Positions 1-64,000 of a stretch of DNA of 64,000 bases are shown here, piece by piece. Position 1 is the first letter of the stretch; every line of letters begins with the position of its first letter. The position numbers and the translations under genes are program-made. The stretch is from Fodinibius roseus. Lineage in GTDB: Bacteria; Bacteroidota; Rhodothermia; Balneolales; Balneolaceae. The stretch covers positions 62,001 through 126,000 of the forward strand of contig NZ_FQUS01000015.1 in NCBI RefSeq assembly GCF_900129315.1, read 5' to 3'. The notes below the pieces were generated by a model. That model had not been told where the DNA came from. It made no database searches and saw only the letters and a list, made by a program, of their open reading frames with translations.

Positions 1-255
1 CCGAGCAATACGCCACAGGGAACCCGAGACGGTATGACAATGACCGATACCGGCATTTCTTACGACCTGCTTGATGAAAAAGCAAAAATTGTCTTTAATG
101 TGCGCGATGTGTTTGATGCCCAGAATTATAGCAACACGGTCAATACGGATGGAAACCCCGATACCGACTACTTTACCCACCGGGAATTCAGCTGGTCAAC
201 GCGTTCGTTTTCCCTGAACTTCCAGTACTTCTTCGGAAGTCAGCGGAACCGGTGA
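1..255 (+). CDS. Outer-membrane beta-barrel / TonB-dependent receptor, C-terminal fragment
   Basis: Only the last 84 codons are inside the window and the reading frame is open to the left edge. The visible part alternates polar and aromatic residues as in outer-membrane beta strands. It ends in an amphipathic last strand rich in Phe and Tyr (SFSLNFQYFFGSQRNR), close to the C-terminal signal of the outer-membrane beta-barrel (CarboxypepD_reg plus TonB receptor) family of Bacteroidota. The phrase VFNVRDVFDAQNYS is typical of the penultimate strands in that family. It is convergent with the sugar-acid dehydratase gene. The substrate cannot be judged from this fragment. Confidence 0.7.
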   Translation, partial: PSNTPQGTRDGMTMTDTGISYDLLDEKAKIVFNVRDVFDAQNYSNTVNTDGNPDTDYFTHREFSWSTRSFSLNFQYFFGSQRNR

Positions 256-261
256 GGGCGC

Positions 262-326
262 TATTTTTCCTTCACCTTGCTGAAGAAGAAATTTCCCGGT
301 GAGAAATCCTGGATAATCGCTCCGGC
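262..326. repeat. Dispersed 3'-end motif, copy 1
   Basis: A block containing CTTCACCTTGCTGAAG followed by ATTTCCCGGTGAGAAATCC. Very similar blocks occur near 31279-31332, 54541-54603, partly at 11012-11063, and inside the long MITE copies near 50073 and 55000. It lies between two convergent gene ends here. The CCCGG/CCTGG arms can form a short imperfect stem. Confidence 0.55.
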
Positions 327-332
327 TCCCGG

Positions 333-2051
333 CTAATGCGATTCCCTCCGGACGGCGCTCCCGGATCCCCCGGCCAGGAAATCCATGTCGGCTCCCAGGT
401 GGGCCTGCTGCACGTGGTCGATGTAGAGGCGGACGTAGCCCCGCTCGTAGTCGTGGGGAGGCGGATTCCACTGGGTTCTCCTTCGCTGCAGCTCCTGCTC
501 GGACACCTCGAGGTGGAGGCGCTTGTTTTCCACGTCGACCTCGATCATATCCCCGTTTTCCACCAGCGCCAGGGTCCCGCCGGCATACGATTCGGGGGAC
601 ACATGCAGGAATGCCGTGCCGTAGGCCGTACCGCTCATGCGCCCGTCGGAGATCCGAACCATATCGTCGACTCCCTGCCGGAGAATCTTTTTCGGCAGCG
701 TCATATTGCCAACCTCGGCCATTCCGGGGTAGCCTCTGGGACCCACATGCTTGAGGACCAGCACAGAGTCCGGGGTCACCTCCAGCTCGGGGTCATCGAC
801 CCGGGCGTGGTAATCCTCGATGGTTTCGAAGACTACGGCGGGTCCCCGGTGCCGGAGCAGCTCCTGGGAGGCCGCCGAGGTCTTGATCACGGCCCCGTCG
901 GGGCACAGGTTGCCCCGCACCACGGTGATTCCGGCCTCCCGCTGGAACGGCTCCTCGATGGAGGCGATCACATCGCGGTCGTAACAGGGAGCGTCCCGGT
1001 TATTATCCACCAGGGTTTTGCCATTGGCCGTTACCGGCTCTTGGCTTAAATGATCCTGCAGCTCGCAGATAACGGCCGGCAGCCCGCCCGCATAGTAAAA
1101 ATCTTCCATGTGATACTCCCCGGAAGGTTTCAGGTTCACCAGCAGCGGTACCTGGCTGCCATAGGTGTCAAAGTCCTCCAGGGCCAGGGGGACCCCGATG
1201 CGGCGGGCGATGGCCGTCAGGTGCACGATAAAATTGGTGGAGCCGCCAATGGCGGCGTTGATTTTAATAGCATTCAGGAAGGCCTCGCGGCTGAGGATCT
1301 CCGAGAGGGTAAGGTCTTTCTCCACCATCTCCACGATCCGCCGGCCCGAGCGGTGAGCCAGGACCTTGCGGCGGGCGTCGACGGCGGGAATCGCCGCGTT
1401 GCCGGGCAGGCTGATCCCCAGCGACTCCGCCATGGAGGCCATGGTGGAGGCGGTGCCCATAACCGCGCAGTGGCCGGCGCTGCGGCACATGGCCCCTTCA
1501 GCCTCCCGGAACGCTTCCGTGCTCAGATCGCCCACTTTGTGCTCGGCGGCAAACCGCCACACGTCGGTGGTGCCGATATCCTCCCCCCGGAACTTCCCTG
1601 TGAGCATGGGTCCCCCGGAGACCACGATCGCCGGGATATCCACGCTGCAGGCCCCCATCACCAGCGCGGGGGTGGTTTTGTCGCACCCGCACATCAGCAC
1701 GACCCCGTCGAGGGGATTGGCCCGAATCGATTCCTCAACATCCATGCTGGCCAGGTTCCGGTACAGCATGGCGGTGGGACGAATGAGCGTCTCGCCCAGC
1801 GACATGACGGGGAACTCCAGGGGAAGCCCGCCGGCCTCCCAAATTCCCCGCTTAACTGATTCTGCCAACTCCCGGAAATGAGCATTACAAGGCGTTAGCT
1901 CTGACCATGTGTTACAGATACCGATGACCGGTTTGCCCTCAAACTCGTCGGGGGGAAACCCCTGGTTCTTCATCCAGGCACGGTAGATGAAGCCGTCTTT
2001 TCCGCTTTTGCCAAACCAGTCGCTGCTTCTGAGTTTTTTGTCGGGGGACAT
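333..2051 (-). CDS. IlvD/Edd-family sugar-acid (pentonate-type) dehydratase
   Basis: A 572-residue IlvD/Edd dehydratase, which removes water from an aldonic acid to give a 2-keto-3-deoxy acid. The probable [2Fe-2S] ligands are C55 (NTWSELTPC), C123 (MCGCDKTTP) and C195 (SAGHCAVMGTAS). The catalytic serine lies in the late MSGTAYGT motif. The N-terminal half (WFGKSGKDGFIYRAWMKNQG, then GLPLEFPVMSLGE) matches L-arabinonate / D-xylonate / L-fuconate dehydratases better than dihydroxy-acid dehydratase of valine synthesis. It is the last gene of an SDR-lactonase-dehydratase operon, 82 bp after the lactonase. The exact sugar is not resolved. GC content is high in this gene compared with its flanks. 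Confidence 0.87.
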   Translation of the reverse strand: MSPDKKLRSSDWFGKSGKDGFIYRAWMKNQGFPPDEFEGKPVIGICNTWSELTPCNAHFRELAESVKRGIWEAGGLPLEFPVMSLGETLIRPTAMLYRNLASMDVEESIRANPLDGVVLMCGCDKTTPALVMGACSVDIPAIVVSGGPMLTGKFRGEDIGTTDVWRFAAEHKVGDLSTEAFREAEGAMCRSAGHCAVMGTASTMASMAESLGISLPGNAAIPAVDARRKVLAHRSGRRIVEMVEKDLTLSEILSREAFLNAIKINAAIGGSTNFIVHLTAIARRIGVPLALEDFDTYGSQVPLLVNLKPSGEYHMEDFYYAGGLPAVICELQDHLSQEPVTANGKTLVDNNRDAPCYDRDVIASIEEPFQREAGITVVRGNLCPDGAVIKTSAASQELLRHRGPAVVFETIEDYHARVDDPELEVTPDSVLVLKHVGPRGYPGMAEVGNMTLPKKILRQGVDDMVRISDGRMSGTAYGTAFLHVSPESYAGGTLALVENGDMIEVDVENKRLHLEVSEQELQRRRTQWNPPPHDYERGYVRLYIDHVQQAHLGADMDFLAGGSGSAVRRESH

Positions 2052-2133
2052 AGTATATGTTGTTTTGCTATTATGTTAACCTGTTAGGGGACGTTGCGGG
2101 CCAACCTGCGAGGGAGAACAGGCAATATTCATA

Positions 2134-3009
2134 TTACCCACCGAACCGGTGGGCGGGGCTGCCTGCAAAGGGGACGCTCGCTTTAAAAAGCGAACCCGAC
2201 AGCGGCCACCGCTGGATCTCTTTGCTTGACATATGCTCCCGGGCGGTGGTAATATAAAGCTCGCGGAACTCCGACCCGCCAAAGGTACAGGAGGTGACCT
2301 GCGGGACCGGCAGGTGGACTTCAAACAGGGTTTGGCCGCTGGCCGGGTCTATCCTTATTACTTTATTACCCCCGTACAAAGCCACCCACAGCGCTCCCTC
2401 CCGGTCGATCGTCATCCCGTCCGGGTAGCCTTCCTCTTCGTCCACTGTTCTCAGGACCTCCGGGTTGGCAATGTCTCCCGATTCCTGATCATAGGCAAAG
2501 GCCATGACCTGCCGGGTGGGCGTATCAATAAAGAAAAACCGGTCTTCGCTCCAGGCCATCCCGTTGGAGATAGTCAGATCCTGCAGCCTGACCTCCACTT
2601 CCAGGTTCTGGTCCAGGCTGTATAGGCTTCCCGCTCCCTTCTCCAGCTCATACGACAGGGTGCCCGCCCAGAACCGACCGGAAGGGTCGCTTTTGCCGTC
2701 GTTGAACCGGGTGCCGGTCCGGTCCGCTTCGGGGTCGGTGATGGGGGTTATCTGCCGGTCCGCCGGATCGTAGAAGGCAAAGCCCGATTGCAGGGCCATC
2801 ACCAGTCCGCCCTCCCGGCGAAGCCCGATCGCTCCCAGGTGTTCTCCGACATCATGCGCCCTGTTGCGATTGGTCAGAGGATCGTAGCGGAACAGAGTGC
2901 CCGACAGGATATCCACCCAGTACAGCCGGCCTTCCCGCTCGTCCCACACAGGCCCCTCGCCCAGCGTGGCATCGTGTTGGTATTCCATGGAAGCTTTTAC
3001 TTTCTGCAT
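2134..3009 (-). CDS. SMP-30/gluconolactonase/LRE family sugar lactonase
   Basis: A 291-residue six-bladed propeller of the SMP-30 / gluconolactonase family, expected to open the sugar lactone made by the preceding dehydrogenase. The metal-ligand motifs are visible: LGEGPVWDE near the N-terminus (Glu), FNDGKSDPSGRFWAGT (Asn) in the first third, and YPDGMTIDREG (Asp) in the second half. There is no signal peptide, so it is cytoplasmic. It starts 22 bp after the SDR gene. The last codons contain a CCCACCG/CGGTGGG hairpin next to the stop. The context points to an oxidative pentose, fucose or galactose route. Confidence 0.88.
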   Translation of the reverse strand: MQKVKASMEYQHDATLGEGPVWDEREGRLYWVDILSGTLFRYDPLTNRNRAHDVGEHLGAIGLRREGGLVMALQSGFAFYDPADRQITPITDPEADRTGTRFNDGKSDPSGRFWAGTLSYELEKGAGSLYSLDQNLEVEVRLQDLTISNGMAWSEDRFFFIDTPTRQVMAFAYDQESGDIANPEVLRTVDEEEGYPDGMTIDREGALWVALYGGNKVIRIDPASGQTLFEVHLPVPQVTSCTFGGSEFRELYITTAREHMSSKEIQRWPLSGSLFKASVPFAGSPAHRFGG

Positions 3010-3031
3010 AGTATCTCCGTATTTCCTGTCA

Positions 3032-3802
3032 TCAATCTTTTTTACTTCCCGCTATTTTAATGCCCATCCCGCCGTCAATGCGAATCGGCTGCCCGTTGAT
3101 AAATGAACCTTTGTCACTGGCAACGAACGCCACCAGCTCGCCGATATCATCCGGCTGGCCCATCCGTCCGGTAAGGTGCAAATCAATCGTTTCCTGGCGG
3201 ACCTGCTCCGGATCCGGTGACTGCCGGAAGGCGGACCGGTTCATCGGGGTATCTACGCCTCCCGGGCAGATGGCCACGCTGCGCACCCGGGGCGCGTAGT
3301 CCACGGCAATGCTGCGGGTAAGCCCGATCAGTGCCGACTTGGAGGCCGCGTAGGCCGCGACGTTCTGCTGGGTCACAAACGCCTGCACGCTCGACATGTT
3401 GACCACAATCCCTTCCCCGGCCTCCAACATATGCGGGATGGCATGCTTGGCGCACAGGAAGGCGCCCTTGAGATTGACCCCTAAAAGACGGTCCCAATCC
3501 TCCTCCGCCGTTTCGGTTACCGTGGAATAGTGCAGGATGCCGGCATTGTTGACCAGCACGTCCACCCCGCCCAAAGTTACGGCCGCTTGCCCCATGGCTT
3601 CTTCCACGTCGGATTCCCGGGAAACATCGCATTCTATGAAGTGTGCCCGGTCGCCGAGATCCGCGCACCGCTGCCGGCCGGCCTCTTCATCCACATCCAG
3701 GACCACCACATTCCCCCCTTGCCGGTAAAAAACCTCCGCGCAGCCGGCGCCGATGCCTTTGGCCCCTCCGGTTATCACAATGGTTTTATCTTTGAATGAC
3801 AT
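3032..3802 (-). CDS. SDR family oxidoreductase, probable sugar 1-dehydrogenase
   Basis: A 256-residue classical short-chain dehydrogenase. The cofactor loop TGGAKGIGAG is at residues 12-21, NNAG is near 90, and the catalytic Ser and Tyr-Lys lie in MSSVQAF and YAASKSALIG. An Asp after the second strand (VVLDVDEEA) suggests a preference for NAD. First gene of a three-gene minus-strand operon with a lactonase and an IlvD/Edd dehydratase, so it most likely oxidises an aldose to the lactone. The family is broad, and the substrate is inferred only from the neighbours. Confidence 0.85.
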   Translation of the reverse strand: MSFKDKTIVITGGAKGIGAGCAEVFYRQGGNVVVLDVDEEAGRQRCADLGDRAHFIECDVSRESDVEEAMGQAAVTLGGVDVLVNNAGILHYSTVTETAEEDWDRLLGVNLKGAFLCAKHAIPHMLEAGEGIVVNMSSVQAFVTQQNVAAYAASKSALIGLTRSIAVDYAPRVRSVAICPGGVDTPMNRSAFRQSPDPEQVRQETIDLHLTGRMGQPDDIGELVAFVASDKGSFINGQPIRIDGGMGIKIAGSKKD

Positions 3803-3911
3803 AAATAATGTATACAGATTAAGTTTTTTTAAGATACTTGCGAAACGGCTCCGTTTTTAATACCGATTCAGCCCGTATTTCTCACCATAAAACGTTGTGA
3901 AGTAACATGGA

Positions 3912-3990
3912 AAAAAGGACCCCAATCCTTTACTTCATTGGTTAACCACGACCAAAAACGGAGGAGTCCTCTTATTCAAACAATATGGGT
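3912..3990. repeat. Dispersed repeat pair, copy 1
   Basis: About 78 bp resembling 32647-32726 at roughly three quarters identity by eye. The shared core is TTGGTTAACC, then CAAAAACGG, GGAGTC and TTATTCAA. A GGACCCC/GGAGTCC imperfect inverted repeat spans it. Neither copy keeps an obvious intact gene, so both may be remnants of the same mobile element. The rest of the 3803-4190 gap shows nothing recognisable. Confidence 0.5.
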
Positions 3991-4190
3991 TAGCTGTATA
4001 ACCGGGGATTAAGTGAACGAAAACACTAATTATAACTACCCCTTAAACGTTTACCAAATGACACGGCACCTTTTTGTCTCATATGCTCTGCCGTATGCCC
4101 TGTTTAATTAAGGCCAAACGGCAAGTGCCCATCCGGGGAATTCGGATTCTTTACGGGAAGTACCAAGTGCGTACCCATCGTTTAAATAGT

Positions 4191-5735
4191 TCAACGGCCA
4201 ACCGCGTTGGAGTCCTTTTCAGACAGTACTGTACCGGCCTTTCCCCATCCCGTATCGACATACAAGTCCGAGAGTTGTTGTTGGAGTTCTTCAACTCCCC
4301 GGGGGGTTATCTTTGTTTGCCATACATAAAGTGACTCAAGACGGGGATTTTCCGCCAGGTACTTCAATCCTGTATCACTGACTTCTGTCTTGTATAGATT
4401 AAGATACTTCAACTGCTTAAGCGTGTTGAGTGCCTTGAGGCCCGGGTCTCCGATCTTCGTATGTTCAAGATTCAGACGTGTCAGGTTCTTAAACGCAGTC
4501 AAGACAGCGAGTGAACTGTCTTCCACAGTCGTTTTGGCCAGATCAAGCCAGACAACCTGCTGTGACAAAGGAAGCAACTGTTTTAAATACACACTATCCG
4601 CCGATTCAGGATATTTGACCTGCAAGAAATTCTTGTCCCGGACGATGAGTGAAATCTCGATACCCCTGCTGCGCAGCTGATTGACAACAGTGGAATCCGC
4701 CCCGGGAACGTTAGTCCCGGCAAGAAAGGGGGTGCCTTTCACGGTGAGCTTGTTCAAGGCTTCAGAAATGTGTTTCGGCACCTCCAATTCTGATATTTTC
4801 CGTTTGATTGGCGCCCCCTGATCGATCCACCAGGCAATCAGATCGATTTGATCGCCGGTTAGCTGCAGTTTGCCTTCCGGAGGCATGTGGTCGTCATCGG
4901 CCTCCGGAAGCAACAAGCGATAAACCAAGTTGCTGCTGTCTGCGCTACCTGCCTGCAAGACCGGACCGTTTTCTCCTCCCTTCATCAATTCATCATAACT
5001 CGTAAGTAGCAGTTCTCCTTTCTTTTTTTCCGGATTATGACAGGTCACGCATCGGGTATCCAGAATGGGGTGAATCACATCCGTGAACACCTGTGCCGAA
5101 TCGAGATCCTCAATTTTTTTTATGCCCTTTTTCCGTTTCGGTGGCAACCCGGCTACCGATCGAAGCGGTTCCGGCATATGACGGGTCAGATAGTCGGAAC
5201 CATGGGTCAGCGAGCCCCCGTAATGACCCGCTGCCATTAGACAGGCGACCATCAGCAACAAGATTCCTTCATACATTGTCCTGATCTTTGGTCGATCAAA
5301 AAACCTGGTCCGCAGAATAAAGGCTGACAGTGAAAGTACGGCTACCGTTATCCCGAGCCACATATGGGTCGAGAGCAAGTCCTCCCCATAACCGCCATCC
5401 AGGGACAGCAGGTACCCTGTCAGGACAGCTCCTATGGCACTAATACCACCCGAGAGCAAAGAAAAAGGTACCGCATTTTCCAACCCGGCCTCCTGAAATC
5501 GTTCCAGGCGCCCAAAACATTCCAGTAAAAAAGCCAGTAACAAAAATCCGATTGGCAAATGTACCAGCAGCGGATGGAATCGCCCAATAAACAGAATCAG
5601 ATCTGAGGATTCCCCGGCAACAGCAGGTTGTAGCAGGGCTGATACCGCGAATACCACCGCCGGTGACAATACTTCCGCTTGCGAATCGGCAGCAAGAATA
5701 AAAAATAAACCTATCAAACAAGAATTTCTCAGCAT
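4191..5735 (-). CDS. Membrane c-type cytochrome domain protein with leucine-rich repeats
   Basis: A 514-residue protein. Residues 1-40 are a signal or first hydrophobic segment. Residues 45-190 hold several membrane helices beginning FHPLLVHLPIGFLLL, as in DUF2231-type modules. A planctomycete-type cytochrome motif CVTCH lies near residue 230 and continues to HMPPEGKLQL and IAWWIDQGA. The C-terminal third has leucine-rich repeats (LTRLNLEHTKIGDPGLKAL, LKYLNLYKTEVSDTGLKYL). It follows the DUF1501 gene by 112 bp and probably belongs to the same operon. The substrate is unknown. The architecture suggests an envelope redox or binding protein. Confidence 0.8.
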   Translation of the reverse strand: MLRNSCLIGLFFILAADSQAEVLSPAVVFAVSALLQPAVAGESSDLILFIGRFHPLLVHLPIGFLLLAFLLECFGRLERFQEAGLENAVPFSLLSGGISAIGAVLTGYLLSLDGGYGEDLLSTHMWLGITVAVLSLSAFILRTRFFDRPKIRTMYEGILLLMVACLMAAGHYGGSLTHGSDYLTRHMPEPLRSVAGLPPKRKKGIKKIEDLDSAQVFTDVIHPILDTRCVTCHNPEKKKGELLLTSYDELMKGGENGPVLQAGSADSSNLVYRLLLPEADDDHMPPEGKLQLTGDQIDLIAWWIDQGAPIKRKISELEVPKHISEALNKLTVKGTPFLAGTNVPGADSTVVNQLRSRGIEISLIVRDKNFLQVKYPESADSVYLKQLLPLSQQVVWLDLAKTTVEDSSLAVLTAFKNLTRLNLEHTKIGDPGLKALNTLKQLKYLNLYKTEVSDTGLKYLAENPRLESLYVWQTKITPRGVEELQQQLSDLYVDTGWGKAGTVLSEKDSNAVGR

Positions 5736-5847
5736 TTGTTAACTTCTAATTTGGTACAACCATCCTCTTTCACAGGGCAGCCAGGTATGTATGGGGGGGT
5801 ACATTGGGAAGCTACCCCTATCATGTGGCGGCACTATCTTGCATGCA

Positions 5848-7308
5848 TCAGGTCAAAATATCTTCGATAACGTCACCATGCACATCGGTTAGGCGGAACC
5901 GGCGTCCCTGCTGTTTAAAGGTTAGTTTTTCATGGTCAATGCCCATCAGATATAGGATCGTTGCCTGTATGTCGTGGATATGTACCGGATTTTCCAGGAT
6001 GTTGTATCCGAAGTCATCGGTTTTGCCGTATTCAAATCCCGCCTTCACGCCGGCACCTGCCATCCACATAGTAAAGCACCGCGGGTGGTGATCCCGTCCG
6101 TACGTTTCATTAGTCAGCTTACCCTGGCAGTAGGAGGTGCGTCCGAACTCTCCGCCCCATACGACCAGGGTTTCCTCCAGAAGCCCCCGTTGCTTCAGGT
6201 CTTTGATCAACGCCGCCGAAGCCTGGTCAATGTCCTTACACTGCAGTGGCAACTGGTCGGGGATACCGTTGTGCTGATCCCAGCCCATATGATAAAGCTG
6301 GATAAACTTCACATCTCGTTCAGCCATCCGGCGGGCAAGCAGGCAGTTGGCGGCATAGGTTCCCGGCTTGCGGGCATCCTCTCCATACATATCAAATACC
6401 CAGTCCGGCTCGTCAGAGACATCCATCGTTTCCGGGACCGAAGTTTGCATCCGGTAGGCCATTTCGTACTGACTGATACGCGAAGTAATTTCCGGGTCTC
6501 CAAAACGGTTCAAATGAAGCTGGTTCAAATCTTTTAGCTTGCTAAGCATATTACGGCGACTCATTTTATTAACGCCTGGCGGGTCATTCAGATTCAATAC
6601 CGGATCTTTGCCGGAGCGGAACTGTACCCCCTGGTGAAGAGACGGAAGAAAACCGTTGCCCCATAAGCGGGAGTAGAGCGGTTGGTCGAACGGGCGCCCG
6701 GATCCCCGGGAAATAAGCACACTAAAAGCGGGCAGGTTTTCATTGTCAGAGCCGAGACCATAGCTGATCCAGGAACCCATACTGGGACGACCCGCTTGCT
6801 GGGAACCGGTTTGGATAAAGGTGATGGCCGGATCATGATTAATCGCATCAGTGTAGACTGACTTTATAAAACAAAGCTCATCGACTACTTCGGCGGTATG
6901 GGGCATCAACTCACTGACATAAATACCACTGTTGCCATGCCGCTGAAAGTCGTAATGTGAACCTGCCAGGGGCAGACCGTCCTGGTTGGCGGTCATGCCC
7001 GTAAGTCGCTGATCACCACGGACCGAAGGCGGCAGATCTTTCCCCTGCATCTCCCGAAGCATGGGCTTGTAATCAAACATATCCTGCTGAGAGGGTCCCC
7101 CGCTTTGGAACAGGTAAATGATACGTTTAGCCTTGGGTATGACATGCGGAGAATCCAGCACCCCCTCCAGGGGATCAGTATCGCTGGAAAACAGCGACTT
7201 GGGATCTAACAGGAACGCCAATGCCGCCGCACCGATCCCGAGACTGGTTTTAGAAAGAAAATGCCGACGATTCATATTACAGTTCAGCTTGTCAATTTCT
7301 TTAGACAT
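5848..7308 (-). CDS. DUF1501 domain protein, Tat-exported, sulfatase/alkaline-phosphatase-like fold
   Basis: A 486-residue DUF1501 protein. [20 protein letters not shown] near the N-terminus is a twin-arginine signal. An internal ATG at 7275 would give a more standard Tat leader. Conserved family features include [34 protein letters not shown] and [16 protein letters not shown]1501 proteins are related to the alkaline phosphatase / sulfatase superfamily and are nearly always paired with DUF1549/DUF1553 cytochrome proteins. Here the gap to that gene is only 6 bp. No catalytic activity is established for the pair. Confidence 0.88.
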
Positions 7309-7314
7309 AATTCT

Positions 7315-10300
7315 TTACTCCTTGGTTATGGTTTCGTCAAGGTTCAGTATGGTGCTGGCCACAATAGTTTTCGCAGCAAGCTCGGTCGTATCCAGTCCGG
7401 AGCCGACCGGATACTCCCCCACTTCGACTAAGGTATCCCCCCGTTGAGGTTGCGCCCGAAAAGCTTCCAGCTCTTGTCGGTATAGCTCCGAAAGCAGCTC
7501 AATCTCTTTGGTTTCCGGTGAGCGGGAAGTAGCCGCTTTAAAGGCAAAAGAAATTTGGCTCTGCAGGCTGTCGCCTCCCTCTTTTATCATCCGTTCGGCC
7601 AGCAAGCGGGAAGCTTCTACAAATTGCGGATCGTTTAGCGTGAACAGAGCCTGAAGCGGTGTACTTGTTTGATTTCGTTTTACAGAAGTATGACTACGAC
7701 TGGGGGTGTCGAACGTGGTCATGAACGGAGGTGGAGAAGTTCGCTTCCAGAAGGTATAGAGACTTCTCCTGTAAAGGGAATCCCCGTGATCCTGTATGTA
7801 TTCGGTCAGGTGCCGGCCCGACGTTTTTTCTTTCCATAACCCTTCCGGCTGATAGGGTTTCACGCTGGGGCCCCCGACCTTCTCTACCAACAGTCCACTC
7901 GCCGCCAGGGCATTATCGCGAATCATCTCCGCTGTCATGCGATACCGCGGTCCCCGGGCCAAGAATTTGTTAGCGGGATCTTTTTGTAATTTTTCTTCGG
8001 TCATAACCGCTGACTGCCGGTATGTTCGGGACATAACGATCTGTTTTTGCATCGCTTTTACGTCCCATCCGCTCTCACGAAAAGTAACGGCCAGCCAGTC
8101 CAGCAGTTCCGGATGCGAGGGAAGGGACCCTTGATTTCCGAAATCTCCAGGCGTATCTACTATTCCTTTCCCAAAATAATTTTGCCAGTACCGGTTGACG
8201 ATAACCCGGGATGTAAGCGGATTTTCAGGGCTTACGAGCCATCGGGCCAGCCCACGGCGATTTTTGGGCAAATCATCAGGAAAGTCCGTAATACTATTCG
8301 GTACGCCGGGTTTCACTTCCTCACCACGGTTGCTATATATCCCGCGTTTTAACAGATAGGTTTTGCGGGGCTTTATGCGTTCCCTCATCACCATTACTTC
8401 CGGCAGAGTATCGGTGAGCTGGCTCTTCCGGGTTCGCAAATCGTTAAGCTCCGAAAAATAGCTATTGAATTCTGCATCCTCTTGCAGCAAGTAGTGATCA
8501 AAAAGAAGCTGTTTTTGATACCGGCTCCGTAGTTCCGGTGACTGGGCCATTATACGAGCAAGCTCGTCGTTGTCCGCAAGCGCCAGTATCTCGGCACGGC
8601 TTAATCGGCGGCTGTATATTTTTATGTCATCAAGTTTTAACCCTTTATACTCAATTTTTTCAAATGATTTCCGCTCCCCAATCAAAAAATCCTGGGTTCG
8701 GTATTTTTCTACATTATCAGTGATATTTATATCCTTAAACAGTTCATCGTGCAGGGTCTGCGTTTTCCACTGTTTACCATCCACATAAATTCGTACTCCT
8801 TCAGCCTTGCTGGAGCCATCGTAGGTTATGGCTACATGACTCCACTGGTTTCGGGGCAGTTTTTCAAACGTTTTTACCTGTACGGCATTATAGGGCCACC
8901 CGTGAATGAGCCGAAATGAAATCCGGTTTTTATTCAGGGAAACGTCATACCCGCGATATCCGATATAAATGGCGCCCGTTTTAACCAAGACAGGTACTTC
9001 TTCGGCCGTGTCAGCCGGATTAATCCAAAAACCGAACGAAAAGGGGTCGGTACGTTCAACATTAGCGATATCGCCCATGTTGATGTAGTCCCCCTTATTA
9101 AACTCCAGGGCATCTCCCAGTTTACCACTCACTTTTTTAAGGTCTCCCTCGATGCTTCCGTTCAGCGTATCCTCAACGCTATTGTCGACGGACCTGTCCT
9201 GCACATTGTCAAAATGCATATGTGCCACCAGATCCTTGTTATCCGGGATGAAGGAGCCGGCAGATTGCTGGTTTTTCTGCCATAACGTAAACTCCTCTTG
9301 CTTTTCTTTCTCAAGAGCCCGGAGCTTTTGCTCCTGTTTACTTATCTCCGCATCAAGGTATTTGATCTGTTGTACGGCAGCGCTGTCGGGCAACAGCATG
9401 GTCGGCCCCGAGGCCCCGACATTGGGAATCTGTCCCGCTTCATTGACATTGTTAAAAAAGGCTGAAAACTCATAGTATTCTTTTTGAGAGAGCGGATCGT
9501 ATTTGTGGTCGTGGCAGCGGGCGCACTCCATCGTCATCCCCAGAAAGGCTGAGGCGGTGGTATTGGTCCTGTCCACTACATATTCTACGCGATATTCCTC
9601 GCCGACAATACCCCCTTCCTGATTTTGCATATGAACCCGGTTAAAACCAGTAGCCAGTTTTTGCTCACGCGTAGCGTCTGGCAGCAGATCCCCGGCAATC
9701 TGCCAAATGGTAAATTGATCGAAGGGCATATTTTTATTAAAGGCTTCAATTACCCAGTCTCTCCACGGCCACATGTGATTGGGACCATCATCCTGGTAGC
9801 CGTGGGTGTCGGCATAGCGAGCTACATCCAGCCACTCGGCGGCCATCCGTTCCCCATATGCGTTGGAGGCCAAAAGACGATCCACGGCCTTCTCGTAGGC
9901 ATTTTCTGAACGATCGGCAACAAATCGGTTTACCTCTTCGACGGTGGGAGGCAAGCCAGTCAGGTCAAAGGTGACCCGCCGGATCAATTTTTCTTTCGTG
10001 GCCTGGGGAGAGGGACTCATTCCTTGCTCTTCCATCCTGCTGAGCACAAAGTAATCAATCGGATTTTCCGGCCAGCTTCGATCCTGCACTTCCGGCAGCT
10101 CCGGCTTTTCCGGGGGAATGAAGGACCAGTGCCTTTTGTAATGGGCTCCTTGCTCAATCCACCTTGTAAGGATCGCGATTTCCCGTTCACTGAGATCCAG
10201 GTTCGACTCCGGGGGAGGCATCATGAAATCGGGGTCGTCCGAGGATATGCGTTTGTACATTTCACTTTGACGGGGGCTGCCGGGTTTTATGGCGTATCGA

Positions 10301-10590
10301 TCCTTATTATCCCCCAGTGCCGCATAAGCGGTTTTTTCGGTATGTAGTTGCAGGTCAGCTTCTACCGCATTTTCATCAGGACCGTGACAGGCAAAGCATC
10401 GATCCGACAGAATGGGCTTTACGTCAAAATTGAAGTCTACTTTTTCGGGTATTTTATCTGTTTGCGGCAAATTTTTTTTATTGTCCGATTGGCAACCGAT
10501 CAAGGTCACGGCAAGAAGCAATATAATGCCTGTAACAAGAAAGGAATAAATGTCAGAAACACTCCTCTTATTTTCCTTGTGACACTTCAT
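7315..10590 (-). CDS. PSD1 / planctomycete cytochrome C (PSCyt1-DUF1549-LamG-DUF1553) lipoprotein
   Basis: A 1091-residue secreted lipoprotein. I place the start at 10590 because MKCHKENKRSVSDIY leads into a hydrophobic stretch and the lipobox TLIGC. The frame is open to 10779, but that extension runs into a repeat element. Domains in order: PSCyt1 with CFACHGPDEN, then DUF1549 (FVLSRMEEQG, RVTFDLTGLPPT, GERMAAEWLDVARYAD, a MECARCHDHKYDPL cytochrome-like motif), a LamG-like domain around residues 450-640, and DUF1553 (GLARWLVSPENPLTSRVIVNR). Such proteins are linked to envelope degradation of complex compounds in Planctomycetes and some Bacteroidota, but their reaction is unknown. Confidence 0.88.
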   Translation of the reverse strand: MKCHKENKRSVSDIYSFLVTGIILLLAVTLIGCQSDNKKNLPQTDKIPEKVDFNFDVKPILSDRCFACHGPDENAVEADLQLHTEKTAYAALGDNKDRYAIKPGSPRQSEMYKRISSDDPDFMMPPPESNLDLSEREIAILTRWIEQGAHYKRHWSFIPPEKPELPEVQDRSWPENPIDYFVLSRMEEQGMSPSPQATKEKLIRRVTFDLTGLPPTVEEVNRFVADRSENAYEKAVDRLLASNAYGERMAAEWLDVARYADTHGYQDDGPNHMWPWRDWVIEAFNKNMPFDQFTIWQIAGDLLPDATREQKLATGFNRVHMQNQEGGIVGEEYRVEYVVDRTNTTASAFLGMTMECARCHDHKYDPLSQKEYYEFSAFFNNVNEAGQIPNVGASGPTMLLPDSAAVQQIKYLDAEISKQEQKLRALEKEKQEEFTLWQKNQQSAGSFIPDNKDLVAHMHFDNVQDRSVDNSVEDTLNGSIEGDLKKVSGKLGDALEFNKGDYINMGDIANVERTDPFSFGFWINPADTAEEVPVLVKTGAIYIGYRGYDVSLNKNRISFRLIHGWPYNAVQVKTFEKLPRNQWSHVAITYDGSSKAEGVRIYVDGKQWKTQTLHDELFKDINITDNVEKYRTQDFLIGERKSFEKIEYKGLKLDDIKIYSRRLSRAEILALADNDELARIMAQSPELRSRYQKQLLFDHYLLQEDAEFNSYFSELNDLRTRKSQLTDTLPEVMVMRERIKPRKTYLLKRGIYSNRGEEVKPGVPNSITDFPDDLPKNRRGLARWLVSPENPLTSRVIVNRYWQNYFGKGIVDTPGDFGNQGSLPSHPELLDWLAVTFRESGWDVKAMQKQIVMSRTYRQSAVMTEEKLQKDPANKFLARGPRYRMTAEMIRDNALAASGLLVEKVGGPSVKPYQPEGLWKEKTSGRHLTEYIQDHGDSLYRRSLYTFWKRTSPPPFMTTFDTPSRSHTSVKRNQTSTPLQALFTLNDPQFVEASRLLAERMIKEGGDSLQSQISFAFKAATSRSPETKEIELLSELYRQELEAFRAQPQRGDTLVEVGEYPVGSGLDTTELAAKTIVASTILNLDETITKE

Positions 10591-10654
10591 TATTATGACC
10601 AGATTATCGGTGTATGTGTGAGGCCTTTCCCCTCCAAAAAATCCCCATTTTTTA

Positions 10655-10820
10655 TAGGCCTGTGCAAAACCGTTCTCCCTCCGATTTCCAGGAACAGGGC
10701 CTGATGAAAAAATTGGATCAGAACTTCTAACGTACCGCTGCAAAAGATGCTGAAGAACAGAGCTTGTCCCGGCTATCATCGGGGTTCAACAGGATATGGC
10801 AAGGTTTTTCAAAATCTTCC
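10655..10820 (+). repeat. MITE-like element, divergent copy
   Basis: Ends match the other family members: TAGGCCTGTGCAAAACCG at the left, GGTTTTTCAAAATCTTCC at the right. The interior is unlike the other copies and no target duplication is clear. The left end faces the start of the PSCyt1 gene 65 bp away. Confidence 0.45.
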
Positions 10821-11130
10821 AATATATTTTAAATATGTAAAATATATTTTGTTAAAAAAATTTTAATGCAAAAAAGAAGGGAGAAATATTGTCCGGGCTT
10901 TAAAGAAACCCAATACCGGGGTTAACCGAAATATTCATGTATGAATATGACATGATCTTTGCTCATGTTATGTTATTGAGTTTATTCAATGTGTGGTTTA
11001 GCTTACATCTGAGGAAAGAGCAAATTTCCTGGTGGATCATCCGGGGCGAGTTATTTCGAAGAGTACATACAGGAAAACGTTTGGCCAGTGTCGCCGGCGT
11101 AATCGGTTAATAAGCATTTGAGCGAAGTGA
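10821..11130. other. Non-coding gap with partial 3'-end motif
   Basis: About 310 bp without a gene. It starts very AT-rich (AATATATTTTAAATATG, a likely promoter area for the minus-strand PSCyt1 gene). A partial copy of the dispersed TTTCCTGG/CCGGGG motif lies at 11012-11063, downstream of gnd. Confidence 0.4.
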
Positions 11131-12564
11131 CTACTCCCGGCCTTTTTCCTGCCAGTCGGTGTGGAAGAAAGTACCCCCGGGCCGGTCCAGTCGTTCATAC
11201 TGGTGCGCCCCGAAATAATCGCGCTGCGCCTGGATGAGGTTAGCCGGCAGTCGTTTTGTTCGGAGACTGTCGTAATGAGAAAGTGCCGCTGCGGTTGCAG
11301 GCACCGGTATTCCTGTCTCTACGCCGAAACGAGCAGCTGATCGCCACCCCTCCTGAGCGGTATCCAGTATTTTCCTGAAAGCGGGCGCCAGCAGCAAGTG
11401 GGGCAGCCCCGGGTTCTCCCGATACGATGTGGCGATCGGCTGTAACAGTGCCGATCGTATGATACAACCGCCGCTCCAGGTATGGGCGACCTTCCCGAAC
11501 GGTATGTTCCAGCCGAACTCCTCATTGGCGGCTTTCAAGAGCCAGAATCCCTCCGCAAAAGCCACCAGCTGTCCCCCTAACAGCGCCTGCCGCAGCCTGG
11601 TAGTGTCGATTGCTTCCCGTTTTTCATCAGTGGCAGAGCGGAAGGCTTCGGAGGCCTGCCGGCGTAAATCCTTAAAACTGGAGATGCTTCGTGCAAAAAC
11701 CGATTCCGTGATCAGCGGCAGCGGGATGCCGAGTTCCAGGGCCGCAAGGGCGGTCCACCGCCCCGTCCCCTTCTGGCCCGCCCTGTCGAGGATGTGATCG
11801 AGAATAAGATTACCGTTTTCCTCTTCTGCATTAAAGATACGGGTGGTAATTTCAAGCAGGTAACTGTTTAATAATCCGCTGTCCCAGCTGTCGAAGGTAT
11901 CGGCGATGGCCTGATTCTCCATATGTAACCCATCGCGCATCAGCTGGTAACATTCGGCGATAAGCTGCATGATTGCGTATTCAATGCCGTTGTGGACCAT
12001 CTTTACAAAATGTCCCCCGCTTTCGGGACCCATCCACGCGCAGCAGGAACCTCCGTCCGGAGACAAAGCTGCGATGGACTCCAGGAACGGCTGTACTACC
12101 GGCCAGGCTTCCGCATCACCGCCCGGCATCAGTGAGGGACCGTGTCGTGCGCCTTCTTCCCCGCCGGATACGCCCATGCCTATGTAGCGGATATCTCGCT
12201 GTGAAAGCATTTCGAGGCGCCGGTTGGTATCGCTGTAGTGTGTATTGCCCCCGTCAATCAGGATATCCTTTTTATCGAGGAGGGGAATGAGCTGATCGAT
12301 AACCGTATCTACCGGGCGGCCTGCCTTCACCATGAGCAGTATTTTGCGCGGTCTCTCCAGCGAGGCCACAAATGAATCCACCTCATCGAAGGTCCGGATA
12401 GGGGTTCCGGCGGCTTCATCGGATGCAAAAGCAGCTGCAAGGTCTTCTTCGCCCGGAAGGTTGGGGTTGTAGGCCGATACCCCGAAGTCGTGGTCATTAA
12501 AGTTAAGGGCCAGATTTCGTCCCATCACCCCCAGTCCGTAAATGCCGATATCAGCTTTTTTCAT
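11131..12564 (-). CDS. gnd: 6-phosphogluconate dehydrogenase (decarboxylating)
   Basis: 477 residues, full length for the family. It converts 6-phosphogluconate and NADP+ to ribulose 5-phosphate and CO2 in the oxidative pentose phosphate pathway. Visible motifs are the N-terminal Rossmann loop YGLGVMGRNLALN, IDGGNTHYSDTNRR, GMGVSGGEEGARHGPSLMPGG, and the catalytic Lys/His block GGHFVKMVHNGIEYA. The helical C-terminal domain contains KGTGRWTALAALELG. The next gene upstream on the same strand is gluconate kinase, whose product is its substrate. They are separated by 400 bp with a strong palindrome, so the two may be co-regulated rather than in one tight operon. Confidence 0.97.
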   Translation of the reverse strand: MKKADIGIYGLGVMGRNLALNFNDHDFGVSAYNPNLPGEEDLAAAFASDEAAGTPIRTFDEVDSFVASLERPRKILLMVKAGRPVDTVIDQLIPLLDKKDILIDGGNTHYSDTNRRLEMLSQRDIRYIGMGVSGGEEGARHGPSLMPGGDAEAWPVVQPFLESIAALSPDGGSCCAWMGPESGGHFVKMVHNGIEYAIMQLIAECYQLMRDGLHMENQAIADTFDSWDSGLLNSYLLEITTRIFNAEEENGNLILDHILDRAGQKGTGRWTALAALELGIPLPLITESVFARSISSFKDLRRQASEAFRSATDEKREAIDTTRLRQALLGGQLVAFAEGFWLLKAANEEFGWNIPFGKVAHTWSGGCIIRSALLQPIATSYRENPGLPHLLLAPAFRKILDTAQEGWRSAARFGVETGIPVPATAAALSHYDSLRTKRLPANLIQAQRDYFGAHQYERLDRPGGTFFHTDWQEKGRE

Positions 12565-12964
12565 TAATCGGAATTGTTAAATAGCATGTTACGCGGTTAA
12601 CTGACCTGATGGCATGCGTAACGGGAGTCAACTCCCGTCAGCGGTCCCTGCCAAACCAATAGCTGCAGGTGGCATGAACACGAAAGATCTATTCGGAAAA
12701 CCAACCGCACAGCGAGTTGTTAATAAAAAACAGGAATATCAAAGTGTTACTCTTACTATTAGCTACCGAATCGACAGCAAAGATGCAAGGCTTTAAATGA
12801 GCTTGCAAGCGTATGTTAGCGGCCAATAGAGCGCAGGAAATATTCAGTTTGTACCCTGACCTAAAATGGTATCCTGTCAGAAAGAGGACAGGTGCCCGGT
12901 GCTACCTCGTGTTTTTGATGGTAAACAGGAAGCATTCTTTATAGTAAAACAGGGAGATTAACGG
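12565..12964. other. Regulatory gap between gntK and gnd
   Basis: 400 bp with no convincing gene. The only clear structure is the palindrome at 12621-12638. A 60-codon open frame on the plus strand looks non-coding. Confidence 0.4.
12621..12638. promoter_or_regulatory. 18-bp palindrome upstream of gnd, possible operator
   Basis: ACGGGAGTCAACTCCCGT has two perfect 8-bp arms around CA. It lies 57 bp upstream of the gnd start codon. Size and symmetry fit a dimeric regulator site, such as a gluconate-responsive repressor. It lacks a T-run, so a terminator is less likely. The regulator is not identifiable here. Confidence 0.4.
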
Positions 12965-13456
12965 TCAGTCCTCTTTCTTCGGCTGAAGCCGCGCAAGTAT
13001 ATCCGATACGATCTCTTCCGGCGGCGGCTCAATGGAAACCGTGATAGCATCGGAAGGCTCTTCGAGGGTCTCAAACTGGGATTTCAACAATTTTTCAGGC
13101 ATAAAATGGCCGGTCCTGTCGGCCATCCGTTCAGCGATTAGAGAAATGGGTCCTTTTAAATAAATAAATTGGGCGGCCTGTCTGGAAGTAAGAGTATCCC
13201 GATACTTTTTTTTGAGCGCCGAACAGGCCAGAACGGCTCCGCCCGAGGCATGCCAGCCGGCTATTTTCCGAGCCAGTGCCTCGAGCCAGGGACGACGGTC
13301 CCGGTCGCTAAGCGGTCGGCCCGATTCCATTTTTACAATATTTTCCTGCGGATGGAATTTATCGCCGTCATAAAAAGGGATCTCCAGCCGGCGCGCCAGT
13401 TTTTGTCCCACTACCGTTTTGCCGGCGCTCGAAACGCCCATAACAATGTAAACCAT
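12965..13456 (-). CDS. gntK: Gluconokinase, GntK family
   Basis: 163 residues, typical for the thermoresistant gluconokinase family, which phosphorylates gluconate to 6-phosphogluconate with ATP. The P-loop is GVSSAGKTVVGQ (residues 7-18). Family signatures follow: FYDGDKFHP, NIVKMESGRPLSDRDRRPWL, ACSALKKKYRDTL and GHFMPEKLLKSQFETLE. It begins 11 bp after the UPF0489 gene, so the two are probably cotranscribed. It supplies the substrate of Gnd encoded just downstream. Confidence 0.95.
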   Translation of the reverse strand: MVYIVMGVSSAGKTVVGQKLARRLEIPFYDGDKFHPQENIVKMESGRPLSDRDRRPWLEALARKIAGWHASGGAVLACSALKKKYRDTLTSRQAAQFIYLKGPISLIAERMADRTGHFMPEKLLKSQFETLEEPSDAITVSIEPPPEEIVSDILARLQPKKED

Positions 13457-13467
13457 GGATCTGTCGG

Positions 13468-14247
13468 TTAGCTGTTTTTCAGGTGTTTCCAGTTGTTTTG
13501 GCCATCAAAGAGTTGACTGTTCACCACCTTCAAAATGCTGCACGAGTTGGTGATCCCCCCGCAGTATGAGGGCTCCTGGGCGATCGTGAGCCCCTCCAGC
13601 CGGGGCAGCAGATAATCGAAAACCGGGCTTTGATAGTCAATTACGGCCTTGATTTCTGTCTCGGAGTAGGGTTCGAAGGTACCCGGATAAAAGACATTGC
13701 CTTTGCCGTGGATGAAATAATCGAGGTCGATATCCAGGAAGACATTGTGATCGTCGCGCCCGGTCAAAAATTCTTCAAACCGTTCGTATTCCCTGAATTC
13801 AAAAATCCGATGGCTATTGTCCTCCCGGTCGGTAAAGGTGTCGCGCAGGGGACCTGCTGAGTTTTTCAGCAGAACTATATCCCCGATCAGGTTCAGCCAG
13901 GCTGCGCAGAGAATGTGTCCGTCGTTGGTCTGATCAAACTGTGCCCACACATAGTTGGCGGTATCCGACAGGTTTGACAGGTCGAGCTTCTCCAGACCCC
14001 TCTTCTGGTGGTCCCCCGGCGGCGCCAGATCCCGATGCCAGTCAATCGTAACCAGGGTGGGCGCCGGCTGGCGGAGCCATCCCCGTTGCTGCAGCGCCTG
14101 TTTCCATTTCATCCAGAAAACAAAGGCGAAGCGATGCTCCATCATAATGGCCTTCTCAATTACGCGATTATGTCCCCCGGGATGGGCCACAATTTCCCGG
14201 AACGTCCCCGGCGGATCGCATTTGAAAGGTTCTGTATTATCGTACAT
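13468..14247 (-). CDS. UPF0489 (C5orf22-like, peptide-arginase-like) protein
   Basis: A 259-residue protein. The spacing of likely metal ligands resembles the UPF0489 / C5orf22 family, related to arginase-like hydrolases: VTIDWHRDLAPP near residue 95 and NVFLDIDLDYF near 195. The N-terminal AHPGGHNRVIEKAIMMEHRFAF would supply further ligands. No signal peptide or membrane segment is seen. It lies 11 bp before gntK and looks cotranscribed with it. Some arginase-fold relatives hydrolyse peptidyl arginine in RiPPs, but no RiPP precursor is visible nearby. Activity and role are unknown. Confidence 0.7.
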   Translation of the reverse strand: MYDNTEPFKCDPPGTFREIVAHPGGHNRVIEKAIMMEHRFAFVFWMKWKQALQQRGWLRQPAPTLVTIDWHRDLAPPGDHQKRGLEKLDLSNLSDTANYVWAQFDQTNDGHILCAAWLNLIGDIVLLKNSAGPLRDTFTDREDNSHRIFEFREYERFEEFLTGRDDHNVFLDIDLDYFIHGKGNVFYPGTFEPYSETEIKAVIDYQSPVFDYLLPRLEGLTIAQEPSYCGGITNSCSILKVVNSQLFDGQNNWKHLKNS

Positions 14248-14487
14248 AGGTACTTACGCGAATGTCTAATGGTTTGAACGGGCGACAGCTCCCTGTCGGG
14301 TCTCCCTTAAATTAGGAGAAACAGGGAGAATCTCAACCAAAGAGTTTGCAGTATGCTGTTATCCCCCCGGAAAATGATTCGGGCTACAGTACAGATATAA
14401 GTCAATAACCATCCATCCCATAACTTTTTGGTTCATGTGAGCCCATTCCGCTTCCTGTTTCATGTGTCGTACCGGGAAGGGATACAG

Positions 14488-14673
14488 ATGCCTCCCCGCT
14501 TAAACAGGCTGTATATTACCCGGTTCACGATGGACAACAGTGCCAGTGTCGGTTTCAACAGTTCACTTGAATTTAGATACGTCATTATTCCAGGCGGAGT
14601 TGCAGCTAAACACAAGCTGTCAAAAGATCAGGTACAGAAAATGTCGTACCAGGAGATTCAAAAGCTGTTCTGA
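14488..14673 (+). CDS. Small hypothetical protein (61 aa)
   Basis: An unrecognised small basic protein. I chose the ATG at 14488 because an AAGGGA Shine-Dalgarno-like stretch lies 8 bp before it. The frame is open further up to a GTG at 14428. The C-terminal part KHKLSKDQVQKMSYQEIQKLF is strongly helical and looks like real protein. A hairpin terminator follows at 14710. No signal peptide, membrane segment or known motif. Confidence 0.45.
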   Translation: MPPRLNRLYITRFTMDNSASVGFNSSLEFRYVIIPGGVAAKHKLSKDQVQKMSYQEIQKLF

Positions 14674-14709
14674 TCAGCGGCAAAAGCCGATTCAGTCTTC
14701 ACGTGTTAA

Positions 14710-14745
14710 AACAGGCTCCGGGCAGGAGACGGGGCCTGTTCTGTT
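14710..14745 (+). terminator. Rho-independent terminator
   Basis: Stem AACAGGCTCCG / CGGGGCCTGTT (11 pairs with one G-T) around a 9-nt loop, followed by CTGTTTT. It lies 37 bp after the small gene ending at 14673. Confidence 0.65.
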
Positions 14746-14823
14746 TTGAAAAGTATTACTAAAAGTTCACAAAGAAACTGTTTTGTCTTATCTTGCTGCA
14801 AACCAAAGTAAACTACGAGTACT

Positions 14824-15021
14824 GTGCTTGACTCCTACAAATTAGGTTCCATCAGTGTTGAAATAAGGGAAACCGACCATCCCAACAAACTAAAGGTGGT
14901 GTGCAACGACGGCAATTACCGCTCTGAATTTACCGTGCGAAAATACGAATATGAAAATTACAAGCGGCATATGAACCAGCGCATCAAGAATGCTTATGAC
15001 GAACAGTACGAGGAAGAGTAA
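14824..15021 (+). CDS. Small acidic hypothetical protein (65 aa)
   Basis: A 65-codon frame beginning with GTG. No ATG is available near the start. The product has alternating beta-like residues (SISVEIRET, KLKVVCNDGNYRSEFTV), then a charged helical tail (YENYKRHMNQRIKNAYDEQYEEE is the general pattern). It has no signal peptide or membrane helix. It lies between the terminator at 14745 and the convergent htpX gene. The family is not recognised. Confidence 0.5.
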   Translation: MLDSYKLGSISVEIRETDHPNKLKVVCNDGNYRSEFTVRKYEYENYKRHMNQRIKNAYDEQYEEE

Positions 15022-15120
15022 ATTTTTGCTTTTCTTTCCTCCTTCCAAAATTAATTAAGGGAGGCATAAAGAGGGGTTCCTCTGTATTGATGGCCATTCC
15101 ACTCGGAGCTGGAGCATGTT

Positions 15121-15978
15121 TCAGAAGGTGCCTGTCCGCCCCATCTCCATCAGTCGCTCTACCCGGTCTTCGGTATCTGGGTGCGTGGAAAAGAGGCTCA
15201 TCAGACGCTTGCCGCTGAAGGGATTTACCGGAAACATGTGGGAGGTGGATCGCATAGCTGATTCGGAAACGTTCATCGGTATCTGTTTCGCCGCTTTTTG
15301 GATACGCTGCAGCGCCGAAGCCAGCTGTTGCGGGTTGCCGGAGATCCGGGCTCCCTCGCGGTCGGCCTCATATTCACGGGTACGGCTGATGGCCGCCTTC
15401 AGCAACATGGCGGCAAGGGGAGCGGTAATCAGCACGATAAGGGTTACCAGGGGATTTCCCCGGTCCCGGTCGCCCATCGGAATAAAGTAAGCGAACTGGG
15501 CCAGCATGCTCAGGGCGCTTACGACTGTAGCTACGACGGTGGAGGTAAGAATATCGCGATTTTTGATATGGGCCAGCTCATGGGCGGCCACCCCGCGCAG
15601 TTCCTCCTCATCCAGCGTTTCCAGGATGCCCCGGGTAAAAGCCACGGCTGAATGTTCGGGATTACGTCCCGTCGCAAAGGCATTGGGCTGCTGCTGCGGG
15701 ATAATATACAGGGCAGGCATAGGAAGGTCTGCATTTCGGGCTAATTCTTCCATCATCCGGTATAGCCCGGGATGCGATTGCCGGTCCACGGGCTGTGCAT
15801 TGTACATCTTAAGCACCATCTTGTCGGACTTCCAGTAGCTGAAGAAATTCATGGCCGTGGCCACTACAAAGGCTATAACCATACCCGAGGTACCGGCCAC
15901 CAAGTGTCCCACAAACATGACCAAAACCGCAACCAGGGTCATCAGGAATACCGTGCGCAAACCATTACTGTTCATCAT
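15121..15978 (-). CDS. htpX: M48 family zinc metalloprotease HtpX
   Basis: 285 residues, the normal size for HtpX, an inner-membrane protease that degrades misfolded membrane proteins under stress. Two N-terminal membrane segments (residues about 6-40) precede the catalytic HELAH motif in RGVAAHELAHIKNRD. A second pair of hydrophobic segments follows (VVATVVSALSMLAQ and LIVLITAPLAAMLL). The third zinc ligand is the Glu in SRTREYEADREGA. Monocistronic. Divergent from the decarboxylase gene across 400 bp. Confidence 0.95.
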   Translation of the reverse strand: MMNSNGLRTVFLMTLVAVLVMFVGHLVAGTSGMVIAFVVATAMNFFSYWKSDKMVLKMYNAQPVDRQSHPGLYRMMEELARNADLPMPALYIIPQQQPNAFATGRNPEHSAVAFTRGILETLDEEELRGVAAHELAHIKNRDILTSTVVATVVSALSMLAQFAYFIPMGDRDRGNPLVTLIVLITAPLAAMLLKAAISRTREYEADREGARISGNPQQLASALQRIQKAAKQIPMNVSESAMRSTSHMFPVNPFSGKRLMSLFSTHPDTEDRVERLMEMGRTGTF

Positions 15979-16377
15979 TGAATTCCATTAACTTGTTTTT
16001 AATTATATCACTACGAATTTTAATCATTTACCCCTACGTTTAGACTTGAGTAACAGGGTCGAACCCTTATTAAGTTATCGCAGGGTGTTACCTCAAGCGT
16101 ATAGGTATACTTTAAATAAAAGTACTCTTACTGCCATAAACAGGCTTAACATTATTTTCATTCTTTGAATGTAAGAGAGAGAACAATTATAGTTTAAGTA
16201 CCATTGCTGTCTCTCTTTCACTTCTACAAGCTTTTGCGATATTGTCCGTCCCGAGAGCTCGCGCTGCGGTCAGACGGATTAAGTCACTTGTCGGATGGCA
16301 AAGCCAGCCATTCGATCATTTTTTCAAAGCTTCTTTATAAAACGCAGCATGTTGAGGTTAAGTATTTGCTAAATGAT
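15979..16377. other. Divergent gap with nested inverted repeat
   Basis: About 400 bp between htpX and the decarboxylase gene. At 16045-16097, CTTGAGTAACA pairs with TGTTACCTCAAG (one bulge) around an inner hairpin AGGGTCGAACCCT. The area from 16204 on is open in frame with the decarboxylase but has no protein-like character. Confidence 0.4.
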
Positions 16378-17826
16378 ATGAAAACACAGATTAAAGAACT
16401 CGAACGCCGGGCCCGGAAACTTGAGCTGGACGCCGGCGACCGAACGGAACTGATTGATAAAGCCAAAGCCTATAGTGAGCGTTTCCTGGAGGATCTTCCG
16501 GAAAAACCGGCCCATGTTGAGGCTGAAAACAGAGGCAGGGGCGTTTACAAACTGCTCTTTGGCGAGGACCCCAGGCCGTTCCCGCAGCTGCTTGAGCTGC
16601 TGGATTCCGAAGTGGACCGGCCGGGACTTAATCCCGCTTCGGGCAGACATGCCGGCTATATACCCGGCGGCGGGGTGTATCCCTCGGCTGTGGCCGATTT
16701 TCTGGCGGCCGTTACCAACCGGTATGCGGGGATGTTTTTTACCTCGCCCGGGGCGGTACGGATTGAAAACATGTGCATCCGGTGGATGTGCAACCTGGTC
16801 GGCTATCCCGGGGACGCGGCCGGAAACCTTACCTCCGGTGGATCCATTGCCAATCTGATCGGCATGGTTGCGGCGCGCGATGATTCCGGGATAAGGTCCC
16901 GGGATTTCGAACGGGCTGTTATCTACACCACGCACCAGGTGCATCACTGTGTTATCAAAGCGATTAAATTTGCGGGACTCCGGGAAGCCACTATTCGTGA
17001 AATTGAGATGGACGATCGCTACCGGATGAATGCCCGGTCGCTGCGAGAGCATATTGAAGCGGATAAGCGGGAGGGACGCATTCCACTGATGGTTTTTGCC
17101 TCGGCCGGCACCACGGACCTGGGAGCGGTGGATCCGCTCGATGATATTGCCGACATTGCCCGGAAGCATGCTCTCTGGTTTCATGTGGATGCAGCCTATG
17201 GCGGCTTTTTCCTGCTGACCGATCACGGCAGAGAAGTGATGCGGGGAATCAGCCGGTCGGACTCTGTGACGATTGATCCCCACAAAGGCCTGTTTCTGCC
17301 GTATGGCCTGGGAGCGGTGCTGGTCAAGGAAGGCGAGAAGCTCTACGCATCGCAACATATGTCTGCCAATTATTTGCAGGATACGCTTAAAGCCACGGAA
17401 GAGTATTCGCCTGCTGATCTATCCCCGGAACTTTCCAAACATTTTCGCGGCCTGCGGATGTGGCTTCCGCTCCAGCTTCTGGGGATTGCGCCGTTCCGGG
17501 CGGCCCTCGAAGAAAAGTTGCTGCTCACCCGGTACTGTTATAAAGAACTCCGAAAAATAGCGGGTATTGAGGTGGGACCGGAACCGGAGTTGTCGATCCT
17601 GTTTTTTCGATATATTCCAGACTCGGGGGACCCCAATGATTTTAATAAAAAGCTCGTGGATTATATCCACCGCGACGGACGAATATTCCTCTCTTCTACC
17701 CACATCGATGAAACAATTTATGTGCGCATGGCACTGCTTAATTTCCGCACTCACCTTGAAGAGGTCGAACTGATGCTGGATATCATCAGGGAAGCAATCT
17801 GTCATGTTAAGAAGGCTTCCTCATGA
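16378..17826 (+). CDS. Group II PLP-dependent decarboxylase (aromatic amino acid / glutamate type)
   Basis: 482 residues from the ATG at 16378. The frame extends to 16204, but the extra 58 codons lack family similarity. The PLP lysine is in DPHKGLF, preceded by the Asp-Ala motif FHVDAAYGGFF. N-terminal features (ASGRHAGYIPGGGVYPSAVADF, GNLTSGGSIANLIGM, TTHQVHHCVIKA) match group II decarboxylases such as aromatic-L-amino-acid and tyrosine decarboxylases. It removes CO2 from an amino acid to make an amine; the substrate is not resolved. The gene ends near the convergent TetR regulator, which might or might not control it. Confidence 0.88.
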   Translation: MKTQIKELERRARKLELDAGDRTELIDKAKAYSERFLEDLPEKPAHVEAENRGRGVYKLLFGEDPRPFPQLLELLDSEVDRPGLNPASGRHAGYIPGGGVYPSAVADFLAAVTNRYAGMFFTSPGAVRIENMCIRWMCNLVGYPGDAAGNLTSGGSIANLIGMVAARDDSGIRSRDFERAVIYTTHQVHHCVIKAIKFAGLREATIREIEMDDRYRMNARSLREHIEADKREGRIPLMVFASAGTTDLGAVDPLDDIADIARKHALWFHVDAAYGGFFLLTDHGREVMRGISRSDSVTIDPHKGLFLPYGLGAVLVKEGEKLYASQHMSANYLQDTLKATEEYSPADLSPELSKHFRGLRMWLPLQLLGIAPFRAALEEKLLLTRYCYKELRKIAGIEVGPEPELSILFFRYIPDSGDPNDFNKKLVDYIHRDGRIFLSSTHIDETIYVRMALLNFRTHLEEVELMLDIIREAICHVKKASS

Positions 17827-17921
17827 ATATAAGCTTCGAGTGGGCTTTTTTATTGATTGCATCTTTTTCACCAAAAAAAGGTGCTGTTCCGGAATGGCGT
17901 AACATATTCCCCTGGAATCTC

Positions 17922-18524
17922 CTAAGCCGTCAGCCAGTTTAAAATCGTATCGAGTATGATACCCTGACGGTTGGCCACAAGCTCCCTGTCGTCGCCATCG
18001 GTCAATACCGCCCGGTTGATCGGCGCTGACAGGGACGGATAATAACACAGCGAAAAAATATTCAGCAGCAGCTGATTCGGATCTACCGAGGTGATGGTGT
18101 AGCTTGCGGACGCTTCTGCTATCTGCTCGGCAAATGCGGCCTTCTCCAGGGAGACCTCTTCCTCGATGAGAGGCAGCAGCCAGTCGGCGTTCCGGTTGCT
18201 TTCGGTGAGCACAAACCCCAAAACCCCCGGATCGTTTTTGGCCTTATCGAGACAAACAGAAATCAGCTGCTCTATTTTCTTGAAGAGGGGAATATCTTTG
18301 TCCAGCAACTCCGTCAATCCGCTGAACATCTCTTCAACGGACTGCCGGAACACGTGCTCGAATAATTGCTGTTTGGTATTAAAGTAATAATGAATCATCG
18401 CCTTGGTGACTCCGATCCCGTCTGCTATTCTCTGCAGCCGGGCTCCTTCGTAGCCATGAGCTATAAATTCTGACCGGGCCGCCTGCGCGATCTCGGAGCG
18501 AGTATCGATCTTATTCTCTGCCAT
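17922..18524 (-). CDS. TetR/AcrR family transcriptional regulator
   Basis: 200 residues. The N-terminal helix-turn-helix is clear: IAQAARSEFIAHGYEGARLQRIADGIGVTK, then IHYYFNTKQQLFEHV (residues about 10-56). The C-terminal ligand-binding part is divergent, as usual. Its own upstream region holds two palindromic sites with a shared GGTTAGTT, suggesting autoregulation and possibly control of the divergent phosphatase gene at 18714. Confidence 0.92.
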   Translation of the reverse strand: MAENKIDTRSEIAQAARSEFIAHGYEGARLQRIADGIGVTKAMIHYYFNTKQQLFEHVFRQSVEEMFSGLTELLDKDIPLFKKIEQLISVCLDKAKNDPGVLGFVLTESNRNADWLLPLIEEEVSLEKAAFAEQIAEASASYTITSVDPNQLLLNIFSLCYYPSLSAPINRAVLTDGDDRELVANRQGIILDTILNWLTA

Positions 18525-18531
18525 AAAGTGA

Positions 18532-18615
18532 AACCAATTGGTTAGTTAATATTGATTTTGTCCAACATAACTCCTAATCCACAGTAAATCAATAAAACTA
18601 ATCGGAAGGTTAGTT
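18532..18615. promoter_or_regulatory. Putative TetR operators
   Basis: AACCAATTGGTT (18532-18543) is a perfect 12-bp palindrome. AACTAATCGGAAGGTTAGTT (18596-18615) has AACTAA/TTAGTT arms. Both contain GGTTAGTT. They lie 8 and 72 bp upstream of the TetR start codon. Confidence 0.5.
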
Positions 18616-18713
18616 CCATAATGATTTTTTAGAAGAAGGTGTAGTGGTGGAAGTCCCTATAAGGTGTACTATGGTGTAAACAAACCATGGAGTCTTAATA
18701 GTTACGCTGTATT

Positions 18714-20531
18714 ATGTTACAACATTCCCGATATATCGTCCGCTTATCTGTTCTTCTTTGTTTCTTCTTAGTGTCGCATGCTAATACTATAATAGGACAA
18801 CCTGCCGAACGTCCTGTTTTCGGACCGTCTTCAGTGTTTTATCATGCACTGCGATCTTTATCACCGGAGGTTCTGCGACTGAACCGTAGCTTCGAGGGAC
18901 TCCCCAAACCAACACGTCCCTCCCCCTTAACAATATTCGCCGGCAAAAAATGGCGGTACGGGCCCGGCACTCCTATCGAAGGGCTGGAGGTTAGCCTGTC
19001 GCATGTCCCCCAAAACCGTTATCCCGTTGAAGTTCAACACCGTATCCTACAACCCAACAGTCCCTTGTGGTATACTGTTCGGCTTCCCATGCCGCAGCCG
19101 GTAACCCTGCGGGTACACGCCGATGACGGAGCACAGCTGTGGTATGATAACAAACGAATCCCGGTTTACCGGGGACGTTCGTTCAACCTGCCGGCGAGCC
19201 AGGAGCCCAAACAGCTGGTTGTACGGGTGTTGAATAATGCGATGTGGGGAGGCCTAAATGCTGTTCGTGCGTATGATCAGAAGCACTATACAGAGTATGT
19301 GCAATACCGCCGGTTGTATCGCCGCATAGAACGGTTGGTAAAAAAAGCTACGACCTGGCCAACCCACTTACCCGCCGAAACGATAGCTGCAATCCAGGCA
19401 GCGGTCGATAATCCTGCTGGGATCAGGGTTTCTGCAGCAGAAAAAAAAGTTGCGGAATATCCCCATTTCACAACTCCCCCTTACCTCCAGCAGACCGGTT
19501 CCGACAGTCTATCAATCCTTTGGGAGACCGACTTGGCAAGCCATCATGAGCTTACCTGGGGCCTCCAGCCGGATCAACTCAATCGTTCGATTGAGAGCGA
19601 TTCCGTGCAAACGTTACACGAAGCCAGGCTATCAAACATGGAAACCGGTGAAACATACTATTACCGGGTTAAACAGGGGAAAAGCCGTTCTAACCTATAC
19701 CGCTTCAGGATACCCAAGGATACAACGCATTTCCAATTTGCCATCTGGGGAGATAGTCAAAGCGGGTGGGAAACATTCGATCAGATAGTGCATGCCATGC
19801 AGTCACACCCATTGCAATTTACTATTGGAGTAGGAGATTTGACGAATCAAGCGTGGCGTCCCCGGCAATACTCGCAATTGTTGCAGACGCTCCACCCTGT
19901 CGGCGCCCATATCCCCACGTTCTTTATACCGGGCAATCACGATTACGATGGTTTTTACGACAATATGATTCCGAATAATTATCACCGATATATAAGAAAC
20001 GGACGTGAATCCCTTCAAACCTATTATTCATGGTCCAGTGGAAATGCAGCTTTTATAGCCCTCGATCCCCATCATACCTTTCCTGTAGGGCTCTCTGAAA
20101 AATCAGAGCAATACCAGTGGCTGAAAAGTGAACTGAAGAAATCATTCTGGACCGGGGCCACATGGAACTTTATCCTTTTGCATCACCCTCCGTATGCCCA
20201 GGGCTGGCCGGGCTATCACGGCGAACTTTCAGTCCGTGACGCCCTTGAACCCCTGCTACGGGAGCACAACATTGACTTTGTAGTGGCGGGACACAGCCAC
20301 GCCTATGAGCGGCTTATCAAACAATACGGCGATCATAGAACCTACTATATTGTTACCGGGGGGGCAGGGGGAGGATTAGAACCGGGAAAAACCATATCGG
20401 AATACCCGGAAATGGACAGGCTCCGCTTCAAACACCATTATACTCACTGGCATATTAAAGGCGATACGCTGCTCTTCAAGGCCATTGATAGTAATAGAAA
20501 CGTACTGGACCAGCTTAAGATTACCAATTAA
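18714..20531 (+). CDS. Secreted metallophosphoesterase, purple acid phosphatase type
   Basis: 605 residues with an N-terminal signal peptide (hydrophobic residues 9-27). A fibronectin-like domain about residues 245-330 (PPYLQQTGSDSLSILWET) precedes the calcineurin-like domain. Metal motifs: FAIWGDSQSGW, GVGDLTNQAW, FIPGNHDYDGFY, LLHHPPY and VAGHSHAYERL. The order fits purple acid phosphatases, which hydrolyse phosphate monoesters or diesters in the periplasm or outside. The N-terminal 240 residues are of unknown function. It is convergent with the SusC/SusD operon and could release phosphate or organic groups for that transporter. Confidence 0.88.
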   Translation: MLQHSRYIVRLSVLLCFFLVSHANTIIGQPAERPVFGPSSVFYHALRSLSPEVLRLNRSFEGLPKPTRPSPLTIFAGKKWRYGPGTPIEGLEVSLSHVPQNRYPVEVQHRILQPNSPLWYTVRLPMPQPVTLRVHADDGAQLWYDNKRIPVYRGRSFNLPASQEPKQLVVRVLNNAMWGGLNAVRAYDQKHYTEYVQYRRLYRRIERLVKKATTWPTHLPAETIAAIQAAVDNPAGIRVSAAEKKVAEYPHFTTPPYLQQTGSDSLSILWETDLASHHELTWGLQPDQLNRSIESDSVQTLHEARLSNMETGETYYYRVKQGKSRSNLYRFRIPKDTTHFQFAIWGDSQSGWETFDQIVHAMQSHPLQFTIGVGDLTNQAWRPRQYSQLLQTLHPVGAHIPTFFIPGNHDYDGFYDNMIPNNYHRYIRNGRESLQTYYSWSSGNAAFIALDPHHTFPVGLSEKSEQYQWLKSELKKSFWTGATWNFILLHHPPYAQGWPGYHGELSVRDALEPLLREHNIDFVVAGHSHAYERLIKQYGDHRTYYIVTGGAGGGLEPGKTISEYPEMDRLRFKHHYTHWHIKGDTLLFKAIDSNRNVLDQLKITN

Positions 20532-20640
20532 ATACCCGAGATCCATATCACAGAATTCTTTCCCGTCTTTTGGGCTTCGTCCCCAACCTTGGTTCCCCGG
20601 GAGTGAAACATGCGGGCTAAACATATGCTAATAATAAAAA

Positions 20641-20666
20641 GGGAAGAATGACTGAACATCCTCCCC
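20641..20666 (-). terminator. Intrinsic terminator of the susCD operon
   Basis: On the minus strand GGGGAGGATG pairs with CATTCTTCCC (10 pairs, two G-T) around TTCAGT. TTTTTATTATT follows. It lies 150 bp beyond the susD stop, giving a sizeable 3' UTR. Confidence 0.65.
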
Positions 20667-20815
20667 TTTGGTTATCAGGGTTTTTGAAATAATTCGGTGG
20701 TCTAATTCCCCGACCCTCTGGGTCGAAAACTACACGTAACGTTTGCGCAGCAAAGTTGAAGTAATACCCGATGGGCTCTGCTTCGGGGTAGGTTAATTGT
20801 ATTTGAGCCGGATTA

Positions 20816-22258
20816 TTATTGATCCCACCAAACGGGAGTGTTGATGCTGTTTTCTCCCTGTCGGCCGATGACTTCTTCGTAATGTTTCTTGTTTGTCGTT
20901 TCCAGTTGAAAGGGATACTGCATTCTGACCGGGATCCGGTCATCATTGTCATTTGCTACAGAGGGCTTAAGATCCGGGTAACCTGTTCTGCGCCACTCGT
21001 TCCAGGCTTCCAATCCCTGCCCGTAAAGAGCGATCCATTTTTGGTTCCCAATCTGCTGGAGTGCTTGCGACGGGTCAAAAACCACCTCTTCCTGTGATAA
21101 ATAGGCTGAAAGACCCGATACGCCGTACTGTTCTAAGGAAGCTGCAATGCCCTGCTCATAGTAATCCTCTGCCGATCCGGATATGAATCCCCGGTGAGCG
21201 GCCTCGGCCTTCAGAAAATTAAGCTCGGCAAGAGTCATGAGAACCCCCGGAGTTTCCGGCCGCCGAAAAAAAGAACCTATCCTGGATGTGCGGCTGATAT
21301 CAATCTCTCCCACAGCTTCCGGCGATAGGCCATTGGGAACCCCAACGTAAAGACTGCCATTCGCATCGGCCGTATCGGCAAAAACCTCCAGCCGCGGGTC
21401 GTTCAGCTTATCCAGATAATCGATAAGGGTTCGGCTCATTCGAAATTGGTTTTGACGCCCGGACGGCAGTTCCGCAAAGGGATGCCGGTTCGGAGGATCC
21501 GACAAATAGGTAAGCTGAGCATTATCCCTATTGTCCGTAAACATTGGTTCGTTGTCAACGAGATGCTGCAATTCGGTGGATACCTCTTCTTTGCCGGAGA
21601 TACGCATTAACAACCTGAAGCGGAGTGAGTTGGCAAATTTCTTCCATTTCATCATATCGTTATCAAACAAAATATCCCCATTGACCGGATGCTCGCCGGG
21701 TACAATAATTTCCCGGGCTTCATCTAACTGTTTAGTTAAATCGGTGTAGATAGCTTGCTGGCGATCAAACACGGGCTTTGTAATAGCCTCCTCATCCTTT
21801 CCTTTCAGGGCCTCCGAGTAGGGTATATCGCCATAGGAATCTGTAAGAAGCGAAAAATTCCAGGCCGTCATAATCATGCCAATGGCCTGGTAATTGGGGT
21901 TATCCAGTTCTTGTCCCAACTGGATTATTTTTTTAAAGTCCATTAATTCACCGGCATATGAATCGTTCCATAATCCGGAAAACTGTGAATTAGAATAGAT
22001 GTACCGGTCCTGGTTTGTCCCCGCTACCCGTGCCCAGTACTGTACGACCAGGTTTCCGAATTCCATCCCCGTCGACGCACCTTGATAATGATCGACAGCA
22101 CTTTCTATCCCCTGGGGCAGTAACAGATCAGGTCCTACTTCCACCGGATCGTTCGGATTAGTATTTATTTTTTCGAATTTATCATTGAACAGGTCATTAC
22201 ACCCTGTTAACAGAAGAAGAATCACAACAGTCGCAATTACAATATTTTTAGAATTCAT
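20816..22258 (-). CDS. SusD/RagB family (SusD-like type 2) nutrient-binding lipoprotein
   Basis: 480 residues. Signal and lipobox LLLLTGC near residues 14-20 place it on the outer-membrane surface. The TPR-rich SusD-like fold is indicated by FEKINTNPNDP, YQAIGMIMTAWNFSLLTDSYGDIPYSEAL, KWKKFANSLRFRLLMRIS and FLKAEAAHRGF. The partner SusC begins 25 bp upstream. Together they bind and import a nutrient through the outer membrane. Type 2 SusD proteins often serve peptides or other non-starch ligands; the ligand here is unknown. The operon ends at the terminator at 20641. Confidence 0.93.
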   Translation of the reverse strand: MNSKNIVIATVVILLLLTGCNDLFNDKFEKINTNPNDPVEVGPDLLLPQGIESAVDHYQGASTGMEFGNLVVQYWARVAGTNQDRYIYSNSQFSGLWNDSYAGELMDFKKIIQLGQELDNPNYQAIGMIMTAWNFSLLTDSYGDIPYSEALKGKDEEAITKPVFDRQQAIYTDLTKQLDEAREIIVPGEHPVNGDILFDNDMMKWKKFANSLRFRLLMRISGKEEVSTELQHLVDNEPMFTDNRDNAQLTYLSDPPNRHPFAELPSGRQNQFRMSRTLIDYLDKLNDPRLEVFADTADANGSLYVGVPNGLSPEAVGEIDISRTSRIGSFFRRPETPGVLMTLAELNFLKAEAAHRGFISGSAEDYYEQGIAASLEQYGVSGLSAYLSQEEVVFDPSQALQQIGNQKWIALYGQGLEAWNEWRRTGYPDLKPSVANDNDDRIPVRMQYPFQLETTNKKHYEEVIGRQGENSINTPVWWDQ

Positions 22259-22283
22259 GATAGAAAATGTTTAGAAGGTTTAT

Positions 22284-25200
22284 TTAGAAAGAGACAGAAA
22301 CGTTGAAGCTTACGGATCGGGGGGAAGGGACCTGGGCGACCTCTAACCCCTGTGGCAGGTCACTTGCTATAGCTGTTTCAGGATCAATATTGGGAACGCT
22401 GTTATGCAGCAGTAACAGATTGCGACCTACCATCGACAGGTTAATCGAGCGGACAGGTATATGCTCCAACAGGCTGTTGGGAAGATTATATGCCAGGCGG
22501 GCCTCACGTAATTTGATATAGTTGGAGTCGAAGATGCTAACCTCAGTATTATCGTAGGCATAATACCCGCTATACCAACTTTTAGCGTCAACCCTGGTCG
22601 TATTAGTGCTATACGTACCATCCGGATTTTCAACGACCCCGTCCCCAATAATGCCCTCCTCGCGGCCGGGAAGGGTAGAGGCCAACACGCCGGCTCTTCT
22701 ACCAACAACATTGGTACCTGAGTATATTTGACCGCCAAAGCTGCCGTCGATCAAAGCTGTTACGGTAATGTTTCTGAAGGTGATTGAATTGGAAATACTT
22801 CCTGTCCAATCCGGCTGATAGTTACCCTGTATTTCTCCTGTTTCGGTTAACTCCGGGAGTCCGTTGGAGCCAAAAATAACTTCACCATCGTCATTCCGTT
22901 GCATCCCCCGGCCGTAGAAGGCGCCATAGGGTTCCCCTTCCACAGCTACGACATCAAGCCCGAACAGGTGATTTCCCTGCAGTTGTATGCGGTCAATCCC
23001 TTCTGCCAGCTCCACTACTTCATTTCGGTTGCGGGCATAATTAACCTCGACCTCCCATTGTACCGGTGAATCCTGGCCCAATGGCTTCAGGTAGGTGGTG
23101 AGCTCAATACCCTTGTTTTGGATTTCGCCGGCATTGAAGTAACGCTGTGAATATCCGCTTGTATTGGAAATACTCGAACTGATGATTTGGTTCTCCGTAA
23201 GCGTATGGTACCAGGTGAAATCAACCCCCAGGCGACCTTGAAACAGACGAATATCCGCCCCTGCTTCATAAGAATTCGTTAATTGAGGCTTGAGATCAGC
23301 ATTCGGAATGGTATTGGCTTCCGAAACCGTGGTCATTGACCCCCAATTACTAACCGCGCTGTTGTATACCGAACTGATCTGGTATGGATCGGTATCGGAG
23401 CCGACCTGGGCGAGGCTTCCCCGAAGCTTCGCATAATCTAAAATGGTTCCCTCGGAGTCAAACATCTCTGTCAAAACACCGCTAAGGGAGATAGAGGGAT
23501 AGAAGTAAGAGTTGTTATGCAGAGGCAGGGTACTGGACCAGTCGTTTCTGCCGGTAACCTCAAGGAAAAGATAATCTCTAAACCGTACTTCCGTTAACCC
23601 GTATAAACTATAGACCTGCTTTTCTTCATATCTATTTCTGGCAGAAGGTATGCCTTTCGCGTTTCCTACGTTATAAACGCCCGGAACGGCAAGTTGATTG
23701 GCCTGAACCTTATTTTGCCGCAGCGTCTTTTTCAGCCAGTTTCCTCCCACAGAATAATTAACCGAAAAATTTTCGTTTAAAGACTGATCGCCTTTTAAAA
23801 GAAAGTCATAGTTCTGTTCCGAAATTTTATAGGCATCCTCGGTAAAAGCACCCTTCGGGAATTCAAAGTCCTCATAGGCACGACGTAAAGATCGGACATC
23901 GCTGTAAAAATCATTTCCGGCTCTCAAAGACAGCGATAACCGTTCGGAAAAGTTATAAGTCAATGCGACATTTCCGATGAGCCGGTCTCGGTCTAATGAA
24001 TTCGTATTTTCATACAACATGAAATAGGGGTTGCTATGCCAGCTGGTGTTCCAGTTCATGACGTTCCCATATTGGTTATACTGTTCCTTTAAGGCAGGGA
24101 TATCGACCTGGCGTCCAAACCACATAAACTGCTTCATCACATTTTGATCGTCATATCCCCCGCCCATGCGATTTCCACTATTCGTTTTTATGTAGTTGAC
24201 AGATGTTCGCACATTAAAATTATCGGAAAGCCTGGCGCCGGCGTTCAGGGAAATATTATTCCGTCCCAAATCAGTATTCGGTACCATCCCCTTTTCATTC
24301 ACGCTGGTCATGGAAAGTTTATAATCCACTCCGCCCGAACCCCCGGCGATGGCAATATTGTTAGATAGTTTCGTACCGGTCTCAAAAAAGTTTTTGACAT
24401 TATCCGGATGTGAAACCCAAGGCGCCGGTTCCCCCTCAGAGTTAAATTGTACAAACTCGAGTCCCTCGTCGAGGGGGGGACCAAAGCTGCTATCGGTGCC
24501 ATCATGGACGCCATTGGCACCATCTACATATTCAAAATAGTCCCCTGCGCCCTGGCCGTACTCATTTTGATAATCCGGTAATATGCTGGGCCGTTGAAAG
24601 GCGACACTTGAATTTGCTGTGACTCTGAAGCCTTCTATGCCCTGTCCGGTTTTGGTTTTTATCTGTATAACCCCGTTAGCAGCACGTGAACCGTATAAGG
24701 CTGCGGCATTCGGTCCCTTTAAAATACTGATGGATTCGATATCAGCGGGATTAAGGTCGCTGATAGCATTTCCAAAGTCTATGGCTGATCGACTGCCACT
24801 CGGACTCGGTCTGAAGCCGGATCCCGTACCGGACTTTATGTTGCTATTATCCACCGGCGTACCATCAATAACAAACAAAGGCTGATTATTTCCGCTAATA
24901 GAACTTTCTCCCCGGATAACTATCCTGGAAGAGCTTCCTATATTTCCGCTGGCACTGGTCACATTGATTCCAGAGGCCTTACCGCTGAGGGCATTTATTA
25001 TATTCGATTCAGAGCTGCTATTGAGTTCTTCGCCCTTAACGCTTTGGATGGAGTATCCCAACCGGCTCCGCTCCCGGTCGATATTCAGTGCGGTTACCAC
25101 CACTTCAGAGAGTTCGTTAGCTTTGGGATAAAGTCGTACGGTTATCTCATTGGCCTCCCGTACCGTCACTTCCTTCGACCTGTAGCCGATAAAGCTAAAG

Positions 25201-25736
25201 ACCAGCTGATCCCCTTCTGTTAACTTACCGACCGAAAACCGGCCTTCGCGGTCTGTGGTGGTTCCCCGGCTGCTATCTTTTATACGGATATTAACACCCG
25301 GCAGAGGAAGGCCGGAATCACCATCCAGCACCTGGCCGCTGACGGTAAAAGCGGCTAAAGGCGCGGTTTCTTTCTGATTGGAAGAGAGAATTATTTTATC
25401 AGAACGAAATTGGTAGGTGATGCTCAACTGGCTGCACAAGTCGTCCACCAGTTCACCAATGGGTGTTTGATCTGCCTGGAGAATGAGCGGTTTCTGCAGG
25501 TCAATGTTATCCCGGCTGTAAATAAAGGTCAGCTTCGTAAGCGGCTCAATTTTTTTAACGGCTGATTCGAGCGTCAGTTCCTGTCGTTTTATTGTGATTG
25601 CCTTGTTGTGTTCTGTGGACCAAGGGCTGAAGTGGACCCGTTCGTCCAGGCTCGTTACCTGTGCATAGCTATGGTCCGGGGGCGAAATGAATAGAATTAA
25701 GACAAATGCTATTGATTTGGGTAATAAATTTTTCAT
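22284..25736 (-). CDS. SusC/RagA family TonB-linked outer-membrane transporter with STN domain
   Basis: 1150 residues. Order: signal peptide (about 1-25), STN domain (about 45-115, TLESAVKKIEPLTKLTFIYS), CarboxypepD-regulatory-like domain (about 130-205, VSGQVLDGDSGLPLPGVNIR), TonB plug starting at ELSEVVVTALNI, and a 22-strand barrel. The SusC signature NPADIESISILKGPNAAALYGSRAANGVI is present. The STN domain normally contacts an anti-sigma FecR protein, and a FecR/sigma pair lies just upstream. It is therefore expected to be autoregulated by its substrate. It is followed by its SusD partner. Confidence 0.96.
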   Translation of the reverse strand: MKNLLPKSIAFVLILFISPPDHSYAQVTSLDERVHFSPWSTEHNKAITIKRQELTLESAVKKIEPLTKLTFIYSRDNIDLQKPLILQADQTPIGELVDDLCSQLSITYQFRSDKIILSSNQKETAPLAAFTVSGQVLDGDSGLPLPGVNIRIKDSSRGTTTDREGRFSVGKLTEGDQLVFSFIGYRSKEVTVREANEITVRLYPKANELSEVVVTALNIDRERSRLGYSIQSVKGEELNSSSESNIINALSGKASGINVTSASGNIGSSSRIVIRGESSISGNNQPLFVIDGTPVDNSNIKSGTGSGFRPSPSGSRSAIDFGNAISDLNPADIESISILKGPNAAALYGSRAANGVIQIKTKTGQGIEGFRVTANSSVAFQRPSILPDYQNEYGQGAGDYFEYVDGANGVHDGTDSSFGPPLDEGLEFVQFNSEGEPAPWVSHPDNVKNFFETGTKLSNNIAIAGGSGGVDYKLSMTSVNEKGMVPNTDLGRNNISLNAGARLSDNFNVRTSVNYIKTNSGNRMGGGYDDQNVMKQFMWFGRQVDIPALKEQYNQYGNVMNWNTSWHSNPYFMLYENTNSLDRDRLIGNVALTYNFSERLSLSLRAGNDFYSDVRSLRRAYEDFEFPKGAFTEDAYKISEQNYDFLLKGDQSLNENFSVNYSVGGNWLKKTLRQNKVQANQLAVPGVYNVGNAKGIPSARNRYEEKQVYSLYGLTEVRFRDYLFLEVTGRNDWSSTLPLHNNSYFYPSISLSGVLTEMFDSEGTILDYAKLRGSLAQVGSDTDPYQISSVYNSAVSNWGSMTTVSEANTIPNADLKPQLTNSYEAGADIRLFQGRLGVDFTWYHTLTENQIISSSISNTSGYSQRYFNAGEIQNKGIELTTYLKPLGQDSPVQWEVEVNYARNRNEVVELAEGIDRIQLQGNHLFGLDVVAVEGEPYGAFYGRGMQRNDDGEVIFGSNGLPELTETGEIQGNYQPDWTGSISNSITFRNITVTALIDGSFGGQIYSGTNVVGRRAGVLASTLPGREEGIIGDGVVENPDGTYSTNTTRVDAKSWYSGYYAYDNTEVSIFDSNYIKLREARLAYNLPNSLLEHIPVRSINLSMVGRNLLLLHNSVPNIDPETAIASDLPQGLEVAQVPSPRSVSFNVSVSF

Positions 25737-25763
25737 AGTTTAGTTTATGACTTAGCGATGCTC

Positions 25764-25778
25764 ACCCCTGTTTGGGGT
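25764..25778. promoter_or_regulatory. Small hairpin in the susC leader
   Basis: ACCCC TGTTT GGGGT, 5-bp stem, 28 bp before the susC start codon. It could affect translation of the leader. Confidence 0.3.
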
Positions 25779-25811
25779 AAACAGTGATTTTTATTGCTGT
25801 GTTGAGTTGTC

Positions 25812-25844
25812 AGCCGGATGTGTTGCAGCACATCCGGCTTTTTT
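25812..25844 (+). terminator. Antisense-oriented intrinsic terminator between fecR and susC
   Basis: AGCCGGATGTG and CACATCCGGCT form a perfect 11-bp stem around TTGCAG, followed on the plus strand by TTTTTT. The surrounding genes run on the minus strand, so it would end a transcript antisense to the susC leader. On the minus strand the hairpin has no downstream T-run. Confidence 0.7.
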
Positions 25845-25895
25845 ATTACCAATTGTATACTCACTTCATCATAGGCCTCCTTGCTTTGTCCGTAG

Positions 25896-26822
25896 TCAGT
25901 GGATTGTTATGGTTGAATCCGCAATCTCATAATTCAAGTCCGTAGACAGGCAGATCATTTCAATAATTTCTTCCCAGGAATCGTTGTCGAATGTTCCGGT
26001 AATCCGGATTTCATGCATTTCGGGCTTGGCAAAGCGTATCATGACACCAAAACGACGGGAGAAGTCGTCTGCGACCTGCTTGAGCGGGGTTTGTGTGAAT
26101 TGTAAGGTTCCGCTTCTCCATGCAGCGATCCGCTTGGTATTTACCATCTTCTTTTTAATGAGCGATAACTTCTGTACATCTGCCTGTACCTGCTCGCCTG
26201 CTTCCAAATCGATCTGTTTCTTGCTCTTCATGAAAGAGTTCTTATCCTGCCCTCTTGTTTGTACCCTGACCTTACCTTCAACGACCGAGACATACTGAAG
26301 GGAATCATCCCGATAGGATCGCACATTAAATTTTGTGCCTAATACCTGTGTAGACATCCCGTTGCTATGCACCCGGAACGGATGCTGCGAATCCGGTTGT
26401 ACCTCAAAATAGGCTTCCCCACGGAGTGAAATCACCCTGTTTGCCTGGTTATAGTTCGCGGGTACCGATAAACGACTGTTCGCATTCAGCCAAATTTGCG
26501 TTCCGTCAAAAAGTTGCACTCTTTTTGTTTCCCCGACGGAGGTACGGTACTCCTTGGTTTCAAGGCCGTCTTCAACAGGATTTGTATTCAGATGCAATCC
26601 AAGAAGTATAGCAGCCAAAAGAAGCAATGAAGCGGCGGCGGTAAGCACATAAGCGTATTTTGGAAAAGCAGAGCGGGATACGGCATTCTGTTCACTGAGC
26701 GAAAGGGTTTCAACGATTCGTGACTTTATCTGTTCTCGCTGGTCCTTCTCTAACGGGGCCTCATTGAGGGCATCCCAACGTTTTTTATATTCGTTATGCT
26801 CGGGGTTTGACATTGACTGCAC
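25896..26822 (-). CDS. FecR family anti-sigma factor
   Basis: 308 residues. A cytoplasmic N-terminal region (about 1-50), one membrane helix (about 52-70, YVLTAAASLLLLAAILLG), a FecR domain (YRTSVGETKRVQLFDGTQIWLNANSRL), and a C-terminal DUF4974 domain (LKQVADDFSRRFGVMIRFAKPE). It would hold the upstream ECF sigma factor inactive until the STN domain of SusC signals substrate binding. It lies 88 bp after the sigma gene and 159 bp before susC. Confidence 0.94.
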   Translation of the reverse strand: MQSMSNPEHNEYKKRWDALNEAPLEKDQREQIKSRIVETLSLSEQNAVSRSAFPKYAYVLTAAASLLLLAAILLGLHLNTNPVEDGLETKEYRTSVGETKRVQLFDGTQIWLNANSRLSVPANYNQANRVISLRGEAYFEVQPDSQHPFRVHSNGMSTQVLGTKFNVRSYRDDSLQYVSVVEGKVRVQTRGQDKNSFMKSKKQIDLEAGEQVQADVQKLSLIKKKMVNTKRIAAWRSGTLQFTQTPLKQVADDFSRRFGVMIRFAKPEMHEIRITGTFDNDSWEEIIEMICLSTDLNYEIADSTITIH

Positions 26823-26910
26823 GGTCGGTTTTGATTATCTACTGGTTATACACATAGATAGATCTTCACCATTACGCAGTTTACAATTATTTAACAAAGG
26901 GGAGTCGAAC

Positions 26911-27498
26911 TCAGGAATACAGGTTCCGAATTAAGGTCCGAAGCCGTTGATCTCCCTGAAGGTCCAAACTATTCCGAATGGATTTAAGAGCGCGGACAAT
27001 ATGCACCTCGACAGTATTTTTAGAGATATCCAATTTGGCCGCAATCTCCTTGTAGGTGAGTCCCTCTTGTCGGCTGAGCAGATAAACCTGTTTTCTCCGG
27101 TCCGGCAGGAGGGTTAGCGCCTTGTCGTATATTGCCTTGTATTCAGCTCCTGACACCTGCCGGATGGTAGGATTGGCATGAATGTCTATGGATTTCTGAA
27201 TAGAATTCCGGCAGTCTCGGCGGACCTTCTTATTTCGAATCCGATTTAGGATATGGTTTTTGGATACTGTGAAGAGGTACGCATCAAAATTTTCGTTTTC
27301 CTGAAGTTGCTCTTTCTTCTCCCAAAGTTTTACAAAAAGATCATGTACGACATCTTCGGCCTCTTCCTTCGATTTCAGGTAGCTTAGTGCGAATCGAAAT
27401 AATTTACCATGATATTTATCATAAAGTTCCGCAAATGCTTGTTGGTCACCATGTTTAAATCGTTCGACCAGCCCATTTTTCTTGCTGTATTTGCCCAT
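26911..27498 (-). CDS. ECF RNA polymerase sigma factor (Bacteroidetes FecI-like)
   Basis: 195 residues. Region 2: FAELYDKYHGKLFRFALSYL and EEAEDVVHDLFVKLWEKK. Region 4: LLPDRRKQVYLLSRQEGLT, then KEIAAKLDISKNTVEVHI. It belongs to the sigma-70 expansion group of Bacteroidetes that pairs with FecR. First gene of the sigma-FecR-SusC-SusD operon, so it likely drives susCD expression in response to the imported nutrient. Confidence 0.95.
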   Translation of the reverse strand: MGKYSKKNGLVERFKHGDQQAFAELYDKYHGKLFRFALSYLKSKEEAEDVVHDLFVKLWEKKEQLQENENFDAYLFTVSKNHILNRIRNKKVRRDCRNSIQKSIDIHANPTIRQVSGAEYKAIYDKALTLLPDRRKQVYLLSRQEGLTYKEIAAKLDISKNTVEVHIVRALKSIRNSLDLQGDQRLRTLIRNLYS

Positions 27499-27863
27499 TC
27501 TCCGTCTATTACAGGTAAAAAAATTCTGTAAACAATATTAGTACATTCAAGGAAAAAGGTAATTGCGAGAATATTATTATTAGATTAAGAATATGTTATC
27601 ACAACAAGCTTCTTGCATCCGGCGTAACACCGTTAAAGTCTTTTATCGCTCCATACAGCCATAGCCTTGCCGCATTCCGAATTTTTCGATTGAACCTGTT
27701 TCTAAATAGCGACTATCAGTTATGGCCAGAGTGACAAAAATATCTGTGCAGTTTTTATTTCCTGTTGTAACCCGGTAACATTTATTTTGTACCATAAATG
27801 ATTCATGTTAATTAATATCCGTATTTCTATTGCTTCCGAAATCCTTTTTGATATCTTACATAT
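27499..27863. other. Divergent promoter region, sigma factor / nfeD
   Basis: 365 bp between divergent genes, AT-rich near both starts. No repeat, palindrome or small gene could be supported. The stretch CATTTATTTTGTACC about 80 bp before nfeD resembles a Bacteroidetes-type promoter, but weakly. Confidence 0.3.
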
Positions 27864-29165
27864 ATGAAGCGATTGATGATCATCATAACACTATTATGTC
27901 TGGCAGCCGGGGACGGGCAGGCCCAGCCCGATACCACGGCCGTATCCGACACCTCCTCGGCCCGGGTGGCCATGATTTTGGTCGAGGGCTCTATTTCTCC
28001 GACGGCCACCAACTATATAAACCGTGGAATTGCCAGGGCGAGAGAGCTGCAGGCCGAAGCGCTCATTATTCAATTGGATACGCCGGGCGGTCTGCTGGAA
28101 TCCACCAAAGATATCGTACAGCTGTTCCTGGACTCCGATGATATGCCCATTGTGGTCTATGTGGCTCCAGAAGGGGGGCGGGCGGCCAGTGCCGGTACGT
28201 TTATCACCATGGCTGCCCATATCGCCGCCATGGCCCCGGCCACAACCATCGGAGCGGCTTCTCCGGTGCAGATGGGAGGCGGACAGCAGGATTCGGTAAT
28301 GCAGAAGAAAATATTTAATTATTCGGAAAGCTTTATCGAAAGCGTGGCCAACCGGCGCGACCGGAATGCCGAGTGGGCGAAATCCGCGGTTCGTGACGGG
28401 GAATCCATTACCGCCGCCGAAGCGCTTGAGCTGAATGTTATCGATTTTATCTCCAGTAACCGGGAGGAGGTGCTCGAACAGATAGACGGGCGGGTGATAG
28501 GGGGCGATACCCTGCAAACCCGAAATGCTACCATTGAAGAGATTCCCACGAATCTGGCAGAAAGTCTCCTTAGTTTTATCATGCGTCCCGAAGTCATGCT
28601 CATCCTCACCATGATCGCCATCTACGGGATTATCGGCGAGGTCACGAATCCCGGTGCCATCGTCCCGGGCGTGGCGGGGGTTATCGCGCTGATCCTGGTG
28701 CTGTACGCCTCGGCTTCCATGCCGATCAATATCGCAGGCTTTGCACTCATCGGCCTGGCAATTGTGCTCTTTGTTGCCGAGGCGTTTACCCCGGCCTTCG
28801 GTATCCTGATCGGGGGCGGGGCTGTTGCTTTTTTTCTCGGCGCACTGATGTTGTTTCAGGACTTGCCGCAGTCGATGGAGCTTTCGTGGGCATGGCTCGT
28901 TCCGGCCACGGTACTGACCACCCTCTTTTTTGTCTGGATCGTAACAGAGGGAATCCGGATTCAGTTCTCCGGTAATATTACCGGCAAGGAGTCGATGATC
29001 GGACGCAAGGCGGAGATTGTAGAGCCTATCAAGGGGGGCAGGGGACGCATTTTTATCAGTGGAGAATACTGGAATGCGGTAAGTGATGAGGAAATCGGGG
29101 AGGGGGAGACATGCGAAATTATTGAAATCGATGGCCTGACGGCCAAGGTCAAACGCAGTACGTAA
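27864..29165 (+). CDS. NfeD family membrane-bound ClpP-class serine protease
   Basis: 433 residues, the long NfeD form. Signal peptide (about 1-20), then a ClpP-like domain: LIIQLDTPGGLLEST, the nucleophile region GRAASAGTFITMAAHIAAM, and TIGAASPVQ. About five membrane helices occupy residues 235-370, followed by a C-terminal OB-fold (GKESMIGRKAEIVEPIK). Long NfeD proteins work with stomatin-like slipins, and the slipin gene follows 27 bp downstream. They are thought to act in membrane protein quality control; the substrate is unknown. Confidence 0.94.
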   Translation: MKRLMIIITLLCLAAGDGQAQPDTTAVSDTSSARVAMILVEGSISPTATNYINRGIARARELQAEALIIQLDTPGGLLESTKDIVQLFLDSDDMPIVVYVAPEGGRAASAGTFITMAAHIAAMAPATTIGAASPVQMGGGQQDSVMQKKIFNYSESFIESVANRRDRNAEWAKSAVRDGESITAAEALELNVIDFISSNREEVLEQIDGRVIGGDTLQTRNATIEEIPTNLAESLLSFIMRPEVMLILTMIAIYGIIGEVTNPGAIVPGVAGVIALILVLYASASMPINIAGFALIGLAIVLFVAEAFTPAFGILIGGGAVAFFLGALMLFQDLPQSMELSWAWLVPATVLTTLFFVWIVTEGIRIQFSGNITGKESMIGRKAEIVEPIKGGRGRIFISGEYWNAVSDEEIGEGETCEIIEIDGLTAKVKRST

Positions 29166-29192
29166 TAGAAAACACAAATAAAAAATACTGAT

Positions 29193-30020
29193 ATGGAAAA
29201 CGGAGATGAATTTATCAATTCTCTCACTTGGATCATTACCATCGCAGTGCTGGCAGCTATCCTGCTGCCCCAGATGTTTAAGATCCTCCGGGAGTACGAG
29301 CGGGCTGTTATTTTCCGGCTTGGAAAGTATAAGGGTACCAAGGGACCCGGACTCATTTTTCTTATTCCCTTTATTGATAAGATAGAGCGGGTGGACCTGC
29401 GGGTGCTGACCATTAATGTGGATAAGCAGGAGGTCATTACGAAGGACAATGTGACGGTGAATGTGGATGCCATTACTTTTTTCCGGGTTATCGATGCAGA
29501 AGATGCCGTCATACAGGTAGAGCAATATATCCATGCAACCTCCATGCTGGCTCAAACGACCCTGCGCAGCATTGTGGGACAGGTGGAACTGGATGAACTG
29601 TTGGCCGAGCGCGAAAAAGTGAATAGGAATATTCAGGAAATAATTGACCGGCAGACCGACCCCTGGGGCATTAAGGTGGTCTCGGTGGAGGTTCGTGACG
29701 TGGTCTTGCCTGAAAATATGAAACGAGCAATGGCACGGCAGGCTGAAACCGAGCGTGAGCGTCGCGCCAAGGTGATTAACGCCGAAGGGGAATTCCAGGC
29801 CGCCGAGCGCCTTGTTGAGGCCGCTACCATGATGAAAGAAGCACCGATGGCCCTGCAGCTGCGTTTCCTGCAGACGATGACTGATATCAGCGAGGAGAAT
29901 GCGACCTTTGCGTTTATTCCCCTGCCTATGGAGATGCTGGAAGTCTTTAAAAATATGTCGGGCGTGCAGCTGCCTCCCGGGGTCGGAGGTAACGAAGACG
30001 ATTCCGGCGAGGAATCGTAA
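29193..30020 (+). CDS. Slipin family (SPFH/Band 7) membrane protein
   Basis: 275 residues with one N-terminal membrane helix (about 10-30) and a complete SPFH domain: REYERAVIFRLGKYKGTKGPG, RVDLRVLTINVDKQEVITKDNV and AQTTLRSIVGQVELDELL. A coiled C-terminal part follows (RQAETERERRAKVINAEGE). Cotranscribed with nfeD, its usual partner. Slipins form membrane scaffolds and the short C-terminal peptide may be cut by NfeD. Confidence 0.95.
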   Translation: MENGDEFINSLTWIITIAVLAAILLPQMFKILREYERAVIFRLGKYKGTKGPGLIFLIPFIDKIERVDLRVLTINVDKQEVITKDNVTVNVDAITFFRVIDAEDAVIQVEQYIHATSMLAQTTLRSIVGQVELDELLAEREKVNRNIQEIIDRQTDPWGIKVVSVEVRDVVLPENMKRAMARQAETERERRAKVINAEGEFQAAERLVEAATMMKEAPMALQLRFLQTMTDISEENATFAFIPLPMEMLEVFKNMSGVQLPPGVGGNEDDSGEES

Positions 30021-30037
30021 AAGCGAGCGCTTTTATT
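30019..30037 (+). terminator. Short terminator after nfeD-slipin operon
   Basis: AAAAGC GAGC GCTTTT, 6-bp stem with a T-run, overlapping the slipin stop codon. Confidence 0.45.
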
Positions 30038-30204
30038 AACAATGAGCCCTTGTGCGGGAATAGATCCGCCAGGATTCCAGCGATTGCCGGCTCTTGTCAA
30101 TGTCATTATCAAAACAATACTTTTAGGTTTCGGAAGATACATATTTTATTTGGGAATCTGCCGCATCATGTACTAACAATAATTATTGATCAGTATTTAT
30201 ATTT

Positions 30205-31203
30205 ATGGAAAGACAACGAACTATTCGATGGGGCATATTGAGTACCGCTAAAATCGGGATTGAGAAGGTGATTCCGGCGATGCAGCAGGCTGATCACTGT
30301 GAAATTGTGGCTATTTCATCCCGAAGTGGCGACCGGGCACGGGAGGCCGCCGACCAGCTGGATATCAACCGGGCCGTGGGGTCGTACGAAGAGCTTTTGG
30401 AGCTGCCGGAAGTCGAGGCTGTCTATAACCCGCTTCCCAACCACCTGCATGTGCCCTGGTCGGTAAAAGCACTGGAAGCCGGCAAGCATGTGCTCTGTGA
30501 GAAGCCGATCGGACTCTCTGCGGATGAAGCCGAAAAGCTGCTTTCAGAAACCCGGAAACATCCGGATTTAAAGGTGATGGAAGCCTTTATGTACCGGCAC
30601 CACCCGCGCTGGATCAGGGCAAAAGAACTGGTGGAAAGCGGCATCCTGGGGAAGGTCCGTACCATCCGGTCCTTCTTTTCCTATTACAATGATGACCCTG
30701 AAAATGTACGCAACAAGCCCGATATTGGCGGGGGCGGGCTTATGGATATCGGTTGTTACTGTATCTCCGTACCCCGTTTCCTGTTTGGAGAGGAGCCCGA
30801 GCAGGTTTTCGGAACGAGGGAGATCGATCCCGATCTGGGGATCGACCGGCTCACTTCCGGGGTTATGGAATTTCCCCGGGGGACGGCTACCTTCACCTGT
30901 GCCACCCAGCTGGCACCGCACCAAAGCGTGCGCATTTTTGGGACGGAGGGGAAAATGGAAATCGATATGCCTTTTAATGCTCCCGTTGACCAGCCGACGT
31001 CCATTCACCTGCATACCGGTGAAGAAAGCAGGAAGATCAGCTTTGAGCCGAGCAATCAATATACGGTTCAGGGCGAGCTTTTTTCCAAAGCCATACTCGA
31101 AGATAAAGAAGTGCCTACCGCGCTGGAGGATGCCGTGGCCAATATGAAGGTGATAGAGGCGGTGGTGCGAAGCGATATAGAGGGAGTATGGACTGGGTGT
31201 TGA
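30205..31203 (+). CDS. Gfo/Idh/MocA family NAD(P)-dependent oxidoreductase
   Basis: 332 residues. N-terminal Rossmann domain GILSTAKIGIEKVIPAMQQA, with the family CEKPIGLSADEAEKLL motif near residue 98. C-terminal substrate domain includes YRHHPRWIRAKELV and GGGLMDIGCYCIS. It probably acts on a sugar or polyol; the substrate is not clear from the neighbours. It stands alone between the slipin operon and a convergent membrane protein, with its own terminator. Confidence 0.93.
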   Translation: MERQRTIRWGILSTAKIGIEKVIPAMQQADHCEIVAISSRSGDRAREAADQLDINRAVGSYEELLELPEVEAVYNPLPNHLHVPWSVKALEAGKHVLCEKPIGLSADEAEKLLSETRKHPDLKVMEAFMYRHHPRWIRAKELVESGILGKVRTIRSFFSYYNDDPENVRNKPDIGGGGLMDIGCYCISVPRFLFGEEPEQVFGTREIDPDLGIDRLTSGVMEFPRGTATFTCATQLAPHQSVRIFGTEGKMEIDMPFNAPVDQPTSIHLHTGEESRKISFEPSNQYTVQGELFSKAILEDKEVPTALEDAVANMKVIEAVVRSDIEGVWTGC

Positions 31204-31241
31204 AGTGGTGACCCGTAGAAATCAGGGTATCCCGGCCGATG

Positions 31242-31285
31242 TGTAGTGGCGGGCGAAGCGGGGTACGCCTGCACTACAATTTTTT
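31242..31285 (+). terminator. Rho-independent terminator
   Basis: TGTAGTGGCGGGCG pairs with CGCCTGCACTACA (one bulged G, one G-T) around a 10-nt loop. ATTTTTTC follows. It ends the Gfo/Idh/MocA transcript. Confidence 0.75.
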
Positions 31286-31332
31286 CTTCGCCTTGCTGAA
31301 GTACAAGTTTCCCGGAGAGAAATCCGGGTTAG
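31279..31332. repeat. Dispersed 3'-end motif, copy 2
   Basis: CTTCGCCTTGCTGAAG followed by TTTCCCGGAGAGAAATCCGGG, with a perfect CCCGG/CCGGG stem. It lies between convergent gene ends and overlaps the last codon of the minus-strand gene. Confidence 0.55.
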
Positions 31333-32369
31333 TGGGGCTGTATCGGTTCCGTAAAGATGCGATCCATCAATCGGCCGAGCAGCGCTGCACGACGCTCGAA
31401 GTCGGGCTGAAAGCGGCGAAATCCCGTGACCTGAGTTGAATCCTTGTTAAACTGAAGCTGGTAGTTCCAAACATAGGGTGCCGGCTGATCGGTAAGCCAG
31501 AAGTCCGATCGGCCGAAGCGCAGGTCATGCATAAACAGCTCGCCGCTTGTACCTTTATCGGCCACAAAATAGCCCCGGGAGAACCAGAGCATCCGCTCTA
31601 CGGCAGGTTGTCCCCGGTACGGTTCCAGGAGTTCTTCATGTTGTGTTATCCGGTGAAACCGGATATCGTCCTCACCATCAAAGAAGGAATAAAGCCCGGC
31701 ATAAAGCGTATCCCCTTGTTCGGCATAGCCTGTCCACAAAAAAATATTGAAGGGGGTGGGTGTTGTCATATATTGTTCCGGAGTGATGTTTTTTGCCTCG
31801 AAGTTTCGTTCGAAAACGGCATTTATATGTGACTTGATACCCAGTCCGGCCAGCATATACAGGGTACTGACCGCAATGCCGGTATAATTGGCCCATCGTC
31901 TCACGGGTGACTCTCGTTGAATAAAAAGTGCAGTGAGTACACCGATCATGAGAGGCAGCGTGTAGAAGGGATCGATGATAAAGATCGTATCTAAACTAAA
32001 GAGCCTGTTGCTGAAAGGCTGCAGTATCTGGGTGCCGTAAGTCGTGCAGACGTCAATAAAAACATGTGTAGACAGCGTCCAGAATGCCATCCACGACCAG
32101 TGGCGCCATCCCACCTTCTCCCTGCGGTAGAGCCGGTCGAGCATCCAGCCCAGCAGAACTGCAGCCGCCACGCAGAATACTATCGAATGGGTAATGCCCC
32201 GGTGTAGTGCCAGCGCCTGCATGTTGCTGACAAAAGGTATGGTTAGAATATCAAGGTCGGGTACTATGCCCAAGACGCCCCCCCAGAGAGGAGCCTTGTT
32301 GCCTATCTTTTTGCCCAGTACCGCCTCCCCGACGGCTGCCCCGAGGGTTATCTGTGTTATGGTATCCAT
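31329..32369 (-). CDS. YdjM-type (DUF457) membrane-bound metal-dependent hydrolase
   Basis: 346 residues. The N-terminus carries the family signature: MDTITQITLGAAVGEAVLGK, GVLGIVPDLDIL and HRGITHSIVF, with conserved His and Asp near the membrane. About five membrane helices occupy residues 60-190. A soluble C-terminal domain of about 150 residues follows, longer than in E. coli YdjM. Homologues are predicted metal-dependent hydrolases, some induced by DNA damage. The substrate is unknown. Convergent with the upstream oxidoreductase. Confidence 0.87.
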   Translation of the reverse strand: MDTITQITLGAAVGEAVLGKKIGNKAPLWGGVLGIVPDLDILTIPFVSNMQALALHRGITHSIVFCVAAAVLLGWMLDRLYRREKVGWRHWSWMAFWTLSTHVFIDVCTTYGTQILQPFSNRLFSLDTIFIIDPFYTLPLMIGVLTALFIQRESPVRRWANYTGIAVSTLYMLAGLGIKSHINAVFERNFEAKNITPEQYMTTPTPFNIFLWTGYAEQGDTLYAGLYSFFDGEDDIRFHRITQHEELLEPYRGQPAVERMLWFSRGYFVADKGTSGELFMHDLRFGRSDFWLTDQPAPYVWNYQLQFNKDSTQVTGFRRFQPDFERRAALLGRLMDRIFTEPIQPH

Positions 32370-32646
32370 AGCAGGCCTGAATAGATTCGCAATTGGTTCA
32401 TTATTGGTTGTCCTGGTCCCGGTTTTGGCTGTTCATGGTTATGAGTTGTGCTCACCCGGGTCCCCCGTGCAAATTATACGGGTTGATTCATGGCCATATA
32501 GTTTCCGGTTATGGGGTCTCCGGGAAAGACACAAGGTACCAATCCCACTTCATTCTCCCAACTGTCCGGGGGCAGGGATCAGGACGTTTTTGTTTTCCCT
32601 TCCGGGAGTTTTCATTGATCTGGGACACCGGTTGTGAGGTTATATA
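32370..32646. other. Gap without recognised content
   Basis: Open frames in this part are not protein-like. It contains the upstream region of the DUF457 gene. Confidence 0.3.
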
Positions 32647-32840
32647 AAAAAGAGGACTCCGATCCATTGCTTAATTGGTTAACCTACAATCAAAAACGGT
32701 GGAGTCATTTTATTCAAGCAACATACATTGGAACGGGTGTACGTGCAATGACAAGCGTTATTGAATGGATGAACGAGAAATACGTGTCGTCTCTTTTATT
32801 ACGGGTTGCTCTAAAGGCAAGACCGATGATGAACGGATGA
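32647..32840 (+). pseudogene. Repeat pair copy 2 with relic reading frame
   Basis: The first 80 bp resemble 3912-3990. A frame of about 65 codons runs through (DPLLNWLTYNQKRWSHFIQ, then GTGVRAMTSVIEWMNEKYV). It looks protein-derived but has no recognised family and stops at 32840. A decayed mobile element is the best guess. Confidence 0.35.
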
Positions 32841-33044
32841 TTGTAAAATTACATTAAATAAATTCCGGCGAGACATTATGGGGTCTAAAACTCAATTTTT
32901 CTTCAGAATTATGCCGTTTATTTAATTCTAACAAGATATTACATCTCTTAATGAAGGTTTTGAGTAAAATTCGGCATATATTTCATCCAGGCACTGTTTT
33001 TAATGAGGACTTGGTAAACCATGCCAGTCCCGTGGCAGCCAAGA

Positions 33045-33190
33045 TGCGAACAGGTGGTTTAAACAAGTAGCTAATAGGAAACCCTCCTTGTCGGACGTCC
33101 GGACAGCCGCCCGATATGAGACGGAGCGTAACCTGTAGCGAAGCTACCCACAGTGAGCGGCCTAACAAGGCTCCCTCAGATCGGTCAAAG
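33045..33190 (+). ncRNA. Group II intron-like domain I fragment
   Basis: The stretch starting GCGAACAGGTGG is dense in short stems, including GTAGCGAAGCTAC and CGGACGTCCG. Phrases such as GGAGCGTAACCTGTAGCGAA and GTGAGCGGCCTAACAAGG resemble domain I of bacterial group II introns. No reverse transcriptase or domain V is visible, so it would be a 5' fragment. Recognition is from memory of the family pattern and is uncertain. It lies 50 bp upstream of the RND adaptor gene. Confidence 0.35.
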
Positions 33191-33240
33191 TACCACGCAG
33201 GTATTTGAGAACGTAATCAGAATGTATATACAGACAACGA

Positions 33241-34536
33241 ATGATCTTTTTAAAGGCTGATATTTCCATCCATAATTTACTCCTGACTTTGGCGGCGATG
33301 TTGCTGGTCTCCTGCTATGGCGATTCAAATAGCAGGGAAGAGGGAGCCAATACCGCCTCTATCCCGGCTGTTGAAGCGGTACAGGCGCGCTACGGATCGC
33401 TGCCGCTGTCTGAGCGATTGAGCGGCACCGTGGTCGCCCAGAACCAGGTGCAACTCTATCCCGAGATATCGGGGAAAATCTCGCAGATTCACGTCCAGAC
33501 CGGCGATTCCGTCCAAAAAGGGGAGCCCCTCATCTCACTGGAAGATCGCCAGTACCGGGAGCAGGTCGAGCAAGCCCGTGCGAACGCCCGCATTAACCAG
33601 GCCCGGTTGAAGCAGGCACAGGCGCGTTATAAAGAGCTGGAAGCGCAATACAGGCGTACGAAACAGCTCAGCGATAAAAACCTTTCAAGTGACATGGAGA
33701 TGGAGACCCTGGAGGCCCAGATGTCATCTGCGGAAGCAGATATAGAACTGGCCGAAGCTCAGCTGGAACAATCCGAATCGAGCCTTCAGGAACAACAGGA
33801 GGTGTTGTCGAAGACCGTCATTCGTGCACCCATAAACGGGACCGTGGGACAACGCAACGCAGAAGTAGGCATGCAGGTTGGTCCCAATACCTCCCTTTTT
33901 AAGATTGGTGACTTGAATAATTTGCGGATAGAGGTGGTGTTGACGGATGATATGCTCAACAAAGTACAGATAGGCCAGACCGCCCGCATTTATACCGGGT
34001 CCGCAGCCGGGGGAAACCGTGAAGTTATTGAAGCCAGGCTATCCCGCATTTCACCTTTTCTGAATAATATTACCCGGAGTACCGAAGGTGAAATTGACGT
34101 CGCTGACCGCGACCACAACCTCCGTCCCGGGATGTTCGTACCGGTTGATATTCTCTACGGGGAGAGCCGGCAGGCCACGATCATCCCGACGAGTGCGCTT
34201 TTTACGAATCCCAATACCGGGGAGGAAGGAGTCTATGTTGCTGCTTCGCTGGGCAGCGAAATAGAGCCTGTAGAGCAGGTTGAGGGTGAAAATCTCCCGC
34301 CGCTGACAGAGCCGACCGGGGTGCAGTTTCATCCGGTTGACGTTATTGCCGAAGGCCGGCTGGAAGTGGGCATAGAAGGTATCGAATCCGGAAGCTGGGT
34401 GGTCACGGTGGGACAGGACCTGCTGGTGAGCGGTCCAGGCCAGGCCCGCGTGCGTGCGAGTTCCTGGGATCGTATTTTAGCGCTCCAGGGACTGCAGCGA
34501 CAGGATCTGCTGCAGCGTGTGTTGGATGGAGAATAG
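33241..34536 (+). CDS. RND efflux periplasmic adaptor (membrane fusion) lipoprotein
   Basis: 431 residues. A hydrophobic leader ends in the lipobox MLLVSC near residue 25. The lipoyl half (GSLPLSERLSGTVVAQNQVQ, KISQIHVQTGDSVQKGEPL), a long coiled hairpin (residues about 95-190, rich in Glu, Gln and Ala), the second lipoyl half (VIRAPINGTVGQRNAEVG) and beta-barrel domain are visible. It links the inner-membrane pump encoded 57 bp downstream to an outer-membrane channel. No TolC-like gene is present in the window. Confidence 0.95.
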   Translation: MIFLKADISIHNLLLTLAAMLLVSCYGDSNSREEGANTASIPAVEAVQARYGSLPLSERLSGTVVAQNQVQLYPEISGKISQIHVQTGDSVQKGEPLISLEDRQYREQVEQARANARINQARLKQAQARYKELEAQYRRTKQLSDKNLSSDMEMETLEAQMSSAEADIELAEAQLEQSESSLQEQQEVLSKTVIRAPINGTVGQRNAEVGMQVGPNTSLFKIGDLNNLRIEVVLTDDMLNKVQIGQTARIYTGSAAGGNREVIEARLSRISPFLNNITRSTEGEIDVADRDHNLRPGMFVPVDILYGESRQATIIPTSALFTNPNTGEEGVYVAASLGSEIEPVEQVEGENLPPLTEPTGVQFHPVDVIAEGRLEVGIEGIESGSWVVTVGQDLLVSGPGQARVRASSWDRILALQGLQRQDLLQRVLDGE

Positions 34537-34593
34537 ATCGCTGCGATTTTTCTAATTTATATGATCCACCATGATTGATAAAATAGCACTGTT

Positions 34594-37500
34594 ATGAAGA
34601 TTACTGAAACCGCTGTCAAACGTCCCATTGCCACGACGATGCTATTTCTCATTATTGTCGTCCTTGGCATCATGTCTTTCCGCTACTTGCCGGTGGATCT
34701 GCTGCCGCCGATAGAGTACCCACAACTTAGCGTTGCAACAGATTATCCCAATGTCGGATCCGAGGAGATTGAAAAAATAATAACTGAACGCATTGAAAAT
34801 ACGATTGCGGGTGTACCCGGAGTAGAACGCGTGCGCTCCAGCTCAGAAGAGGGCCAAAGCCGGGTTACACTCGAATTTGCCCAGGGGACAGATATCGATG
34901 TTGCGGCCAACGATATCCGGGCGGCCCTGGACCGTGTCCGGGATGAACTCCCGCCCGAAGCGGAACCGCCCCGGATATGGAAATTCGATCCCAATAACTT
35001 TCCCGTGGTCATTGTGGGGGCAAATTCGGATATGAATCTCCAGGAGCTTACGCAGGTTCTGGAACGCGAAGTGACCCAGCGGTTTGACCAAATTGCAGGG
35101 GTCGGGTCCATTGATATCTGGGGCGGAGTCTATAAGGAAGTACACATAGATATCAAGCGCGACCGGCTCATTGCCAGTGGATTATCCTCTGCCCAGGTAC
35201 AACAGGCAATTGCCAGCGAAAATGTAAACCTGCCGGGGGGGAATGTTAACTCGGGGGTGCAACAGTTATATGTACGCACGCTGGGCGAATACGAGTCCCT
35301 CGATCAAATTTCCAACACCATAATTGCCATGGTGGATGATAAGCCAATTCGCGTTGAGGATGTTGCAGACGTGAAGTGGGGATACGAGGATCTGAATCGG
35401 CTCGTGACTATCAATAAAAAGCCGATGGTCCGATTTGGCATCCGCAAGCAAACGGGCGCCAATACGGTGGCTGTTGCGGAAGAAATCCGGGATGAGATCG
35501 AGCGGGTCAACGCGGAGCGCGACGACATGAGCCTGTTCGTGACGACGGATCAGAGTGAGTTTATTCAAAATTCGATCGACAATGTGCAAAGTTCGGCCGT
35601 CTGGGGGGCGCTCCTGGCGATTGTTGTCTTATATTTGTTCCTGAGAAATGGTTCGTCGACGTTTATTATCGCCGTGTCCATTCCGATTTCCATTATTGCC
35701 ACCTTTGCGCTGCTTTATTTTAACGGTCTGACGCTGAATCAGATGAGTTTTGGGGGACTTGCCCTGGGGGTGGGCCTTATTGTCGATAATGCCATTGTGG
35801 TGCTTGAAAATATTATCAGGCTCCGGGAGGAGCGGGGTAAAGACCTTGAAGCCAGTGCCCTGGTCGGAACGCGCGAAGTGGGCGGGGCCATTGTCGCCTC
35901 CACGATTACCACTTCCGTTATATTTCTGCCGGTGGTGTTCATGCAGACCATCTCGGGCTCGATATTCCAGCAGCTGGCTCTGGTTGTCGTCTTTGCCCTC
36001 GTGTGCTCCCTTTTTGCCGCTCTTACGCTGGTACCGATGCTCTGCAGCAAATTTCTGACGGTCCAGCCTTCCGGTTCCGAGAAAGCCCGGAAAAAAAACT
36101 GGTTCCAGCGAATTTTTGCTGTCATGGAACACAAATATGCAAAGCTGATTGATCAAACGCTCCAGCGGAAACCGATGGTCTTCGGGGTTACGGGCGCTTT
36201 GGTTATAGGATGTGTGCTGCTTATTCCCTTAATTCCGGTTGAACTTGCCCCGCAGTCGGATGCAGATGAAATTGACGTGGATTTTATGATGGCTGAAGGA
36301 ACGAATATTGCCGTGCAAAACGAATACCTGCAAGAACTGGAACAAGTAGTCCGCGCCAATCTGCCCATGGAGGATGTCAGGCATATAACGACCGACGTGC
36401 GCGACGGGCGGGCGGAAGTGGAGATAGCAATGGTTGAAGCCTCCCAGCGTTCGATGAGTACCTCCAGGATTGCCGACCAAATCCGGGAAAATGTGGCCGG
36501 CCTTGTCCCGGGCGGCGATATACGGGTAAGCGCCCAGTCGGGATTATGGATGCTTCGCAGGCTGTTCGGTTCCGGAGGAGGTGAAGAGGTAGAAGTGCAG
36601 CTGAGAGGCTATAACCTGGACCAGGCCAAAACACTGTCCGAAGAAATTAAGCGCCGGATGGAAGAAATCCCGGAAGTGGCTGGAGTCCGTACCGACCGGC
36701 GCGAGGGGCGGCCGGAGCAGAACATGGTCTTTAATCGCGAAAAAATTGCCGATCTTGGCCTTACGGTCCGTGAAGTGGCCCAGGTGATCCAGACCAATGT
36801 GGGGGGAAGCCGGGCCGGAACATACCGCGTAGGCGGAGATGAATTCCCAATCAGGGTCCGCCTGCGGCCGGAAGACCGGCTGAGCACCACCGACCTCGAA
36901 AATATTTCTATCCGCACGCCCGGGGGACAAGTCCTTCCTGTGTCGTCAGTGGTTTCCAAAAGCAAGGGACGGGGACCGACGGACATCAACAGGGTGAACA
37001 GCCAGCGAGTCTCCTATATTTCAGCGAACCTGGAAAGTGGCGTTGTCTTGGGTGAAGCCGTGGAGATGATCCGTGATAAACTTTCCGACATGCAGCTGCC
37101 GGAAGGCTTTTCCATTGTTTACGGCGGAGAATATGAAGAACAGCAGAAGGCCGCAGCTGATTTTCGACTTTCTATTATCATGGCGCTGATCCTTATCTAT
37201 ATGGTAATGGCGGCACAGTTTGAGCGATTCTTTGACCCGCTGGTAGTCATGTTTTCCGTGCCTCTGGCTATTATCGGGGTTATTCCCACGCTGATGATTA
37301 CCGGAACGAGCATCAATATGCAAAGCATGATGGGTATTGTAATGCTTATCGGGATCGTGGTGAACAACGCTATTGTGCTGGTCGACTATATCAACCTGAT
37401 GCGCCGCGAACACCATATGAATATTCGTGAGGCAGTTATTCACTCGGGGAAATTGCGACTTCGCCCCATCCTGATGACCACGCTTACCACGATTTTGGGA

Positions 37501-37713
37501 TTGCTTCCCCTCTCTTTTGGTTTTGGATCAGGAGCCGAACTTCAGGCTTCCCTGGCGCGGGTGGTGATAGGGGGACTCGCAGCATCAACGCTCGTTACCC
37601 TGGTATTTATCCCGGTAGTCTATGTGGCGGCGGAAAATGCACTGGCCAAGGTCAGGGAAAAAAGCTGGTCGCCTTTCAGTAAGAGCGAAACCGTAAAGCC
37701 GGCCAAGGCTTAG
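34594..37713 (+). CDS. RND efflux permease, AcrB/HAE family
   Basis: 1039 residues, full length, with 12 membrane helices and two large periplasmic loops. The N-terminus is typical (KRPIATTMLFLIIVVLGIMSF, PPIEYPQLSVATDYP). The proton-relay helix reads GLIVDNAIVVLENI, with Asp-Asn where E. coli AcrB has Asp-Asp. The helix 10 motif is VVNNAIVLVDYINLMRR. It exports hydrophobic or amphiphilic compounds with the adaptor upstream. The substrate range is unknown. Confidence 0.96.
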   Translation: MKITETAVKRPIATTMLFLIIVVLGIMSFRYLPVDLLPPIEYPQLSVATDYPNVGSEEIEKIITERIENTIAGVPGVERVRSSSEEGQSRVTLEFAQGTDIDVAANDIRAALDRVRDELPPEAEPPRIWKFDPNNFPVVIVGANSDMNLQELTQVLEREVTQRFDQIAGVGSIDIWGGVYKEVHIDIKRDRLIASGLSSAQVQQAIASENVNLPGGNVNSGVQQLYVRTLGEYESLDQISNTIIAMVDDKPIRVEDVADVKWGYEDLNRLVTINKKPMVRFGIRKQTGANTVAVAEEIRDEIERVNAERDDMSLFVTTDQSEFIQNSIDNVQSSAVWGALLAIVVLYLFLRNGSSTFIIAVSIPISIIATFALLYFNGLTLNQMSFGGLALGVGLIVDNAIVVLENIIRLREERGKDLEASALVGTREVGGAIVASTITTSVIFLPVVFMQTISGSIFQQLALVVVFALVCSLFAALTLVPMLCSKFLTVQPSGSEKARKKNWFQRIFAVMEHKYAKLIDQTLQRKPMVFGVTGALVIGCVLLIPLIPVELAPQSDADEIDVDFMMAEGTNIAVQNEYLQELEQVVRANLPMEDVRHITTDVRDGRAEVEIAMVEASQRSMSTSRIADQIRENVAGLVPGGDIRVSAQSGLWMLRRLFGSGGGEEVEVQLRGYNLDQAKTLSEEIKRRMEEIPEVAGVRTDRREGRPEQNMVFNREKIADLGLTVREVAQVIQTNVGGSRAGTYRVGGDEFPIRVRLRPEDRLSTTDLENISIRTPGGQVLPVSSVVSKSKGRGPTDINRVNSQRVSYISANLESGVVLGEAVEMIRDKLSDMQLPEGFSIVYGGEYEEQQKAAADFRLSIIMALILIYMVMAAQFERFFDPLVVMFSVPLAIIGVIPTLMITGTSINMQSMMGIVMLIGIVVNNAIVLVDYINLMRREHHMNIREAVIHSGKLRLRPILMTTLTTILGLLPLSFGFGSGAELQASLARVVIGGLAASTLVTLVFIPVVYVAAENALAKVREKSWSPFSKSETVKPAKA

Positions 37714-37920
37714 CTCCGGTTATTTGTTACGGGCTTATCCGTTAAACACTTCGTAACCTCCGAAAGATACACCTTCTTCAACGGAATGAATCAGCAATTC
37801 GTCCAACAGTATGGTCGCTGAAGGGTAAAGGTATGTTTATTTTATATTAATATTTGTTTTGTATATCCTATGTTAATACTTGCTCATTAGTCAAATTCAG
37901 GAACAGATAATAAATAAACC
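37714..37920. promoter_or_regulatory. Upstream region of the PhoX-type gene
   Basis: About 200 bp. TTTG at about 37853 and TAATACTTGC further down resemble the TTTG/TAnnTTTG promoter of Bacteroidetes, with a somewhat short spacer. Confidence 0.3.
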
Positions 37921-39315
37921 ATGTCGATTTCACGCAAACACTTTTTAAGGCAGGCCGGGGCCCTGACGCTTGGCTTTTCAGGATTACACATACTAAGCAG
38001 CTGCACGTCTTCGGGAGGAGTCACTGAGAAGCTGATAACCGATCCCTTTGGACCGTTACAGTCAGACCCTGCGGGACTTTTTAATTTGCCGGAAGGTTTT
38101 TCCTACAACATTATTTCTACTTTCGGCGATAAAATGGATGACGGCCTTTTGGTACCGCATCGCCCGGATGGCATGGCCACCTTCCCGGGACCTGACGGAC
38201 TTACTATCTTAATACGGAATCACGAAGTGAATGCAGCCAAGGGCGGAGCTGAGAGTGCGTTTGGTGAGAATTTTGCTCTGGCCGACCGGCTTGATCCCGA
38301 TGAGTTCTATGACCCGGGACAGGATAATAACCCGGGACAGGGCGGGACGACGACGGTGGTGTATGACACTGAAAACCAAAAGGTAGTCCGCGAGTTTCTA
38401 AGCCTGGCCGGTACCATCCGCAACTGTGCGGGGGGACCCACGCCCTGGAACAGCTGGTTGACTTGCGAAGAATTTGTCTCCAATCCCGATGATGTCTATG
38501 CCCGGCGGCATGGCTATGTATTTGAAGTACCGGCTACTTCTGAAATTGGCCGCGCACGCCCCATCCCGATCAAATCGATGGGACGCTTTAACCACGAGGC
38601 CGTGGCAGTGGACCCTGACAGTAATGCTATTTATTTGACCGAGGATGATTCGGAAGGGTTGCTTTATCGTTTTATTCCCGATACGCCGGGACAGCTGTTG
38701 AATGGCGGAACCCTGCAGGCCCTGGCAATTCGCGAACGTCCCGGGCTGGATACCCGCAACTGGGAGTCGCAAACGGTGGACGTGGGAGAGCAGCTGCAGA
38801 CCGAGTGGATTGACATGGAAGAGGTCGACAGTCCCGAGGACGATCTGCGGTACCGGGGATTTGAGGATGGAGCCGCCCGCTTTGCCCGCGGTGAAGGAAT
38901 GTGGTATGGCAATGATGCGGTCTATTTTGCCTGTACGAACGGCGGCCCTGAAGAACTGGGACAAATATGGAAATATACGCCGAGTGATTCCGAAGCTGCC
39001 CCTGGCGAGGCGGATCATCCCGGCACGCTTGAGCTTTTTGTAGAATCGATGGATAGCACCATCATTGAGAACGCCGATAATCTGACCGTAGCTCCCTGGG
39101 GCGATCTGATTGTCTGTGAGGATACCGGCGAAAAACAGGATTTGAATGGTATAACACCAGAGGGTAAAGTGTATAAGCTCGGCCGCAATGCCAAGTCAAA
39201 CTCAGAGCTGGCCGGCGCTACTTTTTCCCCCGATGGATCAACGTTGTTTATGAATATCCAGCATTCCGGCCTTACCATGGCGATAACGGGTCCCTGGCAA
39301 AAAGCGAGGGGTTGA
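37921..39315 (+). CDS. PhoX-type (DUF839) phosphatase, Tat-exported
   Basis: 464 residues. A Tat-like leader, SRKHFLRQAGALTLGFSGL, is followed by a Cys-containing site (HILSSCTSS) that could be lipidated. PhoX features include LIRNHEVN, NCAGGPTPWNSWLTCEE, GRFNHEAVAVDP, YLTEDDSEGLLYRF and a terminal DNLTVAPWGDLIVCED. PhoX enzymes are Ca/Fe-dependent phosphomonoesterases that release phosphate in the periplasm. Shorter than the classic PhoX, but the ligand motifs appear intact. A terminator-like hairpin follows. Confidence 0.85.
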   Translation: MSISRKHFLRQAGALTLGFSGLHILSSCTSSGGVTEKLITDPFGPLQSDPAGLFNLPEGFSYNIISTFGDKMDDGLLVPHRPDGMATFPGPDGLTILIRNHEVNAAKGGAESAFGENFALADRLDPDEFYDPGQDNNPGQGGTTTVVYDTENQKVVREFLSLAGTIRNCAGGPTPWNSWLTCEEFVSNPDDVYARRHGYVFEVPATSEIGRARPIPIKSMGRFNHEAVAVDPDSNAIYLTEDDSEGLLYRFIPDTPGQLLNGGTLQALAIRERPGLDTRNWESQTVDVGEQLQTEWIDMEEVDSPEDDLRYRGFEDGAARFARGEGMWYGNDAVYFACTNGGPEELGQIWKYTPSDSEAAPGEADHPGTLELFVESMDSTIIENADNLTVAPWGDLIVCEDTGEKQDLNGITPEGKVYKLGRNAKSNSELAGATFSPDGSTLFMNIQHSGLTMAITGPWQKARG

Positions 39316-39316
39316 C

Positions 39317-39352
39317 AAAAAAAGGCCTGCCCGATGATAGGACAGACCTTTG
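39317..39352. terminator. Bidirectional terminator-like hairpin
   Basis: AAAGGCCTGCCC and GGACAGACCTTT pair with two mismatches around GATGATA, between the convergent PhoX and DoxX genes. Preceded by an A-run, so more efficient for the minus-strand gene. Confidence 0.5.
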
Positions 39353-39375
39353 ATGATGGATTGAAAAACAGAGAT

Positions 39376-39753
39376 CTATTCGTTAAATCCTGAGCCCGTA
39401 TCGCTCGTAAACTGACCGGCAAGCACCCAGGCACCACCCGCCATAACGGTATCTTTCAGCAACATGGTCATCGCTGTTTGTCCCCCCTCTCCCAATACGC
39501 CGGGGAGATGAATGCTCAACACGAAGATAAGCAGCATAACCCCGAGCAGTATACAAGCCAGGCGTGCTTTTTTTTCAATCAGGATACTTATACATGCGGC
39601 TAACAATGCTATTCCCGTCAAGTAAACCCAAAAAACGCCACCGGGAATCGGAACCATTCCTGCCATTTGGCCTGCATTCATAAAGTGAAAGAGCCCAAAA
39701 ATACCAAATGGCAGTGCGAATAAATAACGACCTGCTTTTTCTATCATATCCAT
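39376..39753 (-). CDS. DoxX family membrane protein
   Basis: 125 residues with four hydrophobic helices (FALPFGIFGLFHFM, FWVYLTGIALLAACISIL, RLACILLGVMLLIFVLSI and the last LKDTVMAGGAWVLAGQF). The RYLFALPFGIFGLFHFMNA start fits DoxX/DoxD-like proteins. The role is poorly defined; relatives are tied to redox or quinone functions. Monocistronic, convergent with the PhoX-type gene. Confidence 0.82.
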   Translation of the reverse strand: MDMIEKAGRYLFALPFGIFGLFHFMNAGQMAGMVPIPGGVFWVYLTGIALLAACISILIEKKARLACILLGVMLLIFVLSIHLPGVLGEGGQTAMTMLLKDTVMAGGAWVLAGQFTSDTGSGFNE

Positions 39754-40236
39754 ACCCTCCTTTTATTAAAATTAAAATAACAAAGTAATATAGAGAAAAC
39801 TCATTTAATGTTAAACTATAGCTCCAAATGAATGAGCGAACGGACCGGTTCTTAAGGGTTGACCAATAGAAAACGGCTGACAGCTATATAATGGGTCCGC
39901 TACAACCCTATTGCAGCTTCGCACCGGTAGCGAAGAATAGTCTTGCAATACTGCAACACTGAAAAGAAAGGCTTGTCGGCAGTTGTTTTCCATTGGAAAA
40001 AAGAGTGTATATAATCCCCTTTATTAACCTGTAAAGAGCAATTCGCAATGGTTCTCAGGATTTTTTTGTTCTCATCTTCCTTTTTGGAACAGAAGTTGTA
40101 ACCACTACTACCAGCATGCGGTGGAAGGCAGTTGGAAGGTGATCTCCAGCGTAACAAGCATCAACGAAATTCACTGAAATCATTAGTCCATTTTAACAAA
40201 CCAGCAAGCACTAACCAAAAATAAACAGGTACTACC
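39754..40236. other. Divergent leader region with alternative hairpins
   Basis: About 480 bp between DoxX and the beta-barrel gene. At 39911-39956 TTGCAG can pair with CTGCAA around the CTTCGC/GCGAAG hairpin, or TTGCA at 39943 can pair with TGCAA at 39952. The two are mutually exclusive. No gene is seen. Confidence 0.35.
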
Positions 40237-41535
40237 ATGAAATCTTTCATACAATATACCTCACTATTCCTTCTCGGCTTCTTTATGATGGCGGGAAGCG
40301 CTTTTGCCCAGTTCGACCGGGAGATGCAGTATTATACCAATCCCGATCAGACCGGGCTAAACCAGTTTGAAGCTCCTTTCGAGACGGATGTCGAGTTTGA
40401 CGGGCTGAACGTTCGTATTGGCGGGGCGAATACGCTACAGTTCCAGGGTATTCGTCACGATAACAATGCCACTGATCAAAATGAGATTCCCGCTCTTTCC
40501 GAACTGGAATCCAATTTCAATCTCGCAACGTCGAATTTAGATCTTGATGTGGCCCTTGGGGACGGACTTCGCATGCACTTGCGGACCTACCTGACTTCGC
40601 AGCACCACACGGAAGCGTATGTCAAGAGTGGCTATATGCAGGTCGATCGTCTTGATTTCATTCAGGAAGGGTTGCTTTCCGGCCTTATGGACAAGGTGCG
40701 CATTAAAGTGGGTCACATGGAGCTCAACTACGGCGACAACCACTTCAGAAGAACCGATAACGCATTTGCCATTCACAACCCGTTTGTAGGAAACTATATC
40801 ATGGATTCCTTTACTACGGAAGTAGCCGGTGAGGTCTATTACTACAATAAGGGTCTGCTTGCCATGGTCGGCCTGAGCAACGGGAAACTGAATCAGAGCG
40901 TTGTTGCCAGTGATATAAAAACCCATGGTACCGTCTATGGCAAACTGGGATATGAAAAGAAGATGGGCGATGTCATACACCTTCGTTTGACGGGATCCAT
41001 TCTTAATGTATCCAACTCTCCCTCGATCTACCTGTACTCCGGAGACCGCGCGGGCTCCCGCTACTACAGTGTAATGGATGATGGTTTTCGTTCCGGACGT
41101 TTTGCTCCCAGCTTTACACCTCCACGAGGTGCTGATCCTGCTGCAGGAGAGATGACGGCTATTATGATTAATCCCTTTGTAAAATTCCAGGGACTGGAGT
41201 TCTACGGTGTATATGAAAACACATCTGGCAAAATAAAAGACGGTGTCGATGATACACGCACATTTAATCAGTATGGGGCAGAGCTGCTCTATCGTTTCGG
41301 CGCCAATGATGATTTTTACCTGGGCGGCCGCTATAACCTGGTAGACGGGGAATCCGTTAGCGGAGATATCGAAATCGATCGCTTCAACATAGGCGGCGGC
41401 TGGTTCCTGACGAAAAACGTGTTGGCCAAGCTGGAGTATGTGAAGCAAACCTATGACGGAGATGGTTTTGCCGGTACCAAGTATGACGGTGGCGAATTTG
41501 ACGGGGTCATGCTCGAAGCCGTTATCAGTTTCTAA
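40237..41535 (+). CDS. Outer-membrane beta-barrel (porin-like) protein
   Basis: 432 residues. A clear signal peptide ends at SAFAQF (about residue 24). The rest alternates as beta strands, with many aromatic residues and the terminal strand GVMLEAVISF, as in outer-membrane proteins. No plug or TonB box, so a porin or passive channel is likely. No exact family is recognised; a resemblance to phosphate- or pyrophosphate-selective porins is possible but unsupported. It has a strong terminator and stands alone. Confidence 0.72.
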   Translation: MKSFIQYTSLFLLGFFMMAGSAFAQFDREMQYYTNPDQTGLNQFEAPFETDVEFDGLNVRIGGANTLQFQGIRHDNNATDQNEIPALSELESNFNLATSNLDLDVALGDGLRMHLRTYLTSQHHTEAYVKSGYMQVDRLDFIQEGLLSGLMDKVRIKVGHMELNYGDNHFRRTDNAFAIHNPFVGNYIMDSFTTEVAGEVYYYNKGLLAMVGLSNGKLNQSVVASDIKTHGTVYGKLGYEKKMGDVIHLRLTGSILNVSNSPSIYLYSGDRAGSRYYSVMDDGFRSGRFAPSFTPPRGADPAAGEMTAIMINPFVKFQGLEFYGVYENTSGKIKDGVDDTRTFNQYGAELLYRFGANDDFYLGGRYNLVDGESVSGDIEIDRFNIGGGWFLTKNVLAKLEYVKQTYDGDGFAGTKYDGGEFDGVMLEAVISF

Positions 41536-41570
41536 TGTAGCCCTGACTATTCCCTATCCCTAATCCCTTC

Positions 41571-41608
41571 AACGGTGTCGCCATGATATGGCGGCACCGT
41601 TTTTTTTA
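41571..41608 (+). terminator. Strong Rho-independent terminator
   Basis: AACGGTGTCGCC and GGCGGCACCGTT pair over 12 bp (one G-T) around ATGATAT, followed by eight T. It lies 35 bp after the porin-like gene. Confidence 0.85.
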
Positions 41609-41832
41609 TTGCAATAGCGTCCCCTGACACGATTGTGTCCCCTTCAGTCATTCCTCAAGAGGATAGATAACAGCATTTAAAGCATCAACTGAAAAAGAGG
41701 CCGGAATCCCGTGAATCGTACGACCGCAGGTTGTGGAAATATTCTATTATAACCTGTATCTATTCAATTCAAGCCTTCAGAACATTGAAGTGGATATCGT
41801 TGCCAGGCCTGTTAGAAATACGGCTTATTGTA

Positions 41833-41965
41833 GAGGCCTTTACAAAACCGTTCCTTTGCCCGGTGTCGGCGTTATCGGTCGGTTGAAATGCTTACATATG
41901 GGGTATATGCTGCGATTCCAACCTCCCCCTGGCAATAATTAATTCCCTTATTTTTTAAACCCCTC
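41833..41965 (+). repeat. MITE-like element, subfamily II, with 5-bp target duplication
   Basis: Ends GAGGCCTTTACAAAACCG and, in reverse complement, GAGGGGTTTAAAAAATAAGG. TTGTA occurs directly on both sides (41828-41832 and 41966-41970). The interior resembles the copy at 50819. It lies between the porin-like and NmrA-like genes, with the right end towards the latter. Confidence 0.7.
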
Positions 41966-42110
41966 TTGTAGTTAAAATTGATAAAAACCATGACCGGACC
42001 GCCCGGAGGATATATTTTGTTTAGGCAACGTGAAACGTGAAGAATAAAACAACCCACTTTTCGCTCATAACATATAAAAGCTGAATTTGTAATATAAAAT
42101 ACATTTCACT

Positions 42111-42971
42111 ATGATACTCATAACCGGAGCAAACGGACATCTGGGGTCCCAAGCGATTGACGTATTGCTGGAAAATAATCCCGATAAAGAGATAGCGGGA
42201 CTCGTGCGAAGTGCGGAAAAAGGAGCTGAGCTGAAAGAGAAGGGCGTTGAGCTGAGAATCGGGGATTATTCAGATTACCCATCGATTCAGAAAGCGATGC
42301 AGGGAATCGACCGGGTATTGCTCATCTCCTCAAGTTCAATGGAAGGCCGGGCTAACCAGCACAGCAACGTCATAGAGGCTGCCAGAGAAGCCGATGTGCA
42401 ACAACTGTACTATACCAGCATGCTACAGGCCGATAAGAAATTGAGCCCCCTTTCCCTGGATCACGCCAAGACGGAAGAACTTATTAAGGAGTCGGGTCTT
42501 GCCTACAGTATTTTCAGACATACTTTTTATACCGAATTTCTACCCTTCTTTTGGGGGAATGCTCCCGAAACAGGAGAATGGGCGTTCCCTTCGAGAGGAC
42601 AAAAGATAAACCTGGCGTACCGCAGCGAGATGGCCGAGGCCCTGGCGAGAGGACTTGCTGATCCTGAACAGCATGTAAATGAGACCTATGAAATAACGTC
42701 GTCGGAGGCGTACACGCTCGAAGAGCTTGCAGGAATGCTGAGTAAAGCTACAGGCAAGGATATAACATACACCGATATCAGTATTTCGGACCTCGAAAAT
42801 ACGCTGGAAGAGATCGGCCTGCCCGAAGAACAGATCGCTATGAGTGTGATGACGGCCACCACTTTTGTCAATGGAGCGCTCAACTTTGCTTTTGACGATA
42901 TGGAAAAGCTGCTGGGACGTAAACCTACCGGCATTGAAACCTTTATAGAGGAATTCATCAGCCAGCAATAA
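42111..42971 (+). CDS. NmrA-like NAD(P)H-binding SDR (QorB-type)
   Basis: 286 residues. The N-terminal cofactor loop is ITGANGHLGSQAID (residues 4-17), then ELRIGDYSD and VLLISSSSMEGRANQHSNVIEAAREADVQQLYYTS, as in atypical extended SDRs of the NmrA/QorB type. No Tyr-Lys catalytic pair is visible. Such proteins reduce quinones or sense NAD(P). The next gene, convergent, is a quinone reductase of a different fold. Confidence 0.9.
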   Translation: MILITGANGHLGSQAIDVLLENNPDKEIAGLVRSAEKGAELKEKGVELRIGDYSDYPSIQKAMQGIDRVLLISSSSMEGRANQHSNVIEAAREADVQQLYYTSMLQADKKLSPLSLDHAKTEELIKESGLAYSIFRHTFYTEFLPFFWGNAPETGEWAFPSRGQKINLAYRSEMAEALARGLADPEQHVNETYEITSSEAYTLEELAGMLSKATGKDITYTDISISDLENTLEEIGLPEEQIAMSVMTATTFVNGALNFAFDDMEKLLGRKPTGIETFIEEFISQQ

Positions 42972-43030
42972 TAACCACTCACATTCAAGAGCGACGCTGA
43001 AGCGCAGGGATGTCCGGGGATGGTTTATAA

Positions 43031-43981
43031 TCAGGGCGTAATAACTGTTTTGCCCCGGGTATGAAGAGATTCGATTTCCCGGATAGCTTCAGCGGTGTCC
43101 CCCAGGTCAAATGTTCTGGAAACGGGCATTGTAATGCCCTCTTTATCGACCAGTTCCCGAAGGTGTTTCAGTTGCCTTGCATTCGGCTCTACAAACACAT
43201 ACCGGAAGCTGATATCGTCACGGACCCCGGGCTGGCTGTTCGTAATGGAAACAAGCTGTCCCCCGCTTTTGAGCGTATCGATACTTTGACCCAGGGAATC
43301 GCCCCGGGAACAGTGAAAGATAAAATCAATATCCTCCCTGACTATGGCACGGACCGCTTCTCCAATATTACCGGCCGTATAGTCAATCGTTTCATCCGCA
43401 CCGAGCTCTTTCATGTACGCCTGGTTGCGTTCGCTTGCGACCCCGATGACGATGGCACCGGCGGTTTTGGCCAGCTGTATGGCCATGGTTCCGACTCCGC
43501 CGGAAGCACCAAGTATCAACAGCGTATCACCTTCGCTGAGATCTCCGGCCTGGAAAAGTGCCTGGTAGGCCGTAAGTCCAACGAGGGGAATCCCGCCGGC
43601 TTCGGTCATCGTTATCGTTCCGGGGCGTCGGGCAAGATAGCACTCAGGCAGGGCCACATATTCAGCGAATGTACCATGTTGTACCGTGGGCCTGCGCGCA
43701 TAGGCATAGACCTCATCTCCAGCGTCGAACCGGCGGGCCGCATGACCCCGTTCTTCCACCACGCCGGCAAGGTCCCAGCCTGGGATGACCGGGAATTTGG
43801 CCGGTACGGCCTGCTGCAGCATACCCCGGGCTACGGCGGCGTCCACGGGATTTACGCCCGCTGCTCTCACACGGACCAGCACTTCCCCCTCTCCGGCTTC
43901 AGGGCGTTCCAGCGTGCCGGTTTTAATCTGGTCTAATTCTCCGAATTTCTCAAAGTAAGATGCCCTCATTGATGTACTCAT
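43031..43981 (-). CDS. NADPH:quinone reductase-like MDR/zinc-free alcohol dehydrogenase family protein
   Basis: 316 residues from the ATG at 43981. A TTG at 43990 and an ATG at 43969 are alternatives. GroES-like N-terminal half (EVLVRVRAAGVNPVDAAVARG, PVIPGWDLAGVVEERG), then the nucleotide-binding motif LLILGASGGVGTMAIQLAK. It lacks the zinc-binding Cys cluster, so it is of the quinone oxidoreductase type. A MITE-like element begins at 44001, only about 20 bp upstream, so its transcription must start in or beyond that element. Confidence 0.93.
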   Translation of the reverse strand: MSTSMRASYFEKFGELDQIKTGTLERPEAGEGEVLVRVRAAGVNPVDAAVARGMLQQAVPAKFPVIPGWDLAGVVEERGHAARRFDAGDEVYAYARRPTVQHGTFAEYVALPECYLARRPGTITMTEAGGIPLVGLTAYQALFQAGDLSEGDTLLILGASGGVGTMAIQLAKTAGAIVIGVASERNQAYMKELGADETIDYTAGNIGEAVRAIVREDIDFIFHCSRGDSLGQSIDTLKSGGQLVSITNSQPGVRDDISFRYVFVEPNARQLKHLRELVDKEGITMPVSRTFDLGDTAEAIREIESLHTRGKTVITP

Positions 43982-44000
43982 AATTGTCAATTGTTTTTAT

Positions 44001-44152
44001 GGAGATTTTGTAAAACCGTTCCTCTGGCCATTTTTTGGTATTTTCGCGTATTGAATATTCTCATAGATGCTTAACCCGGATTATTCACGAAATAATAACA
44101 ATTAAAGATTATCCCATTGATTTTGACCGGAACTCCTGGTTTTTGAGAGTCC
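44001..44152 (+). repeat. MITE-like element, subfamily I, 152 bp
   Basis: Left end GGAGATTTTGTAAAACCG, right end GGTTTTTGAGAGTCC. TTTTAT flanks it on both sides (43995-44000 and 44153-44158). The left end faces the quinone reductase start codon. Contains the conserved stretch that reads TATTTCGTGAATAATCC on the minus strand. Confidence 0.75.
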
Positions 44153-44580
44153 TTTTATATGACCATTTGAATAATATCATAATGTAGAACGTCATATGGG
44201 TCAGATACGTTTCGGTTTTATTCTTTAGAGGCAAGCATCCGGGGAGTGTTATATAATATGAGGCCTGAATTTGTCCTAAACAGCTCCGGCCGGAGAACAA
44301 ATGCAATCCTGGCCACTCATAAAATATCCCTTCCTTTAAGGTAAAAGAAAACTATTTCTTTGCCGGGGATTTCCTTTGGCAGGCTGTCCTGCGGAGAAAG
44401 AAGACACTGATTCAGTCCGGCCCGGCGCCTGAACGGTGTGTCTGTTAATTATGCAGGCGGAAGAAAAAGTATAGAACTTGGCGTGTCAGACGGCGGCAGC
44501 CTCAGCGGCTATGGTATGCCCTTTTAAAGATGCGTTAGGACCGGGCGTCCGGCTTTTGGGTTCGGTTTGGAAATGAATTT
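44153..44580. other. Gap without recognised gene
   Basis: About 430 bp downstream of the orphan receiver gene. Only short hairpins are visible (GCAGGCTGTCCTGC at 44383-44397). Confidence 0.3.
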
Positions 44581-44949
44581 TTATAATGAAGCAGGTTCCG
44601 TTAAGCGATTGACCAGTTCGATCAGTTCATCAAAATCGAGGGGCTTGAGGATGATTCCATCCGTGTTGTCCATCAGGACAAGCTGGATGCTCTCCAGTGC
44701 TGCATACGAACTGATAACAACCATTTTAATCGAGGGATATTGCTCCTTGATGATTGTTGGCAGCCTGGTTTTAATAGCCAGCTGGCTATCAATTATAATA
44801 GCGTTGATCTCTTCGTTATCGAGTATTTTTAATATTTCCGACTTGCTGGAACCGGAGAAACACCGATAGCCCTCGTCGCTCATGATTAACTGAAGCGATT
44901 CTCTGACTGCTTCTTCCTGATCTGCAATAAGAATGGCCCGCGATTGCAT
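44581..44949 (-). CDS. Stand-alone response-regulator receiver protein
   Basis: 122 residues from the ATG at 44949; the frame runs to 45042 but the extension is not domain-like. A complete receiver: D10-Q11-E12 acid pocket (the second Asp is Gln), phospho-acceptor D54, S80 and K102. No output domain. Much of it matches the receiver of the NtrC-type regulator at 47127-48494 (RESLQLI, DEGYRC, ILKPLDFDEL), so it looks like a diverged duplicate. It may compete for the same kinase. Confidence 0.82.
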   Translation of the reverse strand: MQSRAILIADQEEAVRESLQLIMSDEGYRCFSGSSKSEILKILDNEEINAIIIDSQLAIKTRLPTIIKEQYPSIKMVVISSYAALESIQLVLMDNTDGIILKPLDFDELIELVNRLTEPASL

Positions 44950-45703
44950 CGTTTGTTTGTATTTTTTGAATGTTATAATAAAATAAGTACGCTGCTGCAT
45001 CGATTGCGATTGGTTTAAACAACCTGTTCTGCGTGCTGCCACAGCGATAACTGAAGACGAAGACGGTAGAGAAACATGTTGACCCTTACGAATTTAACAG
45101 GTCACGGTTATTTATTTTTACCCACTCGAAGCGTTATGCTACTTTATATCAATGCAATTAACAGACCAGTTTTCTGATTTGGGAATGTTAATTTGATATT
45201 TTTCGTCCGGTACGCTACGGCTGAGCATTACCGGCACTCTGCATAAGTAAAAATGGAAAAACGATAATCCCATTAATGGCAATGAATGATCGTTATTTTA
45301 GAAAATGAATTGGATGTAGCCTTGTGGTACCGGTGAAATGGGTCCCTGTACTGCAAGCCCCCCATCAACTGTCTTAGTGCAGGGATACACTGCTCGCCGC
45401 ACTTCCGGAGATTTGTTTTGGATACAGTTGAATTTTCAGGTGAAAATTCAGGACAAGAGCAGAGACATTCCGTTTAACCCCTTGTGGGTATTGCATAGCT
45501 GCAACGAACGCTTAGGCTGTAGCTTGCATGTCTGCAATCTTTTTTTAGCCACAGAGTGGCATGCTTTAGACGTCTCCTGCAGGAAAATCACCCATATGCG
45601 TCGCTGAGTTATTTTTTAATTATAAGTTTTGTGATAAGCATTCTTTGGAACGATGATTGCACTATTAAGTACTGAAACCATTTAACAATAAAATGAGGTT
45701 ATT
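44950..45703. other. Long gap upstream of the YceI operon
   Basis: About 750 bp. Imperfect hairpins only: CCGGTA...TACCGG at 45211-45232 and CCCTGTACTGCAAG / CTTAGTGCAGGG at 45342-45381. An 89-codon frame at 45338 looks non-coding. No sigma-54 promoter of standard spacing was found. Confidence 0.35.
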
Positions 45704-46303
45704 ATGAAATCGTTGCTATTATCACTGTTACTGTTCCTGTTTGTATTCAGCGGAAGTGTAACTGCACAATCTTCCAATTATGAGTTGCTCGAGAAAAGTA
45801 CCATGCAGGTTGACGGCACGTCCACTATTCACGACTGGACAGCCGACGTTGAAGAAATTAATATTGATGTTGATTTTAATACATCCGCTCTTACGGCGGA
45901 ATCTGAAGAAAATCCCGTTCCATCACTTACCCTTACGGTCCCGGTTGAAAGTTTGGAAAGTGGCAAGGGACGAATGAATGGCAAGATCTATGATGCCCTT
46001 AAGAAAGACGATCATCCGAACATCACGTTTGAACTTTCATCGGCCGAAGTATCGGAAGGCTCTTCATCAGCATCTTCCTTTACCCTTAATACGACCGGTA
46101 CGCTCACCATTGCCGGTGTCAGTGAAGAAATAAACTTTCCGGTAGAAGGAAGTGTTATAGAGGATGGAGTCTATACCTTTACCGGCAGTTATGAACTCAA
46201 CATGGAAGACTATGAAGTTGATCCGCCGTCTGCTATGTTCGGTACCATAAAGAGTGGTGAAATGGTTACGATCTCCTTTGAACTCTTTTTTTCTGAACAA
46301 TAA
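45704..46303 (+). CDS. YceI family periplasmic protein, copy 1
   Basis: 199 residues. Signal peptide (about 1-21, ending SVTAQSS). YceI lipocalin-like fold: MQVDGTSTIHDWTADVEEIN, VPVESLESGKGRMNGKIYDAL, HPNITFEL, GTLTIAGVSEEINFPVEG and YELNMEDYEVDPPSAMFG. Such proteins bind isoprenoid chains, possibly quinones. A second YceI gene follows 13 bp later, so the two form an operon. Confidence 0.94.
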   Translation: MKSLLLSLLLFLFVFSGSVTAQSSNYELLEKSTMQVDGTSTIHDWTADVEEINIDVDFNTSALTAESEENPVPSLTLTVPVESLESGKGRMNGKIYDALKKDDHPNITFELSSAEVSEGSSSASSFTLNTTGTLTIAGVSEEINFPVEGSVIEDGVYTFTGSYELNMEDYEVDPPSAMFGTIKSGEMVTISFELFFSEQ

Positions 46304-46316
46304 GTGAATAATTCGT

Positions 46317-47105
46317 ATGCTGATGTTGCGCCTCGCGCTATATATCCCGGCTGGAATCATGCGCACCCTTCAAAGAATGGGTGGCATGATTTTACTGGTG
46401 ATGCTGATCCTCCCCTCGCAGGGTACGGCGCAGCCTCTCCCCGGAAATATCTCTATTGATGAAGGCGGGGAGCTTTGGATTGAAGGCACGGCCGGCCCGG
46501 TCGACTTTAGCTGTGAGGCCGAGGAGCTGTCGGGCAGAGGAAATATTGAAAATACGGCGGATCCCGCATCAACCGTACAAGGAGGAGGCCAAGTCGCTAT
46601 TTCCGTATCTCTGCCGGTTGCCTCTCTCAACTGCGGCAAGCGCAAGATGAACAGGGACATGTATGAAGCCCTGAAGCAGGATCAGTTTCCGGTTATCAGG
46701 TATCGCCTGCTCAATGCCTCGCTGGTAGAAGAGCCTGGCGAATCTGTTGCCAAGGGTGATGACTGGATGACCATTCGCACCCGGGGCGTGATGGAAATTG
46801 CCGGGGTACGGGATACGACGACCTTCCTGGTACAGGGCAGAATCCATGACAATAACAAATTTCATGTGAAAGGCCGGAAAGAAGTTCACATGGATACGTA
46901 CGATATCGAGCCTCCCAGTACGATGTTTGGCCTTATCCGCGCAAAAAAAACGTTGATGGTTTTCTTTGATGTCACCGTAACGCTCACGGGTAGGAATGAT
47001 CAGGCAGCAACGATGATTTTGATCCCGGTTAAAAATCCGGGTAATGATATAGATCAGAAGGCAGAAGGCAGCCGTCCGTCCGAAATTTTCAATGTCTTAC
47101 CGTAA
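46317..47105 (+). CDS. YceI family periplasmic protein, copy 2
   Basis: 262 residues, or 248 if it starts at 46359, where MRTLQRMGGMILLVML makes a more regular signal peptide. The YceI fold is diverged: ISIDEGGELWIEGTAGPVDF, KRKMNRDMYEALKQDQFPVI, VMEIAGVRDTTTFLVQG and VHMDTYDIEPPSTMFGLIR. It has two cysteines in the mature part (DFSCEAEEL and SLNCGKRKMN), absent from copy 1, that could form a disulfide. Tandem partner of copy 1. Confidence 0.88.
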   Translation: MLMLRLALYIPAGIMRTLQRMGGMILLVMLILPSQGTAQPLPGNISIDEGGELWIEGTAGPVDFSCEAEELSGRGNIENTADPASTVQGGGQVAISVSLPVASLNCGKRKMNRDMYEALKQDQFPVIRYRLLNASLVEEPGESVAKGDDWMTIRTRGVMEIAGVRDTTTFLVQGRIHDNNKFHVKGRKEVHMDTYDIEPPSTMFGLIRAKKTLMVFFDVTVTLTGRNDQAATMILIPVKNPGNDIDQKAEGSRPSEIFNVLP

Positions 47106-47126
47106 AAAGTAATGCCGGCAACCTGT

Positions 47127-48494
47127 TTATTCCGATAATCCCAGCCGCTCCATTTTACGATAAAGGGTAGAGGGATCAATCCCCAGCAAGCGGGCCGCTT
47201 CCGATTTATTTCCGTCCGTGCGCTTAAGCATGCTCTGGATATGGTGTTTTTCGAATACCTGCACGGCCTGGTCCAGCTTGCCCGTACTCATGCTTACAAA
47301 ATCTGATTCCGCTACATCAACGTCCCGGATGGCGCTCGGAAGGTCTTCCAGTAGGAGATAATCGTTATCACTGAGTAAAACCGCGCGTTCGATCACATTT
47401 TCCAGCTCCCGGACCTGTCCTTTCCATTCATAGGACATCATGGCACTCATCGCCTCGCTGGAAATTCCTTTTATATTTCGTGTTAACTCTTTATTGTATT
47501 TCTGCAGGAAATGGTGGGCCAGAAGCGGGATATCCTCGCGGCGCTGCTGCAGGCTGGGCAGCTCCAGTTCCACAACATTCAGCCGATAGTACAAGTCGTC
47601 CCGAAAAGCCCCTTTTTCCACTTCTGCTTCCAGGTCTTTGTTTGTCGCTGAGATGATGCGCGTGTCAAAGCTTATATTTTGATTCGCACCCACGGGCTTA
47701 ACTTCCCGCTCCTGCAGTACCCGCAGCAAATTTACCTGTAGGTTGAGCGGTATCTCCGCCACCTCATCCAGGAAGACGGTCCCGCCGTGGGCTGCTACAA
47801 ACACTCCGTCTTTGTCGGAGGAGGCCCCGGTAAAAGCCCCTTTTTTATGGCCAAAAAGTTCTGATTCGATTAAGTCTTCGGGAATGGCACCGCAATTTAT
47901 GGCTAAAAAAGGTCTTTCAGCCCGTTTCCCGTTAAAGTGAATGGCCCGTGCAACCAGCTCTTTTCCGGTTCCGCTCTCACCGGTAATGAGCACATTACTG
48001 CTTGCGCCGCTGACCCGCTCGACCATTTTATAGATCTTTTTCATGGCCTCGCTCTCACCAATAATATGGTTGAAGTTGTATTCCTGGTCGATCTGTTCGC
48101 GCAGGTGTTTATTCTCCTGTATAATCTTTTTATGCTCAAGCAGGTTTTCGATGCGGATTAGCACTTCATCAAAATCGAGTGGTTTTAGAATATAATCGGC
48201 TGCTCCCTTCCGCAACGCCTGGATAGCAGTCTCTATGGTGCCGTGCGCCGTAATAATAATGGTCAGCGTATCCGACGAGTGCTGCAAAGCATGTTCTAAC
48301 ACGCCGATACCATTAACGTTCGGCATTTTTAAATCGGAAATAATAATATCGTAACTTCTTTTATTGATCGCTTCGATGGCTTCCTTCCCATCGCTGACAG
48401 TGGTACAGTCGTAGCCTTCATCCTGCAGTACAATGGTCAGCGATTCGCGGATGCCCGCCTCATCATCAGCTATTAAAATAGATCCTTTCATCAT
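47127..48494 (-). CDS. Sigma-54-dependent NtrC-family response regulator
   Basis: 455 residues. Receiver with D10-D11 and phospho-acceptor D54. AAA+ domain with Walker A GESGTGKE, the sigma-54 contact GAFTGA, and Walker B GTVFLDEVAEIP. Fis-type helix-turn-helix at the C-terminus (NKSEAARLLGIDPSTLYRKMERLGL). It overlaps the kinase gene by 4 bp (ATGA), so the pair is translationally coupled. Targets should carry -24/-12 promoters; none was confirmed here. Confidence 0.96.
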   Translation of the reverse strand: MMKGSILIADDEAGIRESLTIVLQDEGYDCTTVSDGKEAIEAINKRSYDIIISDLKMPNVNGIGVLEHALQHSSDTLTIIITAHGTIETAIQALRKGAADYILKPLDFDEVLIRIENLLEHKKIIQENKHLREQIDQEYNFNHIIGESEAMKKIYKMVERVSGASSNVLITGESGTGKELVARAIHFNGKRAERPFLAINCGAIPEDLIESELFGHKKGAFTGASSDKDGVFVAAHGGTVFLDEVAEIPLNLQVNLLRVLQEREVKPVGANQNISFDTRIISATNKDLEAEVEKGAFRDDLYYRLNVVELELPSLQQRREDIPLLAHHFLQKYNKELTRNIKGISSEAMSAMMSYEWKGQVRELENVIERAVLLSDNDYLLLEDLPSAIRDVDVAESDFVSMSTGKLDQAVQVFEKHHIQSMLKRTDGNKSEAARLLGIDPSTLYRKMERLGLSE

Positions 48495-49801
48495 TCTTCA
48501 GTTTTTATCGGTAGTTTGATAATAAATGTTGTGCCTTTTCCATATTCGGATTCCGCATGTATAGCACCTCCCATTTTATTGATAATACCGTGACTCACCG
48601 AGAGTCCGAGTCCGGTACCCCGCCCTACATCCTTCGTAGTGAAGAAGGGTTCGAATATGCGCGGCTGGTTCTCCTCTCTTATCCCTTTGCCCACATCCGC
48701 AACGGTCAGTTTGATGTTATTTTGCTGCTTCAAGGTGAATATCGTGATCTTTGGCTTCGCCGTCTCCTTCATCGCATCGACAGCATTCAACAGAAGATTT
48801 ACCAGTACCTGGTGGATCTGATCGGGTACACAGGTAATAGATGGGAGATTATCGGCAAGATTCAGCTTAAAATTCACATCCCGACAGCGGGCGTCATGCT
48901 TTAGGAGTCCGACCGCAGACTTAATCACCTCATTGATCTGGACATGTTCGGTTTGCATGCTTGAGGGTCGTGAAAAATCAACCAGCTCGCGCACAATTTT
49001 ATTGATCCGCTGGATATGCTCCCGGACTTTTTTTAGCTGGTCCTGTATAAACTCGTCATTGGTTTTTCGCTGGCAGACCTGAACCAGCGACGAAATGGCC
49101 GTCAGGGGATTACCCACCTCGTGAGCCACCCCTGCGGCCATATGTCCCACGGTAGCCAGCCGTTCCGACTGCTGAATCTGCTCCTCCCGCATCTTCACAT
49201 CTGTCAGGTCCCGCAGGATAAGCGAACGGCCTACCGTCTCGTTGTCTTTATTGCGGACGTAAGATTCCGTAAGGTTTACCAGCTTTTTCTCGCCCTTCTT
49301 TGTCAGGCGTTCGGTTTCAAAATTTTGAATATACCCCCGCCTTTGTATTTCAGCGTCAATATGCTCAAGTTCCTCTAATTCAATAAGCTTGTCCGGGACA
49401 ATAAGATTAATGGATTCACCGATTATTTCATCGCGATGCCATCCGAGCATCTGTTCCGCTCCCCGGTTCCATGAGGTAATACGGCCCTCAGTATCCAGCG
49501 ATATTATCGCCTCGGCCGAGTGTTCGATAATATCGCTGTACCGCAGCTTGGTAGCCTGCAGCTGATCTTCATAGTACTCCCGGTAGTTGTAAACCGTCCA
49601 CGCTGCCCAGATCATGAGCAGGAGTGCCGCAAGAGCGCCCCTGCTGAAATACAGCCACCGCATTGTCTCCGGGGGGATGTCCTTGAGGAGCGTTTGATCA
49701 ATAATTTCAAAAGCCCCGAAAATAACTCCCAGGACAATCAGTGATGTAAACAGCAGGTAGCCGATCCGGGCTTCCCGTAAGAATTTCAGTATATCTTTCA
49801 T
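48491..49801 (-). CDS. PAS-domain sensor histidine kinase
   Basis: 436 residues. Two membrane helices (about 14-33 and 51-70), a PAS domain (about 85-205), then HisKA with phospho-accepting H227 in GVAHEVGNPL. HATPase motifs: VLVNLLLNAVDAM (N box), TVADVGKGI (G1) and GRGTGLGLSVSHGI (G2). First gene of the operon with the NtrC-type regulator. The start codon lies only 12 bp from a MITE-like element, so the promoter must be in or beyond it. Confidence 0.95.
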   Translation of the reverse strand: MKDILKFLREARIGYLLFTSLIVLGVIFGAFEIIDQTLLKDIPPETMRWLYFSRGALAALLLMIWAAWTVYNYREYYEDQLQATKLRYSDIIEHSAEAIISLDTEGRITSWNRGAEQMLGWHRDEIIGESINLIVPDKLIELEELEHIDAEIQRRGYIQNFETERLTKKGEKKLVNLTESYVRNKDNETVGRSLILRDLTDVKMREEQIQQSERLATVGHMAAGVAHEVGNPLTAISSLVQVCQRKTNDEFIQDQLKKVREHIQRINKIVRELVDFSRPSSMQTEHVQINEVIKSAVGLLKHDARCRDVNFKLNLADNLPSITCVPDQIHQVLVNLLLNAVDAMKETAKPKITIFTLKQQNNIKLTVADVGKGIREENQPRIFEPFFTTKDVGRGTGLGLSVSHGIINKMGGAIHAESEYGKGTTFIIKLPIKTEE

Positions 49802-49813
49802 GGTACATTGTTT

Positions 49814-50195
49814 GAGCGCTTTCTAAAACCGTTTTTGTGCCCGTCTTTGTTTTTTTCACGCATTCAACATTCTCACACAGGCTTAACCCGGATTATTTAC
49901 GAAATAGCAACAAGTAAAGATTAGCCTATTGATATGGTTTGACCTATCGAACATTAAATATAGCTCAAAGTTGAGTGCAGTCGCAATGGGCTGCGAAATT
50001 GAGCCGTAGCTACTTCGGTGAGGGAAAGAATGACCTGCTCAAGGTTCATAGCATAGGTACCTTTCTGCCGCCATTTTTCCTTCACCTCGTACAGGACCAT
50101 ATTTCCCGGATGACTAATCCGGGCTATTATGCGGTGGTTTTGAATGTGTTCAGAGGTTGATATTGAATAAAATTCCTGTTTTTTCAAAGCCCTCC
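49814..50195 (+). repeat. MITE-like element, long copy, 382 bp
   Basis: Left end GAGCGCTTTCTAAAACCG, right end TTTTTTCAAAGCCCTCC. TGTTT is repeated at both sides (49809-49813 and 50196-50200). Closely matches 54942-55254 over most of its length, with an extra insert holding the 3'-end motif near 50073. The left end faces the histidine kinase start. Confidence 0.78.
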
Positions 50196-50241
50196 TGTTT
50201 ATAACATGATAAGAGTAGCTCGTCACAGCGATAACTATTTA

Positions 50242-50715
50242 TTACCAGCTGCCCATTGAACGGCGAACTTGCACAATCTGTCCGATATGGTACGCATTAT
50301 GATCTACAAATAACATGGCTTCCCGAAAAAGCGTTTGGCCATCGCCATGCGGTATGGGTGCCAGCAAGTCATTCTGAGGGTCTGACACCATCGATTTCAT
50401 CTCTTTGATGCCCTCTGGCACCGCACGGACCGATGTATGGAATGCCTTTTCGTTTTCCGGGCCGGCGGATGCAGGCCAATAGTCATCAGGCCAGTTCGGG
50501 GCCTCATAATCGGGATTTTTACAAAACTCCAGAATGTCGTCCTGACTGATTCGAATATGTTCGATAAGCTCCCAGATGGTATGGGGCAGCCCCTCTACCT
50601 TTATACCGGTTTGTTTGTGGGTCAGTCCCTGCACAGCCTGCATAAAATCAACGTGTGCATCTTTACTGTCAAGCTGTTCAACAACTAAGTCGCGAATAGG
50701 TATAGCGGCGGACAT
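50242..50715 (-). CDS. DinB family protein
   Basis: 157 residues, typical of the DinB/YfiT four-helix bundle. Metal-binding histidines lie in TIWELIEHIRISQDDIL near residue 48 and NAYHIGQIVQVRRSMG near the C-terminus. Members of this family are putative metal-dependent transferases or hydrolases, often thiol-linked. Substrate unknown. Monocistronic. Confidence 0.9.
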   Translation of the reverse strand: MSAAIPIRDLVVEQLDSKDAHVDFMQAVQGLTHKQTGIKVEGLPHTIWELIEHIRISQDDILEFCKNPDYEAPNWPDDYWPASAGPENEKAFHTSVRAVPEGIKEMKSMVSDPQNDLLAPIPHGDGQTLFREAMLFVDHNAYHIGQIVQVRRSMGSW

Positions 50716-50818
50716 GAGAATCGTCTTTCTGCTTGGAATGAGTGTATTATGTAATATAACCGCAGGAAACTAAAAAATTAACCTCTTTACGATACCAGGA
50801 TAATGGGGTATGTTGGCA

Positions 50819-50956
50819 GAGAGTTTTGCAAAACCGTTCTTTTGCCCGAGGTAGGCCTTATCGCCCGGTTGAATTCCTCGTATATGAGCTATATGCTGCA
50901 ATTCCTATCTCCCCTGACTTTGACCTTGAACAAAATTCCCGGTTTTCAAAGCTCTT
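50819..50956 (+). repeat. MITE-like element, subfamily II, 138 bp
   Basis: Left end GAGAGTTTTGCAAAACCG, right end GGTTTTCAAAGCTCTT. Interior resembles 41833-41965. Flanks TTGGCA and TTGGTA differ by one base. The left end faces the DinB start codon 103 bp away. Confidence 0.65.
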
Positions 50957-51235
50957 TTGGTAGTAAGAAAAATTATAATACAGGGGGCAAAAAATGTCAA
51001 TTCAGAAGGGCTGAAACAACAAAAACCCTGCGGTTGCAGAGCTTTCTTTGGAATCACTGATTATAATATACGAGGAACAGCCTATACGGAGCAAGTATTT
51101 TTTATATCAGCAGGTTAATATATAACTAATATATAATTAATCTATAATATTCTTTAACTATTCTTTAACTATCATTAAATTTAATACTGTTGTCATTCAC
51201 ACAAAACCAGATCCAAAATTTATTTTTTGTGCTTT
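50957..51235. other. AT-rich leader of the HTH gene
   Basis: Contains runs such as ATATAACTAATATATAATTAA near 51120, likely promoter DNA. No gene seen. Confidence 0.3.
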
Positions 51236-51649
51236 ATGCCCAAACAAATAGGAGCTCTTACTCTTTACTCGGTTGACGACCTCCACGATCAGCTGGGTCT
51301 CAGTAAAATGACCATACGGGCTTACCTGCGGAAAGGCAAAATCCGGGGGCGCAAGCTGGGTGTGAAATGGTATGTTACTGAAGAAGCGCTTCGCAATTAT
51401 TTTGCCGAGCCCTCAACGGGAAATCAGCAGAAACCCAGCCCTCCCAAAAATTACCGGTACGTTGTAAAAGGGGTAAACGATTTGGTAAGCGAGCAGGATG
51501 AGTGCGATACCATTGATGAAACGATCAGGTGCATCGAAAATCAGGCGATTATCAGTTTGTTTCAGGTTGCGGTTATTGACAAAAAGAATGATGAGGTTGT
51601 AGAACTCATTAAAGCGCGTGACTTTTTAGAGCGGCATCAGCGTCCCTAA
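51236..51649 (+). CDS. MerR/excisionase-type helix-turn-helix protein
   Basis: 137 residues from the ATG at 51236; a TTG three codons earlier is possible. The N-terminal HTH_17-like domain (LYSVDDLHDQLGLSKMTIRAYLRKG, then GRKLGVKWYVTEEALRNYF) spans about residues 8-57. The C-terminal half is acidic and helical (IDETIRCIENQAIISLFQVAVIDKKN). Such small HTH proteins are usually excisionases or transcription regulators, but no integrase is nearby. Confidence 0.8.
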   Translation: MPKQIGALTLYSVDDLHDQLGLSKMTIRAYLRKGKIRGRKLGVKWYVTEEALRNYFAEPSTGNQQKPSPPKNYRYVVKGVNDLVSEQDECDTIDETIRCIENQAIISLFQVAVIDKKNDEVVELIKARDFLERHQRP

Positions 51650-51655
51650 GGAGCC

Positions 51656-51792
51656 TGTCGGACTTCGTCAAAGCTACTGCGGGCCGTCGGATTTGGCCGG
51701 ATTCCGAGTTCTTTTTCGTTAACCAGGTCCACTATTCGCCTCAATAGACCCCAAAATGGGACTGGAATCGTCTGACTCTCCTAAGTCCGACA
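51656..51792. repeat. Inverted-repeat-bounded element (137 bp)
   Basis: TGTCGGACTT at 51656-51665 and AAGTCCGACA at 51783-51792 form a perfect 10-bp inverted repeat. The interior has no gene. It begins seven bases after the HTH gene stop. A possible IS or MITE remnant, different from the main family. Confidence 0.5.
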
Positions 51793-51932
51793 CCTTGGGG
51801 CAGCAACTCCTCAAAGCGGTATGGCGCCTGGTACGCTTACGCAGTGCGGGCTATCCATTTTTTTTACAAAAGTATCCTTCTTGTGTGGTATATTTAGGAT
51901 AAATTATAAGACTAAGTATATATATTAAGAGC

Positions 51933-52220
51933 ATGCTGCAACAAGATGATACAAAGCTCGAAATATTTGGGTTTGGCGACGACGCGGACGATAATTTTTA
52001 CTGTCTTGTCAACACCAGGAAGAGCCCGGAAGGTATTGACCTGGAAAAACTTTCTTCGGCCGATCCGCGAAAATTTGATGAAGCACTCAATGAAATGGGC
52101 TGTATTTTACTTTTGCGCGGCGATGAGCTGGAGGAGCTCATCAGCCGGGGAGCAATCACGGATTCGGATCTTCATTCCTCCATCTACGAGCTTGCGGTGA
52201 AAGAAGGAATCATAGAGTAA
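51933..52220 (+). CDS. Hypothetical acidic protein (95 aa)
   Basis: A well-formed 95-codon frame with ATG start. Acidic, no signal peptide or membrane helix. Predicted strands (LEIFGFGDDADDNFYCLVN) lead to helices (SSADPRKFDEALNEMGCILLL, ELEELISRGAITDSDLHSS). No family recognised. It follows the inverted-repeat element and precedes the convergent Nudix gene. Confidence 0.62.
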   Translation: MLQQDDTKLEIFGFGDDADDNFYCLVNTRKSPEGIDLEKLSSADPRKFDEALNEMGCILLLRGDELEELISRGAITDSDLHSSIYELAVKEGIIE

Positions 52221-52283
52221 CAGCAGCAGGGTGGTTCGCCCGTTGGTTGCTGTCCCCGCCGCTCTGCGCCTCTCGTCCGCGGC

Positions 52284-52853
52284 TTAGCGGACGACGAACG
52301 GCCCTTCCTCCTTCCACCAGTGCCAGGCCCTCAGGAGGGTTACCATCGATTTGCCGTCGGTTATTTCGCCTGAGTGCACCATATCTACAGCTTCCCGAAA
52401 GGGGATCCGTTCTTTCAGTAAAAATTCATCTTCATCGACCTGCTGATCAAAAGATTCGATATCCCAGGCCGTATAGAGGTGAATAAGTTCATCCGAATAG
52501 CCGATGCCCGGGTAAAATTGCCCGATATATTGAAAATGGCTGCACGTCAGTCCCGCTTCCTCTCTCAGCTCGCGCCGGGCCGTGGAGCCGGCTTCTTCGT
52601 CCGGATCTATTTTACCGGCGGGGACCTCATAAAAGATCTGCGACATCGGGTAGCGGAACTGCCGCACCAGCATAACGTCGCCATTTTCGAATACGGGAAG
52701 TACGGCCGAGGCGCCGGGATGCTTTATCCATTCGCGGGTGGAGGTGGATCCGTCGGGCAGGCTTACCTCGTCAACGTATACGTGCAGCAGGCGCCCGTTA
52801 AAAACCTCTTTCGAGGAAAGGGTCTGTTCGATAAGTTTATGTGTATCGTTCAT
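52284..52853 (-). CDS. Nudix hydrolase, ADP-ribose pyrophosphatase type
   Basis: 189 residues. The Nudix box GKIDPDEEAGSTARRELREE followed by AGL is complete (about residues 80-102). N-terminal REWIKHPGASAVLP and C-terminal FYPGIGYSDELIHLY fit the ADP-ribose pyrophosphatase (NudF-like) subgroup. It hydrolyses ADP-ribose to AMP and ribose 5-phosphate. Divergent from the CDP-alcohol transferase gene across 62 bp. Confidence 0.93.
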   Translation of the reverse strand: MNDTHKLIEQTLSSKEVFNGRLLHVYVDEVSLPDGSTSTREWIKHPGASAVLPVFENGDVMLVRQFRYPMSQIFYEVPAGKIDPDEEAGSTARRELREEAGLTCSHFQYIGQFYPGIGYSDELIHLYTAWDIESFDQQVDEDEFLLKERIPFREAVDMVHSGEITDGKSMVTLLRAWHWWKEEGPFVVR

Positions 52854-52915
52854 AGCAAGAATTTTATGTATCTTTGGCCATTAAGGCGTAAGTATAACAA
52901 AGAATTGGGTTTCCA

Positions 52916-53506
52916 TTGGCTGAATTGCATAATATAGACCGGCGGGAGGTGGATGTTAAGCAGATCCTGTTTACCTGGTCGAACCTAATCTCCGTTTCGC
53001 GTATACTGGTAGCTATCCCGATTGTTTACCTGCATTATACCAGTGGTCGGGAAATTACATGGACGATTACGCTGCTGGTGTTCTATGGCATTATTTCAGA
53101 TTACCTGGATGGGTATGTCGCGCGGCGGACCAACCAGATTTCGGAGTGGGGGAAAATTCTCGATCCGGTAGCTGACAAATTTTGTGCGTTCCTCCTGTTT
53201 TCATATGCTGTTTATATCGATCTTATTCCGCTGTGGTTTTTTGTTGTTGAAATAGTTCGGGACGTGATCATCATGGGGGGCTCGCTCTATATTCGAAAAC
53301 TGCGCGGAAAAGTGGCTATGGCTGAAATGTCGGGCAAGGTAAGTGTGAATGCCCTGGGCCTGTACTGGCTGTCGGTGTTTTTCTACCCGGAGGCCGGACC
53401 CGTTCACCTGGTGCTGATGGGCAATTCACTGGCCCTTATGATTTTCTCCTTCTTTGATTATCTTCATCGTTTCAATGAAATACGCAAAGGCGTGAAATTT
53501 AACTGA
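52916..53506 (+). CDS. CDP-alcohol phosphatidyltransferase family protein (PgsA-like)
   Basis: 196 residues with about six membrane helices. The catalytic motif DGX2ARX8GX3DX3D is intact in LDGYVARRTNQISEWGKILD plus PVADK. It begins with TTG at 52916. It probably makes phosphatidylglycerophosphate, though other CDP-alcohol substrates are possible. Followed by ftsY after 71 bp. Confidence 0.9.
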   Translation: MAELHNIDRREVDVKQILFTWSNLISVSRILVAIPIVYLHYTSGREITWTITLLVFYGIISDYLDGYVARRTNQISEWGKILDPVADKFCAFLLFSYAVYIDLIPLWFFVVEIVRDVIIMGGSLYIRKLRGKVAMAEMSGKVSVNALGLYWLSVFFYPEAGPVHLVLMGNSLALMIFSFFDYLHRFNEIRKGVKFN

Positions 53507-53577
53507 ATCATCATTCACCGCGAAAGCATTTTTACAAAGGGTGTTTTGGCTGGTGGCCTTCATAACAGAACAAACGT

Positions 53578-54531
53578 ATGGGTTTTTTAGAAAAATTAGG
53601 TCTCAAGAAAAAAGAAAAAGTCGAAAAAGGTGTCGAAAAGAGCCGCAGCGGCATCATGAAAAAGATCGGCAAAGCGATTGCCGGTAAAACAACCGTGGAT
53701 GCCGAGGTGCTGGATGATCTCGAAGAAATCCTGATTACCTCGGATGTGGGGGTCAAAACCACCCTGGAAATTATTGACCGGATTGAAACGAGGGTAGCTG
53801 AAGACCGGTATCTGAACAGTGGTGAGCTGCAAAAGATCCTGCGGGAAGAAATTATTGCGCTGCTCAAAGATCATGCGCCCGATAAACCGGCTGAATTCGA
53901 TGCCGAATTCCCCAGGAAGCCTCATATCGTGATGATTGTGGGGGTCAACGGGGTCGGAAAAACCACAACGATCGGCAAGCTGGCTCATCTTTATAAGGTG
54001 GCCGGCAAAAAGGTGATGCTGGGAGCGGCTGATACGTTTCGGGCAGCGGCCGTGGACCAGCTCAAGATTTGGAGCGAACGCGCCGGCGTGCCTATTATTC
54101 AGCAGGGGCAAAATGCCGATCCCGCGGCGGTAGCTTATGATACGGTGGAATCGGCGAAAGCAAAAGGAGCCGATATCGCGCTGGTCGATACCGCCGGGCG
54201 CCTCCATAATAAAAAGTCGCTGATGGAAGAGCTGGCCAAAATCAAGCGGGTGATGGGAAAAGTTGTCGATGATGCCCCCCATGAGGTGCTGCTGGTCCTC
54301 GATGCTTCAACCGGACAAAATGCGATGCAGCAGGCACAGGCGTTTACCGATTTTGTGGATATCACCGGCCTGGTCCTGACCAAACTGGACGGCACCGCCA
54401 AAGGGGGGATCGTGATCGGTGTTTCCAACGAGCTGGATGTGCCGGTCAAATATATCGGTGTGGGCGAGGATATCGAAGATCTTCAGGTTTTCGACCGCGA
54501 GTTGTTCGTTAATTCCATGTTCAAAGAGTAG
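53578..54531 (+). CDS. ftsY: Signal recognition particle receptor FtsY
   Basis: 317 residues. A short charged N-terminal region (about 1-25) is followed by the N domain, then the GTPase: [14 protein letters not shown] (G1), [23 protein letters not shown] (G3), [11 protein letters not shown] (G4) and [17 protein letters not shown]. It targets ribosome-SRP complexes to the membrane for protein insertion. Monocistronic or cotranscribed with the transferase upstream. Short A domain as in many Bacteroidota. Confidence 0.97.
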
Positions 54532-54540
54532 CGACTTGTG

Positions 54541-54603
54541 CTACTCTTCCCCTCTTGGCTCAACTTCGCCTTGGCAAAACCAAATTTCCTGGCGAACAAT
54601 CCG
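54541..54603. repeat. Dispersed 3'-end motif, copy 3
   Basis: CTTCGCCTTGGCAAAACC followed by AATTTCCTGGCGAACAATCCGG. It begins 10 bp after the ftsY stop. Confidence 0.5.
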
Positions 54604-54623
54604 GCTGACCGGTAAATTAACAA

Positions 54624-54650
54624 GGCCGCATGCTCAGAAAACATGCGGCC
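54624..54650. terminator. Hairpin, possible terminator of the minus-strand small ORF
   Basis: GGCCGCATG and CATGCGGCC form a perfect 9-bp stem around CTCAGAAAA. On the minus strand it is followed by TTGTTAATTT. On the plus strand no T-run follows. Confidence 0.45.
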
Positions 54651-54690
54651 CGGAACGGAATTTGTGGTTATCGGTTACGTACGGCACTAC

Positions 54691-54777
54691 TTAGCCGTCA
54701 TCATCACCGCCGCCGCCCATATCTTCCTGGTCGGGCATGGCAGAGAACGTAAAAGGGTGGTCAAGCAAGCTCATCAT
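54691..54777 (-). CDS. Candidate microprotein, 28 codons
   Basis: A short frame starting ATGATG, preceded by AGGGA about 10 bp upstream. The product begins MMSLLDHPF and ends with an acidic glycine-rich tail, DMGGGGDDDG. A hairpin with moderate T-richness lies 41 bp downstream on the same strand. No homologue is known to me. The biased composition and tidy context suggest a real gene, but length alone proves nothing. Confidence 0.4.
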   Translation of the reverse strand: MMSLLDHPFTFSAMPDQEDMGGGGDDDG

Positions 54778-54941
54778 AACAGTTTTCCCTGGTTAATTGT
54801 AGTTAGAAAACAGATACGTCCATTAAGCACTGTAAATAAAGTGTCATATTTTTAAAACAATTGCTACTCTTTTTAATATTTTAAATCTGCTACAGTATTA
54901 AAATTATATTACAATATTACTATTGTTATATTACAATGGGA

Positions 54942-55254
54942 GAAGGCTTTGAAAGAAACAGGAATTTTAGACAACATCAACCCCTGAGCACGTTCAAAAC
55001 CACCGCATAATACCCCCGATTAGTCACCGGAAAGTTTGGTCGTGAACGAGGCGAAGTAGCTACGGCTCAATCTCGCAGCCCATTGCGACTGCACTCAACT
55101 TTGAGCTATATTTAATGTTTGATAGGTCAAACCATATCAAGGGGGTAATTTTTACTTGTTGCTATTTCGTGAATAATCCGGGTAAGCCTATGTGAGGATA
55201 TTGAATGCGCAAAAATGCAGCGATTGGACAAGAGAACGGTTTTGCAAAGTCTCC
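54942..55254 (-). repeat. MITE-like element, long copy, 313 bp, inverted
   Basis: Same as 49814-50195 in the opposite orientation, without its extra insert. Ends GAAGGCTTTGAAAGAAAC and, at the right, CGGTTTTGCAAAGTCTCC. Flanks TGGGA and TGAGA differ at one base. The family left end faces the CHAT-TPR gene 107 bp downstream. Confidence 0.75.
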
Positions 55255-55361
55255 TGAGAGAATAAAGCATTCGTTCTGTCATCCTGTATTTTGTGAGGAC
55301 ATTATAATTGCCAACAACTAACTCCGTCATTGGGATGGTGTTAAAGGGGATAAACGTATAG

Positions 55362-58286
55362 ATGGACAGACGACGGCTTTTCATTTTCCTGGCCTGCACT
55401 TTTTTTCCGCTTGCGGTGTGGGGACAGAGCGTGCAGCTTGCGGATTCCCTGCTGCAGAAAGGCAAGGATTATGATAACAGGGGAAACATGGGGCAGGCTG
55501 AATTCTACTACCGCGAAGCATATGACCTTTACCGGAATTTCAGAGATACCACTTCATGGCTGGAAGCAGGCAAAGAGTACGCCAGCGCCATGGTCTATCG
55601 ATCGAAGCATGACCAGGCAATGGAGCTGTATAGGATGCTTTTAACGATTGACCACCCTGCCAATGATACCTACAATCGCGGAGATCTCTATAACAGTATG
55701 GGGTGGGCGTCCAGCAAATCCGGGAAACCCACGGCGGCGCTGAACTACTATAATAAATCTTTGCCCCTGGCCGAAGAATCCGGTGACAATGAACTCATCG
55801 GCGTCGTATTTGATAATATTGGATCGGTTTATTATCGAAAGGGCAATTTTTCGAAAGCATTGGAGTTTAGCGAAAGAGCCCTGCCGTATTTTAAAAAGTT
55901 AGGCAGCGATCTCAGGATTAGTATTACCCTCAGTAATATTGGGAATATTTACAAAAAACTGTCTCTCTACAATCAAGCCCTTGACTATTATAACCGCAGC
56001 CTCAGACTTAGCGAGGAGGTGGGGGATGTACGCCGGCTGTCAACCGTATATAGTGCAATTGCAAGCGCACAAACAAGCCTGGGAAATTATGACCAGGCTT
56101 TGGTTGCCTACCAAAAAAGCCTGGAATACAGCCGGCAGGCAGGAGTGCCAAGCTTAGCAGCGGAGACCCTCAATAATATCGGACTTCTCTATAAACGCCT
56201 TGGCGAATACGATAAAGCCCGGGACTATTACCGGCAAAGCCTGAGTTTGAAAGAGAAGACCGGGAACCCGCAATCCCTGGCCACCACGACGATGAATCTC
56301 GGCAAAGTGCTTTGGGAGCTGGGTAATACCGAGGAGGCTTCCGACCATTATATAAAGGCTTTTGCATTGCGAAAACAGGCCGGCAATCCTTATAAAATGG
56401 CTTATTCGCTTAAAACCATGGTGGAGATGGAACTCCATAACCAAGATTATGGACAGGCTCGTGAATATGCCCGCCAATTAAAAGCAATCGGCGATTCCAC
56501 CGGTAATTATGCTGTTTTGGGAAACAGCGCTGCCTACTTTGGTGATATCAGTGCAGCAGAGGGAGCGGATCAGACCGCCCTTCAACACTATCGAAGGGCC
56601 TATGCTTTCAGCAAATTTTTACCGGGCCGTGAGCAGCTGGTATCGCTCCAGCGATTGGCCCGCCAGTTTCATAAGCTGAATTCCGACAGCGCCGTGGTAT
56701 ATGGACAAAAAGCGGTGAACATTATCGAACAGACCCGGATGAAGGCGGGATCCACCTCAGATCTCAAGGCGGGATATTTTAAAAAGTATTCCGACTTTTA
56801 TACCCGGCTGGCTTCCTGGGTGCTGAAATACGAACAGGACAGGTCCCGCGCTTTTCGGCTGGTAGAGCAGGCCAAAGCCCGTTCCTTCAGCGATGAGCTG
56901 GCTAAAGCATCTCAAAATATTGACCAGCAGCTTCCCGACGCAGTTCGGATTAGCCGAAAGGAACGGAGAAACAGCATAGACAGCCTTTTTACCCGATTGG
57001 AATTATCCGATAATCAAGAGGAACAAGCCCGGTTAAGTGATGAAATCCGAAGAGCGGAGTTAGAGTATGCTGCTTATGAAAACAAACTGGCAAGCCAGTA
57101 TCCCGAACTCAAAAAGATGGAGCTCCCGGGGTCCATCGGGCTGGAACGCGCGCAGACCCTTGTGGATGAGGAAACAGCTGTGCTCGAATATGCGATTGCC
57201 GGCAATAAGCTGATTACGTTTCTCATCGGCCGGGATGAGGTGCGTATCGAACAGGTTTCGCTGCCCGGTACCCGGCCGCTGGGCGAAGAGCTGACGACAC
57301 GCGTCGCCCGTTTCAGGGAAATGATTTTATCCAATGCCGGGCGGGATGAGTTGCGGGCAGCATCCGATAAATTGTATAATTTGCTGATAAAGCCCTTTGA
57401 AGAATCACTCGGCGGCTATTCGAATATCATTATTGTCCCCGACGGGGCCCTGGTCTACCTGCCTTTTGAGGCGTTATTGGGGGACGAGGGGTATCTAATA
57501 GAAGGATTCCGGATTAAATATGAACCCTCGCTTACCAGTCTTACTCTTTTGGAGAAACCCAAAGCCGTCGACCGAAAAGAGTTGCTGGCCGTGGCGGGTT
57601 CACAATCTTCGGGAAATGCCGGGGGTCGGCCCGCCAGCGCCAACCAGCTTTCAGCCCTCCCCTCAACGCTCATTGAGGTGGATTCTATCGCCTCCCATTT
57701 CCGGCAGGTTTCTATCCTCAAAGAAGAACAGGTTTCCGAACGAGCGTTTAAGAATCTGCTGCAAGAGAATCGCTACCGGTATGTTCATTTGGCCACCCAT
57801 GGTATCATTGATGAAAATCGCCCCGGCCGAAGCGGACTGACCCTTTCGGCGGGAGGAGAGCTTACCCCTTCTTCCACAGAGGATGGGATGTTGCGCAGCT
57901 CCGAGATCTTCGGTTTGGATGTCAGATCGGATATGGTCGTTCTGAGTGCCTGCAATACCGGACTCGGTAAACTGGTGGAAGGGGAAGGCATGCTGGGAAT
58001 GCAGCGATCGTTCTTCTATGCGGGTACCGCAACGGTGATTGTCAGTCTTTGGAATGTTTATGATCGCTCGACCGCCTCTTTGATGAATGAGTTTTACAAA
58101 GCGCTGATTAACAGTACCGCGGAAGAAGGCTGGATGAACACCGTGCTGAGGTGGGTTGGATGGGACCGATCGATTCCCTTCGGCAGGAAAGCGACGGCGA
58201 TGCGCCGGGCCAAGCTGAAGATGATTAACCATCCGCTGTATAATCACCCGGTTTACTGGGCGCCGTTTATTGTCGTGGGGAGGTAA
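55362..58286 (+). CDS. CHAT-domain tetratricopeptide repeat protein, secreted
   Basis: 974 residues. Signal peptide about 1-22 (FLACTFFPLAVWGQS). Some eight to ten TPR units between residues 40 and 460 (GDLYNSMGWASSKSGKPTAA, NIGSVYYRKGNFSKAL and others). A coiled linker follows, then a CHAT caspase/separase-like domain about 640-970. The catalytic pair appears intact: H813 in HLATHG and C864 in LSACNTGLG. CHAT proteases cut specific protein partners, but here the export signal suggests a periplasmic role. A sigma factor and a TPR membrane protein lie 2.7 kb downstream and may be functionally linked. Confidence 0.9.
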   Translation: MDRRRLFIFLACTFFPLAVWGQSVQLADSLLQKGKDYDNRGNMGQAEFYYREAYDLYRNFRDTTSWLEAGKEYASAMVYRSKHDQAMELYRMLLTIDHPANDTYNRGDLYNSMGWASSKSGKPTAALNYYNKSLPLAEESGDNELIGVVFDNIGSVYYRKGNFSKALEFSERALPYFKKLGSDLRISITLSNIGNIYKKLSLYNQALDYYNRSLRLSEEVGDVRRLSTVYSAIASAQTSLGNYDQALVAYQKSLEYSRQAGVPSLAAETLNNIGLLYKRLGEYDKARDYYRQSLSLKEKTGNPQSLATTTMNLGKVLWELGNTEEASDHYIKAFALRKQAGNPYKMAYSLKTMVEMELHNQDYGQAREYARQLKAIGDSTGNYAVLGNSAAYFGDISAAEGADQTALQHYRRAYAFSKFLPGREQLVSLQRLARQFHKLNSDSAVVYGQKAVNIIEQTRMKAGSTSDLKAGYFKKYSDFYTRLASWVLKYEQDRSRAFRLVEQAKARSFSDELAKASQNIDQQLPDAVRISRKERRNSIDSLFTRLELSDNQEEQARLSDEIRRAELEYAAYENKLASQYPELKKMELPGSIGLERAQTLVDEETAVLEYAIAGNKLITFLIGRDEVRIEQVSLPGTRPLGEELTTRVARFREMILSNAGRDELRAASDKLYNLLIKPFEESLGGYSNIIIVPDGALVYLPFEALLGDEGYLIEGFRIKYEPSLTSLTLLEKPKAVDRKELLAVAGSQSSGNAGGRPASANQLSALPSTLIEVDSIASHFRQVSILKEEQVSERAFKNLLQENRYRYVHLATHGIIDENRPGRSGLTLSAGGELTPSSTEDGMLRSSEIFGLDVRSDMVVLSACNTGLGKLVEGEGMLGMQRSFFYAGTATVIVSLWNVYDRSTASLMNEFYKALINSTAEEGWMNTVLRWVGWDRSIPFGRKATAMRRAKLKMINHPLYNHPVYWAPFIVVGR

Positions 58287-58336
58287 TGGCAGATGATAAG
58301 CAAAAAGTATTAAGTGTCACGTAGAAAAGCCTTGTC

Positions 58337-60049
58337 CTATAAATCGGTTTTCGTAATTTCGATAAACTCCTGGTTATCCACGGAGGGGGCTTCATCTGCA
58401 TTGGCAATCATAACGGCAGAGGCATAAATGGTACGGACGATCCCGGCCATTTTTTCAAAGCGGATTTTATGTACCTCGTCAGAGGGACGATGATAGTCCT
58501 CATGCACGCCTGTGAAGAAGAAGGCAAAGGGAACGCCCAGCCGGCCGAAATTCCAGTGATCACTGCGCCGGTAGAACTGGTTGGGATCCTTCAGGTCGTT
58601 ATATTTTTTATTGAGGGTAATCTGTCCCGATCGGCGATTGGCCGCTTTGATCAGGCTGTCCAGCTCAGAGGAAATTAATTCACTCCCGATGATATAGGCG
58701 TAATTTTCCACCCCTTTTTGTTGGTGTTCTTCGTCAATACGTCCGATCATATCCATGTTTAGATTGGCTACGGTCTTCTCTATGGGGAATACCGGGTGGT
58801 CGGAGTAGTAGCGCGAGCCCAACAACCCCTTTTCCTCTCCCGTAACATTCAAAAACAGAATGCTGCGCCGGGGAGAAACCCCATTTCGAGCCGCTTCCCG
58901 GAAAGCGTGGGCCATATTAAGCATAGCTACGGTACCGCTGCCGTCATCGTCGGCCCCGTTGTAAATGCGATCCCCGGTAGAGTCGGGCTGACCGATCCCT
59001 ACGTGATCATAATGAGAGGTCACTACGACCACTTCATCTTTCAGTTGTGGATCGGCTCCTTCCAGGTAGGCCAGAACGTTTTTCGTTTCCAGGGAGACTT
59101 CACGCTCATAGGGAATTTGTGAAAGTCCGTAGTCCAGGGGCCTGGGAGTAAAATCCGTAATATTTTGTATAATCTTCTCTCGTAACCCGGTCAGCGAAGC
59201 GGGGTTCTCCAGCCTGAGCAGCCTGGTGGCCATCGTTGGGCTTACCACGTTGTACCCGTTGCTGAATTCCTGCGATGGTACGGAGTCATCGCGATAAGCC
59301 AGTCGCATATTTGTTGGTTTACCGAAGTCGCTCTGCTTTTGGGCGGCCGACGACCGGAATTCTTCGCCGGCCATATCGGAAATAAGCAGCATTCCCTCGG
59401 CTCCCTGGCTAAAGATGCTGCTGAACCGGGCCCGCGCACCGATAGATGGATCAACCAGCGTGTCCCCATCTATTATGTGAGGAATATCCTGAAACACCAT
59501 CACCCATTTGCCCTGCAAATCCATCCCCTTCAAATGATGGAGACCGCGGGACGGATCATTGACGCCAAAGCCTGCGAAGACGATTTGCCCGCTCAGGGAA
59601 TCGGTACCGCCAAAAGCGCGAATGAAGTCTCCCGTAGCGTTCCTGCTGGATACGGAACGACTTGCCGGTTGCTTTTGATCCTCGTTCATAGCAAATATTT
59701 TGAATACGATGCTGTCGCGTTGAGTAGCAGTGAGTTTAAATTTTTGAAAGTAGCTGCGGGACTCACCGGCGGGCTGCATATTCATTTCACGATATTGATT
59801 CGCGAGATAACGGGCGGCTTTTTTTTGTCCGGGCATTGCCGTTTCACGTCCCTCCATCGAGTCAGAAGCAAAAACCGTCAGATGCTGCCGCAGGAAGTCT
59901 GTCGTAATTTCGTCCTGGTACGCCAGCAGGCGCTCGGTATTTGTCGCTATTGATGGCTGTGTTTCCTTCCGGACTGATTGTTCGGTACTGCTGCAGCCAG
60001 ACACGGCCCAAAAAAATCCTGCAGCTGCTAATAGGATGATGCGTCTCAT
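58337..60049 (-). CDS. M28 family zinc metallopeptidase, lipoprotein
   Basis: 570 residues from the ATG at 60049. The frame extends to 60100, but that would overlap scpA; from 60049 the sequence begins with a lipoprotein signal (AAAGFFWAVSGC). Two-zinc M28 ligands: SHYDHVG, NGADDDGSGTVAML, TGEEKGLLGSRYY, LNMDMIGRID and the last His in YHRPSDEVH. A PA-like insert lies about residues 140-290. It is an aminopeptidase- or carboxypeptidase-like enzyme of the periplasm. It follows scpA by 28 bp. Confidence 0.92.
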   Translation of the reverse strand: MRRIILLAAAGFFWAVSGCSSTEQSVRKETQPSIATNTERLLAYQDEITTDFLRQHLTVFASDSMEGRETAMPGQKKAARYLANQYREMNMQPAGESRSYFQKFKLTATQRDSIVFKIFAMNEDQKQPASRSVSSRNATGDFIRAFGGTDSLSGQIVFAGFGVNDPSRGLHHLKGMDLQGKWVMVFQDIPHIIDGDTLVDPSIGARARFSSIFSQGAEGMLLISDMAGEEFRSSAAQKQSDFGKPTNMRLAYRDDSVPSQEFSNGYNVVSPTMATRLLRLENPASLTGLREKIIQNITDFTPRPLDYGLSQIPYEREVSLETKNVLAYLEGADPQLKDEVVVVTSHYDHVGIGQPDSTGDRIYNGADDDGSGTVAMLNMAHAFREAARNGVSPRRSILFLNVTGEEKGLLGSRYYSDHPVFPIEKTVANLNMDMIGRIDEEHQQKGVENYAYIIGSELISSELDSLIKAANRRSGQITLNKKYNDLKDPNQFYRRSDHWNFGRLGVPFAFFFTGVHEDYHRPSDEVHKIRFEKMAGIVRTIYASAVMIANADEAPSVDNQEFIEITKTDL

Positions 60050-60077
60050 AGATGTGAACTGTAGTTCCATGTTGTCA

Positions 60078-60821
60078 TTAGGTCGCGCTGATAATTTCAT
60101 CCACCGGTTTTAAATCGAGAAAAAAGTCTGTCGGATCGTCATTTTCTATATACAAGTTAATTTGTCGTTCCTTAAGCATTTCTAAGATTGCAAGGAAAGT
60201 GACAACAATTTTCGTCCGGTTTTGCAACTCGAAACACAGTGTCCGGAATGCTGTTCGCCCCCGTTCCTGCAGCTGATGTAATATATATTCGGTCTGCTCT
60301 TCAATGGTATATTCGATTTTTTCAACGTGATGAACTGATTTCTGCTTCTTTATATCGGCCAGCACTTTTTTAAATGCGGACATCAGGTCGAACATCGTTA
60401 CGTTCTTCAGGGCTTCTCCGCTGGCTTGTTTCTCTACCTGGTCGGCTTCGGGATTCCCCCGGAAGTGTTTTTTCCGGGCCTCTTCTTCAATAGACTCCAT
60501 TTTTTCGGCCATCTCCTTGTAGCGCTTGTATTCCAGCAGCCGTTGAACCAGCTCATAGCGGGGATCGTGCTCATCCAGCTCTTCATCCGACTCTTCCTGG
60601 GGCAGCATCATCCTGGCCTTGATCGACATGAGCATACTGGCCATCAGGATAAATTCGCTGGCTACATCCAGATCCAGCTCCTCCATTAAGTTGATATATT
60701 CGAGGAACTGGTTGGTAATATAGGAGATAGGAATATCATAAATATCGAGTTCGTCTCTCTTGATAAAAAAGAGGAGCAGATCCAGGGGACCTTCAAAATT
60801 TTTTAACCGTACGCGATACAT
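60078..60821 (-). CDS. scpA: Segregation and condensation protein A
   Basis: 247 residues, normal for ScpA, the kleisin that bridges SMC heads with ScpB. N-terminal signature: FEGPLDLLLFFIKRDELDIYD and the IPISYITNQFLEYI helix. The C-terminal winged-helix part (GRTAFRTLCFELQNRTKIVVTFLAILEMLKERQI) binds the SMC cap. No scpB is seen nearby. It precedes the M28 peptidase on the same strand. Confidence 0.95.
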   Translation of the reverse strand: MYRVRLKNFEGPLDLLLFFIKRDELDIYDIPISYITNQFLEYINLMEELDLDVASEFILMASMLMSIKARMMLPQEESDEELDEHDPRYELVQRLLEYKRYKEMAEKMESIEEEARKKHFRGNPEADQVEKQASGEALKNVTMFDLMSAFKKVLADIKKQKSVHHVEKIEYTIEEQTEYILHQLQERGRTAFRTLCFELQNRTKIVVTFLAILEMLKERQINLYIENDDPTDFFLDLKPVDEIISAT

Positions 60822-61021
60822 CGATTAGTATTAGTGTTTATGTGATATTTAATACTTCTGTCTCGGTTAGCGTTGGGATTGTTACACCTTAAACGCCATT
60901 TCTTAACCTTTATTTGTGCAAAAAAGGGAATTTTTGCCGCTTTTACTACCGAAATTTGTAAAATTAAGGCAGCATATTTTTATTACCTTGTTTTAACTAC
61001 TTTAGCGCCGATTTTTTAACC

Positions 61022-61564
61022 ATGGATTATTCTGAATTGGTGACTGCCCTGAATGAAGGTAACACCAGGAAAGTCAATAAACTGATAGCAGCTATACGTC
61101 CCCGGCTTCTGGCTTTTCTGAGAATTCATATGAATGCCAGTGAGGATGACGCTAAAGATATATCTCAGGAGGCGTTGCTTACGGCTATTCAAACCATTAA
61201 AAAGGATCAGATAAAAAATCCTGACAAAGTGGTTTCATATATCCTGACCATCTGCCGGAACGCTTATCTCAAGACCCGGATGAATCAACGGACCACCCCG
61301 CTTGAGGAAGCCGGCCGGCAGTGGCAGGGGCCCCGGCAGCTGCAATCACTGCTGGACAAGGAACAGCAGCAACTCCTGCAATGGTGTCTGGATAAGCTTA
61401 AAGAGCATCATCGAAAATTTATACAATACTGGTTTGATCATCCGGACGCCCATTCTAAAAAAGTTGCTGAACATTTTAATATCAGTGTTAACAGTGTCTG
61501 GACCCGAAAACACCGTCTCATTAAGAAGCTAAATGAGTGCTATCAAAAAAAGAGTAACTTGTAA
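61022..61564 (+). CDS. Sigma-70 family RNA polymerase sigma factor, ECF-like
   Basis: 180 residues. Region 2 (LLAFLRIHMNASEDDAKDISQEALLTAIQTI) and region 4 (HHRKFIQYWFDHPDAHSKKV, then AEHFNISVNSVWTRKHRLIKKL) are recognisable but diverged from the FecI type. No FecR follows; a membrane TPR protein follows 101 bp later. This resembles other Bacteroidota sigma/TPR pairs near CHAT-TPR genes. Confidence 0.85.
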   Translation: MDYSELVTALNEGNTRKVNKLIAAIRPRLLAFLRIHMNASEDDAKDISQEALLTAIQTIKKDQIKNPDKVVSYILTICRNAYLKTRMNQRTTPLEEAGRQWQGPRQLQSLLDKEQQQLLQWCLDKLKEHHRKFIQYWFDHPDAHSKKVAEHFNISVNSVWTRKHRLIKKLNECYQKKSNL

Positions 61565-61665
61565 TGTAAGGATTTGCTCTCAATACGATCTTACTTATAA
61601 AGAGAAGCCTGTAATAGCCCTTTTAAGGGTACTACAGCCGTTATCACACCAAAAAGACACACGAT

Positions 61666-62463
61666 ATGGCACGCGATGTAGAACTGGAAAAACAAATTGA
61701 CGCCTATGTCAAGGGGCATTTGACCGAGAAGCAGGCCCAGGAGCTTTGGGAAGAGCTGCTCAAAAATCCCGGGTATATTGAGCTTTTGAATACGGAGATC
61801 AGTCTTCGCAACATGGTTACAGAAGCCGACAGCGGCAAATCTTCATCAGGTACAAAACAGCGTCATGCTCTGATCCATTCCCTGCAAAATTCCTGGAAAT
61901 GGGCAGCCGCAGCGGTAGCTATCGTCATTGTGGCTGTTGCGGTTAACTTTTTCTTGATGGATACGGAACAGACCCTCGACGAGCTGGCGTTGAACGAAAT
62001 TCCCTTGTCCGAAAGCCTTGCCTCTGCTCCTGCCCTCCGGTCGGGGCAAGCCCGGAGCACTCCCGGAGATTCGCTGCTAAACCGGGGATTTAAAGAAGCC
62101 ATATCAGGTAATATTTCGAAAGCTATGGAATTATATGATGTTATCATACAAGAATATCCGGATCAGCCTTCAGCTGTTCAGGCGTACCTTAACAGGGGGA
62201 TCATTCAATTTAACCGGTATAACTATGAAGGGGCCATTGTCTCATTTAAGGAGGTCGTCGGCAAAGCAGAAGAACAATCCTTCCTTCGTGAAAAGGGATA
62301 CTGGTATTTGGGGAATGCATATATCAACACCGATAGCTTAAGCCGGGCTCACGAGGCCATCTTCGAGGTCTACTCCATGGAAGGGGTTTACCGAAATCCC
62401 GCCGGTGATATCTTGCAAAAACTGGACAAGCAGCTGGGCAACCCTCCCGGAAAATATGATTAA
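61666..62463 (+). CDS. Membrane TPR protein, possible anti-sigma factor
   Basis: 265 residues. Cytoplasmic N-terminal helices (EKQIDAYVKGHLTEKQAQELWEELLKNPG), one membrane helix (about 76-97, WKWAAAAVAIVIVAVAVNFFL), then a periplasmic domain with TPR units (ALNEIPLSES is linker; NISKAMELYDVIIQEYPDQPSAVQAYLNRGIIQF). The layout resembles an anti-sigma factor with a protein-binding sensor domain. Its partner would be the sigma factor encoded upstream. No zinc-binding motif is visible. Confidence 0.72.
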   Translation: MARDVELEKQIDAYVKGHLTEKQAQELWEELLKNPGYIELLNTEISLRNMVTEADSGKSSSGTKQRHALIHSLQNSWKWAAAAVAIVIVAVAVNFFLMDTEQTLDELALNEIPLSESLASAPALRSGQARSTPGDSLLNRGFKEAISGNISKAMELYDVIIQEYPDQPSAVQAYLNRGIIQFNRYNYEGAIVSFKEVVGKAEEQSFLREKGYWYLGNAYINTDSLSRAHEAIFEVYSMEGVYRNPAGDILQKLDKQLGNPPGKYD

Positions 62464-62600
62464 TGCTGGGTAAATGGATCGCGATCCATAGCTAAATCTT
62501 GCGAAATTGTGAATTTTATTTTTCCACTTAGAAAATTTAAAAATAATGAGTTAATTTTATTGGTCATTCATTGGTTCGCTAATAGATTAACTCTACCATT
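62464..62600. promoter_or_regulatory. Leader region of ruvB
   Basis: 137 bp, AT-rich, with no repeat or hairpin of note. Confidence 0.3.
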
Positions 62601-63614
62601 TTGCAAAACCCTCTTTTAGATGCCGAAGAAAATGACGAAGCTTACGAGCAGTCGCTTCGTCCCACTCGCATCAGTGAGTTTATCGGGCAAAAAAAAGTCC
62701 TGAAAAACCTTTCTGTTTTTATCAAAGCTGCCCAACAGCGCCATGAAGCACTCGATCATGTCATCCTCTCTGGTCCCCCGGGACTGGGCAAGACGACGCT
62801 TGCCCATATTATTGCCAATGAGATGGGTGTGCAGATTAAACCCAGTACGGGCCCGGTCCTGGAGAAGCCGGGCGATCTGGCGGGGATGCTGACGAACCTC
62901 GAAGAGGGCGACGTGCTCTTTATCGATGAAATTCACCGGCTAAACCCGGTCGTGGAGGAGTATTTGTATTCTGCGATGGAAGATTACCAGCTGGATATTG
63001 TTATTGACTCGGGTCCCAACGCCCGCAGTATTCAGATTGAGCTTAACGACTTCACTCTTGTGGGGGCCACCACCCGTAAAGGGTTGTTAACGGCTCCCTT
63101 GCGTGCCCGGTTCGGTATCGACATGCGGCTCGACTATTATGATGTGGAGCTGCTGCAGCGCATTGCCCTTCGTACTGCGGCCATCCTGAATATGGGAATT
63201 ACGGACCGGGGCGCCCATGAAATTGCGCGTCGCAGCCGTGGAACTCCCCGGATCGTCAACAAGCTGTTGCGCCGGACCCGTGATTTTGCGCAGGTCGAAA
63301 ATATGGATACCATTACCGACGAGATTGCCGATGTTGCGCTCAATGCGCTGGATGTAGATCAAAACGGATTCGATGAGATGGATATCCGGATCCTGAATGC
63401 CATTATTGAGAACTACGATGGCGGACCTGTGGGACTGGGGACGCTCAGCGTAGCCGTGGGTGAGGACAAGGGAACGATCGAAGAGGTGTATGAACCGTTC
63501 CTCATTAAAGAAGGATTTCTTCAGCGTACTCCCAAGGGACGTATTGCCACCCGCAAAGCTTTTAACTATATAGGGGTCGACTACAGAAGTACGGATAATG
63601 ACCTTTTCGATTAG
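62601..63614 (+). CDS. ruvB: Holliday junction branch migration DNA helicase RuvB
   Basis: 337 residues. Walker [15 protein letters not shown], Walker [10 protein letters not shown], sensor 1 GATTRKG and arginine finger APLRARFG. The C-terminal winged helix ([21 protein letters not shown]) contacts the junction. It starts with TTG at 62601. It works with RuvA and RuvC, neither seen here. Confidence 0.97.
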
Positions 63615-63655
63615 CTGTTCCGATCTTTTCTTTGCAGAGGTTGCGGTCACTTATA

Positions 63656-63796
63656 GAGGGTTTTGAAAAACCGGGAATTCTGATCAATATCAGCCCTTGA
63701 GCGAATATAAAACCACAGCATATCAAGGTATATGTGAGGATGTTGAATGCACGAAAATGCAGAGATCGGCAAAAAGAACAGTTTTGCAAAGCTCTC
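63656..63796 (-). repeat. MITE-like element, subfamily I, internal deletion, 141 bp
   Basis: Left in window: GAGGGTTTTGAAAAACCG; right: CAGTTTTGCAAAGCTCTC. It matches both ends of the long copies with the middle missing. No exact target duplication (TTATA and TGTTA). The family left end faces metK 97 bp away. Confidence 0.7.
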
Positions 63797-63893
63797 TGTT
63801 AAAAAGCAAAAACTATGATCTGCAATGTTATCCAGTTTTTTGTAGCTTCAAGGCTTCATAATATTCAATCATATTCACGAATTTTTAGTACTG

Positions 63894-64000
63894 ATGAAAA
63901 ACCTTTTTACCTCCGAATCGGTCTCAGAGGGCCATCCTGATAAAGTTGCGGATCAAATTTCTGATACCATATTAGACGCTATGCTCGAACAGGATCCCGA
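63894..64000 (+). CDS. metK: S-adenosylmethionine synthetase, N-terminal fragment
   Basis: Only the first 35 codons are present. The opening reads [20 protein letters not shown], then [12 protein letters not shown], the highly conserved MetK N-terminus including the ATP-binding GHPDK. The enzyme makes S-adenosylmethionine from methionine and ATP. A MITE-like element lies 97 bp upstream. No SAM riboswitch was recognised in the leader. Confidence 0.95.

Follow-up and report, generated by a model that had tools for sequence, protein, structure and literature searches.

The closest described relative of the system reported here is Craspase (CASP, type III-E; Csx29, Csx30 and CASP-sigma), in which a TPR-CHAT protease cuts Csx30, an inhibitor of an ECF sigma factor (PMC10028731). 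Recognition by Csx29 depends on structure, not on a motif, and Craspase orthologues cut non-conserved sites; the substrate, Csx30, is soluble and carries a non-conserved, non-basic residue (L, M or A) at P1 (PMC10028731, PMC11106740). A CRISPR-associated Lon protease has been compared with Craspase in PMC10028731. A second relative is DdvA of Myxococcus xanthus, the anti-sigma factor of the ECF sigma factor DdvS, the signal for which was not known as of PMC4374960. DdvA (PDB 8rot, 8rw5) is a 991-residue chain annotated as a CHAT protein, so that transmembrane anti-sigma factor and CHAT domain lie on a single chain.

Separase (clan CD, C50) likewise combines a CHAT-type fold with a helical repeat scaffold and has Arg at P1, as we propose for the CHAT protein described below, although separase is eukaryotic, cuts cohesin and has no transcriptional role. 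A 2024 paper on DdvA (Sci Adv 2024 eadp1053, cited in PMC12288465) reportedly, by its title, deals with the regulation of a CBASS-CRISPR defence island. In the type III CRISPR Lon system CalpL-CalpT-CalpS a protease cuts an anti-sigma factor and thereby frees a sigma factor; however, CalpL is a cytoplasmic SAVED-Lon protease that responds to a cyclic oligoadenylate signal, in which it differs from the CHAT protein of interest here. The RseA/DegS/RseP and RsiW/RsiV systems have a one-TM anti-sigma factor that is cut at site 1 outside and at site 2 inside the membrane, and the same order of events is proposed below. To our knowledge the site-1 proteases of these systems are DegS (a serine protease with a PDZ domain), PrsW or signal peptidase, none of them of the caspase/separase type, and few site-1 proteases of ECF anti-sigma factors are known in Bacteroidota.

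We analysed a stretch of 64,000 nucleotides from Fodinibius roseus, hereafter the window. An earlier note on this DNA had placed in it an exported CHAT protein with intact His and Cys, a sigma factor and a one-helix TPR protein, and all three genes were found where it had put them. The features of the locus are as follows.

55362..58286, + strand: exported TPR-CHAT protein, protease of module A; 974 aa, PF12770 match at E 1.7e-65, TPRs, His813 and Cys864 present
55362..55427, + strand: putative signal peptide of the CHAT protein, residues ~1-22; basic N-terminus and hydrophobic core MDRRRLFIFLACTFFPLAVWGQ
57360..58280, + strand: CHAT domain, residues 667-973 (PF12770 match)
57798..57800, + strand: codon of catalytic His813, invariant in 93/93 module CHATs
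57951..57953, + strand: codon of catalytic Cys864, invariant in 93/93 module CHATs
58062..58064, + strand: codon of Asp901 in the LWxVxD loop, candidate S1-pocket acid for a basic P1 residue, invariant in 93/93 module CHATs
58337-60100, - strand: M28 peptidase, intervening gene between CHAT and sigma (with ScpA spans 58337..60821)
60078-60821, - strand: ScpA, intervening gene between CHAT and sigma
61022..61564, + strand: ECF sigma factor, 180 aa
61666..62463, + strand: one-TM TPR protein, proposed anti-sigma factor; 265 aa, one TM
61666..61845, + strand: N-terminal three-helix cytoplasmic domain, residues ~1-60 (helices 5-15, 21-33, 36-56), proposed anti-sigma domain
61891..61956, + strand: single transmembrane helix, residues 76-97, from predicted topology
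62029..62046, + strand: linker motif PALRSG, residues 122-127, with Arg125; proposed cleavage site Arg125|Ser126, from motif conservation
62062..62436, + strand: periplasmic TPR domain, residues 133-257, from the AlphaFold2 model

The sigma gene starts 2.7 kb from the end of the CHAT gene, and the one-TM TPR gene is followed by ruvB; a small ORF upstream of the CHAT gene is not conserved. We considered whether the M28 peptidase and ScpA are members of the module and rejected this, as they are absent between CHAT and sigma in one related locus (L107) and in distant loci of the phylum. In L107 the CHAT gene lies directly upstream of the sigma-TPR pair and the M28-ScpA pair is missing, which makes the pair a dispensable insertion. 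The two genes are thus probably incidental and lie outside the module.

The earlier note had proposed that the CHAT, sigma and one-helix TPR genes form one protease-coupled system, an idea that depended on the pairs recurring in other genomes. When 97 genomes of the window's order, Balneolales, were searched with the sigma factor, the one-TM TPR protein and the CHAT family, a CHAT domain lay within 5 kb of 67/109 sigma copies in a subset of the matches listed, against 0.67 expected by random placement assuming a genome size of 3.6 Mb; owing to contig breaks this is an undercount. Module A sits in a conserved ftsY...ruvB block, and therefore synteny alone could explain part of this association, although the arrangement in L107 speaks against it.

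Outside the order we examined 62 CHAT ORFs, drawn from the entries of a phylum-wide CHAT list with E values of up to about 1e-44. A C-terminal TM was present in 34/62, and in this group an ECF sigma factor was found within 5 kb in 20/34 and a one-TM TPR relative in 19/34, as compared with a sigma factor within 5 kb in 6/28 of those without a C-terminal TM. The proportion rose to 20/22 for C-terminal-TM CHATs from outside the class. By contrast, all 12 C-terminal-TM CHATs sampled from the sister orders within the class had neither a sigma nor a TPR partner nearby, and CHAT can therefore act without them. We also scanned named genomes using CHATs from the phylum module loci as queries, which favours that type of CHAT, so that the sample is not random; both partners lay within 5 kb in 47 of the 54 CHAT loci that had 5 kb on both sides. 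The usual layout in the named loci is CHAT convergent with TPR-sigma, and they include Flavobacterium filum DSM 17961, Maribacter polysiphoniae DSM 23514, Aquimarina amphilecti DSM 25232, Bizionia myxarmorum (two copies) and records of Saprospiraceae and Cytophagales.

The window's genome has two CHAT genes. The second lies on another contig, codes for a CHAT protein with a TM at its C-terminus and faces, in convergent orientation, a gene paralogous to that of the one-TM TPR protein. In related genera this locus, module B, contains an ECF sigma gene as well, divergent from CHAT. No sigma gene was present at the module B locus in the window's genome or in a close relative, and module B of the window's genome has lost its sigma factor while keeping the CHAT and TPR genes. 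On our reading of the sequence, the module B TPR gene of this genome has no ATG where its relatives start.

Where a genome carries several copies, the partners can be compared with one another. Permuting partners within each multi-copy genome and comparing the correlation of distances gave r 0.78 for CHAT-TPR against 0.44 permuted (p 0.004), r 0.70 for CHAT-sigma against 0.46 permuted (0/2000), and r 0.86 for TPR-sigma against 0.65 permuted (p 0.0005). With loci outside the order alone the values were p 0.046 (CHAT-TPR), 0.003 (CHAT-sigma) and 0.006 (TPR-sigma). This co-variation within genomes indicates that the copies evolve as sets. We conclude that an exported TPR-CHAT protein, an ECF sigma factor and a one-helix membrane partner are a gene module across Bacteroidota: the three genes travel together in Balneolales and in the phylum, and this co-occurrence, the paralogous modules and the co-variation support the idea of one system. 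The lost module B sigma factor and the sister orders that have CHAT only are nevertheless evidence against a strictly obligate CHAT-sigma pairing.

The sigma factor matched PF04542 (sigma region 2) at 26.8 bits (cut-off 24) and the ECF-wide model TIGR02937 at 50.2 bits (cut-off 42.9). The earlier note's claim that it is not of the FecI type was borne out by TIGR02985, the Bacteroidota FecI-type model, at 46.8 bits against a cut-off of 126.4, and signalling of the FecI/FecR kind was rejected on this basis. Its partner has TPRs and no FecR domain, and no TonB receptor gene adjoins it.

Since the CHAT protein carries a putative signal peptide, it would be expected in the periplasm. Its AlphaFold2 model (pLDDT 83.5) gave as best structural matches Csx29/TPR-CHAT (Z 29.5), separase (Z 24.9) and DdvA (Z 20.7). 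Searching solved structures with the single CHAT domain sequence returned no match, unlike a CHAT profile, which did. The window protein has the TPR-CHAT fold and His-Cys dyad in common with Craspase, Csx29 being the closest structural match; Craspase, however, is cytoplasmic and RNA-guided through Cas7-11, whereas the window CHAT is exported and has no CRISPR partner, and neither a Cas7-11 (gRAMP) gene nor a CRISPR locus was found among the ORFs around the module. His and Cys are also kept in the alignment with DdvA, but here the anti-sigma factor and CHAT are two proteins, each with a TPR domain of its own. PADLOC defence models gave only generic TPR-type matches to the CHAT proteins.

Two acidic residues may bear on specificity. 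Arg-specific clan CD proteases hold the P1 Arg with acidic residues close to where helix 1 begins; MALT1 also uses acidic residues of loops L4 and L5. As we read the alignment, Glu703 (the LPFE acid), which is E or D in 78/93 module CHATs, sits at the position of the separase Glu. From its place in the sequence and general knowledge of clan CD, Asp901 may be the S1 acid; in a HMMER alignment the corresponding position holds Asp in DdvA and no Asp in Csx29, the latter fitting cleavage by Craspases after L, M or A.

The partner protein is very probably an anti-sigma factor, judging from its modelled domain layout and from a zinc site in three relatives. AlphaFold2 (pLDDT 89.3) predicts three N-terminal helices, the TM, a linker to residue 132 and the TPR domain, and this layout of an N-terminal helical cytoplasmic domain, one TM and an extracytoplasmic sensor fits the class I (ASDI) membrane anti-sigma factors. 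The HxxxCxxC zinc site of classical anti-sigma domains was seen in the N-terminal part of 3/102 relatives, but not in the window protein, and zf-HC2 gave weak matches in 7/38 relatives. Foldseek with the one-TM TPR protein returned generic TPR matches only.

It is the linker of this protein that yields the most specific prediction. Three columns of an alignment of 38 one-TM TPR sequences from across the phylum reach at least 90% conservation, and that of Arg125 is among them. In 102 sequences this column is R in 93, K in 7 and another residue in 2 (basic in 100/102), the next residue is G or S in 86, and the linker consensus reads P-[IV]-[VT]-R-[GS]-[ED]. De novo EM on the linkers, which is independent of the alignment, converged on [ST]-P-[TVI]-x-R-[SG] with a log-likelihood of 104, against 72 +/- 2.9 (maximum 77) for shuffles. 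Module members had a median motif PSSM score of 13.7, as against 7.0 for the 95th percentile of shuffled sequences; seven ECF-linked one-TM controls that lack an adjoining C-terminal-TM CHAT contained no high-scoring motif (scores -3.8 to 4.9), a control that is partly circular because module sequences had served to train the matrix. Lying outside the membrane, this near-invariant arginine motif looks like the cut site of a protease. The candidate substrate is a one-TM TPR membrane protein with a conserved Arg, unlike the Csx30 of Craspase. The conserved Arg site is a new element beyond the idea of the earlier note, and it turns that idea into a one-residue prediction.

We therefore propose a mechanism that we regard, on balance, as probable: the periplasmic CHAT protein would cut the anti-sigma factor after the linker Arg, a site-2 protease would follow, and the sigma factor would be set free. 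Before any signal, the one-TM TPR protein would use its N-terminal domain to keep the ECF sigma factor at the membrane. The TPR-CHAT protein would act as a periplasmic protease of the caspase/separase type, predicted to be soluble in module A and, in most other copies, anchored through a C-terminal TM, and a signal would activate it, probably through its TPR scaffold. Site 1 would lie just after the conserved Arg or Lys of the linker that joins the TM to the TPR domain, and the remaining stub would be removed at site 2 by, for example, an RseP-type M50 peptidase, releasing the sigma factor. M50 peptidases over the cut-off occur in the window's genome (best E 7.6e-66) and are candidates for this second step.

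Conservation of the linker motif does not by itself make it a cut site, and it could instead be a binding site, as Csx29 recognises structure and not a motif. The CHAT protein might accordingly be a non-cutting periplasmic sensor or scaffold that sits on the linker or TPR domain and alters sigma release, with the Arg motif serving for docking. The non-conserved cut sites of Craspase orthologues mean that conservation may reflect binding, both the CHAT and the one-TM protein offer TPR surfaces, and DdvA, with its CHAT-type domain on the anti-sigma factor itself, fits a sensory role. We nevertheless consider docking unlikely, as catalytic His and Cys in every module CHAT are unexpected in a pure scaffold and a lone Arg/Lys followed by Gly/Ser resembles P1-P1' more than a docking surface.

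It is also conceivable, if distinctly improbable, that the sigma factor drives expression of the CHAT gene, whose product would be an effector in the envelope or in cell death, and that a different site-1 protease cuts the TPR protein. ECF factors often control neighbouring genes, and in the phylum loci dyad and k-mer searches turned up a GTTAACCTT element ahead of some sigma genes and a few CHAT genes; however, it was present in 18/63 sigma and 7/57 CHAT upstream regions, the same searches found no motif common to the sigma and CHAT upstream regions in the window's clade, and the linker Arg motif would be left unexplained. That the genes are neighbours without a functional link, kept close by the ftsY-ruvB order of the clade, has very little left in its favour beyond the position of the module A block in that region, and is largely refuted already by the recurrence of the module as module B and, with changed flanks and orientations, in further orders and classes, and by the co-varying paralogues.

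Cleavage of the anti-sigma factor by the CHAT protein, then, remains the reading that we prefer. No description of a CHAT-sigma-TPR association was found in the literature searched, the scope of which left out most subscription journals, and the three-gene module suggests a previously undescribed route from an outside signal to gene expression. It is set apart from both Craspase and DdvA by its three separate genes, exported protease and conserved basic site. We suggest tentatively, and with somewhat divided judgement, that Bacteroidota may possess a periplasmic, Arg/Lys-specific site-1 protease of caspase/separase type for a family of ECF anti-sigma factors. This would be a counterpart of the Craspase switch that works in the envelope and without CRISPR, and from which Craspase may have arisen. 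In the module both the enzyme and its candidate substrate are named, and the prediction comes down to a single residue, a cut after Arg125. If this is true, caspase/separase-like proteases would be tied to ordinary envelope signalling, and the module would supply a context in which to understand Craspase and DdvA.

The second, paralogous CHAT and TPR-protein locus of the window's genome (module B) has lost the sigma partner of its TPR gene, which has a histidine kinase gene as its neighbour:

Contig C15 (L003), 9884-10567: module B TPR gene
Contig C15 (L003), 10728-12887: TPR histidine kinase gene, immediately preceding the orphan TPR gene

At the position where the usual ATG aligns, the module B TPR gene has AAG, and its first listed start is a GTG lying about 20 codons further in. 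It is possible that constraint on this gene was relaxed following the loss of the sigma factor. The kinase gene occupies the same place, directly upstream of the orphan TPR gene, in the genome of a close relative (G083); in the remaining genera that were compared, no kinase gene was seen at this position.

Two small features accompany module A, which is the locus carried by the window:

Window 60925-60945: GCAAAAAAGGGAATTTTTGC, a near-palindrome that precedes the sigma gene
Window 54691-54777, minus strand: tiny ORF MMSLLDHPFTFSAMPDQEDMGGGGDDDG, in the interval from ftsY to the CHAT gene

The near-palindrome may be an operator or a terminator, and a sequence resembling it also precedes the sigma gene of L094, L096 and L098. 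No counterpart of the tiny ORF was found among the 20 related loci searched.

The surroundings of the CHAT gene were also compared between loci. A CHAT gene encoding a C-terminal TM occurs in sister orders within the same class (L216, L220-L226, L232, L242, L245 and L247), with no ECF sigma or one-TM TPR protein nearby at these loci. A diverged second TPR-CHAT gene lies in tandem just upstream of the module A CHAT gene in some relatives (L096, L098, L099, L100 and L101). At the distant loci L196-L202 and L213, at least one exported protein (about 140-700 aa) is often encoded between sigma and CHAT or adjoining CHAT, and these proteins are candidates for signal input.
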